Shown here in pieces: positions 1-64,000 of a stretch of DNA of 64,000 nucleotides. Position numbers and translations under genes: made by a program. Origin of the DNA: Polytrichum commune. Taxonomy: Eukaryota > Streptophyta > Polytrichopsida > Polytrichales > Polytrichaceae. The DNA lies in assembly GCA_950295325.1 (NCBI GenBank), contig OX485807.1, forward strand, positions 17,951,666-18,015,665. Direction: 5' to 3'. Under the pieces are notes generated by a model. The model did no database searches, was not told the DNA's origin, and worked only from the letters and a program-made list of their open reading frames with translations. The first letter of the stretch is position 1. The number at the start of each line of letters is the position of its first letter.

Positions 1-2140
1 TCAAACTATGGGCAGGGGAGTTCTTTATAATCCGAGCTTATGTTATATTCTTGGCCGAAGAAGGTGAGATTGAATTGAGAGAAAATGAGAAGCAGTGAGA
101 GCGAGAGTTATCAGCGAGTAAATCAAAATTGGTGTAACAATGAGCATACGGAGGGAAGTGGAATATAGTTGCACCTATTGGTCTCGTAAACTGAGAGGGT
201 AAATCGATCGATTGTGAGAGAAACCTGTGGTCGAATTGAGAAATAGATCTGGAAGAAAAGATAGAATTCAAGAGAGGAATGACGAGAGGGAGAGAAGAGG
301 CATAAAACTATGGACAGAGGAATTGAAAGAACATAGTTGAACCATGGCCAAGTGGTAGAAGAAGTTGGAAATTTGAGCGTCAGCCTGGAGTGGAACTTAT
401 GAGCGAGGGACCCTGTGAGAAGGCAGAGCCGAGTGAGAATGATAGAAGAGAGGAAGCGAGAGAGTCTGGCAGAAGGCCAAGTGTCAGAGCCGAGAGTTAA
501 TCAACATATAGTGTCACTATGGGCTATTGTTGAGACTTAAGTTAAACATTGAGGTGAAGTGTAAGGCCAAAGGCCCGCCCACGAGGTGAAATGATTATTG
601 TTAACCAGAAGAGAGGCAGAAAAGAGTGAGGTGACGATAGTGCGGCCGAAAAGAGATCATAGTTGAATTTGATATCTTAGGCTGTTAGAGTTATCATTTG
701 AAAAGTGAGTTTAAGGAGAGAATCTTAATCAATTGAAGTGATGAGAAATCACTTCTGATCAATTGATTAGGAAGAAAAATGAGAGATATAAGAGAGATTC
801 AATGAACTTAGAATAGGATTAACTTTGGAGTATAAAGGAAACCTAGGCATAAGTTAATCTCATTCCAATTGAAGTGTGAGTCGATAATTAGTCAAGAGAT
901 TAGGTCTTTGAGTACGAAGTGCAAATAAATATTATCAATTATTATCTGGTGTGTTACCCTGGTTATTGTTGTTTGCAGGATTGCAGGGCAACCAAGATTA
1001 TAGCTTTACCGCAAAAGATAAATAATAGCATAAGTTGTAAGTGATAACTAAAGCGGAATTAAGGAATAAACACATTATCTTGTATTGAAATTAACCTTGA
1101 CCAACTAATTAAGGAATTGCTTTTGGATTGAAGATGCATTGGCCAATGGTTATCAAAGACAATTGTGTTACTCAAAGACTATTGTTCTACTCAAATCTCA
1201 TGGCGAGATGGTTACTACTGAGACTGACACACATACCCTACTGAATGAGACACAGTGAGAGGAAATCAAGAGAGAGAAAGAGAGTGAAAGACATACCAGT
1301 CATGTTCTAGAGTGAATATAGCAAACTCTTTGGTCTAATTACTGAACTATGAAGTGACAAATGCCTGTAATAGACACTAGTTAAGCCTTCCTTGAGAGTC
1401 TGTACCCTAGTGTTTTGGGTTATTTAAGTGAGAGCAAAAACTAACTACATGACGCTTTCCTTATGAATGTGGGAACACACTCTTAGGAACCCCCCCCCTC
1501 CCCCTGTTGGCAAAAAAATTAAAATTCCATTCCCACGTGCCCATGCAAATACCTCACCATATTTAAATATAAAATAAGATTATCACCTCCAACTCTTCAC
1601 AAACACCTCCCCAATTTACCAAAGAAACTTCTAACCTTGACTTCATAGAATTCATCTTCTGCCAAGATCAAAAGCCCACAACAACAATACAACCCAAAAA
1701 ACCAAATACCAAACCTCGTTGGATACACTAAAAAATGTCAGTTGGTATGTCACCCTTATCATCATCACAACAAGTATTTGTAAAGGCATCAACACGTATT
1801 GCATCACTAAATAATTCGCACAATGCTACATCCCCTTCATGCCTACTCATGTGTGTATGCAACAATTTGAGCTCACAACTATGATCAAGATGAAGTTGCC
1901 CTCATTCTTGCCAACACTGCATGTTGGTGTCATTTTTTTCACTCTTTGTTGGTGAAGACCGACTCAATGAGCAATACTTTCTAATCAATGCCCACCCACA
2001 TGGGCACTTACAGATTTAGAATGAGAGGGAGTGAATGAGGGGAGTTATTAAAGGTATCTTTATTTCTACCCCTGGTAGAACTAGTCATTCCTACAAGATT
2101 GTCTATTACCTTCTTTTAATACTACATGACTCATCCACTA
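1..2140. other. Intergenic, no gene seen
   Basis: No credible gene is visible; open frames are short and unlike known families. The first 500 bases and about 1255-1300 are purine-rich on the plus strand, with many GAGAG runs. A short poly-C tract lies near 1491-1506. This may be old transposon debris, but no terminal repeats were recognised. Confidence 0.5.
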
Positions 2141-2404
2141 CACTAAATAGGATAGTTGGTGTTTGATTAGTTTTAGTGTTGTTACCACCCTACCTTGCTC
2201 AACACTAATTTTCAATTCCTTGACAAATTGTGTTAGACATAAATGTGCGCTACCTTCCCTACTGCCACCTTCCTTATTATATATATATTTTCATACCCTT
2301 ACTAACACTAAATTCAAACATGTAACTTCCACATATTACCATAGTTGATATTTGGTGTATGTGTTCGTATTTAGTGTATCAAACACTAAATATCCTATTT
2401 AGTG
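2141..2404. mobile_element. MITE with CACTAAATAGGAT termini, copy 1
   Basis: A 264-base non-autonomous element. It begins CACTAAATAGGATAG and ends with the inverse (CTATTTAGTG); the terminal match runs about 27 bases with few mismatches. TA lies directly on both sides, consistent with a TA target duplication. Just inside the right end is a second palindrome, TTAGTGTATCAAACACTAA, so the right end can fold on itself. A second, longer copy lies at 23601-23918, so the family is dispersed. No coding capacity. A TA duplication fits Tc1/mariner-type elements; the leading CACTA is probably coincidental because CACTA elements duplicate three bases. Confidence 0.75.
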
Positions 2405-3313
2405 TACCAAATTGGTAACACAATTGAGATGTATGACATCTACTACTGTTGTTGCACTTGTGGCACTATGTTCATCTGTTTTAAACTCACCAATATCAGG
2501 CCTTACATGTAGTAAGTCCAAGTCCTACATGTAGATGACTTCATTTCTTATAAGTATTAATTCCTCTAAAGACCAATACTCTCAATACTACCCTTTGTTG
2601 GTAGTCATAGCTACCGCTAAAGTGACTACCAACTCTCGATCCTACTAGGGTGAGTTTCCATTTAGGTTGCTCGATTCTAGGTAATAGTGGGTTGGAGGTG
2701 TTTTTGTAGATAAGCACAAGTTGCCAACCGACCACGTTTTGGTGGCCCACTAGAATGTGGAGGGCTATGGACATGGCATGCTAGACTTCCATGCATTCAT
2801 TGAAGCATTTTTAACCTACAAGTGCTAGTCACCGAAGAATTTGAAGATCAACGGTCTAGAACTTTATCATGGCTAACATGGAGGAGGAAGTTAGTAAGTG
2901 GACCCGGATTTGAGAAGATGAGAGTAGTTAGACTAGATATGTCATATTTAGTGTCATTATTTAGTGTCATATGGTATTTAATGTCACTACGGTGACTTCT
3001 CGATGCCACTTCTCACGAATAAGTGAACACATATTGTCATGGATGATAGATGAGTTCATCCATTGGCATTTCTTAGGTAACACAATACCTCCGGAGGTCC
3101 ATGTTGGTCAAGTGAAGATTCCTCAACTTAAACTACTAACATAACCACCTCTTATATAGATTCAAAACCTAACATTCATGCTAGATACCCAAATCATACA
3201 CATCCACACTCAATCCCAATAGAGCACATCTTATTGCTCCATATATTCCACAAAGAGGTCAACTATTACAATACTCAAAATGGCTACCCTCAACACATTG
3301 TTCCTTTGCATAA
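2405..3313. other. Intergenic, no gene seen
   Basis: No gene is supported. Around 2940-2985 there are scattered ATTTAGTGTCA-like words resembling the ends of the neighbouring MITE family, which may be an eroded further copy. Confidence 0.4.
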
Positions 3314-3700
3314 GGGCCGGTTTACGTGGGGTTCCAAGTCCTAAGTCCCAAGTAACTTGAGGTCAATCCATGCAATCTCAGTTGTTGAGAGCATGGAAGT
3401 TGGAACTTACCAGTTTACATTATTCCGAGGTCTTAAGTCCCAATTATGACATGGATGCCTACATGGCAACCATTTTTGGAGGCAAGGCTCGGGACTTGTG
3501 TTGAGAGTTGGGTCAAGCAAAAAGCTAGGCCCAACTCTCAACACAAGGACATGTAATGTTTTGCTTAAAATAACCAATACATGACATTAATGGATATAAA
3601 TCATTCTCTCATGAGGCTCATAAGTTGGAAATTTGCCTCCATGTTGGGACTTGCTTACAGGAATGAGACTTGGGACTCGGGGCCCCATGTGAACCAACCT
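3314..3700. mobile_element. PIF/Harbinger (Tourist)-like MITE
   Basis: A 387-base element. It starts GGGCCGGTTTACGTGGGG, and the reverse complement of its end is AGGTTGGTTCACATGGGG. It is flanked by TAA (3311-3313) and TGA (3701-3703), an eroded three-base duplication of the TWA type used by PIF/Harbinger transposons. Tourist-type termini also start GGGCC or GGGGTTG followed by TGTTT-like sequence. Fragments with the same termini occur at 48433 and 50107. No open frame; it would depend on a transposase encoded elsewhere. Confidence 0.72.
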
Positions 3701-3703
3701 TGA

Positions 3704-4799
3704 ATACCGTCCTAAGCATAGTGACAACCCTCATAACCCTATCACTTCCTTAAGCACCCATCAAAATTGGTGGTTCTTCTTTAAAGAAGAGTCTAATCCT
3801 TATTTTTAACACTTTTAGAAATCATTTTTCCTAATGTTTAACTTACTATGATAAAATAAGCTCTACCATTACCATAAGCATACAAGGAGGAAAGCAATTC
3901 TCCTCGAGCCTATTACAAACCCTCCCCCTATTTTACCCTCATTTTATAATATAAAAACATTCATAGAAATGTATAAACCAATACTTTAAGTGATTTACTT
4001 GTTATGGTGTAAGTGATTCACCACATATTCACCTTAGATATGATTGGTGGAGGCCCAACTCAAATAACACGAGATGCAGGCCTTGTCCTCTTGCCCACAT
4101 GCATGGACACGTACAACAATAACATATTCACAATGAGGGAGTGTGGACAAATGGACCATAGGGAAGAAGAAAATAATTATCCATGAGCCCTTTAATAACC
4201 CTTCCTCTCTCTCTTACTCTCATATTATGTGTAATGTCACATCTATATATCAGTTTGTTGTTTATGTGTGTATCAAAACATTACTCATCCTTTCACTCTT
4301 GCTACTTTTCTAAACGGGGAGTCAACAATGAAAAGTTGCCGAACTTTCTCAATGGATTCGTACTCATGCACTTGTCATGCCTAGCTTGTTGTTGGCTTTG
4401 CATGCAAGACTTGTTGTATAGAATCTCTCTCTCTCTACACAATTGCACATGTGGTGATAGCCTACTCAAACTTAATGGTTTGAACCACTAGTGGATGACT
4501 CATATCAACATTGGTTATATCTAATGGCTCTCACTTGTGAAATGGAAGCAAAGAGTGGCCATTGATGACAGGAGCCATTCGCTAGTGGCTCACACTAGCA
4601 AGTGTGGGTGGGCAATGAGTTGTTGAGCCACGTGTACCATGGCTTCGCAAGGTGAACATTATTCAGGTTGACATGCGCTCGAAAAGGGGGAGAGGTCGGA
4701 ATAAGTGGGGCACAATGTCTACTAGATTCCCGGACCCACAATGCAATGGCCCACAACTGAGTAATGTTATGATCTAAAGCAGCCATGCCTTAGATGGAT
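3704..4799. other. Intergenic, no gene seen
   Basis: No gene recognised. The 102-codon plus-strand open frame at 4183-4491 has no recognisable domain and is probably chance. Confidence 0.4.
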
Positions 4800-5035
4800 A
4801 ATTTTCTCTATACACTCACTTCTTGTAGGACATGAAACACAGAACTAGTGCATGATGATAAGCAAATCCAAATCGTGCTAATAGCCATATGCCTCGTCAT
4901 TTTCAACGCTCATGTGAATATCTTATCTAATATCATGACGAGGATTCTCATGCTCACTAAGTGGTCATGTACATCCCCCCAATTATGTTGACTATTGAAC
5001 CTAAAATGATTAGCTAGGGTGACGAATAACATAAC
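4800..5035 (+). repeat. R1 dispersed repeat, partial copy
   Basis: Degenerate partial copy of the most abundant repeat in the window (R1; the copy at 22610-22970 is used as the plus-orientation reference). Shared blocks include the 'gcaaatccaaatcg' region, 'gctcatgtgaatatc' and 'tgttgactattgaacct'. It stops where the sequence passes into the tandem array starting near 5050. Confidence 0.65.
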
Positions 5036-5049
5036 TACTCCTAGTCGCC

Positions 5050-5385
5050 GGGCATGAAACTAGCTTGAAATTCTTCTACACATTTAAGCTTCAAATGTAA
5101 TTATGGAAACTAAGAATAGAATTCCACCATGTCATTGAGCATGAAACTAGAGACAATCATCTTCTAAAGCATATATTAAGCTTTGAAATGCACATTGTTA
5201 GCGACCATGGAACTACGTACGAGGTTCTTCTATGACGACTTAGCTTGAAATGCAGTTAAAGATATGACAAATAGGATTCCACCTTGTCACCGAGTATGGA
5301 ACTATGTACAAGCTTATTCTAAAGATACAAGCTGCAAATGTCATTAGGATTACGAAGAACTTGACAATGCACGACGTCACGAGTT
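5050..5385. repeat. Degenerate tandem array, ~88-bp units
   Basis: About four diverged units. The landmark (C/T)ATG(A/G)AAC recurs at 5053, 5140, 5206 and 5295, followed by similar blocks such as AAGCTT(C/T)-AAATG and ATTCCACC(A/T)TGTCA. Unit lengths vary (about 87, 66 and 89), so the array is old. No coding function is seen. Confidence 0.55.
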
Positions 5386-5559
5386 TGTCTTAGAATAGCA
5401 ATTGTCACTTGCAAAATGATATAAATATGGATTATGAGATCTCACCGTACTAACTTGTTTGCTTTGGATGACACGTCTTTTAATGTAGCGTTCATCCCCT
5501 TAGATTTGTTCTTTTGAAAGTCATTGAAATCCACATAAACATTTGTAAGCAAACAAACA

Positions 5560-6110
5560 AAGAAGTCACATGCCTCTACTTGAAATTCCACATGTGTTTG
5601 CATGTGATCATGAGTGTTGAATAGGCATAGGCAAAGACAAAGAAAAGAAAGAAAAGAAAAAAAGAAAAAAAGAGTAACATCCATAACGAAGACTCTCCAT
5701 ATTGCCAAAAAACAAGAGAACTTGGAGGTATGATTCTTCCTATTGCTTGAAACAATGTTGAAGAGTGACATTGCCTTCAAATTAGATTGAATGGATTAAA
5801 CTGAACTATAAATGCTCGTTAACCCAGTTGGATTTGTTGGACACAAACCCCACTTATGATGGAAAAATGATGAATAATAAACCCCACACCATATATAAAA
5901 AAGGAAGAAATTTTAATAAGTCCCCATAATGAGACAAAGGCAAAAAAAGAAAGAGTAAGTAGAACATACAATCTTGCATAGGAATAAGCAACAACCATAA
6001 CCAAGAGTATGTGGTTATTCTCTACCATTAAAAAACAATATTGAAGAGTGGCATCGCCTTCAAAACAAACTAAGAGGTTTAGGCTGAAATTGTAAGTACC
6101 ATCAAAGATG
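5560..6110. repeat. Imperfect duplication of ~280 bp
   Basis: Two related segments, about 5560-5800 and 5840-6110, share an A/G-rich run (5640-5680 and 5940-5955), then 'aacaatgttgaagagtgacattgccttcaaa' in near-identical form at about 5751 and 6028. The open frames here are chance products of the A/T-rich sequence. Confidence 0.45.
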
Positions 6111-7059
6111 CAAATGACCAAGTAAAACACATACCCAAAAATCTATAAGGATGTCCGAATGTCAATTCATGTCCAAATGTGCTAACCCTCTTGAGGAAAA
6201 GTTCGTAAGGAGTTCTCAATCTTGGAATGAACTTCAAGGAACCCAATTCACACAAAAATGTAATAGCTAGAAACCTACAAAAATAAAACAAAACAAGACA
6301 TAATTACATAGAAAATGTAAGGTGCTACATTCATAGATCCCTCTTTATTGTTACAAAACAAATCAATATCATTGCACACACAACCTAACTTTGTTTGAAG
6401 GACTCAAAGAAAGTACTTTTTTTTATGATCGCTTGACTTGTTACGTAGAATGTGACAAAAAGTATAAAAAAGACAAAATAAAAAAATGAACTTTAGATGG
6501 AATAAATTGCAACTACAAAATCACCTCAATTCATCGCCATGGGAGTGTCCTCCTTGAGATCCACTCGAGTTTGTGAATTTGTAGGTGAGGATTGCAAGGG
6601 AGATAGTAGATCATGAATTGTAGACTTGAACGATTGAAGAGTTGAAGGAATGAGGCCGAGTAAAGCTTAAATGTGGCATGAGATTGTAGCTACGAAAGTG
6701 ATGCCATTGAATGTCATCAAACATGATGATGATGTTGAGATTTTAATGTTTGGTTTGGATAAAATGTGCACTTGTAGCAACCATATGACAAATAAATTCA
6801 ACTCAAAACACTCAAAGGACCACAATCTCTTCAGAATTGTTGAAGGAGGAACCCTAAAAACACCAATCCCTAGCCCACCCAAATCCTAAATTGTGGGGGT
6901 GCTTCCTTGGTAATACATGGGAGGGAAACGTGACAACAAGGAGGGAGATTTGAACCGATCACATCCGTTCACTAAGATTTGGGTATATAAGAGATGGAAT
7001 GATATTACAAAGGGTGACATTACAAAGGTCAAGGTGTATTAGCGTGGGACAACCCAAGG
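6111..7059. other. Intergenic, no gene seen
   Basis: No gene supported. A short direct duplication of ATTACAAAGG occurs near 6993-7030. Confidence 0.4.
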
Positions 7060-7270
7060 GACACTTCGAACACCAGACCGAGAGCCCATGACCATTACAC
7101 TTCAAGCACTCTTATCGGTGGAAAGGCAAAGTCGGTCCAAGTTCGCTGCACAATATGCTTGAGGGACCAACGGAGTACATGAATGCAAGATGGATATAAG
7201 GTCTACACATATTCCTACGTGACATCAAATAGATCATGTTCCATGGTCATTTGGACTCTTTTCAAAAACC
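7060..7270 (+). repeat. R2 dispersed repeat, copy A
   Basis: Matches the reverse complement of 11195-11390. Shared blocks include GAGAGCCCATGACCATTA, the GTGGAAA(A)GGC region, GAGGGACCAACGGAGTA and the GAAGATGGAT region. The two copies are in opposite orientation about 4 kb apart. Nature unknown; no termini recognised. Confidence 0.65.
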
Positions 7271-7449
7271 GCCTCTTGGAGGTAGGCCTAACACAAAACC
7301 ATGACACGATGACACTTTGAACCCTCACAACCATTGATTTATTCTATTTTCTCATGTGTGAGGAACCCGCGTGAATAGAAACTCATTGAAATCGCATTTG
7401 GTTGATGGTCCGGTCACACATGCCTTCACACTACACTTGGGGATCCGTG

Positions 7450-7870
7450 ACCACACCTCATGATATTGGAAGTGCCTTGTGACAGCCCGCCCTTTGGACA
7501 CTTTCTTTTGGGCTCTCACGATTTCCGTGGTCACGGCACTCGGCTCGTGTGTGGTGACGTGGCCCTAATTGCACATGTGTCATCAGTACCCGCCCCTGCC
7601 TACGGACACGGCCACGGGTACAGACAAAACGGTGGCGGGTTTAGGGCGCAAGAGCTGGATTCAGGAATGTGGGTGCTGACGCAGACTGACGCGCGTATCG
7701 CGCCGCAGCTTTTGGCAGTGTCGTCGGTCGCTGCCCTTGACCCACTCTGCGCACGGCCTCTGCATTGATGGCGGCCTCCCCTGCCTGCCGCATTTAGCCA
7801 CTTCCCCTCCACCCCCCCGGCCTTTAGGGCCACCTCACCTGTCACCGGTGGCCATGTGGCAGCTCCTTCA
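7450..7870. other. GC- and CpG-rich island
   Basis: This stretch is markedly richer in G+C and CpG than the surrounding AT-rich DNA, for example around 7590-7760 with CGCGCGTATCGCGCCGC near 7690. Open frames exist on both strands (7460-7768 plus, 7600-7845 minus) but neither resembles a known protein, and their overlap is expected in GC-rich sequence. It could be a promoter or first exon of an unseen gene, or part of an unrecognised transposon. Confidence 0.45.
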
Positions 7871-7884
7871 CTGACCTACTTATG

Positions 7885-7945
7885 AAGTCACTCATCACCA
7901 CCATCACCACCATCATCATCGTCATCATCTTCATCATCACCATCT
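7885..7945. repeat. CAT/CAC trinucleotide microsatellite
   Basis: An imperfect run of CACCAT/CATCAT triplets, interrupted by GTC and TTC. Confidence 0.8.
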
Positions 7946-8254
7946 TTCCCTCGAACCTTCAATGCAACTTGTCGAGCGGAGTGATGAGCCCCATGCTTGT
8001 GGTTTTGGTGGTTTCGTTAATTTGTGGCCCCACGTTCGTTCACTTGCTTGTGTTGTGCCCAAAAGTGCATTCGGAAACCACTAATCGAGTGCCCACTCTC
8101 CGACTCGGCTCCACAATATCTCCCGCCTTCTCATTGGCGGCGTCCCATATGCAAGGCTTGGTGTTGTAGGAGTACGTTCTTATTATTAACCCTTTTTACG
8201 GTGTGCGGGTGGTGTTCGGTTCCTTTTTCTTCGTTTGGACACCTATGTCTAATA

Positions 8255-8482
8255 CTAGGGCCACACCGGGTGGCCCAACCAAAAACACCAGCCCTACGTA
8301 TTCTCCATAAATATAGGGTTGGGATTTTAATTGGCTGGAGCTGCTGGTTGCAGGCTACCCCCCTTCTTCCAGCCACTCTAGTAGCTCCAGCCAACTGAAA
8401 TCCTAGCCCCGTATTTCTGGAGAATACATAGGGCTGGTGTTTTTGGTGACTGGAGCTGCTGGGGTTTTTGGTGTGGCCCTGG
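8255..8482. mobile_element. Foldback MITE with ~95-bp arms
   Basis: A 228-base hairpin element. The left arm starts CTAGGGCCACACC and the right end inverted starts CCAGGGCCACACC. The arms match through AAAAACACCAGCCCTA, TATTCTCCA(T/G)AAATA and TTGGCTGGAGCT(G/A)CT, so almost the whole element can fold back. TA lies on both sides (8253-8254 and 8483-8484), consistent with a TA target duplication. The long open frames here, including a 136-codon one on the minus strand, are a by-product of the inverted repeat. Confidence 0.75.
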
Positions 8483-8483
8483 T

Positions 8484-8700
8484 ATGATTGGTGTGTCACT
8501 GGTAGGGCGAGGATCAAAGACCAAACACCACGAAGACACATGGGTACATGAGGTTGGGTTGTGTCTACAAACTTTGGGAACTACTCCACACTCGATCGTG
8601 AACGCAACTGGGAGGATCTACGTACCCAGTTTAGGACTCGACAAACATGCACTTTCAATGACCATGGTTGAATCGAGACATGTCCAATTTTTATTTTGAT
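8484..8700 (-). repeat. R1 dispersed repeat copy
   Basis: Aligns with the R1 copy at 43960-44190, sharing 'caaacacca(c/t)(g/a)aagacacatg', 'ctccacactc' and 'catgcacttnnaatnaccatg' blocks. The foldback MITE at 8255-8482 sits directly beside it. Confidence 0.6.
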
Positions 8701-10189
8701 TTTTTTGATGTTTGAATGTTGTAGCATGCATTTTCTAATGTGACGTGATTTTGGAAACGTAGTTGTGACCAATAGAAGATGGAAAACAAAGAAAAACTAT
8801 CTGAATAATACCCGCATCTCTTAACCCTTGAAAGACTAAGGGCGATTTATATGCGATACATGACAGTTTGTATGATCCTTCGACAAGCTTTGGAATCGTA
8901 TTGTTTGCAAACTATGGTATTGAATCCATTTTTTAGTATAAGCATAAATAAAGTCAAATGTGATAACCATGACTACATAAATATGAAAAAAATATTGGTT
9001 ACAAAATTCATTGTATAAGGAAAGCAACAATGTACATGACATAAACATTTTTAGCTTTTCCTACCATGTTACCCTAACTTGTGCCTTTAGCCAATCATAT
9101 GACATATTAAGTGAACTTGATATGTCTTGAAATTGTTATATTTCAAAAGTTTTACTCTAAAAAGATTCAATGGAGATCCAATATATTGATCTTGATGCTA
9201 ACCATATGGATTCGCTCTACTAACTCACTCTCGGCAACTTTCTATTGTAAGTCAACTCAAAAGAAGGTCCACTCTATTTCAGGATGAATACGTGGTCTAT
9301 TCAAATTAAAATACATGTGCTTTCAAGGGTCAACAGCCAAAACTTTCCAAAACGGGTTACTTGATTTCAAATGGTTAAGCATATATTGTTACCAAAAAGG
9401 ACACATGGGGAGTTTCTTAGAAATTTGTTTCCATACATGGTAGGTGTTGAAATTTATGTAACCTAGAACCTCATAAGTTGGCCGTGTATGTGCTCGTGAA
9501 TTTGATGATATGTTTTGTGGCTGAAAATGCATGGGTAGACTAATAAAATGTCTCGACATCTACCAATTGTTCATTGTTGGTGTCTTATATTAAAACTTAT
9601 GTTGTGGGAATGTAGGATCATGTGTCGCACTGCAAGCTTCGCTTGTGATTGCTTGTTTGCTTGTTAATGTTGATTGTTAATGTGTTTGCAACATTATGAT
9701 CATGCGATTGTGGTGGTTCATTTAGGTTGATATCAATTGCTATTGTTGTATTTTAGAGCAAGGCTACTCATCTTGCATTTGCATTTGCATTTGCATCTAC
9801 ATATGTACTTTCACATCCGCAATGCAGATGTGGATGTAGGGAAGTAGCCCACTCATAGTTATTTAATTTCAAAACAAATGAATTTTAATACATGAAATGT
9901 TGAGCTCCTTGTATAACGTCGAGATATGCATGGAGCCTTTTATCACTGAGGACAAGTAGCTTTATTGCTTCTTTTCATGTACGACGAGTCAATATGGTAG
10001 TTTCCTAGTGAATGTCGAATTGATTTGCAAGTGAGTGGAATTATGTCCTCGATCTGCATCCGCATCCAAGACGGATGCGGCTTTTTGTTCATGGATGCAG
10101 ATGCAAATCCAATAACCATCGGTCTCGCCTTAATCCAAGTTCTCTTCCCTTGCATTAGGTAGATGTGTATTGTTTCAACACTTTTCTCT
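8701..10189. other. Intergenic with a (GCATTT)n run
   Basis: No gene recognised. A small (GCATTT)n run lies at about 9775-9797 inside a ~90-base segment bounded by GGCTACT and AGTAGCC (about 9756-9849). A short palindrome, GCATCCGCATCC then GGATGCGG, lies near 10056-10081. Both may be tiny MITE remnants. Confidence 0.4.
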
Positions 10190-10500
10190 TTGCACTCACT
10201 TCTTGTACGCTAGGAAACACAAAATTAGCCCAAGATCATTACCGAATCCAGATCATGCTCATAGCCATTTGTCTCATAATTCACAAATCTCAGATAAATA
10301 TCTCGTTCAGTTTCATAATGAAGATTCTCCGTGCTCGTTAAGGGGTCATACATGTTCCCCAATTCATGTTGACTATAGTGTGGAGAATGGTTAGTATTTT
10401 GAACACGTAGCCCAATCTCTTGTAAACACATTTCTTTTGATGTATGCTCTTAGATCCACACCTAACCACATACCATTCAACTTTAGGTGTCCTATTCAAT
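10190..10500 (+). repeat. R1 dispersed repeat copy
   Basis: Contains the R1 order: the 'aacacaaaattagc' head, 'gaatccagatcatgctcatagcc', 'tgttgactatagtg', the 'gaacacg' region, then 'accacataccattcaactttaggtgtcc'. The end block is shared with 22895-22950. Confidence 0.7.
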
Positions 10501-11194
10501 CCAATGTTCAATTAATTTTACATATATTTTGTCCCACACCTTCTTTATGGTATTACATCCATTCTTGCAATGTTCTCATTATCAAGTCCAATCAAATTCA
10601 CCTTCATGTTGCTTCTGGTGTCAATGCATAGATTTAACATGTACTTCAAGTCCACAGATGATACATTTCCACTTCAAGACTCCCCTCTCCACACGATATG
10701 GTACACTAGTCCTTTTTTAACCAACCCTTTCACCCCTCAAAAACGCAAACCCTGTGAACTTCCTCATCAAACTCACTTCCTTCAATATCACCACATTACC
10801 TCGAATACGAGATCCGCATGAGATTAGAATCCCCACAACCACAACATTTTAAAATAAATATAAAAAAATCAAGTTTTGTATCATTAAAGTTGCCTTATTT
10901 CATGCACAAGTTGTACTATTCTTGTTTCAATACCCACCACTCCCTTGTCAAACATGGACATGCTCACCCTCCACAACCTACATGTCATCCCCATCCACAA
11001 GGTTATATGATTTAGACTTAACTAGCGCAAGTCATAAATGAGGTGCCACCAAACACTCATACAAATCCCTATGCCATTAGCCCCACACACATAATAACCA
11101 TGTCTAGGTCCATGACAATATCTTATTTGATGTTGTTAACATATCATATGATTATCATTTGCTCCTTCTCTCCCAACACTTTATGAAACACGAT
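10501..11194. other. Intergenic, no gene seen
   Basis: Overlapping short open frames on the plus strand lack recognisable domains. Nothing else seen. Confidence 0.4.
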
Positions 11195-11390
11195 CCATTC
11201 GATGCCATTTAGGAATCCATGTAGACTTTACATCCATCTTCCATTCACATACTCCGTTGGTCCCTCAAGTGTAGTGTGAAGCAAACTTAGACCGGCTCCG
11301 CCTTTTCCACCAATGAGAGTGCTTCAAGTGTAATAATGGTCATGGGCTCTCAGTCTCGTGTGTGAAGTGGCCCTTATGAGCTAGCTATGT
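11195..11390 (-). repeat. R2 dispersed repeat, copy B
   Basis: Inverted counterpart of 7060-7270, with blocks TACTCCGTTGGTCCCTC and TAATGGTCATGGGCTCTC. Just beyond the end is AGCTAGCT-ATGTGC-AGCTAGCT (about 11379-11400), a perfect short hairpin. Confidence 0.65.
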
Positions 11391-11739
11391 GCAGCTAGCT
11401 GGAGCACATTGTAAGTCATTTGCTCAAATTATGTTTAACTTATCATGTACAAAAAGAGGTTTGATACATGTAAACTCGGGGTGAGCACTTCAAAAAGTTA
11501 GGCAACTTGGGGGGTTCAATGGAATGTATGTAGGGTCCAATCGGACAAATGATCCGATTATTTTGTACGAGGAAGTTGTTAGACATCATGTAGAAGTAAC
11601 ATAGGGTTTAGGGTTTAGGATTTAGATTAAATTGTTTAAGATTGGTGATCAAATTGTAGAAATCAAACACAAAACCTAGATCAATGTCACAAACATGGGA
11701 TTTGTAATTGTTATCAAACATCTAATCTTGAGTGGTATA

Positions 11740-11890
11740 TGACAAGATTTATAGATAGGATTGGAGAATAATAGGGCATGTGTTCTGGAAAGATTGGAAT
11801 ATATGCTCAAAATATGTTAACCTCTTTAGGTTCAGTTGTTAACACATATGAGAGGGTCTATGTGATCAATTAAAGAGCAAGATAATAAGT
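11740..11890 (-). repeat. R1 dispersed repeat fragment
   Basis: Short eroded copy, recognised by 'ggaatatatgctcaaaatatg', 'ggttcagttgttaacac' and 'gggtctatgtgatca' in the same order as other minus-orientation copies. Confidence 0.5.
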
Positions 11891-12074
11891 ACGTTTACAT
11901 TCTATAATTTTGGCATTACAACTCAATTCTTAATTCTAGAATGACAATTTGCATAGCTTGACATCCAATGAGAAAATTCCCATTTCAATGCAACAATCAT
12001 GATTGCTTGTGGAGCTGGAAGTGCCCACGATAAAGCCACGTGCATTAAGGCATGCATGCCATACTATCTTATTT

Positions 12075-12290
12075 GTCTTAACCAGACACCCATATTTGAG
12101 TGGTGTGTGGGTAGCTTAGATCTAAGAATGGAACTCAACAAAAGATGTGTTTAAAAGAGATCTACATGTTCGAAATTTATGAACCGTTGTAAACTCAATA
12201 GTCAACACACTTGGAGGGACTTAGGTGTTTATTTATTGAATCAACACACATGCACTTTCAATAATTAGAATTAATTCAAATAAAATTTAT
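12075..12290 (-). repeat. R1 dispersed repeat copy
   Basis: Begins with the 'agacacccatatttgagtgg' head, then 'aagaatgg', 'agatgtgttt', 'aactcaatagtcaac' and 'catgcactttcaat' in the canonical order. It ends close to the hAT element that starts at 12393. Confidence 0.6.
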
Positions 12291-12384
12291 TTCGAAATGA
12301 TGCTTCATCGTAGACTTCTAATGGAACACGAGTTCCATTGTGTAAATATAGTCCACACAAGTTGGAGAACATAAAAACAAGCCA

Positions 12385-12392
12385 CTTAGCAC
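12385..12392. repeat. Left TSD of hAT element (CTTAGCAC)
   Basis: CTTAGCAC is repeated exactly at 13740-13747. An eight-base duplication is the hAT signature. Confidence 0.9.
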
Positions 12393-13739
12393 CAGGGGTG
12401 TTTTTTCACAAGGTCCCTAACATGTCTAGGGACATGTTCATAAAAAAAAAACATTTCCAGTGGACGGGTTCTTAGAAAATGAACCGGTTTTGGGACGTGT
12501 CAAATTCACTTTGGATGGGTTCTAAAAATAACATTTTAAAAATTTTAAAAAATGGTACAAATATCAATTACGTTATGTCATATATGACATGTGAATATAA
12601 GCATAATGCAATCAAACCACTAATACCCAATCAAACTATCAATCTTGAAGTGCTTGATTCACCTGCATACATTAATTCATCAACCACAAAATTTAGAACC
12701 TTTTTAACATAATGTCAAAGATTACAATTGAAGGTAAACTTAGTCATTGAATAAGAATTAGTATATATAAACATGTTAAAAAGTTTAAAAATAAAGAGCT
12801 ACTTACCCTCCAAAGAAGTGGATGAATTCTCCTATCCTTCATGTTTCTCCAAACAAGCATCATTGCATTCCAATCGATGTTTTCAACTGGAATATTTGCA
12901 CATGAAATGCGCATCAAAGCATCCAAAGTTTCCAACTTCAAACATGTACGTAGATGACTTTTGATTAGGTTTTGTTTAGAAAAACCCCTCTCACATATTG
13001 CAGTGCTCACATTGACCCAACAACTTACGAACTCAACCCTACAATTTGCTAGGGTTTAACTCGAATTGACAGAGATTTCCTGCACAACCCTCGAATCTGC
13101 ACTCAACGCACAACAAAAGAGAGGAATAAGACTCTCAAGATTTAGGATGCTAATGAATCGAACATATGCAACTGAAAGCTAAAGCAACTAAGAGACCGGT
13201 GAGAAATAACTTGATTGCAGTCGTCAAATGAACCGGTTGAGTTTGAGAAAACACCTGTTGAAGTTCAAGATTGCAGGAGAAGATTGTTCCAACGGCACTC
13301 TTCAACTTCTTGAATTCGAGTTAGTTTCAAATGAACCGGTTGAGTTTGAGTGACTGAGTGTAGTTCAGTTTCTCTGAACTAGTTTGTGGACAAACAAACA
13401 AAATGGGGCAGTGGCAGGCTGGCAAATTGGTAATTATAATAGAAAAAGCAGAAATGAACGAAGATAGTAAGATACTATTGTTTCCAAGTGGCAAGTGCAC
13501 CAATCACATGCCAACATCTTTCGGGTTATCTTTATCGATTTGTTTTTTCCTTTAACCTTTTCATGGACGGGTTGGTTCAGAAATTACCGGTTTTGGGACG
13601 GGTTGTTTTTTCTTCAACCTTTCCATGGATGGGTTGGTTTTGAAATTACCGGTTTTGGGACGGGTTGCAATTTTTTTTGCCTTTCAATTCGAGGTTTTGG
13701 GACGTGGACGGGTAAAAACTTTGTGAAAAAATAGCCATG
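12393..13739 (-). mobile_element. hAT transposon, internally deleted
   Basis: A 1347-base element with inverted ends CAGGGGTGTTTTTTCACAAG and (right end inverted) CATGGCTATTTTTTCACAAA, and a perfect eight-base target duplication CTTAGCAC. Subterminal copies of GG(A/T)CGGGTT and GGTTTTGGGACG occur near both ends (about 12470-12530 and 13565-13715), as expected for transposase binding sites. Inside, on the minus strand, lies a fragment of the transposase C-terminus. About 13030-13400 carries AACCGGTTGAGTTTG words also found near 24055, 48075 and 48890, so another repeat is probably nested within it. It is too short to encode a full transposase. Confidence 0.92.
12744..13010 (-). pseudogene. hAT transposase C-terminal dimerisation domain remnant
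   Basis: An 88-codon open fragment that reads, near its start, STAICERGFSKQNLIKSHLR followed by TLDALMRISC. This is the conserved C-terminal hAT dimerisation region (Ser, Cys-Glu-Arg-Gly-Phe-Ser, Asn, Ile-Lys), which mediates multimerisation of hAT transposases in the nucleus. The frame starts at a GTG and remains open for a few codons upstream (WVNV), so it has no genuine start. The RNase H-like catalytic core and BED zinc finger expected upstream are absent; the sequence there is unrelated repeat. It is enclosed by the hAT termini at 12393 and 13739. Confidence 0.88.
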
Positions 13740-13747
13740 CTTAGCAC
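13740..13747. repeat. Right TSD of hAT element (CTTAGCAC)
   Basis: Exact partner of 12385-12392. Confidence 0.9.
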
Positions 13748-13849
13748 CCACACACACCAACCATAATAGTTACATGTGCAGGATCATAGTAGGACATAAC
13801 ACTTGCGCAACTAGTTGCTCATTTAATTTTGTTCTATTTCCATGGAAAA

Positions 13850-14230
13850 GGCATAACAAGTGTGTTGCCACCCATGACCACCCCTTACTCCACGTGGCTA
13901 ACCACCATTGGGATGGTTGTTCATGCCCATGTGGCCTCACTAACTTAAAGAGCTTCAAGACCAAGGTCTAGGGTGAGAGTCGAAGAAGCGACCACTTTAA
14001 CACTGCAATCCAATCCACAAGGATACAAATCGCTCTAATTTTCTCTTGAGCCCAAGAACTAAACCACTAATGGATCACAAATTAGAAAAACGGACCCCAC
14101 CACTAGCCACAACAACAACAACAACTCGCACAAAACAAACGTGAATGAAATGAACCATAGTTGTGGTTGATTGCGGTGGTCAACCACAACCACGACTGCG
14201 ACTACCTTTTGTAGTGTAAACAACCTCTTT
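13850..14230. repeat. R3 dispersed repeat, copy A
   Basis: Related to 41484-43019: shared blocks include 'gcccatgtggc', 'agagcttcaagaccaaggtc', 'cttgagccca' and the terminal CAACCACAACCACGACT...TAGTGTAAACAACCTCTTTA. In the other copy the ends GGGTCATTTACAT and ATGTAAATGGCCC are inverted, suggesting a MITE. The left end of this copy is not clear. Confidence 0.5.
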
Positions 14231-16512
14231 AGTTATGATTTTAGTTATGGTCGAGATCGAAGGAGAATGTATATAACATCATTCAGTTGTTATCATCCGT
14301 TTCATTCTAATATTCAGTGACGGTGCTTCACCTGTGCAACTCGCAACTTACCAAAACTGAATCTACTTAGACAAGCATCCATAGGATATGATTCTACCAC
14401 CTTACATGACATATTTGCGGCCCCACCCAGTTGAATAATGTTGTGTGCAAGCGTGAATTGTGAGTTGCTTTGTATAGACAAGGCTTTTTGGTTTCGCCCA
14501 CTTGTGTCCATGCATTTGGGCTCTATAAAGATGAAAAGGAGACACGGACATTCTATTTGTCTTGGAAACAAGCGTTCACTTCAATTGAAAAACCTTTGCC
14601 AAGAACGTCATGCAGTGGATAGGTTTGGAGAATGAGATCTACCAACCAAAAGTACCCCCCCCCCCTCCAACACCCGGAGTCCAAGCTTTTGAGCGACTAT
14701 ATTTTGTATTGATGAGAGTGCCCTAAAGGCCATACGTGGTAGACTGGGAGACCCGCTTTAAGATGCTTTGGGACTTAGTCAAAAACTTAGGGACGTGATT
14801 CAAAATTTATGCTCCGGCTTGTAATCTTTGCGGTCTCTTGTTACCCGGTTGCATTTTCTCGGGGTGTGGAATTAGGGGCACGTTCATTTATGAGGTCGTC
14901 ATTGCACCAATGACCAAGTAATGGAATGTTAATCTTTAAAGCACCGATGTTTTGGTCTCACTATTAGGAACAACCTTTTCAATCTCTTTCCTTTAACAAT
15001 GTGGGCATCAAAGTGAAAAATATCAATGAACTCGACTAAGGAATGTTCGTCCCGTTTATGGACACTCTCACATTCAGAGAAGTGGATCGTGCTAAGAATT
15101 AAGTGTTTATGACAATACCAAATTCCCACATGTAGATATTGAGTTTGTCTATCACAATCAAATTTATGATTACAACATTTTGTGAACTATTGTCTTCTAT
15201 ACTTTATGAAGTGTTTGCATCTCAAAGTACGTTTTGACAATTGATCACTTGAAGATTGTATCAAGCACTCCAATTTCCACCAATCTATAATATCTAGGAT
15301 TTTGACCAACCGTGTGAAGTTTATGATAAAATCAATGAAATTTCTGACTAAGATGCATCCCACAAACATGTGTTTCAACATGTCCACCTAGACAATGGCC
15401 ACATCACCATGCCGCCCCATGATTGCCACCCCATGGACTAAGTTAAATGTTGCCAGTACATGTCATTTTGGTGCGACAAGGTATGGCTCTACTTTGAATG
15501 TACCACCACCCTAAATGTCAGCTCCTACCACTCCCTACATTACTTGTTCGTTGCCGAAAAAAATTGCGCTTCAATGCTAGGAATTATACCATGGCACTAG
15601 GGTGACATCTCATAATTTGCTCAAGGCTTTCCAAGTTTTGTCACTTAAAACTTTGTCCATTTTTCTTAAATCTTGAACAATAAACATTGTTGCATTGAAT
15701 ATGGTTGGTGTTTATAGAGTGTAGAATGCTCATATGGAGTTTGAAGAGGATATGACAAGGAAGATGAACCAATCTACCATTGTCTTCCACATGCTTTTTA
15801 TACTTAAATATGGGAGCTTGAAGCACCTCTTCAAGTTCATGAGGTTACTACACATGAGCATTTAATTATTTGGAAACGGTTGAATGATAGCATACTACCT
15901 ACACTTTCCATGAACGAGGTTCCAACATCAACAGACAACATATTGCAGTCACTTGTGATGAGGTGTCTAGAATTGATAAATGCACGTGGACAAGTGACCA
16001 TGCATATGCTATCAATATATCTCTTGCCAGCCCACACTTGTTTCGTTGGAGAGGCTGAAAGGGTATGTTGTGTTGGTTGTGCAACAATCTACACAGTCGA
16101 TGCTTTGAACACACATGTGACCAAAGAGGACTTAGGAATACTTGCCTCCTTTGGTTTTGATGGTGTGTCAATGCACATATATATTCCTCCTACCCTTTCC
16201 TCTTTTTAATAAAATGCAAAATTTGAATGTTTATGTGCCCTTTCTTATTCTGGATGGGTTTTTCACATTGTTTGTACTCCAATGTATTTTAAGGGATCTC
16301 AAGTGAGGCTACCAAGCTACTTCAAGATATTGTGGCTTCCCACATGTGAGGTGTCCACTATGTAAGCCACATGACGAACCTTGCCGTGGGCTTTCATAAA
16401 TGCATGTCATTGCAACTATAGAGAACCCGCTCCAATCCTTTCACAAGCACTTTGCATGCGCACAATCCTAAAGTCATGTTGAATTCACCAAGTTATCAAA
16501 GATGACGAAGAG
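14231..16512. other. Intergenic, no gene seen
   Basis: A poly-C tract lies near 14656-14667. Open frames up to 109 codons (15880-16209 plus, overlapped by a 90-codon minus frame) show no recognisable domain. Nothing else identified. Confidence 0.4.
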
Positions 16513-16516
16513 TTAA

Positions 16517-16749
16517 CCCTTAAAGGACAATGCTGCCCCACGGGCTTGGTATTATTTTGGGAGAATCTTGTTCAAAAGTTCTACTCCATTGCACCAAATG
16601 GGGTTTTTAGAATGCCAAATCGAGCACCTTAGCAAGATCTATACTTCTTTAGAATAGAGCCTATGTAAATTAATTGGCTAATCATGCTTAAAATGAAATT
16701 TAAAAGATATTTTGGGTGTGGTATCGGGAAAGCATATGTCCTTTAAGGG
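16517..16749. mobile_element. piggyBac-like MITE
   Basis: A 233-base element flanked on both sides by TTAA (16513-16516 and 16750-16753). Its ends are CCCTTAAAGGACAATGCT and, inverted from the right, CCCTTAAAGGACATATGCT. A TTAA duplication with termini starting CCC is diagnostic of the piggyBac superfamily, which inserts precisely at TTAA. No coding sequence. The first 13 bases match perfectly between the ends, so it is not very old. Confidence 0.8.
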
Positions 16750-16753
16750 TTAA

Positions 16754-17721
16754 TACATCATTCAAAGTCAAAAGTCATTGGCCTATCACAGTGTCATCCT
16801 CTTGAAGGTAATATTCAAGTATTGTACCATGGTAGTTGAAAAGCAAGAAGAGAGCTTGGATGTAGACCAACATCCATGCCTATGTAAGAGGTTATGAAAG
16901 GTTCACTTTGACCTGTTGTCAATATATTTGTATTGTACGTTGCTAAGGCTTTTGCCATGGCTTGCAACATATCATTACTTGGTGGAGTTCACCTAACAAT
17001 GTGATATTTTCATATGTGACTATTTTGTACCAATGTAAGTCTAACAAAGAATATTGTACCAATTGTATGATGACCCATCTACATGCTTCTAGTTTGATGC
17101 ATTTTGTGAGTTGCTACATCTTTTACCATTACATCATGGCATAATTTCTTTAGTGTGGGCAATTGCATTGATCGATTTGATTGGGGTTGCAGACCATGTG
17201 TGTCTAGACTTTGCATGGGACCAAATACACACCCTACCAATGTTTAAATGCGTTTGAATACCTCAATTGATTGCCTAAGAGGTTTTTAGCACCATAATGG
17301 CCAACGATTCATATGGAGTTGGTTTTCCATACAAAATGATGGATCATTAAGACGATTAGTGATAATGGGCTATTGGGCCGACTACCCTTGCCATCAAGGA
17401 TGATATGAATGTTCCAAGATCATTGGAACGTAACAAGTGGCACTAAAAAATTAACATAGGAACCCAACATAAGTTATGGTTGCAGTACGAAGGCCGACCA
17501 CTCATACAACACACAATCCATGTTGCATTCTTATCAACTCATTGGAAGTGTCTTTTAAAGTGTCCCGTCCTTCTAACTAACTCATTACACAAACCTCCAT
17601 CTCGGAGTTCACGGAGAGCTTAAATTAATGGACCAATTTTGAATCACAACATACCTCGAGGTAGTAGTACTACATATATCTACTAACCTTTTGACAATTG
17701 ACTCACGAGCAAATTGAGGGC
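16754..17721. other. Intergenic, no gene seen
   Basis: No gene recognised and no clear repeat structure. Confidence 0.4.
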
Positions 17722-17970
17722 GAGAGGGACTTATTACATACAAGCATACTCCTCATCCACGCCACCTTAAAAAGAACTTGACCCCTGTAGGCTTGTGGCT
17801 ATATCATCTCATGCGTCTTGGTCTAGATGAGATCGGGGTCTAAAACGCCAATTATGGCATCAATCAACTGAACAAAGTAACTTATGGGTTGCGTGTTATT
17901 TCAAGGTTTTATGTTGGATGGTTGAGAGTTATATGATAGTTTCTTGTTTTGGTAAGTTAACGTATGCATA
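17722..17970. mobile_element. R4 MITE-like repeat copy
   Basis: Related to the two elements at 33117-33358 and 33455-33693. It has the inner left block CATACAAGCATACT-CCTCATCCA, the block 'aacttgacccctgtaggcttgtggctat' and the inverse end 'ttatgttggatggttgagag'. Ends are less well preserved than in the other copies, and no target duplication was found. Confidence 0.5.
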
Positions 17971-18051
17971 GTATTATTAAGTTTATGCTCTCTAACCCAC
18001 TCTAAAAAAATGATATTTTGTTCCATGGGGATCTTGTCGTAACATTAAGAT

Positions 18052-18059
18052 TGAAGTTG
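18052..18059. repeat. Left TSD (TGAAGTTG)
   Basis: Repeated exactly at 18700-18707. Confidence 0.85.
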
Positions 18060-18699
18060 CTTGGGGTGGGGGGGTCACTCCCTCTTATATTACTGCAGAC
18101 ACGTGTGCTCAAGACTTATTTATCGGGGGGCTATGTACCTTGCAGAAAAGATTATAAGGTATGGTATTTTTCAAAATAAAGGTAAGTGTTTGTATTTTAA
18201 TACACCCTATCAGTAAAACAATTTTTGGAGGGGGGGGGGGAATCACTTTAAAATGCCATACTTTACTTATATTGCCAAGGAAATTTGGAGAAAAGATTGC
18301 AATTCAAATAACGCGCTAAAATTTTCCCTCCTAGTACGTAGGTGGAGAACATTAACTCCACGTTTCGATATGTTGGTTCAGTAACGTTCAAACCAACTAG
18401 CCCGCGAAGTCATCCATCCAAGATTTTTCAACACAAAATTACCTCTTTTCATTCACTAGCACAAAACCTACCCTAGATCCACTACCCCTAGTAATTGTTT
18501 CCATGTTATTTTACATGTATTTACTATATAAAAAAGCCATTATATGTGATGGTATTCTACATGTAAATACGTTTCATTATTTTTTTAACCCTATATTATA
18601 TGTACGTTTTTGCAAAAGTTATATGCAATGAATATATTAGACCTTTATTTTTTATCGCGCATTGTTTCTACGATTTTCGCCAGTGAACCCCCCCCCAAG
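18060..18699. mobile_element. hAT-like non-autonomous element R5, copy 1
   Basis: A 640-base element. It begins CTTGGGGTGGGGGGGTCACT, and its inverted right end is CTTGGGGGGGGGTTCACT. The perfect eight-base duplication TGAAGTTG supports the hAT superfamily. A full second copy lies at 27467-28322 and matches along most of its length, including 'accttgcagaaaagattataagg', 'agtcatccatccaag' and 'ttgtttctacgattttcgccagtga'. Copy 1 lacks about 220 internal bases present in copy 2. No transposase coding is visible. Confidence 0.85.
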
Positions 18700-18707
18700 T
18701 GAAGTTG
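18700..18707. repeat. Right TSD (TGAAGTTG)
   Basis: Exact partner of 18052-18059. Confidence 0.85.
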
Positions 18708-21088
18708 TTGTGTTTATAGGAATCAAAAATTGTGTATTTCTTTAATTATTCTCATATTTAGGGTCGTGAGACCTAGCATTGTTATGTGGGGTGATAACTT
18801 TAACCCAACTATAGTTTGTCATGGTAGCTATTAATGGGCCCACCTAGAACAAATGAGTCAATGCATTTTCACTCATGTCATCACAACTCACATGTTACAA
18901 CTCATGGCTTTACCTTAGATATAGTTTATTTATGTTTCCATATATATGTATATGTATAATCAATGATAAAGAACAAGGTTAGAGTACATATAAATGGTCC
19001 CCACTATGTTCCCTAGATGGAAAAGTAACGGGGAACAACCATAATATACTCTTGCATGTTTTCTTTTTTCTTTTTCTTTCTTTCTTTTCATAAAGAGAAA
19101 TTTGTCCAAGTCCTCAAGAATAGGTGAGGAGCATACATGGAATGTGCTTTGGGGTGGAAATCATGTGGCTTTGAATCTCTAAACCCACACATGTACCATC
19201 GTAACATTGAGGTCCCAAATTCAAGTACTTTGCCCTTCCAATTACCTCTAATTTTATTGGGGGAAAACTAAGTCCTTTATTTTTGTGCTCAAATGTTAAA
19301 CACTTAAATATTAAAGCCATGGAAATGGTAGCATCTAAATTCATCGTCATATGATTACTCACGCAATAAGGTAAGCATGTCTTTGTCCAGTTTCTCGCTT
19401 TAGGACTTCATTTTATACATAGACCTTTTTCTTTTAATTGTATGAACTAAAGAAAAACACCTCCGGCTTGTATGTATTATGTACATTTGTGCATGTGATG
19501 AAACTCCTTGTTACATAAATGTTAACAGTTAGTGTTTACATGGTATGCAGATTGCACTCCCTATACTATAAGTAAAATACATACAATTACATAAAATATA
19601 GAGGCAACCATATCGGTGTCCATTAGAATATGTTGCACTTCCTAAACATTTTCCATTTTGACTTCACACTAAGCTTAAGGGCCCATGACCTTGCGATTCC
19701 TACAATACAATCTTGGATGAATTTTATGGGCTCTCATTAATTTCATGGTGATTGCCTTGTCCATGTGTATAGTGGTCCTTATGCGGTCACTCTTGTTGAT
19801 TGACACCTAAATGAGTGGTATGTTATGGCAAATCTTGTTCTCTACATACTCTTAGGAAAACAGTTATAAGGGATGCATTCTTTGTAGTTCACTCACATCA
19901 CATATGTTCATAGGGTAATAATTAACCCCATGTATACATGTCATATTTAAATATTTATTCATATATACATAGATAATGAGCTTTTGAGAATGGTCAACTA
20001 TAAATATACCATTTATGATCATTCAAATATAAATATACAAGAATTTAAGCATATTTGTTGTAATTAACTTATTGAGAAAATTACTAATTAGGAAAGATTC
20101 AAGTCTTTAGGGAAATTGTCTTAGTCTTGTTCTCACTTGTTCTCACTTGTTCTTGGCATTCTTTTCTGACCCTTCCCACACCTTTAGTCTCTTATTCAAA
20201 GCATCAACTTAAACTTGGGGAGCTTTTCGTGTATTTATTTTTTGTAATAATGAGTCATAATTTATACCAGTAGGAGCTTATATGTAACCTAGGGATGGAC
20301 TATTCATTGGAAACCTAAATGATGTGTATGGTGACTATGAAGTAAATCCCCTTGTATACATGATACATATATTTAGAGTGAAATGTTTACATACTAATGC
20401 TAGGCTAAAAAATGGACTTATGCATTTACACTAAGCTTGTCAATTTAATGTGATGAACGCCTCCACTATGTACAAAAGATGCAAATTGTGAATCGAACAT
20501 GCCTTTATCACATATACTATCTACGTTCACTTTGCAATGAGAAATTCATTGAATTTGTTTTCATCCATAGCATGTAATTCATAATAATATGAACCTAAAC
20601 AACATGATATTGAAGCCAATGCATTGTAAAGTAGATGAAATTAGCACATATAATGTCAATCTTTTTGTTCCTCCCAAAGCTTATGGCATGCCCTTGTACA
20701 TGGACATTTACTTCATAAAAATTATAGCCTTTCAAAATGCACACACTACAAACAAAAAAAACAAAAAAATCAAAACAATGCCTCACCCTTGTGTATAGTA
20801 TGTATACTAATACCTCGAACATTATACCTTTCTACACTCACATTACTTCATACATGGTATGATGAGTCCAACCATCGGGATTTGTAAGAGCTTTCCTTGG
20901 TGGAGAGATTAACATGCTAGGGTTCATCAAAGTCATGGGGGTCCTTGTATGTAGCACACTAAGGAACCTTTCAACCACTTCTAGGATATATCACGGATAA
21001 CTCAAGCTCCTCCCAAGGCCTTAACACGTGCCTTAAGAACACCTTGAAATTCACTCACCCTCGTATATTAACATATTAGGTATGTGTT
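18708..21088. other. Intergenic, no gene seen
   Basis: Contains a TTTC/CTTT run near 19061-19090 and a short tandem GTTCTCACTT near 20132-20155. Otherwise nothing recognised. Confidence 0.4.
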
Positions 21089-21163
21089 TTTAGCCCGTAT
21101 GTGTATATTTACTTAATATATGGTTTGAAAAATCCTATATTGGTTGAACATACGGGCTATGGA
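21089..21163. repeat. Small hairpin, TAGCCCGTATG arms
   Basis: TAGCCCGTATGTG and its inverse CATACGGGCTA enclose about 50 A/T-rich bases. It could be a tiny MITE or a chance hairpin. Confidence 0.4.
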
Positions 21164-21794
21164 ACATAAAATTGAGTGCAATTCCTATGGGTATATCATG
21201 ATGAGATTGGACTATGTGCTCAAAAATACGACAACCGTTATAACTTCAATATTAACACCATTTTAAGAATCCATGCGGTAGATTGATGAGAAAGAAAGCT
21301 TTCACTCATTTCAAATTCTAAAACTTGAAATGACAATATATGGGTGATTTCAGGGTTGCTAACTAGGTAGAGACAAATCCCGAGTCTTGATGCAACAACC
21401 AAGAACATATGTGGAGTTGAAGTGCTAACAATAGGGCCACATACCTCAAGGTACAATAACCACCACACAAACTCCACATACTTGCCATCCACTTAAAAAG
21501 ACATGAAACACGCAAGACATAATTGTTGGATACAAAAGTAACAATCTAAGTGTCCATTCTAAAACCCCCCCCCCCCGCCTTACACGTGAGGATAATTCAT
21601 TTCAATTGGGTCCCTCATCACCAATTTGGGGTCTTGCGGCTACTCCCAATGTCAAGGCAAATTAAACGACAATTGTCAAGCTACACACTATTTCATGTTG
21701 AACTTGTTGGATGAATAGGAGGTACGCTCATATGCAACACTTCGCTCACGCCCATGTTTTATTCCTAAAAGGTCAACACAATTGTACATGTGGC

Positions 21795-22165
21795 TAAGTT
21801 GAATATTTATCTTAATTAGACACCTGTATTTTATTCATATGTGATTCAATGTGGCTTCAAGAATGGATACCAAAAAGACACGTGTCTAGAAAAAAAATTG
21901 GATTGAATGTTCAAAATATGATCACCATTATGAGGTTCGATAGTCGACATATTTGAAGGTGTGAGAGGGGGGAGGGACCTATATGACCGTTTCTTGAGCA
22001 CTAGAATCTTCACCTTCGTAATAAAGAGGATATGCATGTGATTTTCAAAAACAAGAAGGAAAATGGCTATGCCCTTGATATGAATTGATTTACCATCTCA
22101 TACTAATCTCCTATTTCACATCCTAAGAGAAGTGGGCTAGGTGAAGAAAAGTAACCATTTAAGAC
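21795..22165 (-). repeat. R1 dispersed repeat, near-full copy
   Basis: One of the longest R1 copies, running from 'taattagacacctgtattt' through 'aagaatggataccaaaaagacacg', 'ggttcgatagtcgac', 'gggacctatatgaccg' and 'gaggaaaatggctatg'-like text to 'aagtaaccatttaagaccca'. It is the mirror of 22610-22970, 450 bases away. In this orientation a TGGCTTCAAGAATGG block and a GGTTCGATAGTC block resemble RNA polymerase III A and B boxes, about 83 bases apart. That spacing is longer than in tRNAs, so SINE status is only a possibility. Confidence 0.7.
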
Positions 22166-22609
22166 CCACTCCTATGTACGCGGTTGCTTACCTCATGATG
22201 ATGTACTAATCTATATCCCCACAAACCCGTCCTCGATTCCGGGGTCAAGACTAACATAATGTTGCGTAAATTGGGTTCCAAATCGTACACGACATTTTGA
22301 CAAAAACTACTACAAAAGCGGAGCTTAAGCTTAAATTGAGCTCCGGCAAGCCTACTTGTCCCTCGTATGATTTACTTGCACTAAAAAAATCATCAAAACA
22401 CGAGGACTTGGATCCTTCTCGGGCACCTAATAGGTAAACGTAAAGTGGTAGGAAAACGAACTCACCAAGTCAAAAAGTTTGGTGCGAGTTGCAAGAACAA
22501 CCCCATTGGCAATTGGATAAAGTGCATCCCGGTCTTGCAACATATAATCTATTTGGTATTTGACAATGCATGACAAGGACCACAAAGAATACAAGGTAGA
22601 CGGGTCTTA

Positions 22610-22970
22610 AATGGTTACTCTTTTTCCAAGTAGTCCATTTCTCCTATGATATAGAACATGAGATTAGCACAAGGTAACTAGCGAATCCAAAGTGAGGTCA
22701 TAGACACTTGCCTCATAATTTCCGGAGCTCATGTGAATACCTTGTCTTTTATCATATTGATGACTCTCATGCTCATTAGATGGTCATATAGGTCCTCACC
22801 TCTTGTGTTGATTATTAAATGTAAATGGGTTACTGAATTTTGAGCATGCAATCTAATTTACTTTTGAACATGACTTTGATTATTATTTTGAAATTACATC
22901 TGTCCTTGGAGCCACACCAAACCACATACCACTCAGATGTTAGGTGTCCTAATAAGAATGATAACCAAAT
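22610..22970 (+). repeat. R1 dispersed repeat, near-full copy
   Basis: Reference plus-orientation copy: 'aaatggttactctttttcc', then 'ttctcctatgatatagaacatgag', 'gctcatgtgaatacc', 'ttgtgttgattattaaatg', 'gaacatgac' and the tail 'accacataccactcagatgttaggtgtcc'. It lies in inverted orientation to the copy at 21795-22165. Confidence 0.7.
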
Positions 22971-23292
22971 AATGGATGTCTACCTTAAATGTCTTTGTTT
23001 TTTAACGGGACTCATATGCCATTGTTATTAACAATTTGTCAATCGTTTTTGAATTGGTCTACATGTATTTTAAAACTTACAACAAACAATACGAGATGGA
23101 ATGAAACAATATCTTGTCAGCAGTTCCCTCCCATATATCACAAGATCCACCAATCATATTGGCATTACAATAATCCACCGAAACATTCAATCCAGACGCT
23201 CGCATGCATCACATTACTCATCGTCATAATTATCGTGACGTTGACTTGTGTTCTTCTATAATATCACATGCTACACTAGTCCAATATCATCA

Positions 23293-23468
23293 CACGTGCG
23301 TATTAACAATACTAACCTCCTTAATATCACGTATGATGCAGTGGCCACATGTATGATATTGGGAAGGTTTTAGAGTGTAACACGTGCGTATTAACAATAC
23401 TAACCTCCTTAATATCACGTATGATGTAGTGGCCACATGTATGATATTGGGAAGGTTTTAGAGTGTAA
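23293..23468. repeat. Recent 88-bp tandem duplication
   Basis: Two adjacent units of 88 bases, 23293-23380 and 23381-23468, differ at a single position by eye (ATGATGCAG versus ATGATGTAG). Each starts CACGTGCGTATTAAC and ends TTTTAGAGTGTAA. The near-identity shows a recent event. Confidence 0.9.
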
Positions 23469-23600
23469 TAACACCCCTTTGGCAAGTTAGGTGTTAAGGA
23501 AACCAAACCAGCACACACGCATCGGATCTTGGAAGGAAGGCCCCATGTCTATATGAATGCCCTGGAAGTTTGTGGGCATAGTTGGTCAAGATCCTAACTA

Positions 23601-23918
23601 CACTAAATAGGATATTTAGTGCTTGATTATATTTAGTGTTGTTACCACTCTACCATGCTCAACAATAATCTTCAATTCCTTGATAATTAGTGTTAGACAT
23701 GAATGTGTCACTACCTTCTCTACTGCTGCCTCCCTTATTATATCCTTTGTTTTCATATCCTTACCAACAGTAAATTCAAACATGTAACTTCCACATATTA
23801 GCATAGTTGATATTTAGTGTTTGAGTTTAGATTTGATGTTACTTACTTTCATAGGGTTAAGATATTTAGTGTATGCATTCGTATTTAGTGTATCAAACAC
23901 TAAATATCCTATTGAGTC
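23601..23918. mobile_element. MITE with CACTAAATAGGAT termini, copy 2
   Basis: About 318 bases, aligned with the copy at 2141-2404 almost end to end: same head after a flanking TA, and shared blocks 'tgttagacatgaatgtg', 'aattcaaacatgtaacttccacatatta' and 'gtatcaaacactaaatatcctat'. It has about 50 additional bases before the right end, and that end is mutated (TATTGAGTCTAG). Non-coding. Confidence 0.72.
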
Positions 23919-24512
23919 TAGTGATTCTAAATCCAACCGGTTACATGTTGACATCTTCCGGTTGTGCTTTATTCATTTGAGGTATAATCTATAGATTCCT
24001 CTAATATGATCGGTAATTCTCTTGCAATCTCAAACTTCAACCAGTTATTTCTCAAGCTCAACCGGTTCATTTGTAATTAACTGATGGTTCTCTCCGAGCA
24101 ATAGTCCGGATCTCGGAATTGTCAATTGAGACCTGTGGCGGTAACCCGGGTGTGCGCGAATGACGATAGCTACCTCCAGATTGGTCCAAATCAAAAGAAA
24201 AGGAGCTTAGATTGTTGGGCTCCTCGAGCTCTATTCGCCCTTAGGACGACAACCATTTTCTAGACTTCGGTTTTTATTCCGAGAGTGCACGAGCACGAGC
24301 ATGGGGCATGAGGAGTGTTTGAGGCCCAGTGACGGGGGACTTTTTCTTTGAGAAGAAACTCAAGATGGACGGTTGGCTAGAGTTAGATGTTGCCTTCTAC
24401 TTTGGACGCCGGTGCCTCTATGCCAAGCCCAACCTTCCTCTTTGATGTCTTCTTTGGAAGATTAATTAATTAATTGCGTTCACGCACTTTATAAATTCAG
24501 TAACCCGGGTTA

Positions 24513-25038
24513 TGCCCCCTTCCCACTTGATTTTAGCTAAGACCCAAAGTATCTCCTAAAAACTGGGTAAAGCTCCTTAGGTTGTAGCGGAGGCATCCGG
24601 CTATCCCAGTGCACCTACAAGAACTTGCTCCGGAGATTTTCAAGTAGGCTTTAGTTAAGTGGCTTTCACACATATTCATGGTTTTATCAAGCAATGCATG
24701 TTGGGTAGTTTTGGTCCCATCCCCAAATGCCTTACTACTCACCTATCTTACCATCAGTTTTTGTTAATGAAGCTCCTCGTGTCCTCATAGCTAAGACTCA
24801 AAAAGCAACCAATCACAAGGGCGGGAGGCGACACTTTGAAAGCTCCTATATTCTTGCCTCATGTTTAACTTATTAAGTACCGTTGGGAAGGTCGATGCCT
24901 GAGGCTTAAAGCCTCCACTATAAAACCATGCCACATCAATTGCCAACTAGGCTCGGCACTATATAATGTCGATGGTGTGAAGGCCGGAGTATTAAAACCC
25001 ACTTTTAGTCTTAGCTAAAGTCAGGTGGGAAGAGGGCA
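24513..25038. mobile_element. MITE with TTA target duplication
   Basis: A 526-base element flanked by TTA (24510-24512 and 25039-25041). The left end is TGCCCCCTTCCCACTTGA and the inverted right end is TGCCCTCTTCCCACCTGA. Both continue into TTTAGCTAAGAC, giving about 30 bases of terminal inverted repeat. A partial third copy of the inner block, AGCTAAGACTC, is at about 24790. A TTA duplication fits PIF/Harbinger, though the termini are not the usual Tourist type. The plus and minus open frames inside are not recognisable proteins. Confidence 0.75.
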
Positions 25039-25199
25039 TTACTGCCATAGGCCTCAATTGCACAACAAAAGTACTTATATACTGCCGGGGGTGGCCTGGC
25101 ATGGCCTGGTGACAGCTCCAACTAGAACTTGCTATTGACCGTGCCCTGGCCCTGACAGCCTCTGCCCTGATCACAAGGCACAGCACCAGACTTATGTGT

Positions 25200-25232
25200 T
25201 ATATATATATATACATACACACACACACACAA
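25200..25232. repeat. AT/AC microsatellite
   Basis: (AT)n followed by imperfect (AC)n. Confidence 0.9.
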
Positions 25233-25424
25233 TATAAGTACTTCCTTTTCCGGTCCTTTTATTCAATCCTTCAACTGTGATAGCATTAAGTGTAGCGTAT
25301 CGCAGAAAGTTGTTGAGTTTCGAACTTATGAATCGTGTCCTTCCTTCCTCAACCCTTGCTGTTCCTCAAAAGCCTGTCACATGAGTACCTCAAGAGCCAG
25401 TAATGAGGCAAGGAATGAAGGGTC

Positions 25425-25830
25425 TTGAAATGGTTACTTTTTCCTTAACTAGCCCACTTCTCCTCGGAATATGAAACACACGATCGGTATGAGATGGTTA
25501 ACGTAGCAAATCCAAATCGAGGTCGTAAGCCACCTTTCTCGTAATGTTTTTGGACCTCATGTGAATATCTTTTTCATTGTCGAAGTGAAGACTATTATAG
25601 TGCTTATTGAATGGTTGTATAGCTCTCCCCAAACACCCCCCCCCCTCTTTCCCACACCATGTGTGCACCCACACAAATATAGTGTGGCATATTGAGCCTG
25701 CAACGGTTTTCATATTTTTAGCATGCAATTTGATTTTTTTGAGGAGATGTCTTTTTGGTATCCGTTTTTTGAGGTCACGTCACACTACATATCACTCAAA
25801 TCTACGTGTCCAAGTAACTGATTTAGGTGT
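25425..25830 (+). repeat. R1 dispersed repeat, near-full copy
   Basis: Runs from 'gaaatggttactttttcc' and 'tagcccacttctcct' through 'gcaaatccaaatcgaggtcgtaa', 'ctcatgtgaatatc' and 'gcatgcaatttgat' to 'cacatatcactcaaatctacgtgtcc'. An interrupted poly-C tract (25637-25644) is inserted mid-copy. Confidence 0.7.
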
Positions 25831-25989
25831 GTCTCTTCATGTAGCCGTGTTGTGCACGTTTTCCAACTCCTCGAATCGTTATGGCCGTTAGATTTGATTG
25901 GGAATCGTCTCATCTAGTTAGCAATTGCATGATACGAAGATTGTTATTTCATGGTCTCGAAACCAAAGTTGAGATACAAAATATATAAG

Positions 25990-26200
25990 AGCTCAAGTCA
26001 ATAGTCTCTTTCTCTTTAGATGATCACATAGACCACCCCATTTATGTTCATTATCAAGCCTACAATTGTGCGCCGTTCTGAGCACCCAGTCCAATTTCCA
26101 TGTAACATATGTATTTGGACCCCCTTTTGGTATCCATTATTGACCTCAAGCCTTGCCATATACCACTCAATCATAGGTGTCCAATTGAAAGAAATGACCA
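25990..26200 (+). repeat. R1 dispersed repeat, 3' half
   Basis: Carries the second half of R1: 'gatgatcacatagacca', 'tatgttcattatcaagcct', 'gagcacccagtccaatttcc', 'ttttggtatccatt' and 'ataccactcaatcataggtgtcc'. It lies in tandem with the copy at 25425-25830. Confidence 0.65.
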
Positions 26201-27458
26201 CCGCGAGGTAAGGCCCACCATTATAATGCTTTTGTGGAACTAAAAGGCCAAATGGCTTAAATTCACATCGGTAGTACACCCGTATTCATTTTTTCTTTTT
26301 CTTTTGTACTTATGTCTTGGCGTGTTCTTTTTGGGATAAATCTCCAATATGGAGCACATGAACTCAATAAATGAAGTACCTAGAGAACTTGAAAAACTAT
26401 TCGGTGGGGCTAAAGGTTACTCGCATAATTATAGCATCGCCGCTTAAGGAAACCATCTTCATAAACATTAGAAATGAAGGAAGTAAAGGTCGAGTATCAT
26501 GTATATGTCAACCCATTCAAATGTTAAGGTTTAACTTGTGATGATTTTTTACCAAACATGTCTTTTGAAGTGCGACGGTGTGGTGTGGACTTTTATGCTT
26601 TCTTAAAACCAACCCACATTCGTTTCATTATAGAAATGAAGTTGAAATGGGTACTACAAAGTACACAATAGACATGCAAATGAAGGAGAGCTCACCATTG
26701 GGGGCATCACATGGCAAATATCACCCTTTGGATACAATTGCCCCACCACCCATAGTAAGAACTTGATGAAACCCATGGCTAGTATTATGGGATCCACAAG
26801 ATCTTATTACCCATGCCCACCCGTCGATATAACTTTGGCAATGGGCATTGAACATGTGAGTGCAAGGGATCATAAGGTGGATGTTGGATGAGGTCCATCT
26901 AACCGTTGATGTTTTATTATTAGAAGAACACATCATTTTCATGGCAACCAATTTTAATTTGTTGCTATTAGACTTAATTTCACTCAACCGATTTGAGTTG
27001 CTTGTAATCATGTTGTGTCATCATAGGATATATCTCCAAATTGAAGTACTACATAAAAAAACTTGATTTTTTTTAAAGTAGATGTAAGTTATCCACATAA
27101 CAAATGTTGCAGCATGTAGAATCATCTTCTTCACTATCTCGGAGAAGTAAGTCACGGTCGTGTCTTGTGTGTACCGTCAACCCTATTATTTTGAGTATGA
27201 TCCTATTTATCCAACCTATTTTTATTTTAAAAACATGAAATGTTGTTTAATGATGCATGACAACATCTCATCACAAGCATATGTATAGGGTGAATGTTTG
27301 CAATATCTATCAAAGGGGAGGACAAACATGGGGGAGGGGAAGGGAGGGTGAAAATGTTGATTATTAGTGTGTAATTAAAGGGAACATTTTTTAAAGCAAT
27401 TATAACTCCTAAATTGGGATCAAATTCCCAAATCAATACAATGCACTTAAATTGGGAT
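26201..27458. other. Intergenic, no gene seen
   Basis: No gene or clear repeat recognised. Open frames are below 100 codons and without known motifs. Confidence 0.4.
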
Positions 27459-27466
27459 GAAACAAC

Positions 27467-28322
27467 CACAAGGAGGTCACTCCCTCTTTAATTAATGCAT
27501 ACACGTGCGCTCATGACTTATTTATCGGGGGGGTATTTACCTTGCAGAAAAGATTATAAGGTATGGTATTTTTTTAAATAAAGGTGAACGGTTGTATTTT
27601 AATATACCCTATCAATCTTTATAAATTTTTGGTGGAATCATTTTAAAATACCCTATTTTATTTATACTGTTATTTTTTCTTATATTCCAAGTAACTAGTT
27701 TTTTTGACTTTACCCCAAATTTTTTTTCTTAAACCACATTTTATTTCGTAGACCCCATTTCATTTTTGGTTCTGTAGGTGACAATTTTTTCATGAAGGAC
27801 AATTCTTTTCTTACAACCATGAACTGTGAAGTTCAGCCACAATGTTAAACTCACATGAACTAAATCAAAACAATGAACCTAAGGCAAGGCATGTAGCTGA
27901 AGCATTGTCTTAGACTGTGACATAAAGTCAAACAAATCGCCAAATTTTTCCCTCCCGGCACGTGGGTAGAGACCATTAACTCCACATTGGAGCCGTTGGT
28001 TTAGTAACATTCAAGCAAGCTATCATGCAAAGTCATCCATCCAAGCATTTAAAAAAAAAAATTGCCTTTTTAATCCACTAGCACATACCCTATCCTAGAC
28101 CAACTACCACTAGTAATTGTTTCTATGCTATTTTACATACATTAACTAGATAAAAGAGGCCATTATATGTGATGGTATTTTACTTGTAAACATGTTTCAC
28201 TATTTCTAAACCCCCTATATTATAGGTACATTTTTTTTGCAAAATTTACCTACAATGAATATATTAGACCCTATTTTGAATCGCACGTTGTTTCTACGAT
28301 TTTCGCCAGTGACCTCCCCATG
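27467..28322. mobile_element. hAT-like non-autonomous element R5, copy 2
   Basis: An 856-base copy of the element at 18060-18699. Left end CACAAGGAGGTCACT; inverted right end CATGGGGAGGTCACT. Flanks GAAACAAC (27459-27466) and GAAACAAT (28323-28330) match at seven of eight positions, an eroded hAT-type duplication. Relative to copy 1 it holds about 220 extra bases at roughly 27690-27930, either an insertion here or a deletion there. Non-coding. Confidence 0.82.
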
Positions 28323-28569
28323 GAAACAATGACTAACCTATGAAAACAAGTTTTTACTATTACCACCTTGGTGGATTATATGAAACCAAACTGATGTGGA
28401 CATGTCTTCTTCGACCCAATGTTCACAATGGACACAATTGTCATGTATGTATCACAAACGGTTGTTGTAATTTGAACTTGTATGCTCTTCATCAAATATG
28501 TTCTTCCAAGCAACATGGTACTTACAATGTGCTTTTAGGTTGATTTTGTGTGGTAGTGTCATGTCATGC

Positions 28570-30430
28570 CATTGTAGGACACGTCTCCCTAATGGAGTAT
28601 TTTTGGGGTATTTTTCCTATGGTATTCTGAAAACCAATTGGTAGAGGTAAGTTACTAAAGTCACATAACAAAGGCATGCTAACCCTTAACCTTAACACTT
28701 AAGTTGTCTACGAGGTCCATATTGGGTCTCCCCAAGCACAACAACATGTATTTCAAATACAGTTTTCATATTTAGTTAATCATGTCAAAAGTGACCATGC
28801 ATGAAGTCAACTTATTCTTCAAGTGCACGTTTTGAACCGGTTAAACACCTTCATAATACTCAAGTTCAAATACGCATCATGGGTGCCCTTCGATGCAACT
28901 ACATACATTGTATCTTAATCATCAAGTCTAGTATGAGTATATTCTTATTTCACATCTCCTCAATGGAGTATTTTCCCCATATATTCAAAAAACAATTCGG
29001 TAGAGGTGTGTTAACCCTTGACCCTTGAGTGTCTCAAAAGTCCATATTGGGCTTCTCCAAACACAAAAACATGTATATGAGCTACATTTTTCATTTTGAG
29101 CTAATCGTGTCAAAAAGTAACCCCCACCTAAAATCAACTTATTCTTCAAGTGCACTTTTGGAATCAATTGAGCACCTTCATATTACTAAATATTCAAGTT
29201 CAAATACATAGATGGGTGCCCTTGGATGCCAATACATGCAATGTATTTTGATCACCATTGTTTAGTATGAGTATATTCTCATTCTCTCCTCAACATAAGA
29301 TTATATGTATATACAATAAACTAAACACATGAATACGTAAAACATGATTTTTGAAATGGATGAGCCCATGTTACTTGTGTATATGGCCCATATCAAGACC
29401 CCATGTCCCTTAAGGGTCAAGTGTCGGAAAGGTCTAAACTAGGCCTTTTTATGCACAAAAGCATTTATTTGAGCTACATGATTTGGTTTTTAGTTGATTT
29501 TCTTGAAAGTGACCCATCTAGAATCGGTTTATTCTTCAAATACACTCTTTGAATATGATAAAATTCACTATGTTCGGTGATTGAAGGCTATTTCATGATT
29601 TTGAGACTATTTAAGGACATGTATTTCAAATAAAGAACAAGAAAAACACAAAAATATATTCAATGTGACTTAATAAAGTGATTTGCATGGGCGGCATTAA
29701 CCAACTTGGCACAAATACATGTCATCAAAATAAGAATTTGAATTAGATATTAAACCATTTGCATTTATTTTGAGACTTTCCAAAGTCTCTAATTAACGAA
29801 TATAGTGATAAATACCTTGATGTTATTGATAAGTTTAGACGTACATCATTTGTGCCCTTGGATGCAAATAAGTTTTGATTATCAATGTTACACATGAGTG
29901 ATTTCAACTTTACCCTTGACACAAGACAACATGTAAAATAAGGCTTGAAAGCCATCAATATTCAAACATATGTTTTATAATCTAGCAAGGCCCATATAAA
30001 TTGTGTAGGTGGTCATATATCAAGACCTTCCGTCTTTTAAGGGTTGACCCCTAAGCTTCTACGAGGCCTGGATATGGGGCCTTGACATGGCCTCAACATA
30101 TTAAAAACAAACAAACATGTATTTAAGCTACAAACATTTATTTTTGTGGTAATTGTGAAATGTAAGATTTGGGTTCAAATACACATTTTGGATGCCCTTG
30201 GATGCAACTACATATGTAATATTTTGATCACCGATGATGTATTCACTAGTATTTATATTTTGACCTCATTATAAAATAATGCGCTAAATCAGATCTAGCC
30301 TCATGATGTATTCCAAAATATCATTTGTTTGTCTATTTATTTCACAAAGCTTGTAGAAATTGTGTACATATGCCATACATTGAGCCCCTTGGTGCTTCAA
30401 GGGTTAACACATAAAGGGCATGCCACAAAA
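28570..30430. repeat. Degenerate tandem array, ~320-400-bp units
   Basis: About five diverged units. The landmark GGGTGCCCTTGGATGCAACTACAT recurs in variant form near 28880, 29214, 29850 and 30183. AACCCTTGACCCTTGAG or its inverse-like relatives recur near 28687, 29009, 29407, 30040 and 30395. 'acttattcttcaagtgcac' recurs near 28809, 29137 and 29529. One landmark is missing in the middle unit. This looks like an old satellite or the internal repeats of a large element. The neighbouring open frames are periodic because of the repeats. Confidence 0.65.
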
Positions 30431-31969
30431 CTAGTAATAACAAACTCTTACAAACAAAATAATTTGCCCTTAATTATTGGCTAGATTGTGCCTAAAGACA
30501 CGAGTAAATGTAGTGTATGGTAATAGCATTATGGAATGATTGAAGTTAGCCTTCATGTTGTATAAGCTCCAGGGGATAATAGCCTATGCCATGTGTGTCA
30601 AGGTATGACCAACTAGGAAGTTCATCGTGTGAACAAACTTTGTTATGTTATGGTCAATAATAACATCACTCGAGGCAAAAACTACAAACAAACTCACTAA
30701 GGCTAAAGGTTGAAGGTTAGAAGTCAACCACCAAAGTGGATGTGATGACTTGTCTTAAGGCATGGACCACATAAGATTGTAGCTCAAGAAACCCATCTTA
30801 TTCAATGGAATGAAATCAATTTTCAAGTTTTGGAAGCCGAAAATACCTCATGATGGTTTCAAACCAACTAATTCAATATCAACAATAAGTAAGCCTAACA
30901 ATCAAGTCTCATGTACGTCCATGTCAACATATTTGTGGATGATTGTATCCACCCATATGGTCAAAAAACAAGCACGAACATGTCCCACGAGAATACCACA
31001 TAAACATGGACCCAGGCATTGGTGGAACTTATGGCACAATGGTACAAAGCTTCAACAACATTGTGACTCCAAGTTGCATATTTTTTGTTCCATTTTTAGC
31101 AGATCAACTGCGCATCCTCACAACCAATTTACTTTGATGTTGTGTGTGTCCTTGTCAATGTCTATTTGTGCAAAACTCTCAATCATCACCCGCGCCAAAA
31201 TATAAAGATCAACTAGTTCTTCCATGTGTAGGTGCATTGCTTTAAAATTGGTGACATCACCAATCCAAATGGATGTCATCGTGTTCTTTTGAAATTCTTG
31301 GATGGGTGGATGGTTATGTTGAGTACAAGTGATTCGACCCTATAAGATCATGGGTTGAGAAACACGTGGGATTGCCATGGCATTAGTGAGAGTTAACATA
31401 AATAAAGGTTTTCACAAACATAGAACATCTAAGTTAATGCTTTTTGAGCCTCATTTGGGCCTCTCATACACACGGTACTTTGAAACATTATACCTCTATT
31501 AAAAATGTAAGGAACAACAAACTTCGATACAATTAGACTGACTACACCATACCCACCAACCATAATCAATGACAATTCTAAACAACGACAGGGATGGTCG
31601 TCAACAACAAACAACATGCATGAGGAGCCTGGACAATTAACTTGGAGACATACGCCATAATATGGCTATTCGATTACGGAATCGACATTAAAATAAGAAA
31701 GAATTATTTCTTTTTCTTTTCCTATTATGCATCCGTCAAAATTTTACACGCATGGGTGCTATGACCTAGGACGGCACTTGTCCAAACTAACGAACATACA
31801 TTGGCAATGCAACTTTTTGGTGGACAATGATAGCTTGGTGTCGTGAGCCATTCGATTTCTCGAACCCCACAAAGTAACTTGAAAGGAGTTGGTTGAAATT
31901 CACATTCCGTGTAGTATAAAGGAATAATGCACAATTAGTATGCAATTGTGTAGAGTGTTTTTTCAAAGG
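30431..31969. other. Intergenic, no gene seen
   Basis: The 131-codon plus frame at 30810-31205 has no recognised domain. Part of its start ('gatggtttcaaaccaactaattc') recurs near 49590, so it overlaps a dispersed repeat and is unlikely to be a gene. Confidence 0.45.
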
Positions 31970-31977
31970 GTCCAAGT

Positions 31978-32369
31978 CAGTGTTCAAGATTGAAGTCTTC
32001 AATGCCCTTCAAACGCGATTTGGCCCTTCAAAATATACCTCTCTCAAAATAGCCCTTCAACATGCAACCCCAACTTGAAAATGAAGACATCACTTGAAGT
32101 CCTCAATATAATCTGCCCGCCACAAGAACCAACAAGTGTAGGGCATTGTCACTACAAGAAGTGGAGTTTGATGGTTGATTCTTAATTCTCCACATTGTAC
32201 TAGAAACATGTATCATATAATTCATGCACAAGTTTAATATGAGTTTTATACTTCATTTCTATATTCTTGGATTGACGTCTCAGATTTGAACCAGCCCTTC
32301 AACTGAAGGGCTGAAATTTGAGAGCCCTTCAAAATGAAACTCATATGAGGGCTTCAATCTTGAACACTG
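31978..32369. mobile_element. hAT-type MITE with GCCCTTCAA repeats
   Basis: A 392-base element with ends CAGTGTTCAAGATTGAAG, inverted perfectly over 18 bases, and a perfect eight-base duplication GTCCAAGT (31970-31977 and 32370-32377). Inside, GCCCTTCAA occurs repeatedly: near 32008, 32033, 32052, 32297 and 32325, with an inverted GAAGGGC near 32307. These are likely subterminal transposase-binding sites. Non-coding. Confidence 0.92.
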
Positions 32370-32499
32370 GTCCAAGTGGACACTTTAATTTGGACCTTTT
32401 TGACGTCAGGAGTGCAGTAGCCACGCAGCTGTCCAATATCCCAAAATTGGTGAGGTCATCGAGGTAGTTGGGTCGGAAGCCATGTGGACAACTCACTTG

Positions 32500-33025
32500 C
32501 TTGTTATTCCATGTTTAGTTGATCATGCCGTATACTAAATTTCAAAAATATTAAAGTCAACCAAACCATGAAAAAGTCGGCAGTGGGGATCGAACCCTTA
32601 AATTGGTCTTTCATGTGAGTTGAAAGTGGCCCGGGCTAGATCATATCTTCATTCGGCTGGGCCCTGCCTCTCCCACGCCTCCTTCACTGTCTCTGTCCAG
32701 TCTTCTTGCTCACACCTGCGTGGGAACTCTTCCTCGTTGGGAACCAATGTGACAATACCCGGTCACTTAAGCCATTAAGCTCCTTTGGCGTGTGAAGGAA
32801 CTCCATCAATTAACTTGGGAACAATGAAAGTGATGTCAACCTGAATATTTGTAATTTTGAATGGGTATTGTCACATTGGTTCCCAATGAGGAGGAGTTCC
32901 CACGCATGTGCGGGCAGAAAGACCGGGCAGTGAAGGAGGCGTGGGAGGAGTGGAGCCCAACCGCATGAAGATGTGATCTAGCTTGGGGCGTTGAAAGTCA
33001 TGTCCTTGGTTAAATTAGCGGAAAG
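32500..33025 (-). mobile_element. tRNA-type SINE interrupted by a Mutator-like element
   Basis: On the minus strand GGGTTCGATCCC (complement of 32586-32597) is a perfect RNA polymerase III B box, followed by CCACTGCC. Upstream, once the element at 32628-32989 and one copy of its duplication are set aside, the tRNA-like head includes TAATTTAACCAAGG (near 33006-33020), close to an A box. A- to B-box spacing is then about that of a tRNA. The 3' end is not clear; 32500 is approximate. Confidence 0.55.
32628..32989. mobile_element. Mutator-like foldback element
   Basis: A 362-base element flanked by a perfect nine-base duplication GTTGAAAGT (32619-32627 and 32990-32998). Its ends GGCCCGGGCTAGATCATATC and, inverted, GCCCCAAGCTAGATCACATC lead into long inverted arms of about 130 bases with blocks CTCCCACGCCTCCTTCACTG and TGGGAACCAATGTGACAATA. 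Nine-base duplications and long inverted arms are the Mutator (MULE) signature. Non-coding; it sits inside a SINE head. Confidence 0.9.
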
Positions 33026-33116
33026 AAAGAAAGGCCAGAGGCCGAAACAAAGAAGGCCTGGAGCCTTGCAAAGAAACAACGATTCCAACGAACATGGTTA
33101 CCATTGTTTCCAACTG

Positions 33117-33358
33117 AGAGAGGGTACTTTTGGCATACAAACATACTTCCCATCCATCCAACATAAAAACTTGACTCTGTATAGGTTTGTGGTTGAGTCA
33201 TCCTAAATGACTTGACTAGACTACTATGGGGTCTTAAAAGCTAATTCTAGTGCCAGATAAGCTACAAACAACAACCTCCAAGTTGCATGCTATTTAAAGG
33301 TTTAAAAATTTATATGTTGGATGATTGAGAGGTACGCTCGTATGTTATGATTCCCTCT
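33117..33358. mobile_element. R4 MITE copy
   Basis: Bounded by GAGAGGGTA and the inverse CCCTCTC. The inner arms match as CATCCATCCAACATAAAAACTTG against the inverse of 'aaatttatatgttggatgattgagagg'. Related elements occur at 17722-17970 and immediately downstream at 33455. Target duplication not identified. Confidence 0.6.
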
Positions 33359-33454
33359 CCATATCCGACCTCCCGAAATAGGCCCTAGAAATTTGTTGGG
33401 GGTAGATATGTATTTGTGAACAACTTTTTGCATCATATGTTGTATACTAATAAT

Positions 33455-33693
33455 GGGAGAGGGGAATCATCACATAAGAGTGTAGTTCTCATTCATCCAA
33501 CATTAAATCCTTGAAATAGGATACACCCCGGAAGTTAATATTTCTAGGTCATTTGGCACCATAATCAATTTAGAATATTTAGAATTGATATAATTTAAGT
33601 CATTTGAGATGAATCAACCACAAACCTGTAGGGGGCAAGTTTGTATGTTGGATGAATGAGAGGTATGTTCGTATGCGATAATTCCCTCTCTCC
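33455..33693. mobile_element. R4 MITE copy
   Basis: About 239 bases with long inverted ends: GGGAGAGGGGAATCATCACA on the left and GGAGAGAGGGAATTATCGCA inverted from the right. Both continue into TCATTCATCCAACAT. It lies about 95 bases after the preceding R4 copy, so the two ends facing each other also form an inverted pair. Confidence 0.65.
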
Positions 33694-35404
33694 ATGATGA
33701 TGGGTGGAAGAATTTTGTTCCTCCACACCTGCCAAAGGGGTGTAGTAAAAGGGGCCACTTTAAATAATAATAATACAAATAGTTTAGATGATTGGGAATT
33801 AGTGTGACACCACTAATTAGACAAAACAACGTAGACATATGTCAAAGCCAAACTTCTTTTACCTTGCCCCATCGGACTCCAATTCAAAAGGGATGTGTTT
33901 GAAAGTTAGTGGTCCCTCCCCCCTCCTTTTCAAGCACAAAAACTACATGCCATCTCAAAGACCTTGCTTTATAATTTAAAGTAATAGTAGTAATAGTTTA
34001 AAGCCGCTTTATAGGGCTTACGTGAAGTCCGCCCATATAGTGTTGCACTTCGTAACAAAATGTTGATTTTTGTCCACGTACCTCTCAAAGCTTTGGAAAT
34101 GTGCTTACCCGTGCAAGATGGCCATGATCCTACATAGATAGATAGAAACTCCAACCCCTTTCAAGCAAGGGGCCGGCGTGAATAAAGTGTGATCCTACAT
34201 ACATTCAAAGTGGGAAGGAAATTTGGGAAGGAAATTTGGGTTGTTGAGTCTAAATCTCAAACCTTCACAACCAATTCATGTCTAATGTGACATCCCAAGA
34301 TTGGGGAAGATGATGATTTCCCTAGACCATAACCATTGTCCTCCATTGTCCTCATTCTAAACCATGAATCTTCATAACTAAAGGACCTAGATGAAATGAT
34401 TGTGTTCAATAATCCATGTCCATGATATTTTTTTGGCTCAACGAGAGCAAATTGCACTTAATAAAGGCCATATTTCCTCTTACGAACCAAAAATCAAAAA
34501 ACGAAGGGCTAAAGAAAACATCATGACAATGTGACTCGGTGGATCACAACTAACTCCACGTCAAAGGCCATGTATGCAGCCTATGTCGTTGCCAACACAT
34601 ATGCCACATTCGTATGCCTATTGAAATCTTACTTCATTTTTCAGAGAGATTTTACAACCTATCATCAACTTCATTTTTTTTTATTTCAAAAAGTGGTATA
34701 GTATTATTCATTGGGCATCGTACATCCAACATGTAGATACTTGTCAATCCGACCCAAAAAAACGTTCCATGGGTTCGGGCTCCCGACCCTCGGTGGTTAG
34801 CTACTTACATAAAAACTCCCCTAATTTCCCCGTTATGTTTAGAAGTCCACTTTATTGTGCACAAGGACAAGACAAAAGGAAGTACAAGAATATTGGAGTG
34901 GACAAGATCCCGTTCCCTCAATTCCGTTGTTGTTGTACCCTACAAATGCGAGGTGTGATCCAAATCTAATTTTAACGGGTGGGTTCGATCTCCAAGGTTG
35001 CACAACATACGTCACACTACGATCACGTAGGGGCTTTAGAGATAACCGAGTTTTTGTCATTTTCGGATCCTTAACTCTATCACTATATATGCCTCACGTG
35101 AAATTCGTGATCCTTGAATGCTAAAAACTCCAACTTTTTGGGGGTGAAACGGCCCACACAAACTTTGGGTTTTGAAGGATATTGGTTTCTTGACTCGTTT
35201 ATAGGTTAGACCTAAGTTGCATCATGAAACACCATGACCAATATAAGGTAATAAGCTCTCATTCAAGTCAATGTATGAACAACGAAGTTTTTTTTTTTCC
35301 CTTCTAGGTTAGAGCAAATGTACCTCTAATATTCTATAATAGTATGATACATCGATTTGCTAATGTGACACGAGTTTCCTTGTGGAGATATGATCGGTAG
35401 GGTA
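33694..35404. other. Intergenic, no gene seen
   Basis: No gene recognised. A 14-base tandem GGAAGGAAATTTGG is duplicated near 34211-34239. Confidence 0.4.
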
Positions 35405-35705
35405 GACATTCCTAATTTGGTTAGTTGTCTTGATCATACACCCATCTTTAAGTAACATGTGGATTAATATGGCTCCAAAAAATGGATATCATAAAGACAT
35501 GTGTTTGAAATAGATTAGATTGCGTGCTCGGAATGTGATAACCACGATGACAGTCAATTGAGCACAATAATCTTTACTTTGATAATAAACAAGATATTTG
35601 TATGAGCTCCGGAAATTACGAGGAAAGTGGCTATGGACTCGATTATATTTGCTAACCATCTCGTACTTATTGCGTGTTTCGTATCTCAAAAGAAGTGGAC
35701 TACAC
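35405..35705 (-). repeat. R1 dispersed repeat copy
   Basis: Contains 'ggctccaaaaaatggatatcataaagacatg', 'gattgcgtgctcggaatgtgataacc', 'gagctccggaaattacgaggaaagtggctatg' and 'aagaagtgga' in R1 minus order. Confidence 0.65.
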
Positions 35706-36143
35706 TTATTATCCCAAACTAGTGCATGTGGTACTAATTCCTGCAACACTCAGTATTTTGCCAAGTCTTGGAATTAGTGAGGGTTGGATTGTGACAAGTG
35801 ATACTAAATATATGAACACATGCTCATTTACCATACATTTCATAGTCAAACACATGCTTGTCAATGAATAACGATAGGACGAACAATGCTTCCTAGATCT
35901 TCCGGTGGAACTAATTTAATAACATAAAAAATTTGATACCACCTTCACCAATTTCTCACACTCACTATCAACCCTCCCTCACTAATCATGATAATCATCA
36001 TAGTTGGAGAAATTATCATTTAAGACTCCATTTACCGGAGAAATCAAAGAACATGAAAAATGAAACCAAATAACATTCCCATACCTTATATTAAGACCGA
36101 GCACAATAGATGTGCATGCACTACTAGGAAGGTAGATCTACAT

Positions 36144-36422
36144 CAGTGTATATGTTTGACAAATTTCATTTGACGTTCAACTTCAAATCCAAAGTGTCAC
36201 GTGACGTTTTCAAAAACAAGTATGATTGTCAATTGACATCTACATTTTTTTCTTCTTCTAAAATGTCACCTTCATTTCTAAGTGTCAACTAACACGTGGT
36301 TTTTTTCTTCACAAGTCACACTACATGTCAAAAATCTAAATTGTGCGTGTCAATTGACCTGCAAGTTTTTGTGTGTCAAGTGTCAAAAACTCGCAAAAAC
36401 TTTGTCAAAAACACACACACTG
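36144..36422. mobile_element. hAT-type MITE R6, copy 1
   Basis: A 279-base element. Left end CAGTGTATATGTTTGACAAA; inverted right end CAGTGTGTGTGTTTTTGACA. Flanks ATCTACAT (36136-36143) and ATCCACAT (36423-36430) match at seven of eight bases. Inner GTCAATTGAC and GTGTCAA words recur. A second copy is at 41809-42145. Non-coding. Confidence 0.82.
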
Positions 36423-36430
36423 ATCCACAT

Positions 36431-37071
36431 GACACGCCAATCTGAACACAAAATATCCATAAATGACACCAATTGGTCTAAAACGACACTTCTTCGTGCT
36501 AGATTAGCATGTCATGTAGACCCACCTTTCGTACTAGGGAGGAGGAGAAGACAAACGGGTTCACACATTCCAACGCAGGCCCCACGGAAGGCTTGTACCC
36601 GAACTTAAGCTTACTAACTTATAAGCTTATTATCTAATTTGCATGCTAGGAGGCCGGATTTCAAGTGCCCTCGAGGTAAAGTGCCTACGTAATAAGCTTG
36701 CCGGAGATGGGCCGTGCAAGCTGACCTTGTCACTCTTTGATTCGCGAAGAACCTTCCGGAGGAGATCCCATTTCCTCGAGGAAGAAATCGGAGGAGAAAT
36801 GGTCATAATTGGAAGGAAGGGAATACACGCATCTTCTTTCTTTCTTTTTTGACACAAATTGGACATTCGATTGCAAGAAAGGAACCAAAATACAACCGTT
36901 TTGGGAGGACCAGCGCAACCCGAGGGAGAAATCAAGAAATGATGCCCAAGAATACACCTATCTTATGTGAAGGATCTACTGCATTATGTTCAAGTTATGG
37001 ATGAAAGCCGACAAGTTGCTCGTGGCATCCTAGGGTGTTCGATGGCACCATTTGAGAGTGTGGGTGGATAT
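36431..37071. other. Intergenic, moderately GC-rich, no gene assigned
   Basis: About 36530-36940 is richer in G+C than its surroundings and has overlapping open frames on both strands (69-108 codons), none recognisable. A 5' exon or an old transposon piece are both possible. Confidence 0.4.
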
Positions 37072-37074
37072 TAA

Positions 37075-37648
37075 GGGGTTGTTTACACCATGGACCTTGA
37101 AGTCGTCCCAAGGTCGTGTAAAATTTGTGATTGGTTGTTGAAGTCGTCCCATGATCACTTCGGTTTACACCGTGAATAAAATGTCGAACTGACCATGGAG
37201 TTTGAGGTCCATAAAATACATGTTTTAAGGCCTACATTTTCCACTCACATGATCCAACAGGTTTTGTAGTGGGAGAGGGTTGCTTTGGTAGAAAAAAGGC
37301 AAGGACCCATGGCAGAGAAATATTGTTGCAATAATATTTTTTTGGAATTTTTTTGGGGGAAGAGAAACGAAGACAAGAGAAGAAAAAAGAATGGTCAAAC
37401 TTGATTTTTTTTTATTTGTTTCAAAACCATCCTTTTTGGACATATATTGACAAAATTAACACATTCACATTTTTGGTGCATGGTCATTTCTCTTGGTCCA
37501 CATTCGGTTTACACCTAGTGAGGGGCCCAAAGGCTTTGTAAATTGTTTTTTAAGAAATTGGATCATGAAAGTTGGACCACCAAGTTAGACCATGGAAAAA
37601 TGCCATCTTTCATGGTCCAACTTCATGGTCCATGGTGTAAACCAACCC
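37075..37648. mobile_element. PIF/Harbinger (Tourist)-like MITE
   Basis: A 574-base element flanked by TAA on both sides (37072-37074 and 37649-37651). Left end GGGGTTGTTTACACCATGGA; inverted right end GGGTTGGTTTACACCATGGA. The TAA duplication and the GGGGTTGTTT start are typical of Tourist elements. Inner copies of CGGTTTACACC occur near 37162 and 37505. Non-coding; the poly-A/T-rich middle explains the Lys- and Phe-rich chance frames. Confidence 0.88.
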
Positions 37649-37874
37649 TAAGGTAAATGGATCATTTATGGTCACTTTATTACAAGGAGATTACGTGGTC
37701 AAGTCAATGGCAAATCAACCAATTTGAAGGTGGAAATGTTGCATATCATTTGTTCATTTATGTGGTATTATGTAGTATACCATTGTGATAGACCCGGTGG
37801 TTGTGGCAACCCACAAATGCAACATAAACTACATAATGGTTGTACACAATCATGTTATTTATATTTATTATACT

Positions 37875-38030
37875 TGCCTAACTCAAAAAACCCCAATTAA
37901 GCTTGCGTTAGGGAATGTTAATGTACAATGTGCCTAGGCTTGCACAACTACAATAGGGAGGCTCGCTAAAGGGGTTTCAAACTCAAAACTTCACCACTCC
38001 CAAATAGCCGGCCTAGCCACCAAGCCCACT
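37875..38030 (-). mobile_element. tRNA-derived SINE-like sequence
   Basis: On the minus strand the head reads TTGGTGGCTAGGCCGG (complement of about 38009-38024), an A-box-like sequence, then AGTTTGAAACCCC (complement of 37971-37983), a B-box-like sequence with two differences. Spacing is tRNA-like. A T-rich tail follows toward 37888. No clear target duplication. Confidence 0.5.
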
Positions 38031-41000
38031 CATGACATATGCACATATTGCAGTTGTTAACCGATTTATTGATTATTTTGAAGTAGCCATACTTAAAGTG
38101 GGATATAAAGGGGTCACAAAACGAGAACCAAACTCAATAAGGTATGCTAGAATCTCCTATTAGTGCAAGTCACAATAATGATCCATGTTTTGGCAACTGT
38201 CTTTGAGTTCACTTACGCTCCTCCGAGAAGCGCAAAAGTAATTTCCAAATGTGGGAACCATCTTTAAGCTCACATGAGCTCCTCAAATTCGGAACATTTC
38301 TTTCGGATTTGAATCATGTTGTGTACATGATAGTGTAATTATACTTCATCGCTTCTTTTATGCAAGTATTGGCATAGTGCATCTCATTGGAAGCCCCATA
38401 ACTGGAGAACACGTAGTGAGATTGCCCAATTGTGCCATAAATCACATGAAAATGGCTTTGACCACTTTCTCCCACTTGGGTCAAGGTGGGCAACTTGAGT
38501 GGCAAGGTGGGGACCTATGAGTGGGGTGCCTTTTGTTATACCAATCTTTGTGGCAGGGTGAGGATGGTAAGGGGGTAAAAGTTATGTATGTGTAGCCATT
38601 TTGGCTTAGTGTAGTGCTTCGACACTATGTGATAGTGAAGTGGGTGATTTGGACATCTCCTTGCTCATTGGGTGGAATATGCATGGCCATGGGTGTTATG
38701 AGGATTATGTCTTGTGGGTGGGAAAGGTCTAGTAGTTATCTTTGGGTAAGCCATGCTAGTTTGGTGCTAAGTTTTGGAGAGGGTGGTTAGCATTGAGATG
38801 AGTGAGGAGGTGTGACGTTGTTGGTATGGTTCCAAACTTATTGAATCCATGGACCTAAATATTCATGTAGCAGAGAACTGGTGGATGTGTGGATGCGTGC
38901 TAGCGAGGGGGGGGGTTACCGGTGGTAGGTGCGGTATTTTATATGTCCGTGTCATGGTTACATTCCAAAGTTGTGACATTGATATTCAGAATGTGTATGG
39001 GGTTTTCAATGTAGCTTATGTCTATGGTTTGTGGTTGGAGTAGTGTTTAAGGTGTATTTATGTGGAGATATTCATGTGCAGCATGGGTGTAGTGTTTGGT
39101 AAGGATGAAAGCATTGTACGTGTGAGGGGGTCACAATTATCATGTGCGCGAATAAGGTTTCTTTATGGTTCTCATGTGTCTTCCGAGTCCAAGTAGCTTT
39201 GCTAGTGGCAAAGGTACATATGTTTGGAAATGGTGATTCCATTGGAGTATGATTTGTAATCTACAAGGAGATGAATGGTGTCTATGATGTAGGCTCGGGA
39301 GTTTGAGTCGGTGGTATCGGTTGTAATTGTGGTTGTGTCTCAATTCACATTATTTACCTAAACAATAGTTTGGCAATGAGTTCATTTTAATTGGACATAA
39401 TGCGCTGCACAATTATAGGCGCAACCATTGTCAATTGTCTTGCATGTAGGAACTCATTTTTATTTATTTACCAAAGCCAGATTTGTGGCCAAACAACAAC
39501 TTCATTTGTGCATCATGTCTTACTCGTGTTCCTCAATCGATATGCCCAAGAGTAACCTCTTCATAGCATATCATTTTAATGAGGCATTGTGCTAAGGTTG
39601 TTCAAAGCAAAGCCAGATAATGAATTGATTCACTAAGAAAATCTCCATAGCCTCCCATTGTCAAGCAATAGCAACGATCATTTACTCTGACATCAGACCA
39701 TAGTTGAGACCTATCACAATAGATCAATCATTTCACTTTCACAATACATTATTTAAAAGCAAAACTCTCAACATATTGCCTTAGGATCACAACTAAGGAA
39801 TCAATCCGTGATGACTCATAAATAAGTTCCTAGTTCCTACTTCAATACATAAATGGGATACAATATGTTGCAATCCAATAAAATCACCCTGGATGCAATA
39901 TGATTAATGTGAGCACCAAACAATCAACCTGCAAGTATGTCTTGTGCATAAATGCACCAAAACAAAATGTGTGCTTGGAAATTAATTACAATCAAATTCT
40001 AGAAATTCCAATAGAATGTTGCTATCATGAAAATTACAATATGGGCTCTCTTTCTTCCTAAATTCCTAGCCTTAAATACTTTCTAAACCACATGTGTAGT
40101 TATCAAAGTTTGCATCCATTCATGTCACACTATGATCCTTCTTAACTCTATTTCCTGGAATCTCAAGACAATAGCCTATGCATACTTACTTACTTGGAAT
40201 TTTCTAGTTCATGCGAAGTCATGTTCACATTTGGATCCTACTTAGGCTTAGGCTTAACCAAAACATAAATTAGCACCACACCAAGGTAGGATAAAAGTAG
40301 TTGCAAGGTGTTAGCTTTGTATATTGCATAGTGAAACAATTAATTAAATATATAAATAAACATAATACCTTTTCAAGAGGATGTAGTACACATGATCCAT
40401 AGCCGAATTATGCAAGCGTCTCTTGTTCACGCCGAGCTCTCTTTGGCATCATCTCTCTTGATTTTCTTTGGTTCGAGTTGAGGAAGGCTAGGGACTTAGG
40501 GCATGTCACCGGTTGTTGTATATATATCATACGGCAAAGATATTTATAACACAATTGCTTGTCGGTACATGGTCGGATCCAACGTTCTTGCCCTACTCAA
40601 CGGCACCTTGAATCCATGCATGCAAGGGTCTTCCCATGTTCGACTCCATGTTGTAAGTATGACCAAGATGTCATGGGAGACGACTCTTGACTCATGACAC
40701 ATGTAGGTGTGTGCATGGTTGCAAAGGAAATCCTTGCTAGCATGTCTTATGTGCATGGTGCTCAACATAGGAGTGTTGTTGAGTACAGATGCATGAGGGC
40801 AACAAATATCTTCTTTTCAGCCCGCCTTTTTCACGGTTTAGCGTTGCAGTGACCATTTATGCAAGAACACGAAGATGCCTTTGGGAGGTCACTAAATACA
40901 TAGGGATATATACGCAAAGACCATGTATTGTCATGAAGCAAACTCATGGGAGGAGCCAAGAAGGAAAGCATCATTTGAAATGAACCTTCTAGAGTCTACA

Positions 41001-41483
41001 CATCAATAAGAATATTGTAGTTGGCTGGAACATGACCACATGTTCCCATTACGGGCACCTTTAAACTCATAGCGCCCTTTCAGCATGTGAATTCCAACAA
41101 TGTAGACACCCACCCATTCTCATTACCGTCAATCTAGAGGTGTTTTTTCCCCTTTCAATTCTTCTGTCCATTCAAATATGTAACTTATATAGGAGTGAAT
41201 TTCAACTCCTTTATATGGAAATAAATTATCAATATCTGACAATCTTTGACTGACTAGAATCTTAGTTTCAACATTTTTAACGTAAAATCTTGTGTATCAC
41301 AAAATATTAATATTCATCATGTGATCCACAACTTGAAGCACTTGTACATATTGAATGTGTGTGTAATGTGTAGAGGGGCTACTCTCCTCTACATTAAAAT
41401 CACCCATGTAGCACCACTTGATGATAGTGCTTGGTGTTAAACATGCAGTCATGCCCTTAGGGAGTGGACGTTTGTTTGTTGGG
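38031..41483. other. Intergenic, no gene seen
   Basis: Strand composition changes around 38500-39340, where the plus strand is GT-rich, but no coding pattern is recognisable. No terminal repeats found. Confidence 0.4.
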
Positions 41484-43019
41484 TCATTTACATTAGGGGT
41501 GGTTGTGGTCGTGATTGGGGCAGTGACCTTACTTCTTTGGATTTATTTTTGGAGAAAGTCATAATAAATGCTAACCACGACCATAATTGCAACCAACCCT
41601 AACCCTATTAATCCTCCCTACTCCAATCGATTCAATCACCCTTGGGTGGTTGTCCTCACTCATGTGGCATGAGTATAGAGCTTCAAGGCCAAGGTCATGG
41701 GAGAAAGTTGAAGTATGAACAAGGATAATAATTTATTTAATTGCCCCTTGAGCTCATAGTAGAGCCATGTAGCCGCGGGACCCAGGGGCATGCCTTAGGG
41801 GTTATGGGCAGTGTGTATGTTTGAGAAATTTCATCTGATGTTCAATTACAAATTCAAAGTGTCACATGATGTTTTCAAAAACAAAACAAAATGTTAATTG
41901 ACACGTACATTCGATTCTAGAATGTCATCTCACTATGGATTTCACAATATATCTAAAAACAATAATGATATTTATTCATGCTGCTTTTTAATACAATTTA
42001 CTTCAATTTTTAAAGTGTCAATTCATGTTTGATTTTTTCTTTACATTTCCAACTTCAAAATGTGTGTGTCCATTGACATGCAATTTTGTTGGGTGCAAGT
42101 TTTTGTGTGTCAAATGCCAAAAACTTTGTCAAAAATACACCTTGATTGGGGGTTGCGGGTAAGGCTAAAGGAGGGGGCTATAGGGGAGGGGTTTAGGGTT
42201 GGTTAGGGTATGCTAAGTTATATTTTAAACAAACATGCATATATAAATGGAAAATTTGTTGAAAATTCTATTACTAAATCGAATAACAATGAATATATTT
42301 TAAATTACATGAAAGTGAAATTTCTTTAAAATCCATGTATTGATTTTGTTTGATTCCCCCATGTGATACATTTCCTTTTTATGCATTGTGTTTAATTGAC
42401 GTGCATGAGACGGCTCGGCTCCAACTACATTGTTGACGGTGTTTAGTATCACATGCGTAATAGTGTCACATATCCTATTTTAAGGTATATGCAAGGTTAC
42501 ATCGATGATTAACAACTTCACCCTAATGTGTCACCTCATGACACTTGGTGTTCGAGTGCGCTTGCTAATATATTGGCATGAGTATGCTCAACAATGTTAT
42601 GAGGTGCATGCCTATGTTACATAATGGTCTACAAGTTGACAAATGTGTACACAAATGACACTTGCCACTAGTTTGCTAAAAAAACATCTCCTCTTGCATA
42701 TTGAACCGCAAGACTATCATCTAAAGTATCCCAATGTGCCACTTTAAATGTCAAAGTGTAGATATCTATTTCACTTGAAGAAGTGTCTTATTTGACAAAT
42801 GAAATCGTACTAACAATTAGCGGACATGACACTTTGAGACCTATGGGCATCTAGTTTAGGCCCTTCGCAAACAGTGTACGTGACACCAAATACCATAAGC
42901 AATGTAGTACAAGCACAAAGATTGTGCAACATAAGTGGGAAGACAATTTAATGTAGTTGTGGTAGATTGTGGTTAACCACAACCACAACCACAACCACCT
43001 TTGTGATGTAAATGGCCCT
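41484..43019. repeat. R3 dispersed repeat, copy B, with nested insertion
   Basis: Outer ends GGGTCATTTACAT and (inverted) GGGCCATTTACAT, followed on each side by a GGTGGTTGTGGT block, suggest a MITE enlarged by insertions. The left 300 bases align with 13850-14070. The element at 41809-42145 and about 800 further bases (to about 42950) are absent from copy A. Target duplication not visible. Confidence 0.5.
41809..42145. mobile_element. hAT-type MITE R6, copy 2
   Basis: Aligns with 36144-36422 from CAGTGTGTATGTTTGAGAAA to AAACTTTGTCAAAAATACACC, with shared blocks 'tcaaagtgtcacatgatgttttcaaaaacaa' and 'gcaagtttttgtgtgtcaa'. It is nested within the R3 repeat at 41484-43019. The flanking duplication is eroded. 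Confidence 0.65.
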
Positions 43020-43114
43020 AAAGATGATCACCATGTTGGTTTGAGCACAATTAAATAGCGGTAGTGGTCAAGGGATAGGGCACGTAGTTCATATTTGTGA
43101 TTCCCTAGTTCCAA

Positions 43115-43125
43115 TGAAACGACTA
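43115..43125. repeat. Left TSD of SINE (TGAAACGACTA)
   Basis: Repeated exactly at 43389-43399. Confidence 0.85.
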
Positions 43126-43388
43126 GATCTTAGATGACTCTAAACTGCCAGGTGGTTGTGGAGAGGTACCCCTTTCCGAATGGAGTGGTAGGCGGTTCAA
43201 TTCCCGTTGTGAAATCTTCTCTCTACTTGTTGGGAAAAACTAGTTAGATGGGTAGGAAGCCAAGAACCCTCCCACTACAAGGTAGGCAGTAAATTCCACC
43301 CTGGACCAAGAGGATTCTTGAGCAAGGTAAGATCAACAGGCTCAAATTCACGTCAAATTGCCCGACGTTGGTTGTTTATTTATTTATT
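43126..43388 (+). mobile_element. tRNA-derived SINE
   Basis: A 263-base element between perfect 11-base duplications TGAAACGACTA. The head has an A-box-like TGGTTGTGGAG (43153-43163) and a perfect B box GGTTCAATTCC (43194-43204), 41 bases apart, as in a tRNA promoter. The 3' end is a (TTTA)n tail. SINEs are transcribed by RNA polymerase III and mobilised by a partner LINE. The tail does not resemble the A6 end of the LINE at 50607, so no partnership can be inferred. Confidence 0.88.
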
Positions 43389-43399
43389 TGAAACGACTA
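43389..43399. repeat. Right TSD of SINE (TGAAACGACTA)
   Basis: Exact partner of 43115-43125. Confidence 0.85.
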
Positions 43400-43685
43400 C
43401 ATGTGAATTTAGTGTTTGTGAAGATTTGTGCAAATGTAACTCAATCTATGGGTGCGTGCCATAAGAAGTTGGACCGTGCTTGATGAATATTTATGTGAGA
43501 CAACCATTTGCCTACGTAGCTAGGGATATTATTGACACCGGGCACTTTCATGTAAGAGAGGCTTTTTGGCTTTTCAGTCTCTCGATGTTATGTTTCTTTG
43601 CAGATTCTTGCTTTAAGTAGAGTTGTTGTGTGGTGTTTGTGTTGGTGGGCCAACAAGTGGATATGGAGTGGTGTGGACTAAAGTC

Positions 43686-43883
43686 ATGCCCACACTTAAA
43701 TGACGGGCATAGTCAACGGACGGTTCTCACCAGTATGGGGATTTTTTTCATCGTTTTTTAGCCAACAATTGGATGTAACATACTCACATTTCAAATGTTC
43801 GCTGACTAAAAGTGGACAAAAAAAGTGGTCCATATCGGTGAGAGTTGTCTGTTGGCTGTGCCCACCGTTAAGTGTGGGTGTGC
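43686..43883. mobile_element. Foldback element with ~65-bp arms
   Basis: The left arm GCCCACACTTAAATGACGGG continues to AGTCAACGGAC and TCTCACCAGTATGG; the right arm is its inverse. About 70 bases separate the arms. The open frames on both strands here mirror each other because of the hairpin. No target duplication identified. Confidence 0.65.
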
Positions 43884-43959
43884 ATAGGTGTACTTGTGTT
43901 GGGTTGATCATTTTCTGAATGAAATGATTTTCTTTTGACGTATGTGGGTGTTATTCGGT

Positions 43960-44190
43960 TGATTTTCTTATTTGGGTCTTTATATTGGACTAGTACGTGG
44001 TTTGGTGAGGATTAAAGAACAAACACCATAAAGACACATGTTTAAAAGAGGTTGAATTATGTCTTTAGTTTTTATTAATCGCTCCACACTCAGTAGTGAA
44101 CACTATTGGGAGGACCTATGTACTCGTTTAAGGAATCACTTAACATGCACTTACAATAACCATGACTAAATTATGGGAGGTCCAATTGTA
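43960..44190 (-). repeat. R1 dispersed repeat copy
   Basis: Closest relative of the copy at 8484-8700: 'aaacaccataaagacacatg', 'cgctccacactc', 'gggaggacctatgtac' and 'catgcacttacaataaccatg'. Confidence 0.6.
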
Positions 44191-47100
44191 ATCCGATTTT
44201 TGTAGATGCTTCATTGTAGAGTTGCTTGTGCAACACATGGTTTGTCGTGTATATCTAATTAGTAGAAGTTGGAGAACATGAACACAAAGTGAACTACACC
44301 CACATACATTACCAAATATAAACGTCTATTTATTCATTAAATTTGTATGGCTATCTACAAGAAAACGGGCCATATTTGTTTATTTTTGTTGGTTCTTACC
44401 TTATACTACTCATATTTGCAAGGTTGAATTTTTATTGTGCGTACGCAAATGTGTATGAAGAAACCAAGATCGATCTAATGAAGCTTCGAATCCTATCTCC
44501 AATTGTTCCAAATCATCAAATTCTATCATATATTGAGCCATAATAAGGCCACAAAGATCACCCCAATTATGTTCACTGTCTTGTTGATAGGGTACAAATT
44601 CATCATATATAACCATGACTACGAATGTACCATGGTGATTGTCTTGAAAATTTGAATGATGTAGATAGTTATTGATGAGAGAGATATCAATGAGGTTGTA
44701 TTTGTAAACAAACAAATATTTTGGGGTTATTTTATGGTGTGGTCCAAAACGTAAACTCCCATAACACTTGGAGGTCTAAGGAGCTCAATGTACGATCTAC
44801 AAAGACATATTTTCTATAACACCACACCGTGTTATAGAATCATGTCTTCTTTATCTATATGTTAGAAAATTTATTAGGTCATCATTTGTTGTCACATTGA
44901 TGATGAATACATTGAGCATGATTTGCATCCAACACACCTAAACCGTATATTTGAACCTCAAATATTTAATTACGTGAAGGTCTTCAACATATATTCAAAA
45001 TGTAATTGATCAATTCCTTGTAGACAAATCTAGGGGTCATTTTGAACACAATTATCTCAATATGAGAGTATGTCTTGTTTATACATTTTTGTGCATGTAG
45101 AGGATTGCATGGGCCTCTTGATTGCTTGGAGGTTATCGTTGCTTGGAAGTTGTATAGCAAAACACAAATAATATATGGTAAACATGAAAGGTGTGCAATA
45201 ATAGACAAATATCAAGGGGATATCAAGGCACCAAAATATGTGATGATTTCATTTCATTGATGAACGCGTGTTGTGAGAAAATTGTTAGTCATGATCTTGA
45301 TGATATTTCATGACGTATAAAATTAAGTTGCAATAGGATGGGGTGGGTGTCCATAACATGGTAGAAGGTTACAAACATGATGAAATTATAATGGTTGTGA
45401 ACATGTGTACAATTAATGGTGGATATAAAGAACAAGGATGACAAAGTGTTTTAGTGTTTGTAGGAAAACATTATAGGATATATGTATATATATACGCACA
45501 TTTTATAGTTTGGGGCCAACGGTGAAGATATTGTAAGTGGGTAATTATACACAAGTATATGTAGAAGAGGACAACCAATCAACATGGGGATAGGTAATAT
45601 CTCACAAGTTTCGATTATAATTTGCTAGTACACATGCCCAATGTAATACTTGAAATGTGAGTTATTTGGACGTAATAAGGGCAAATATTTTGAAATTGCA
45701 CATTCTGAGATGTTTAACAATCTCAAAGGCTTTACTTAGTGTGACAACCAATGTGCATAAAAACAACACGGTCATTTATTCTGATTTGATGTCTCATTAG
45801 TAAGTTAGTAGAATAATAATAGATTGCTTAAAATCCCAAGGGTTTAGAAACAAACAACATGTTGTTTATAAATGAGATTTTGAGAAAATGAAAAGTAACA
45901 CAAGGCATTGTAGGAGGGTGGAGGTATGTGCATTCACACCAAATTGTCAAGGTATATCTTAGGATAAAGTGTAAATACATTTTGTATTAGACGTTGAAGT
46001 CACAAGGGGAGGCTTCAAAGAGACAAGATTCAAGTGTCGTACTACAAAATTGCTTCCTCTTGTTTTGATTTAGGATTTGTTGAAAATTTTAGAAGGTAGA
46101 GTGGAGGTATGAACATGGAGCAAAATTTTGGCACTAAGTCTAGCGTTGGACCACAGTAATAATATTGCCCCATCTTTGGCGTGAAGCATGGTGCAAATTA
46201 ATCTATGTAAGCAACGAAGCTGAAAATTTCTACGCACATGGTGCTTATGATTTGGTTATTTGAAACCAAGGGAACTTAAAATACCACCATGATCGCATGG
46301 AATCAAAGTGATTAGACATAAAGAGGAGCAATCCCCCAATGGTATAGGCATTTGACGGAGTTCAATATGTACGCCTCAATAGTGGTGACATTAATGCTCT
46401 CAATGAGTTTGTATCTAGTATGTCAATTTCATAGGAAACAAAATATGTAAAATTTTGTCTTTTAACTCTTTGATTAAATATTTAGTGTAGAAAGTATATC
46501 CTTGACTTTTAGTTCGGATATATTAGGATGCCATTCAAAGGAAACCATAGGAACACTACCTGCTTAACCATGCGGTGGAGAAATTACATAAAGTAACACT
46601 AGTTATCCCACTCCAAAAACCCATTATTGCACATGCTACTTGAAATATGTGTAGAGTCGTCTCCCCACTTGGGCAAAAAAACATTGAAAGATCTTACAAG
46701 AATTAACAAAATATTTTTTTTAGGCATCATTAATGGATCACTATCCTACAGGTGAAATATGAATATCACTTCCAAGATGTTTATATTCAATCTAGAGTAT
46801 TTTCCTCAAACATCACTGCAATTTTATAATCAAAATTATTTGTTGATGAGAAAACTAATTTCTTTTCACTTAATTACAAACTTCTCCATGTATTAATGGG
46901 GAAAAAAATCCATGTTCTTCAAGTAACCTCTTAAAAATGTATGCACGTAATTCACACAAATGTTGAAGTTCATACATGTGCAATACAAGACAACTAAAAT
47001 AATAATAATTGTAGTCTATGGAGTTTCTACAATGAAAACATATTTCAAAGTGTTGACACATATGCAACCTCAACCAAACCAACATATGAATCCATCTCTT

Positions 47101-48432
47101 GGGCATGTACACAAAAAGTACTATCAATAGCCTAAGGACATATATGATGAATGCAGTAAAGTGGCTCATACATAAACAACTCTTGCACACCACAACACCT
47201 ATGAGGAGACCCTTTTGAACGCGAACACCCACCAATGAGAACCAATGGATGATATTATCCTTGATTCATGCCACTCCACCAACCGATGCTCATGCACTGC
47301 AATACTCAAAACAATTAATTGTCAATACCTAAGCACCTCCCAACCGATGCCAGAGGCCTGAAGATCGAGAACACCTTTGACATACAACATATAAAAATCA
47401 CATCTTGTCATGTTCAAGACCACATTGACATTATCCAACACAACATTTTACAAATTAGTAAATGCTTTGGAAAACATGGATAATTATATTGAACCTTATT
47501 AACATGACCGATAAAGTCCATGAAGCTATTCGAACATACGCTATAAATGCCATATATAACCAACAAAATTGCTTCTTATCTTTTATATGTCAAAGGGTGT
47601 TCTACGAATATTGAGATAACAAAAGATGAAAGAGTTTCAATGCTCAAGTGTTTTGTACGCCATATTATAAGTTGTTGTAATTCACCAAAAGATTACATCC
47701 ATATGTCTGAAAGTTGAATCAACATCTTGATATGACCAAAAAACAAAACTTGTATGAAAATATCCAGTAGATTCAAGACAAGACATTATTTAACGAAATG
47801 TTGCTCCAATGCTTAAATACTTTTTCAAGTAATATAGTTTTGAGCATAGAAAAAAACTACAATCAATTGTAGAAAGTATTATTGAAATTACTAGATATTG
47901 CATATGATTATATGTTGGATTCTTGCATGTACTTGAACACATTTGCACTATGTTGCCAACATGTGAGTGTTTCGTTATTAGTTTGAGACATATTCCACAG
48001 ATATATTCCTGTAAAATGATCCGTAACTTTCCTGAAGTCCGGAACTTCAACTGCTTATTTATCTCTCAAACTCAACCGGTTGATGTGTAACTAGGGTTTG
48101 GTCGGTGGGTTTCTCCCTATTCATGGGGAGGGGCCTTCACCTTCTCCACAAACGACTTGACGCAGGCACCACAGACTTAGCTCTATCGTCACTGCAATTC
48201 TAGTGATGAGGAAATGATCGTGACTTGTTAATGAATGAAAGCGAATGAAAGTGTATAAGCTAACATGAAGCAGGGGCTATGCTGTCTGCTGGTCCTGGCC
48301 TGCCATTCAATGCAACTGTTTTCCTGGCCACCTCCGCTTAACTTCTCCCACACTGTGACTCGTTAAACAACAATATCTGGCCAATCAAAACCCTCGGTTC
48401 GCCCTCCGGATGCAATGCCATGCATTAGCTTA
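44191..48432. other. Intergenic, no gene seen
   Basis: No recognisable gene in about 4.2 kb. The longest frame, 121 codons on the minus strand at 46870-47235, is Cys-, Leu- and His-rich without a known domain. A short piece near 48030-48090 (AACTCAACCGGTT) belongs to the repeat seen near 13210, 24055 and 48890. Confidence 0.45.
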
Positions 48433-48600
48433 GGGCCGGTTCACATGGGTCCCTAGTCCTAAGTCCCAAGTCACTTGAGGTCAATCCGTGTAATCTCGGT
48501 CCTTGAGAGTGTGGAAGTTGGGACAATGGGACTTACCACTTCACACGGGTCCCAAGTCCTAAGTCTCAAGTATGACATGGATGTTTACATGGCAACACTT
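48433..48600 (+). mobile_element. Fragment of PIF/Harbinger-like MITE (left end)
   Basis: GGGCCGGTTCACATGGG preceded by TTA (48430-48432), then about 150 bases matching 3330-3484 ('aggtcaatccgtgtaatctc', 'gacatggatgtttacatggcaac'). The right half is missing. Confidence 0.65.
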
Positions 48601-49204
48601 AAGGACTCAAATGACTTCCAAAACGATATTACTCGTGTGCGTTTCTATTCTTGCACAATCGCAACAAGTGCCCACTCCAAGTGTTTCGGTGTCTGTTTGG
48701 GCACCAATGTCTGGGGAGATTTTTGGGCACAATCAATCAAAATTCTAGTGTTTCCAATCAAGTCCAACTGGCTACATGTTGTAATCTTATGGTTTTTCTT
48801 CATTAATTCAAGGTATATTCCATAATTTCCTTCAAAACGATTGATAATTTTCTTAAAGTCCTGAACTTGAACCAGTCATTTCCCAAACTCAACCGGTTCA
48901 TCTGAAACTAGCGGTTGGTTCTCCCCGTTCATAGTTTGGCACTATATATAATATGGTGGAGCTCTAAATCCACATGAGGCCGTCAAATGAGTGAGCCTCC
49001 ACCCTCTTTTTCTGACAATTAGTTGACAATCTCTGGCCCTTTAGGGCACTCAACATCACCTTCTACTACGTGGCTGTCACCTTTTGCAAGTGGCCGGGCT
49101 TCGAAATTCGACAATATTTATTAAAGCACATTGCAGCTGAACTAACAATGCAGGTCAGAGTGTAATAAGAAACCCAACACATAACATGAAGCCCTAACCA
49201 AATT

Positions 49205-49400
49205 GCAAGGTGCATGGGACTCATATGGACGTCTGTTTTTGAGTGGTATACTTATGGCAAGGCTTGCAGTCAAAAATGCAAACCTAAAACACATATATAA
49301 ACTTGAGATTGGAATACGTGTTCAAAATACAGACATTGTTATGAGGTCAACAATGAACACAATTGGGAGAGTCTATGTGATCATTTACAAAGAATGAGAA
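49205..49400 (-). repeat. R1 dispersed repeat fragment
   Basis: Contains 'gagtggtatacttatgg', 'gaatacgtgttcaaaatac', 'gaggtcaacaatgaacac' and 'gggagagtctatgtgatca' in R1 order. Confidence 0.6.
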
Positions 49401-50106
49401 TCTTCATTGTGCATCGTTTGTATCTCTCCTTCGATTCGGAAACTTGAAATGACAATGTGTGTGATTTGCAATTGTTAAATGAGATGAGATAACTACGTAC
49501 TTGACCCAAAGATCATACTCGTACATGAGATGGCATAGATTTTGAAAGTATGAGAAGCCAAAAGGTTAATGGGGACTAAAAGTACATCAAAATGGTGTCA
49601 AACCAACTAATTCCCTAGAGTGGCGGAGTGTGCTAGACTCTACGAGATAGAGGCTAATGTCGACTTGACGGTCCAATCGAAAGAAAAGACTTGAGATACC
49701 CTTGAATGACATTCTCAAATAAATAGTGATTGGAACTTATCTCCGATGGAGTTATAAAGGGGGGACACTCTATCACGAAGTGTGCCTCATAATCTATCAT
49801 CTCTAGAGATAGTGATCACTGATCATTGTCCAATTTCAATGGCAAGGATATGACTCATGACTCAACGTGCGGTAAGTAACAATGATCTTGCATCTGTGGA
49901 GTTGGAAGTGTCCACAGTAGGACCACATATCTTACACGTGTCTTAACAAATCCCTCTTGATCAACATTTGAATCAAATGTTTGGTGCAATCCACACACTA
50001 CATTGTGTTGCGGGTACTATCTATTCATGTGTACCTACTCACTTTTTTCAAGTGATTGCAAAGGTCCACAAGAGTGTGACTTGCAAGTAGGCAGTGTGCT
50101 AAGTTA

Positions 50107-50178
50107 GGGCCGGTTCACATGGGGTCTCAAGTCCCACTCATGTTAGCAAGTCCCAACATGGAGGCAAATTCTATGTGC
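50107..50178 (-). mobile_element. Fragment of PIF/Harbinger-like MITE (right end)
   Basis: GGGCCGGTTCACATGGGG preceded by TTA, then a match to the reverse complement of about 3630-3700 ('agcaagtcccaacatggaggcaaatt'). Only the right end of the family is present; R1 follows at once. Confidence 0.65.
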
Positions 50179-50179
50179 A

Positions 50180-50555
50180 TAATTTGGTTACTTATTTTAA
50201 ACGGACACATGTATTTGAATGGTATGTGGTACGGTGTGACACTTAAGAATGGATACCAAGAAGACACATGTTCAAAACAATTAGATTGTGCACATCTCAA
50301 AATATAATAACCGTTCTAGGCTCAATAGTCATCATAGTTGTGTGTGTGTGTGAAGGGGGGGGGGGTGTATAATAAGCACAAAGAACTTTTCTTTGATAAA
50401 TGATGGATATGTTCATATGAGCTCCAAAAATTGTGAGGAAAATGGTTGCAACTTTGATTGAGACTTGCTAACCATCTTGCACTAATCACATGTTCCGTAT
50501 CCCTAGGAGAAGCGGGCTAATAAAAAAAGAAGTAACCATTTAAGGCCCATTTACC
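50180..50555 (-). repeat. R1 dispersed repeat, near-full copy
   Basis: Runs from 'cggacacatgtatttgaatgg' through 'aagaatggataccaagaagacacatg', 'gctcaatagtcatc' and 'gaggaaaatgg' to 'gaagtaaccatttaaggccca'. A (TG)n and poly-G insertion lies at about 50338-50369. It lies just before the LINE 3' end. Confidence 0.7.
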
Positions 50556-50612
50556 TTATCATATGGAGCTGCAAGTTCCCCACAATAGGACCACATACTT
50601 GTCTTATTTTTT

Positions 50613-50841
50613 GGGGGAGGGGACATATAGAGAGAGAAACAACTTCGGTCTCCGAAGGAGACCGACGTGAATTAAGTGTCTGTTCGATCTACCTTCAATC
50701 CCAAGCCCACAGGACAGAGGTATGAAGGAGAAGATCTACTCCCCCCTTTCGAGAGTAGACACTTTAGACACAAGAAACCAATAATGTAACTACGCCTAAT
50801 ATAATACCCCTTGCCCCTTACCCTATCTTTAAAGTTTTGAG
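50613..50841 (-). other. LINE 3' UTR
   Basis: About 230 bases between the ORF2 stop (TAA, complement of 50842-50844) and the A6 tail. The end nearest the tail is A/G- then C-rich and contains the stem-loop at 50646-50664. LINE 3' UTRs carry the sequence recognised by the element's own reverse transcriptase. Confidence 0.7.
50646..50664 (-). other. 3'-terminal stem-loop of LINE
   Basis: CGGTCTCC-GAA-GGAGACCG is a perfect 8-bp stem with a 3-base loop, about 35 bases from the A-tail. Stringent LINEs use a 3' hairpin for template recognition; that role is inferred. Confidence 0.7.
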
Positions 50842-51018
50842 TTATGGGGGGTCTGGATTTTGGGGGAGTGGTTGGTGGTTTTCAATTCTCCTTTTATGGA
50901 GGAGAATAGACATAGCATATTGTATTGCAATGGTGTTAATGTTTTTGAAGGTATTTTTGATGGTGGCCATAGGTATTTTGAAGTTGGTCTCTAGTGTTTT
51001 CATAGATGGGGTGTGGGC

Positions 51019-51294
51019 AGTCGCTCTGGCCCCAGCAGTGATGACAATAAGTGGTTCAATTTTCCATCCTTTGGAAGCAATGCTGGCAATTAGTGGGCTG
51101 TATTTGTTATTTTTTGCTTCAATTGCTTCTGGGGAGAATCTGTCATTGCAATATGTGAATTCAATGAATTGTATGGTAAGGTTAGGGTCGACATCGTTGG
51201 GGGGGGGGGCATTTTGATATGTTAGTCCTTTAACACATAGGATATCAGGTCTAAATCTTGCGTTACAGTGACATCTTTGTGTACTACATGTGCA
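51019..51294 (-). other. RLE-like endonuclease domain (ORF2 C-terminus)
   Basis: Follows the CCHC knuckle. RPD (51244-51252) is followed 27 residues later by EFT (Glu at 51160-51162) and then by an EAxNNKY segment, as in the PD-(D/E)XK restriction-like endonucleases of R2, NeSL and CRE LINEs, where the catalytic lysine is displaced downstream. A hydrophobic PLIVITAGA strand comes next. RLE nicks target DNA. By-eye assignment; a structure-based comparison would settle it. Confidence 0.65.
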
Positions 51295-51462
51295 GGGGAG
51301 TAGCCAATTGGGGACTGTGTTTTCTTGGGGATTGTTATTGAAGGTGCCAACATTCATGAGAGTAAAGCATCGGGATTTTTCTGATGAGATTAGGAGCTTC
51401 CTAATTTCTCCGACTGCTTTGTTATGTCTTTTAACTCTAAGTGAGTGTATATGTTGGTGTTT

Positions 51463-51519
51463 ACATGTAAGTAATACATGTATCCATGTATCTGGTTCAT
51501 TTGAGTTGCATATGGGGCA
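51463..51519 (-). other. CCHC zinc knuckle
   Basis: CPIC, nine residues, His, four residues, Cys. This closely matches the CX2CX(7-8)HX4C motif that precedes RLE in early-branching LINEs. It is also compatible with the zf-RVT type found in plant L1 elements. Confidence 0.75.
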
Positions 51520-51879
51520 CATGATAGTGAGAAATCTTCGGTGGCCAAAAAACATTTGTTTTCTCGCATTACCCATGTAGGTTCCTGTGCGGAATTTGAT
51601 GAGGCATGATTTTTGTTTGTCGGTGATAGCGGGATTTGTCCAGAATTCGTTTGACAACTCATTGTCTATATCTATGTTTTCTGTCCATTTACGGGTGTTG
51701 GGGGTTTGTGTAGCCATGATTGCTAGGTTCGTTTCCCTGTCATATTTTTTAATTTGTTTTTCTAGAAATCTAACTGGGCCTTTGTCCGGAACGTCTTCCA
51801 TCGAGGCCCATACGTCTTTTTGGTAATAGTAAGGGGTGGCGTGGGCATGTTCGTATGGGTGGGCGGCAGTTCTGTGCTC

Positions 51880-52320
51880 TAATTCTAATCCTTTTTTGGC
51901 TAGTTTGTCTGCTTTTTCATTGCCTTCAATGTTGACGTGTGCTCTAACTTTGTATAGTGTAATTGGTTGTGTCATTTTTTGAAGAATTTTAACCATGGAG
52001 GCTAATGTGGTTTGGTCTGGGTGACTATTATGAAGTGTGGGGTGTTTAATTTGAGTGTTAAGTAGGTATAATACATTTAGACTGTCTGTGAATATGTATG
52101 CGGGTTCGTTGGGAAACTGTGCGTTGATAATGCTTAGTGCTTCGTGTATAGCAATCATTTCTGCTCGTAATATGTTTTGATGTCCATGTAATCTATTGGC
52201 GATGTTTAGCCCTTTGGGGCTGTAGATACCGTATCCAGCTCTTTCTCTTTTCCATTCCCCGGGGGCTATTTCTTTGGGTTTCATAAAGGAGCCATCAGTG
52301 TAGTAGCTGAATTGGGGGTG
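51880..52320 (-). other. RNase H domain
   Basis: Type I RNase H fold with motifs YYTDGSF, LRAEMIAIHEAL, YIFTDSLNVL and HVNIEGNEKADKLAK. The four catalytic acids Asp, Glu, Asp and Asp are all present, as is the conserved His before the last motif. It removes the RNA strand of the cDNA hybrid. In LINEs it is found in the I, R1, LOA and Dualen clades and in some plant L1. Confidence 0.9.
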
Positions 52321-53724
52321 GAATTTTAGTGGTAGGTTTGTTTGGTAGTTTGGGAGTTGTGGGATGGGGATGTTATCGTTTGGGGGTATATTTGGGTAGT
52401 TTGATTTAGACCATTTTTTACTAGAGTTCACTGTGATGTTTGAAAGGGTGGGTGGTGCAATTTGGGTGTGACTTTGTAGTATTTGGAGATTGTCTGCTAT
52501 GTCCTTTAGTAGTTTCATTTGTTCATAGGTGCCTATGTTATTGTTTTGGTGGTGGATACAAAATATTTTAGGGTAGACGGTTCTTTTCTTGTAATATTGA
52601 GTTCGGGAGGTATTGTGGGTTCTTCATATGCAATCGTATCGGCTGCAAAGTGGGCAATTATGTGTGTGTCCAGGAATGGACCTACGGGCGGGTTTGGGTT
52701 TTTGTACCAGTCGGTATCCGGAGATATAAGTATAGTGATTGTATGTGGATCATTTTGGGCCGCCATTCGAGCCCAGTGAATGGCTTGTTGTAGGTTTGTT
52801 TCGTTGTGGGGGTGAGTGTATCCTATTCCTTGCCATTTGTGGTCAAATGTTTTCCCTAAGGATCCAAATATTATGTCACGCGAGAATGGCGAGTAGAAAT
52901 GGGTGAGTTGTGTGGGGCATGTCACTGGGGATGAGAAGTATGACTGGTTGATATTGAATGTGGTTATTAGGAGATCCAATATTGGGGTTGGTATTGTATA
53001 TTGGGCACGTTTGAGTGGGTCACTTTTCGGGATTCGGTATTTGTATCTTTGATATAACCAGACAATTTCGGTTTCGAAAGATTGGGTGGGCGGTTCTAGC
53101 CCATGTGTGGTGTTTTTTGCCAATTGGTATTGTTTCCATAACCACATTAGTCTAGTTTTCGGGATGGTGATGAGGTGCCTACCATTATCCTCGTATATGT
53201 GAGCGACGTCAAATTGTATTTGGATTGTATCGGAGTTGGTTTCGATGTCATTTTCTGGGTTGCATTCATTAATAGAGATATGTGCTAGTGGGATTATATT
53301 GGTAGGTATGACATATCTCGTGTCTCTTTGTTGTTATGTGGAGAAGTGGGCATTAATAATGTTTGAGAAGTATTTGTGTTGTCTTTCCGTGTGGTAGTGG
53401 GTAAGTAGGGCGGTGTTGTGGTTGCAAGTGTTGGCATCGCAATAGGGATATAGGTCCCTTGGGGTTTGCCATTTGTTGTATGTGTGGTTATTTGTTGTAG
53501 TCCATTGACATAGGTATGACGTGACTGTTCTTTTTATTCCGTTATGGTCGGTAGATTGTTTTTGTTTGTGATCCAGTATTTTGTATTGTCGAGGGTCCTT
53601 AAGTATGTTGTTGGGGGGAGGGGGTAGAGGGGGGATGGGAGGGTTTGGGGGGTGTACGGGGGGAGTTGGTAGGTGAAGTAGAATGTTATGGTGTCTTAGT
53701 ATATATTTGTCTTTGAGGGATCTG

Positions 53725-53790
53725 GGCAGATGGTGTCGTTGGCATGGTAGGGGGCATTCGTGGTTACAGGGAGGTTGGCAAAATAGTTGA
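53725..53790 (-). other. Cys/His-rich cluster between RT and RNase H
   Basis: Reads CQPPCNHECPLPCQRHH: four Cys at four-residue spacing, then HisHis. It is probably metal-binding; it may act in nucleic-acid binding. Not a known named motif to me. Confidence 0.5.
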
Positions 53791-54529
53791 TTAGCAATGT
53801 TTAGTGCACTTTGGATGAGTTTGGAGGGGGTGGAGTGGTAGATTTTGAATTCATCTAGGTTCATTAGTGTGGAGCCATTAGGCATGGTAATTTGGTCTAG
53901 TGTTGTTATATTATGTATGAGCAATTTGTGTAATAGTTTAAGTGAAGTGTTGGGGTTTAGACCTTGTAGCATTTGTGCTTCTTGCATCCATGCGTTTTCG
54001 AGTGGGGATGGGTGTATGAGGAAGTTGTTTATTGTACTTTTAAGGTGGATTCCGACTTTATGCTTAAGCAGAATTCTAGTGATAGGTGATCTAACACAGT
54101 GGTGGTATTTAATACGGGTAATTTCTTTAGAACCTCCGTATTTGGCAAATATAAATTGTGTTAAGCCGGTATAAATTTTCCCAATACGGTCTTTGTCGTT
54201 AAGGGCATTTTGTAGTTGCTCTCCAATACACCGTAGATAGGCATTTTGTAGTGAAAATGCTTCAATTCCAAATAGGTTGTGGGAGAGTTGTGTAGCAATA
54301 TTAGATGTGCATTTGGGTATTCCGCATATTGTTTTATGGAGTGCGATGATCTTTTTGTCAAGTTTTTTTATGGCTGGTATGGAGTATGGTACTGCATAAA
54401 AGCTATATGCTATTCCAGCGCGTATGACTGTATCAGCCATGTTGATTTTTTGTTTCATAGTGGCTGGACATGCTACGAGGGCTTGACATTGTTTGGTTAT
54501 TTTAGCTGTAGTGGTATTTATTTGTGTTT

Positions 54530-55520
54530 TCCACTTGAGTGATGGTGCAAGATTTATTCCTAGGTATGTGTAGGGTTCGTGTTGGTTTAGGACTGGTATA
54601 GGTTGGTTTCTATAGTTTATGTTGGTGGATTGGATTAGGGCCTTGAAGGTTGTGGGGTTAAGTTTAGATTTGCTTGGACATCTTGTTACTACGCATTTTG
54701 GTATTCCTAGATCCATTCCTGCCCATTTGCAGAATTTGTCTAGTTTATGTAATTGTGTTTATAGTGTCTCTAGTTTGTTGGCTATTGCTGTAAGATCATC
54801 TGCATATGCTGCTGATGAGATTTTGATTCTAGATGTACCGAAAGTATATCCATTGTTTCCTTGTTGCAGCCATCTGAGTAGGGGCTCTAGAAATATGATG
54901 AATAAGTATGGGCTAAGGGTATCGCCTTGTATTGTACCTCTTTGGATATGGATTGGTAGGGTTTTTCTGAAGTGTTCGCCAGTAAATATGGTTGAAGATT
55001 GTGAGTATATGTTTCCTATGAGGTTTATTGAGTCAGTGGGGTAACCCAAGTCTTTCATTATGGCTAAGAGTCTGGCGTGGTCAATGGAGCCAAAGGCGTT
55101 TTTGAAGTCAATGTAGAGAATATATATATCTTGATTTGTGAGTCTTGCGTCTTCAAGCGCTGCGATTAGTATTTGGATTTGTCTGGAGGTGCTTCTTTCT
55201 GCTCTGAACCCTTCTTGGCTATCGTGTAGTATTTGGTATCTTTCTCCGTATGCTGATAGGATAGAGGTTAGTGTACTTATGTAAAATTTATATATGGTGT
55301 TAGCTAGTGCAATAGGTCTGTGATTTGTTAGTTGTGATGGGTTGCTTTTTTTGTATAATAAAACTGTTAGGCTAGTTTTCCATGATGCGGGAATTTGTTT
55401 TTGTTTATAGCAGTGCTTAAAGAATAGGAAAAGTAGTTTGTAAAAGCGCGGAGGCATATTTTTGAGAATTGAGTTGGGAATTTTGTCTGGGCCTGGGGCT
55501 TTATTATTATTTAGGTTTTT
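54530..55520 (-). other. Reverse transcriptase domain
   Basis: All core motifs are present: KAPGPDKIP (motif 0/1), NHRPIALANTIYKFY (motif 2), QEGFRAERS, LYIDFKNAFGSIDH (motif A), GTIQGDTLSPYLF (motif B), AAYADDL (motif C, catalytic YADD), a motif D Trp-Gly-Leu-Lys pattern and YLGINL (motif E). The reading frame is single from 55829 but interrupted by a TAA at 54759-54761, between motifs C and D. That stop lies where a Gln codon (CAA) would fit a single C-to-T change. Confidence 0.95.
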
Positions 55521-56439
55521 AAGACAGAAGTCGTAGGTTTCTTGATCAAAGTATGTGTGTAAGGGAATTTGGGGTTCTCCTCGTTTGTCAATTGTATACC
55601 CTTCTAGGTCGTGCCATGGGTATTGTCTGACTCCACATGTACAGTGAAATGGGTGTGTATTTTGATTGTGGCACGTGGGGACTGTTCGGCGGTTACTGAT
55701 GGATTGTTGTGCGTAAATCTCTGATGCAATGTATTCAGGGCTGGTTAATATGTTATTTTGTCTATCAATGATGGAGTCAAGAGGTGAAGTTTCAGTGTTT
55801 TTGAAGACTTTACGGTTTATTTTCTTGGGTTTTTTTCATATATTTGGCGGTATTTCGATACGGCTTTTAGAATGCAGTCTCTAGTATATTTTGTGGTGAT
55901 TTTTCTGGCTTCTTTATTTGTAGTTTTTGCGAGGGCCGCTATTATGTTAATCCTTTCATCAGGGGATGCTGTTGTAGCAGGTGGATGCGGGATGTTGACG
56001 TGTTGGTGGTTTCGGATATCGGTTAGGATGGGGTGCACTAGCCAGCTTGGGTCATGTTGTGCTATGTAAATGGCTTTTCTGATGAGGTGATATGTGTTGA
56101 GGTGTTTTTTCCATTCTCTAGCTTGTTTGCGAGGTAGAAAACCGCCTTGTGGCGATGTTCTGGTTGTGAGGTTGGGTAGTGGGTCTGCTTTACAGGTTTT
56201 TTCGATTGTTTCTGATATTTTGTTTATAATGTAGTCGAGTGATGCACAAGCATCTAGCCATTGATCAGGTGTTAAGTGTTGGTGGTTTTCTAGTAGTGTG
56301 ATAAGTTCTTTAAGTTGGGTGGAGTTTTTTCAAAGAATATTGTGTTAAATTTTTCTAGGTTTTCAGGTGATATCGGGTTCAGTATTCTAGTTGGTGGGGT
56401 GTTTGTAGGGGGTGGGGGTCTGGCTATAAGTGTGTTGTG

Positions 56440-57215
56440 TGGGATGTGTAATGTGACCGGATAGTGATCAGAATTTAGATTCATGTTTGTGTTTGTAGTG
56501 GAGGTAAATTTGCTGTTGTCTGGGGAGTGAATGTAGAAACCATCTATTAGGCTTGATGATGTGTAGTTGTAGCCACCTTGTCTTGAGATACTAGTGTTGG
56601 TTTGAATATATTCTAAGTTGAGAGATGTGGTGAAGTTTTTCCATTGGAAGTCTTCTTCTTGTGGGGGGGTGTTAGTGTTGTTATTTTGTCTGCCCCTGAG
56701 TGCAATATCTCTGTTAAAGTCACCGCAGAGTATATATATGTGATTGGGGTGTATAGTGATTTCGTTAGTGATTTCGTTCTTAAGGTGTGGGATAAGACAT
56801 GTGTCTTCTAAGTACGTGGGCATATACATGTGTATGATTAGCCAAGGTATTAGTGGGTGGTTATTTATTTTTATTATTTGGAGATATGGGGAGATGTTTG
56901 CTGGTGTGGGGATTTTGGTGACATTTCCCGGGAGTGCATATTTATGATGGATAAGTGTAAGTAGGCCACCTCTTCCAGGGGTATAAGGCATCATTTGTTG
57001 GATGCACCTTGTGAGTGCGTGTGTGTTGTTGAAAATGAGTTTGAATTCCGGGAATAGGTTTTGTATATATTTCGTAGATTTGTTTGCAGTAAGTTTGGTT
57101 TCTTGGATATGTACAATTGCTGTGTTGTTTAGAGAGTTGTTTATTAAGCTTTGTAGGTTTGGTAATGATGTGTTGAGTGATGACGCATTCCAAGTTATTA
57201 TGGTCGTTTCATGTT
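56440..57215 (-). other. AP-type endonuclease domain
   Basis: Contains the exonuclease-endonuclease-phosphatase signatures in order: TWNASSL (Asn), IQETKL (catalytic Glu), GRGG, IIHMYMP (Tyr), LCGDFNRD (Asp and Asn), SLIDGFYI and LNSDHYPV (Ser-Asp-His). It nicks the target strand to prime reverse transcription. It begins about 220 residues after the 2A motif, and is intact with no lesion in this part. Confidence 0.93.
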
Positions 57216-57852
57216 CGGTGTTGGTGTTTATTCTTGTGATTGGTATGGGAGCGGCTGGGATTGGGGGTGGGTGTGAGTATTCGCTGATGTTTTCTAAACA
57301 TCTAAGTGTTTCGGTTATCAACTGGTTTGGGAGGAAAGGGAATTCTTTCTTGAGGGTGGTTGATGTAAGTGTAGTTACTTGGTTGTGGATGAATTCGTAT
57401 ATTTTTGCGTGTATTGAGTTTTGAGGGAGTATTATATGTTGATTGTTTCCTATGAACGTTGTGTAGGGGTGCGGTGTCAGTATGTGTCGCTCGGGGGGGT
57501 TGGTGAGGTTAGCTAGTCTAATGATTAATGTGTTGGTCCATATGTTATTAAAGTGGTAATTTTGGGGTTGGGCTAGCATGTTATTGCATATGTTTATTGC
57601 GGGGTGGATGGTAATAATTAGGGCGTATAGCATATGGGTTGGTGGCGATTGGTTTTGTGTTTGGGTATAATGGTGTAGATGTGGGTATGTAGTGATTGCT
57701 TGGGGGTGTAGTGGGTGTGTGTGTTTTAGGATAGGGGCGAATGTATTTGCTAGGTGTTGGTATTCAGGTTGTAGTTTTATAGTATTTGGGATAAAATACG
57801 TGTTGGCTCTTTTTTTGTGTGTAATAGGGTGTGTTCGTAGAATATCAGGCAT

Positions 57853-57876
57853 TGGTCCTGGGTTAAGTTCGATGTC
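57853..57876 (-). other. 2A-type ribosome-skipping motif
   Basis: Codons encode DIELNPGP, preceded by DILDLLKCG. This fits the full 2A consensus D(V/I)ExNPGP, with the usual upstream Leu-rich helix. At such sites the ribosome releases the nascent chain after Gly and restarts at Pro, separating two proteins from one frame. Skipping would free the leader from a product starting PMPDIL that carries the AP endonuclease and everything downstream. 2A motifs are known in some AP-type LINEs (trypanosome L1Tc/ingi, sea urchin and other invertebrate elements), usually near the start of the ORF. Codons 890-897 counted from 60543. Confidence 0.9.
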
Positions 57877-58152
57877 CCCGCATTTTAGTAGATCTAGTAT
57901 GTCAATGAAGTAATATCCGTAGAATTGAAGTGTTTTTGGTTTTCTCATATTTATTTTTAGATATTTCAAAAATGTGAATTTGGTTGTGGTAAAGAGGTTA
58001 GGCATAGCGGGTGTGGTTTTTTCTACTAGTTCTGGTGAGAAGTGTGACGTTGCATTGTTTGTAGGTAGTGGGTTTGTTACTGAGTTAGGTTTCCAATTTT
58101 TTATGAAGTGGTATGTGTTATTTATGTGGCGAGGCCGGTAGGCCGAGGCCAT
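57853..58152 (-). repeat. ORF2 leader module 3 (ends at 2A)
   Basis: A 100-residue module starting MASAYRPRH, with NW-KP at residues 19-22 and ending exactly with the Pro of the 2A motif. It aligns without gaps to module 2. The start codon lies in a 34-base, GC-rich block (58125-58158) identical to that of module 2. Confidence 0.8.
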
Positions 58153-58199
58153 TTTGTTATTTGGGTAGGGATTGTATTTTGAATATGGGTGTTTATATT

Positions 58200-58860
58200 T
58201 TTGGTAGGGTTTGTATTTAGGGTGGAGGTGGTATTTGGAGTGGGGGTAAGGTGTGGGTTTTAGGTACAAGTTGTATGTAGGGTGAGGCTTGTGAGATTTT
58301 GAGTTAGATTGGGTTGCTTGTTTTGGTTGGTACCTATACGCTTGTTGGTATTTGTGTTTTGGGTATATTTTGGTTTTTGGATGAAGTTTATGTTTTAGGT
58401 GGACTCTATGATTTGGATGAAGCTTGTCCCTTGGATGAAGATTATGCTTTAGGTGAGGGCTATATCTTGGATGAGAATAGTATTGTGGGTGGGACCGGGG
58501 TGTTTTTTGTTTTAGGTGGGAATCTTGTTGTGGGGGGGATGTTATATTTCCTAATTGAGTGGGTAAAGGGCGTGTTTTGTTTGTTTTTGGGTTTTTCATG
58601 TTTTTGGTTTTAATTATGGTAATCGGGTTGGGTGGGGTGTGTGTGATGTTACTAGGTTGTTTAGGTGTGAGGGGAGGTTTAGGTTTAGGTTGTGTATTGT
58701 GGTTAGGATGTAAACTATGCTTTGGATGTGATTTGAGTTTAGGGTGGAATCTATTTCTTGATGAGTACTTGTATTGTGAGAGAGGCCATTGTACTTTTTG
58801 TTTTGGATGCGTAGTGTGTTGTGTTCGGGGGTTGTATTTTGTGTAGTTGTTAGTGTGATT
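58200..58860 (-). repeat. Hexapeptide (18-bp) repeats in ORF2 leader
   Basis: Successive units of the form H-(P/L)-K-H-x-x, for example HLKHNL, HPRDKL, HPNHRV, HLKHKL, HPKTKI and YPKHKY. The period is 18 bases at DNA level, with diverged units. Similar runs follow modules 1 and 2 and lie before module 1. The long stop-free run in AT-rich DNA suggests it has been translated. Confidence 0.7.
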
Positions 58861-59148
58861 TGGTACATTTATAAGTTTTATATTTGATGTACTTGAAATA
58901 ATAGGGAAGTATCTATATAGGTTAGTTGTTTTTGGTTGTGTCTTACTTGGTTTTTGATTTTTGATGAATGTTAGTTTTGTTGTAGAGGGGATGTGGTGTA
59001 GGGTGGGTATTATGTTTTCTTGTTGTTTAGGTAGGGGGTGTGAGTTCACATAGTATTTAGGTACTTGATTTGTCATTAAGGTCGGTTTCCAGTTGGTGAG
59101 GTGATTTTTTCGGTTAGTTTTGTGGCGAGGCCGGTAGGCCGAGGCCAT
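58849..59148 (-). repeat. ORF2 leader module 2 (2A lost or absent)
   Basis: Starts MASAYRPRHKTNRKNHL and keeps NWKP, QQENIIP, STTKLTFIK and TTNLYRYFP. Aligned with module 3 its final residues read NVPNHTN where module 3 has the 2A NPGP, so skipping should not occur here. Its ATG is in the second copy of the conserved 34-base block (59121-59154). Confidence 0.75.
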
Positions 59149-59669
59149 TTTGTTTGTTGGGTGTTGTTTGTATTTTGAGTAGGGGTCGGGTTGTGAGTGG
59201 GGGTAGAGTACGGATTTCTGTCGGGGTTTATGTTTAGGATGTAGTCTATTTTGTTGGCATGCCTTTAGGTTAGGGTGGGTTCCTTGTTCATGATGTGGGT
59301 TATGTTTTGGATGAGATATGTGTGTTGAGTGGCTTATGTGTTTTGAGTGGGATCCATGTCTTGGATGAAGGTAGTTCATTGGGTGTGGTATGTGTTTTGG
59401 GTACTTTCCGTAATTTGGGGTGTGTGTAATGTTACTTGATTGTTTAGATGTGATGGGGGGATTTAGTTGTGGGTGTGGCCTTTGTTTAGGGTGTATCCTA
59501 TATTTTAGATGCGGTTTGGATGTAGGATGAAGTTCGTTTCTTGTGAGGTGCCTACATTGTGAGTGGGGCTGTTGTATTTTGTGTTTTGGATGAGAAGTAT
59601 AGTTTGGATGTGTGGTGTGTTTTGTTCGGAGAGTATGTTTTGGGTTGTTGTTGTGTGGGTGGTTAGTGT

Positions 59670-59952
59670 AATTTGGTTTGTTTATAGATATTTGATTTAC
59701 ATTTGTTGTACTTGAGGTAGAGGGGTAGTATTTATGTAGGTTAGTTGTTTTGATTTTTGGTATTTTAATGAGTGCACGGTTAATTGTAGGGGTAGTGTGA
59801 TGTTGGGCGGGTATTATGTTTTCTTGTTGTTTGGTTAAGGGGTATGCGTTTGCATAGTGTTTAGATATTTGGTTTGTTATTGGGGTAGGTTTCCAATTAG
59901 TGAGGTGGAGTTTGCGGTTAGTATTGTGGCGAAGCCGGTAGGCCAGGGCCAT
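59670..59952 (-). repeat. ORF2 leader module 1 and likely start codon
   Basis: Starts MALAYRLRHNTNRKLHL and keeps NWKP, QQENIIP and the TTNLHKYYP block; it ends PNYTN, again without NPGP, and is several residues shorter. The ATG (59950-59952) is the first in-frame methionine codon of ORF2, in a favourable AAAATGG context. The conserved block here (59925-59958) has about three differences from the other two copies. Confidence 0.72.
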
Positions 59953-60543
59953 TTTGTTTGTTGAGTATTGTTTGTACTTTGGGTGTGAATGATGTTTAGG
60001 ATGTAATTTATTTTGTTGGTGTGTTGTTAGGTTAGGATGGGTTTCTTGTTTATGGTGTGGGTTATGTTTTGGGAGAGGTATGTATTTTGAGTATAGTATG
60101 TGTATCGGATGGTCTTTATGTCTTGAATAAAGGTGGTGTAATTGTTTTGGATACTTTCCGTACTCGGTATGAAGGTTGCTTGTTGGGTGGGGATAGTGCC
60201 TTAGGTGGTAATTATATTTTGGACGAAGCTGGGGTACTTTGTAACTTGTATGTATTCTGTATTTTATACAGAGACTGTATATTGTATGGAGGTTGTAGTA
60301 CGGGATGTATATGTATTCTGGTATATGTATTGGGTGGGTGGTTTGTTGGGGCCTACCGTATTGGGGTATAGGTGAAGTATGATTGTATTTCGTATAAGTC
60401 TTTTGACACCGTAGGGTACTTTGTATGCAACTAGGGTATAGTATGTTTATTCTAGTATGTATTTGTATTTTGCTATATATTTCTATGTATTTGGGGTAGT
60501 ATTGTAGTAAATACTTTTTTTTTGCTTGGCGGTTTGTGGTCAC

Positions 60544-60599
60544 TCCACATTTGGTTGGTCTTTAAGCATGAGGTTAGGATTTACCGAGCCGGTAATTTG
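60544..60599 (-). other. ORF1-ORF2 spacer
   Basis: A 56-base gap. ORF2's open frame begins just after an in-frame TAA near 60565. It has no ATG, so ORF2 expression would need re-initiation further down at 59952 or non-AUG initiation. Confidence 0.6.
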
Positions 60600-62243
60600 T
60601 TACATCCCGGTAAGTGCTAGGGTTAGAGTATTTTGGATGTCTAGCATTTGTTTTTTCATTTTGTCATTTATTTCGTCCGCATATATGTGTGCTTCTCTCA
60701 CAATATCATTTTTTAATTCTCTCATGTCTTTATGAAGCTCAAGTTTGAGTTTCTTGTTGCCTTCCTCAATAGCTTCTTTCATGACTGTAAAAACATCCCC
60801 TTTTGTAGCACTTTCCTCCCCTTGAGTTTGGTTTTGAATGGCTTCAATAGTGTTTACCAAACACGTATTGGTGTCTTCAAATCCAAATTTGATTAGTAAT
60901 TCCTTGGAGGGTTTGTCTATGCCTTCAATACTCCGGCGGTGAGGGGTAATTTCAACATGGTAAGTTCCGATTTTTACCTCTTTCCCTACAAATTTCCTAT
61001 ACACATAGGGTTTGAGGCATTCCACGTTGGCACTTCCGTTATGTCTCAAACCGTCTTGCTTGTGGAACCATATAGAAACAACATTCTTGGTTCCTAGTAT
61101 TTTGCAAATTTCTAATGAGGTGTCATCAATATTCATCAATATTGGGAGGTTGTAAAAGGTTAGAATAAGGGCCTCTTTTTTTGCCTTTTGCTCTAGTGTG
61201 AGAGAGGGGCCATTCTTTACTTGACCTTCAAGGATTTGGTGGTGTGTAGCTACTTGAAGAGTTTGGATTTTTTTGGCTTGAAGGGGGGTAGGGGCAACAA
61301 GATAGGCATGATTGTTAGCGGTGCTCTTTTGAACTTCAACAACCTCAAAATTGTGACCTCTTCTAAAGCTATTTTCTAGGACATCAAGAAAGAGAGCATG
61401 AGGTGTCAACCCAATTAGTGCATCATTTGAGATTTTGATAGAAAGATTGTTGCTCCTAGCAATGGAGTGGTATGACTTGCATACCTTGCCAAGGCTCCCA
61501 ACATTGGAGTGAGGTTCAAGTTGGAGGATGAAGGGTCTAAGACCCGTGAGTAGGGCTACTCCGTCGGTTTGAGGGTTAAGGAGGTGAAGTTTAACTATCC
61601 CAGCCCATACTCCTTTAACTCCTCCTCTCTTAATACTCATGCATAAGATTGAGATAGGTTCAATGAGGTTAGTACCAAGTGGAATGTGCATGTCAATTAG
61701 CCTTTCTTTAACAAGCTCCTTAATGTCATTGTGGAATAAGGGGTTGTTAGGGAGCTGAAAATGAATGGCAATTTGAAAATCTAAAGACATGCATGAAATG
61801 GGGTCGATTTCAATTTCGGATGGGAGCTGGGTGAGGTTAAGGTGTTGCCCCGGGAGTCCATCACTTCTCACACTTGGATACAAAATTTGTGGCACTCTTG
61901 GGTAGGAGATGCTTACGCTTTCAAGCTCCTCGGCTTCCTTACGAGGGATGCCCCTTGTAACTCTATCAGCAATGGTTTCATCTGAAAATAATTCCTCAAT
62001 CCCTTGCTCTATAGCTAGGTATTCCATGGTTTCAAAGCCTAACCACAATTTGAGTTTCTGGTTTAATGGAGTTTCGGTGGTGTGAATCCCGGTTCGGGGG
62101 GAGATTACCTTCTGGGTGTTTGAAGGCGGGGAAGCTCCTGCCCGGTCCCTGGACCTCTTCCCATTGGCTGCCGCTTTCGAGTTTGATTTAGCCTTCTATG
62201 CCAGCAGTTTTTTCAGACTTAGCGACGGGGAGTCTATCTCCAT
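60600..62243 (-). pseudogene. LINE ORF1 (RRM-like and coiled coil), one stop
   Basis: ORF1 protein of about 546 residues, which in LINEs binds the element RNA and forms the ribonucleoprotein. The start chosen is the ATG at 62241-62243 (ACCATGG context), beginning MEIDSPSLSLKKLLA. A TAG (62196-62198) follows after 15 codons, then the frame is open to the TAA at 60600-60602. The region after the stop is basic (KAKSNSKAAANGKRSRDRAG). At about residues 358-435 is an RRM-like segment with ILTFYNLP (RNP2-like) and HNGSANVECL (RNP1-like). Residues 483-540 form a charged coiled coil (KKLKLELHKDMRELKNDI). No CCHC knuckles seen. The base composition is balanced, in contrast to ORF2. An alternative is initiation downstream at METMEY-like methionines after the stop (ATG at about 62027). 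Confidence 0.8.
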
Positions 62244-62247
62244 GGTG

Positions 62248-62967
62248 TCATCCTCTTCCCCAAATACTTTGGCTAGAGCCTTTGGGATCAACTCCCTTCC
62301 TGCCCCGTTGCCACTGTCCCGGAGGGGGGCCCTTGTTGAGGCCATTTCGGTCTGTGCTGTGTTGTGGGAGTGGCGGTGATTCGTTAGACACTGTGTTGCA
62401 ATAGGGTGAGAATCGTGGCAGGTTTGAGGCGAACTCCTGCTGGATCGGCGATGAGTCTCGGGGGCGGCACTTGATCTGTAGACCTGCAGGGTTAGAATTA
62501 GGGTAGATCTGCTGCGGGTTTTTGTTGGGTTGGCATTGAGAGTGTGATGATGCGCTACGGGGGTGGTGCTTGATTTGTAGACCTGCGAGGTTAGGATTGA
62601 AGTAGATCTGATGTTGGTCGCCTTTGGTTTCTACAATCTTCCTGCTGCAGCTCTGGTGTGGGTTCGCACATGTTGTCGATTTTGATTTGTTGATGTTGTG
62701 AGTAGTCTCTTTTCCAATGCTGCTGGTTCCTCGTGTTTTTGTAGGCCTTCGGTGTAGATCTGAGCAGCTATGTTGTGTTGGATCCCCGCCTGTAACGCCG
62801 CCTCCCCTATCTTCCGTTTCGACCCCCTCCCTGCTCCGTTCGTTGGTGCTGTATGATTTTCCTCCGCGTAAGGCAGATGTCGCTACCTGCAGATCTACTC
62901 TGTGCTGGGAGTGTGTTTCTAGACCTAGTTGATAAGCATCTATACTATGTGTAAGAAGCAGGTACAA
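62248..62967 (-). CDS. Possible upstream ORF in LINE leader
   Basis: A 239-codon frame, without a recognised domain, rich in Gln, Ser, Pro, His and Arg. It contains two copies of a (N/S)P(N/A)GLQIK(H/C)(H/R)PR unit from the tandem DNA repeat. It ends five bases before the ORF1 ATG in another frame, an arrangement compatible with termination-reinitiation. Equally it may be untranslated leader that happens to be open. Confidence 0.35.
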   Translation of the reverse strand: MYLLLTHSIDAYQLGLETHSQHRVDLQVATSALRGGKSYSTNERSREGVETEDRGGGVTGGDPTQHSCSDLHRRPTKTRGTSSIGKETTHNINKSKSTTCANPHQSCSRKIVETKGDQHQIYFNPNLAGLQIKHHPRSASSHSQCQPNKNPQQIYPNSNPAGLQIKCRPRDSSPIQQEFASNLPRFSPYCNTVSNESPPLPQHSTDRNGLNKGPPPGQWQRGRKGVDPKGSSQSIWGRG

Positions 62968-62995
62968 TGTAGTAGCAATGTGAATGAAAGAAAAA

Positions 62996-63012
62996 AGGAG
63001 CCTTTGGCTCCT
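62996..63012 (-). other. 5'-terminal hairpin of LINE
   Basis: AGGAGCC-TTT-GGCTCCT, a perfect 7-bp stem with a 3-base loop, marks the approximate 5' boundary of the element. It resembles, in form, the hairpin near the 3' end. Confidence 0.5.
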
Positions 63013-64000
63013 CCTGTTCGACTCTCTGTCTATTTCTGAAGGTGTATTTCCCGGCTCAGTGTGGCGATCTAGAGTGTCAGTATGCTTGGGTCATGGGTGC
63101 TTGTTTTCCCTTCCCCTAATGTGATACACACAATTTTCAGATCTAATCGAATATCAGTGGAGCAATGCAGTTCCCCTAATCATAATTAAGCAGAGTCCTA
63201 GCTCTTCAGAGTGCTCTACTTCTTAAGATTCAACTGACATTTCCACATACCTAATTCACCAGATCTAAAACTTGAGCATACACAATACCCCTCAACACTG
63301 CCAAGCCCCTCTCCAAACACACTGGCCGTCTGTTTCCTAGTGAGCGCGGGGTCACTGCAAGGCCAGCCTCCTAGCAGTACGCACATAAATCTACAGTTGC
63401 TTCTCTACCGTCGCACACCTCACCGGGAAGGCTAAGCTCTCAGTAGCTCTCTCTCATCGTTCGGCCCTCAGTAGTTCACAATAGCTATGAGGGAGAAAAT
63501 AGGTCTTGGGGACATATACTCCTTAGGTGAGATGACTTCATGGAAGTGCAAACTTAATTTCATGAATGTTACAAGCTACTTCATAGACCTTCCAACTCAT
63601 GTTTAATGGAGTGCTCTACCAATTTCACGAACCTTCTAAATTAGTCCATGATTTTTCTAAACCAACTTGACATGTAGTACACCTCAATTTCATGATAGTG
63701 GACATTTACCTCTAGCAACTTCATAAATCTTCCAAACTAATTTCATATCTCTTCCAAACCAAGCGGTTCTCATATTCCCAACTTATCGCCTTCTTGTTTC
63801 ACATTCTTTGCCTTCTCGTTTCGCAACATCCGGTTGTTGGTGAGAGCCTTTGTTTTAGGTCTAACAATAGAATTGATTTGGAAGTTGTGTGCCCACATGC
63901 AACTCTTCACTTCTCTAGTAGTTATACAATTATTTGGTTTTCTAGCAATGATATAGTTCTCTAGTTCTCTAGTGTGTTGATCTAGTTCTCTACATATTCG
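63013..64000. other. Intergenic, no gene seen
   Basis: Upstream flank of the LINE. About 63550-63770 contains loosely repeated AATTTCATGAA and CTTCCAAAC words, and the last 120 bases contain repeated TTCTCTAGT. No gene recognised. Confidence 0.45.

Follow-up and report, generated by a model that had tools for sequence, protein, structure and literature searches.

The window, that is, the whole 64,000-nucleotide stretch of Polytrichum commune DNA analysed here, carries on its minus strand a LINE that comprises ORF1, a leader, a 2A motif, a post-2A domain, an AP endonuclease (APE), a reverse transcriptase (RT), a PCIF1_WW-like domain, RNase H and a C-terminal block with a CCHC zinc finger and a PD...E...K signature, in that order. 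Its features in the direction of translation are as follows.

60603..62195, minus strand: ORF1, 531 codons stop to stop
58153..59952, minus strand: upstream leader with two more modules (ATGs at 59952 and 59148), K/H/P-rich, frame open
57877..58152, minus strand: last leader module, which runs from its own ATG (MASAYRPRH...) as far as the 2A core; weakly constrained over the 77 codons that follow this ATG, dN/dS 0.61
57877..57918, minus strand: upstream 2A context GYYFIDILDLLKCG, 14 codons, conserved among copies, dN/dS 0.17
57853..57876, minus strand: 2A core octapeptide DIELNPGP, predicted skip between G and the last P
57205..57852, minus strand: post-2A domain (MPDILRTHP...), relatives of which served as queries without the 2A
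56668..57198, minus strand: AP endonuclease, Pfam Exo_endo_phos, E 6.6e-5, 23.2 bits against a curated cut-off of 24.5
54768..55349, minus strand: reverse transcriptase, RVT_1, E 3.8e-23
52767..53105, minus strand: PCIF1_WW-like domain, Pfam PF12237, E 6.1e-10
51886..52308, minus strand: RNase H, PF00075, E 4.8e-15
51100..51519, minus strand: CCHC zinc finger followed by PD...E...K...Y, a restriction-like endonuclease signature, by motif

ORF1 matched no Pfam family above cut-off. Like the window APE, the APEs of two relatives scored slightly under curated cut-offs (L039, Exo_endo_phos, E 3.4e-5; L021, Exo_endo_phos_2, E 1.4e-5), and the APE part had no match in the PDB at E 1. The solved structures nearest to the RT are R2 proteins, with L1 further down. 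We sought the CCHC and PD...E...K block by position in eight further copies from other families and found it in all eight; across the ten copies aligned, C106, C109, H119, C124, P196, D197, E225, K241, K244 and Y245 are invariant (window-copy numbering). Against solved structures, a profile of ten C-terminal sequences had its best match in R2, at the zinc finger, which was not significant (E 0.65), and a three-sequence profile had no match. Pfam searches of the ten C-terminal copies gave weak, scattered matches, the best being to an uncharacterised family in two of them (E 6e-4), and single-sequence structure predictions for the window were unusable (mean pLDDT of 31 for the C-terminal region and 34 for the post-2A/APE region). 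The PCIF1_WW-like domain lies between RT and RNase H and scored above cut-off in the window and in L166 (residues 618-711 of 284-4399:-). Its occurrence in a LINE seems unusual; a literature search for PCIF1 with non-LTR retrotransposons found no report.

The window copy is damaged, as ORF2 beyond the APE is split by frame changes and stops. In two intact copies, on contigs C2 and C1, ORF2 is a single frame of 2625 codons with the motif at residues 278-285. These copies are 99.36% identical across 8834 nt, and a third copy shares the 2625-aa frame length. To judge from such near-identical intact sequences, the element family has probably moved recently.

Dualen/RandI is a group of non-LTR retrotransposons reportedly going back to Kojima and Fujiwara in 2005. 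The algal Dualen/RandI element carries a cysteine protease, for which the window element had no Pfam match. The group is defined by an APE plus a PD-(D/E)XK endonuclease (PMC3636483, PMC4640811), and RNase H is reported for it. On that definition we call the element Dualen/RandI-like, a label supported by domain make-up rather than RT phylogeny and with the C-terminal endonuclease recognised by motif only. The preliminary description had likewise suggested a Dualen/RandI-like element, which the domains support: an APE just under cut-off before the RT, RNase H, and a C-terminal CCHC and PD...E...K block invariant in ten copies. The element shares the APE and RNase H with the group, and its C-terminal block may correspond to the second, PD-(D/E)XK endonuclease; unlike Dualen/RandI in the descriptions consulted, it has a 2A, a PCIF1_WW-like domain and a leader.

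The octapeptide DIELNPGP is encoded exactly by window positions 57876..57853 of the minus strand, in a frame that extends from 60561 to 56290 (1423 aa stop to stop) and locally reads ...YFIDILDLLKCG-DIELNPGP-MPDILRTH.... It fits the 2A/StopGo core (D/G/C/N)(V/I)ExNPGP, and the preceding LDLLKCG forms an L-rich context ending in CG before D12, judged by eye rather than with published motif matrices. A StopGo study describes L-rich classes that end in (A/S/C)G before D12, with G preferred at that last position (PMC12846837). The preliminary description had placed a motif matching every 2A consensus position, DIELNPGP after LLKCG, some 700-890 residues into the frame and between a repetitive leader and the APE. 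It indeed reads so in the minus-strand frame; its first residue is number 896 in the frame and comes 692 after the first in-frame Met (59952), and it lies between a 230-nt block occurring three times upstream and the Exo_endo_phos match downstream. The 895 codons upstream of the motif contain no stop in its own frame, compared with 42 and 60 in the other two. On these sequence grounds, the window motif is confirmed as a real 2A/StopGo-type site in a LINE ORF2.

We next asked whether the motif recurs at this position in related copies, a comparison that the preliminary description had proposed. A 590-residue query returned at least 75 matches at 72-100% identity (74 candidates scored of 1604). 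Leaving aside one match that begins past the site and one that is the second piece of another copy, we read 73 copies (L001-L030 and L043-L085), and the motif is retained in strict form, D(V/I)ExNPGP, in 61 and in expanded form in 63, with three broken. The octapeptides were DIEPNPGP (32), DIESNPGP (17), DIELNPGP (12) and DIKPNPGP (7), plus single cases of GIEPNPGP, NIEPNPGP, DIELNLGP, DIELNRGP and DIEPNPRP; in the context, L7 stands in 72 of the 73 copies, L8 in 73, C10 in 65 and G11 in 70. Because the copies are related by descent, these counts are not independent events. The dN/dS estimates draw on every one of the 30 cut loci, among them L002 and L026, whose motifs are altered, and on comparisons between four subfamilies; the resulting values, which include decay after insertion, were 0.016 for the core (seven codons, without x), 0.093 for the APE, 0.16 for the post-2A domain, 0.17 for the 14-codon context and 0.61 for the leader module before the motif.

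Beyond this family, we picked twelve further DIExNPGP places by eye for differing codons, and all twelve lie in or beside remnants of such elements, two of them (L040 and L042) with only a short in-frame piece. For sampling independent of the motif, the post-2A domain alone was used as query, taken from L039 (L-type) and L032 (M-type), which gave at least 151 and at least 150 matches, respectively. The L-type sample consists of the first 40 listed matches that start at query residue 4 or earlier, L039's own copy included. The M-type sample consists of 40 of the first 44 listed matches starting at residue 2 or earlier, with family-A copies and the query excluded; C6:32915821, C6:13415641, C5:26821261 and C1:66447861, the last being L037 (DIHPNPGP), fall outside it. 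A 2A octapeptide, intact or decayed, was recognisable before the post-2A domain at 79 of the 80 sites. The L-type sites comprised 15 strict motifs, 7 with H14, 13 NPGP sites with other changes and 5 decayed or lost; the M-type sites comprised 5 strict motifs, 24 with H14 and 11 others (3 DIEPHPGP and 1 DIHPHPGP, that is N16H, and 7 decayed). Over 79 sites, leaving out the frame-broken L103, position 14 was H in 38, E in 27, Q in 10, K in 3 and T in 1; D12 was present in 77, I/V13 in 79, N16 in 75 (H16 in 4), P17 in 74, G18 in 76 and P19 in 76. All four Pro codons are used for P17 across the sampled sites, most of which have an L-rich context with C-G or S-G as its last two residues. Judged by these comparisons, the motif is kept by selection at the protein level in well over a hundred copies.

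H14 or Q14 replaces E14 in many genome copies, and H14, N16H and Q14 recur in groups of copies with like contexts. In the part of the StopGo study available, H14 and N16H are rare but more than 95% active in their natural contexts, N16H placed into a foreign 2A context is only modestly active, and E14Q retains 26-56% activity; K14 is not named there as an active variant (PMC12846837). Seven of the 73 window-family copies have K14. Six of them (L047, L049, L050, L055, L059 and L060) share the context GG-DIKPNPGP and have open frames of 1076 to 2924 aa; the seventh is L062. Either K14 functions in this setting or those elements do without skipping, and the six like copies amount to a natural test of K at this position.

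Some families carry more than one site. In L039 a single frame holds two 2A sites, and a whole or partial post-2A domain comes after each; in L037 one frame holds four NPGP sites, whose position 14 is Q, E, Y and H. On contig C1, position 14 at the 95 DIxxNPGP places is E in 56, Q in 19, H in 14, K in 4, R in 1 and Y in 1, and 27 of these places fall into 12 same-strand clusters with neighbours less than 1 kb apart. Read in the direction of translation, Q14 comes first in 9 of the 12 clusters and H14 last in 9, with both in 6. As the C1 clusters share ancestry, the arrays are a trait of some families and not 12 events. Among 20 M-type sites for which we read 600 nt upstream, 10 had a second NPGP there (Q in 6, K in 2, H in 1 and E in 1), and all 10 end with H14.

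The leader of the window element contains the 230-nt block in three diverged copies, spaced 996 and 804 nt apart. Each carries an ATG (59952, 59148 and 58152, minus strand) in the setting AACAAAATGGCC and opens with MASAYRPRH or MALAYRLRH. Position -3 is A and position +4 is G at each of these ATGs, and the G+C-rich stretch right after them (GCCTCGGCCTACCGG or near) seems, by eye, better kept than its flanks. From the first module Met to the motif, the leader has 692 residues with 13% P, 12% K, 10% H and a net charge of +101. The upstream modules are at most candidates for decayed 2A copies: modules 2 and 3 of the window align as far as the 2A and only weakly past it, module 2 has no remaining 2A, and a second NPGP was absent from the window upstream leader (58153..59952, minus strand).

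On the whole, ORF2 of this plant-lineage Dualen/RandI-like LINE very probably contains a 2A (StopGo) site of the working type, which suggests that a single reading frame gives these elements more than one protein. At NPG|P, a ribosome within the leader frame would leave the bond between the last Gly and the Pro unmade, the basic, K/H/P-rich leader would be released at this point, and translation would continue into the protein that comprises APE, RT, RNase H and endonuclease, now with Pro at its N terminus. The 2A would thereby let the element keep its enzyme separate from a leader that evolves fast and varies in length. Where a family has more than one 2A site, the leader would itself be divided; the first site is often of a weaker type (Q14) and the one directly before the enzyme of a strong type (H14). 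To a fuller version of this scheme we give somewhat less than an even chance: a graded 2A polyprotein, in which leaky Q14 or K14 sites upstream and a tight H14 or E14 site before the enzyme would let one ORF2 yield a series of leader proteins at fixed ratios.

That the motif is an isolated chance match or DNA of another organism has a negligible probability, and nothing turned up in its favour. DIExNPGP is encoded at 267 places in the 408-Mb genome, compared with none for the reversed control, so the window motif is more than chance; DIxxNPGP gave 445 matches against 2, and the reversed controls of the three genome motif searches stood at 0, 0 and 2. These counts rule out a chance match, and copies lie on all seven large contigs of the assembly, which speaks against contamination. 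The genome has 58 Pfam matches to light-harvesting protein genes and four to the LEAFY SAM domain. LEAFY is not known outside streptophytes, and together these genes place the host in the plant lineage. Fourteen of the light-harvesting genes, with equal scores, form a cluster at C5:1751760-1846160, and weaker partial matches outside it may be ELIP-like. Another reading is a protein-level reason for conservation, such as a protease site or a turn in the structure where the enzyme begins, with no ribosome skipping at all. Conservation by itself cannot discriminate between the two, and long open frames persist in the K14 copies and in L002, which is 97% identical to the window and has a 2327-aa frame yet reads NLGP. 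However, the positions that are kept (G11, D12, I/V13 and N16-P19) and the one left free (x15) match the 2A pattern, the recurring changes H14 and N16H are ones reported active (PMC12846837), and the contexts before the motif differ between M and L element types. We consider a protein-level reason of this kind improbable.

A different question is where translation starts. If the long leader were untranslated and the enzyme frame began at the last-module ATG (MASAYRPRH), the 2A would trim only a short N-terminal piece. This ATG is present in 26 of the 29 copies that reach the module, in every case with -3 A and +4 G, and the weak constraint on the module is in keeping with such a start. Among 12 loci examined for the leader frame, 7 have a stop 70 to 196 codons upstream of the last module, but the other 5, including the window copy (L001), are open over all 500 codons examined, and the 895-codon opening upstream of the window motif exists in the motif frame only. 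Nor is the Met after the motif a general start: L090 alone has it out of the L-type sites read, and we rejected initiation there as a general reason for the site. In the two intact copies, 49 codons precede the first Met of the ORF2 frame, whose start overlaps the end of ORF1; the overlap is about 20 nt (L166 with L021, L167 with L024), and the window frames do not overlap. A start at the last module is, on balance, rather unlikely. It is compatible with a working 2A and can hold together with the main reading.

2A (StopGo) sequences in APE-type non-LTR retrotransposons were reportedly described by Heras in 2006 and Odon in 2013. The clades reported are L1Tc/Ingi of trypanosomes and Rex1, Crack, L2, L2A and CR1 of animals. 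Our search of the available literature found no report of a 2A in Dualen/RandI or in a plant-lineage retrotransposon. The present element shares with the 2A-bearing APE-type LINEs a 2A octapeptide within the LINE protein, and differs from them in its PD...E...K block, RNase H, PCIF1-like domain and ORF1, in the tandem 2A arrays of some families and in its plant-lineage host. Tandem sites are also known from picornaviruses, in which several 2A (NPGP) sites stand in a row and some differ in activity (PMC11512398). Two or more sites in tandem are thus common to both, whereas the arrays here lie in the leader of a retrotransposon, and half of the C1 clusters open with Q14 and close with H14. Sea urchin NLR proteins carry N-terminal 2A signal sequences (PMC4981915). 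There, too, a 2A lies near the N terminus and in a cellular genome, but the enzyme here is a retrotransposon protein.

StopGo is described as used mainly by RNA viruses and rarely by cells, with no evidence that plant viruses naturally use it (PMC12846837). The genome studied here, of the plant lineage, holds 2A-type motifs in the hundreds; those tested are under selection, and some families have them in arrays. They offer an independent natural record of tolerated 2A changes (H14, N16H, Q14 and perhaps K14) and a stock of 2A sequences suited to plant ribosomes. They also allow one to ask directly why LINEs take up 2A, whether to dispose of a fast-evolving leader or to fix the ratios between proteins. 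If graded arrays are real, they would be the first natural StopGo use in a plant lineage, and H14 and N16H would be lasting natural solutions outside viruses.

At the other end of the element, an Rfam search of the window had no match and a tRNA search in the 3' end of one copy found none. The 3' UTRs do share sequence within element types: a block of about 170-230 nt is 71-75% identical between M-type families (L166, L167, L174, L175 and L177), and another of about 125-140 nt is 78-86% identical among most L-type copies (L170-L173 and L176). These blocks are perhaps RT recognition structures.
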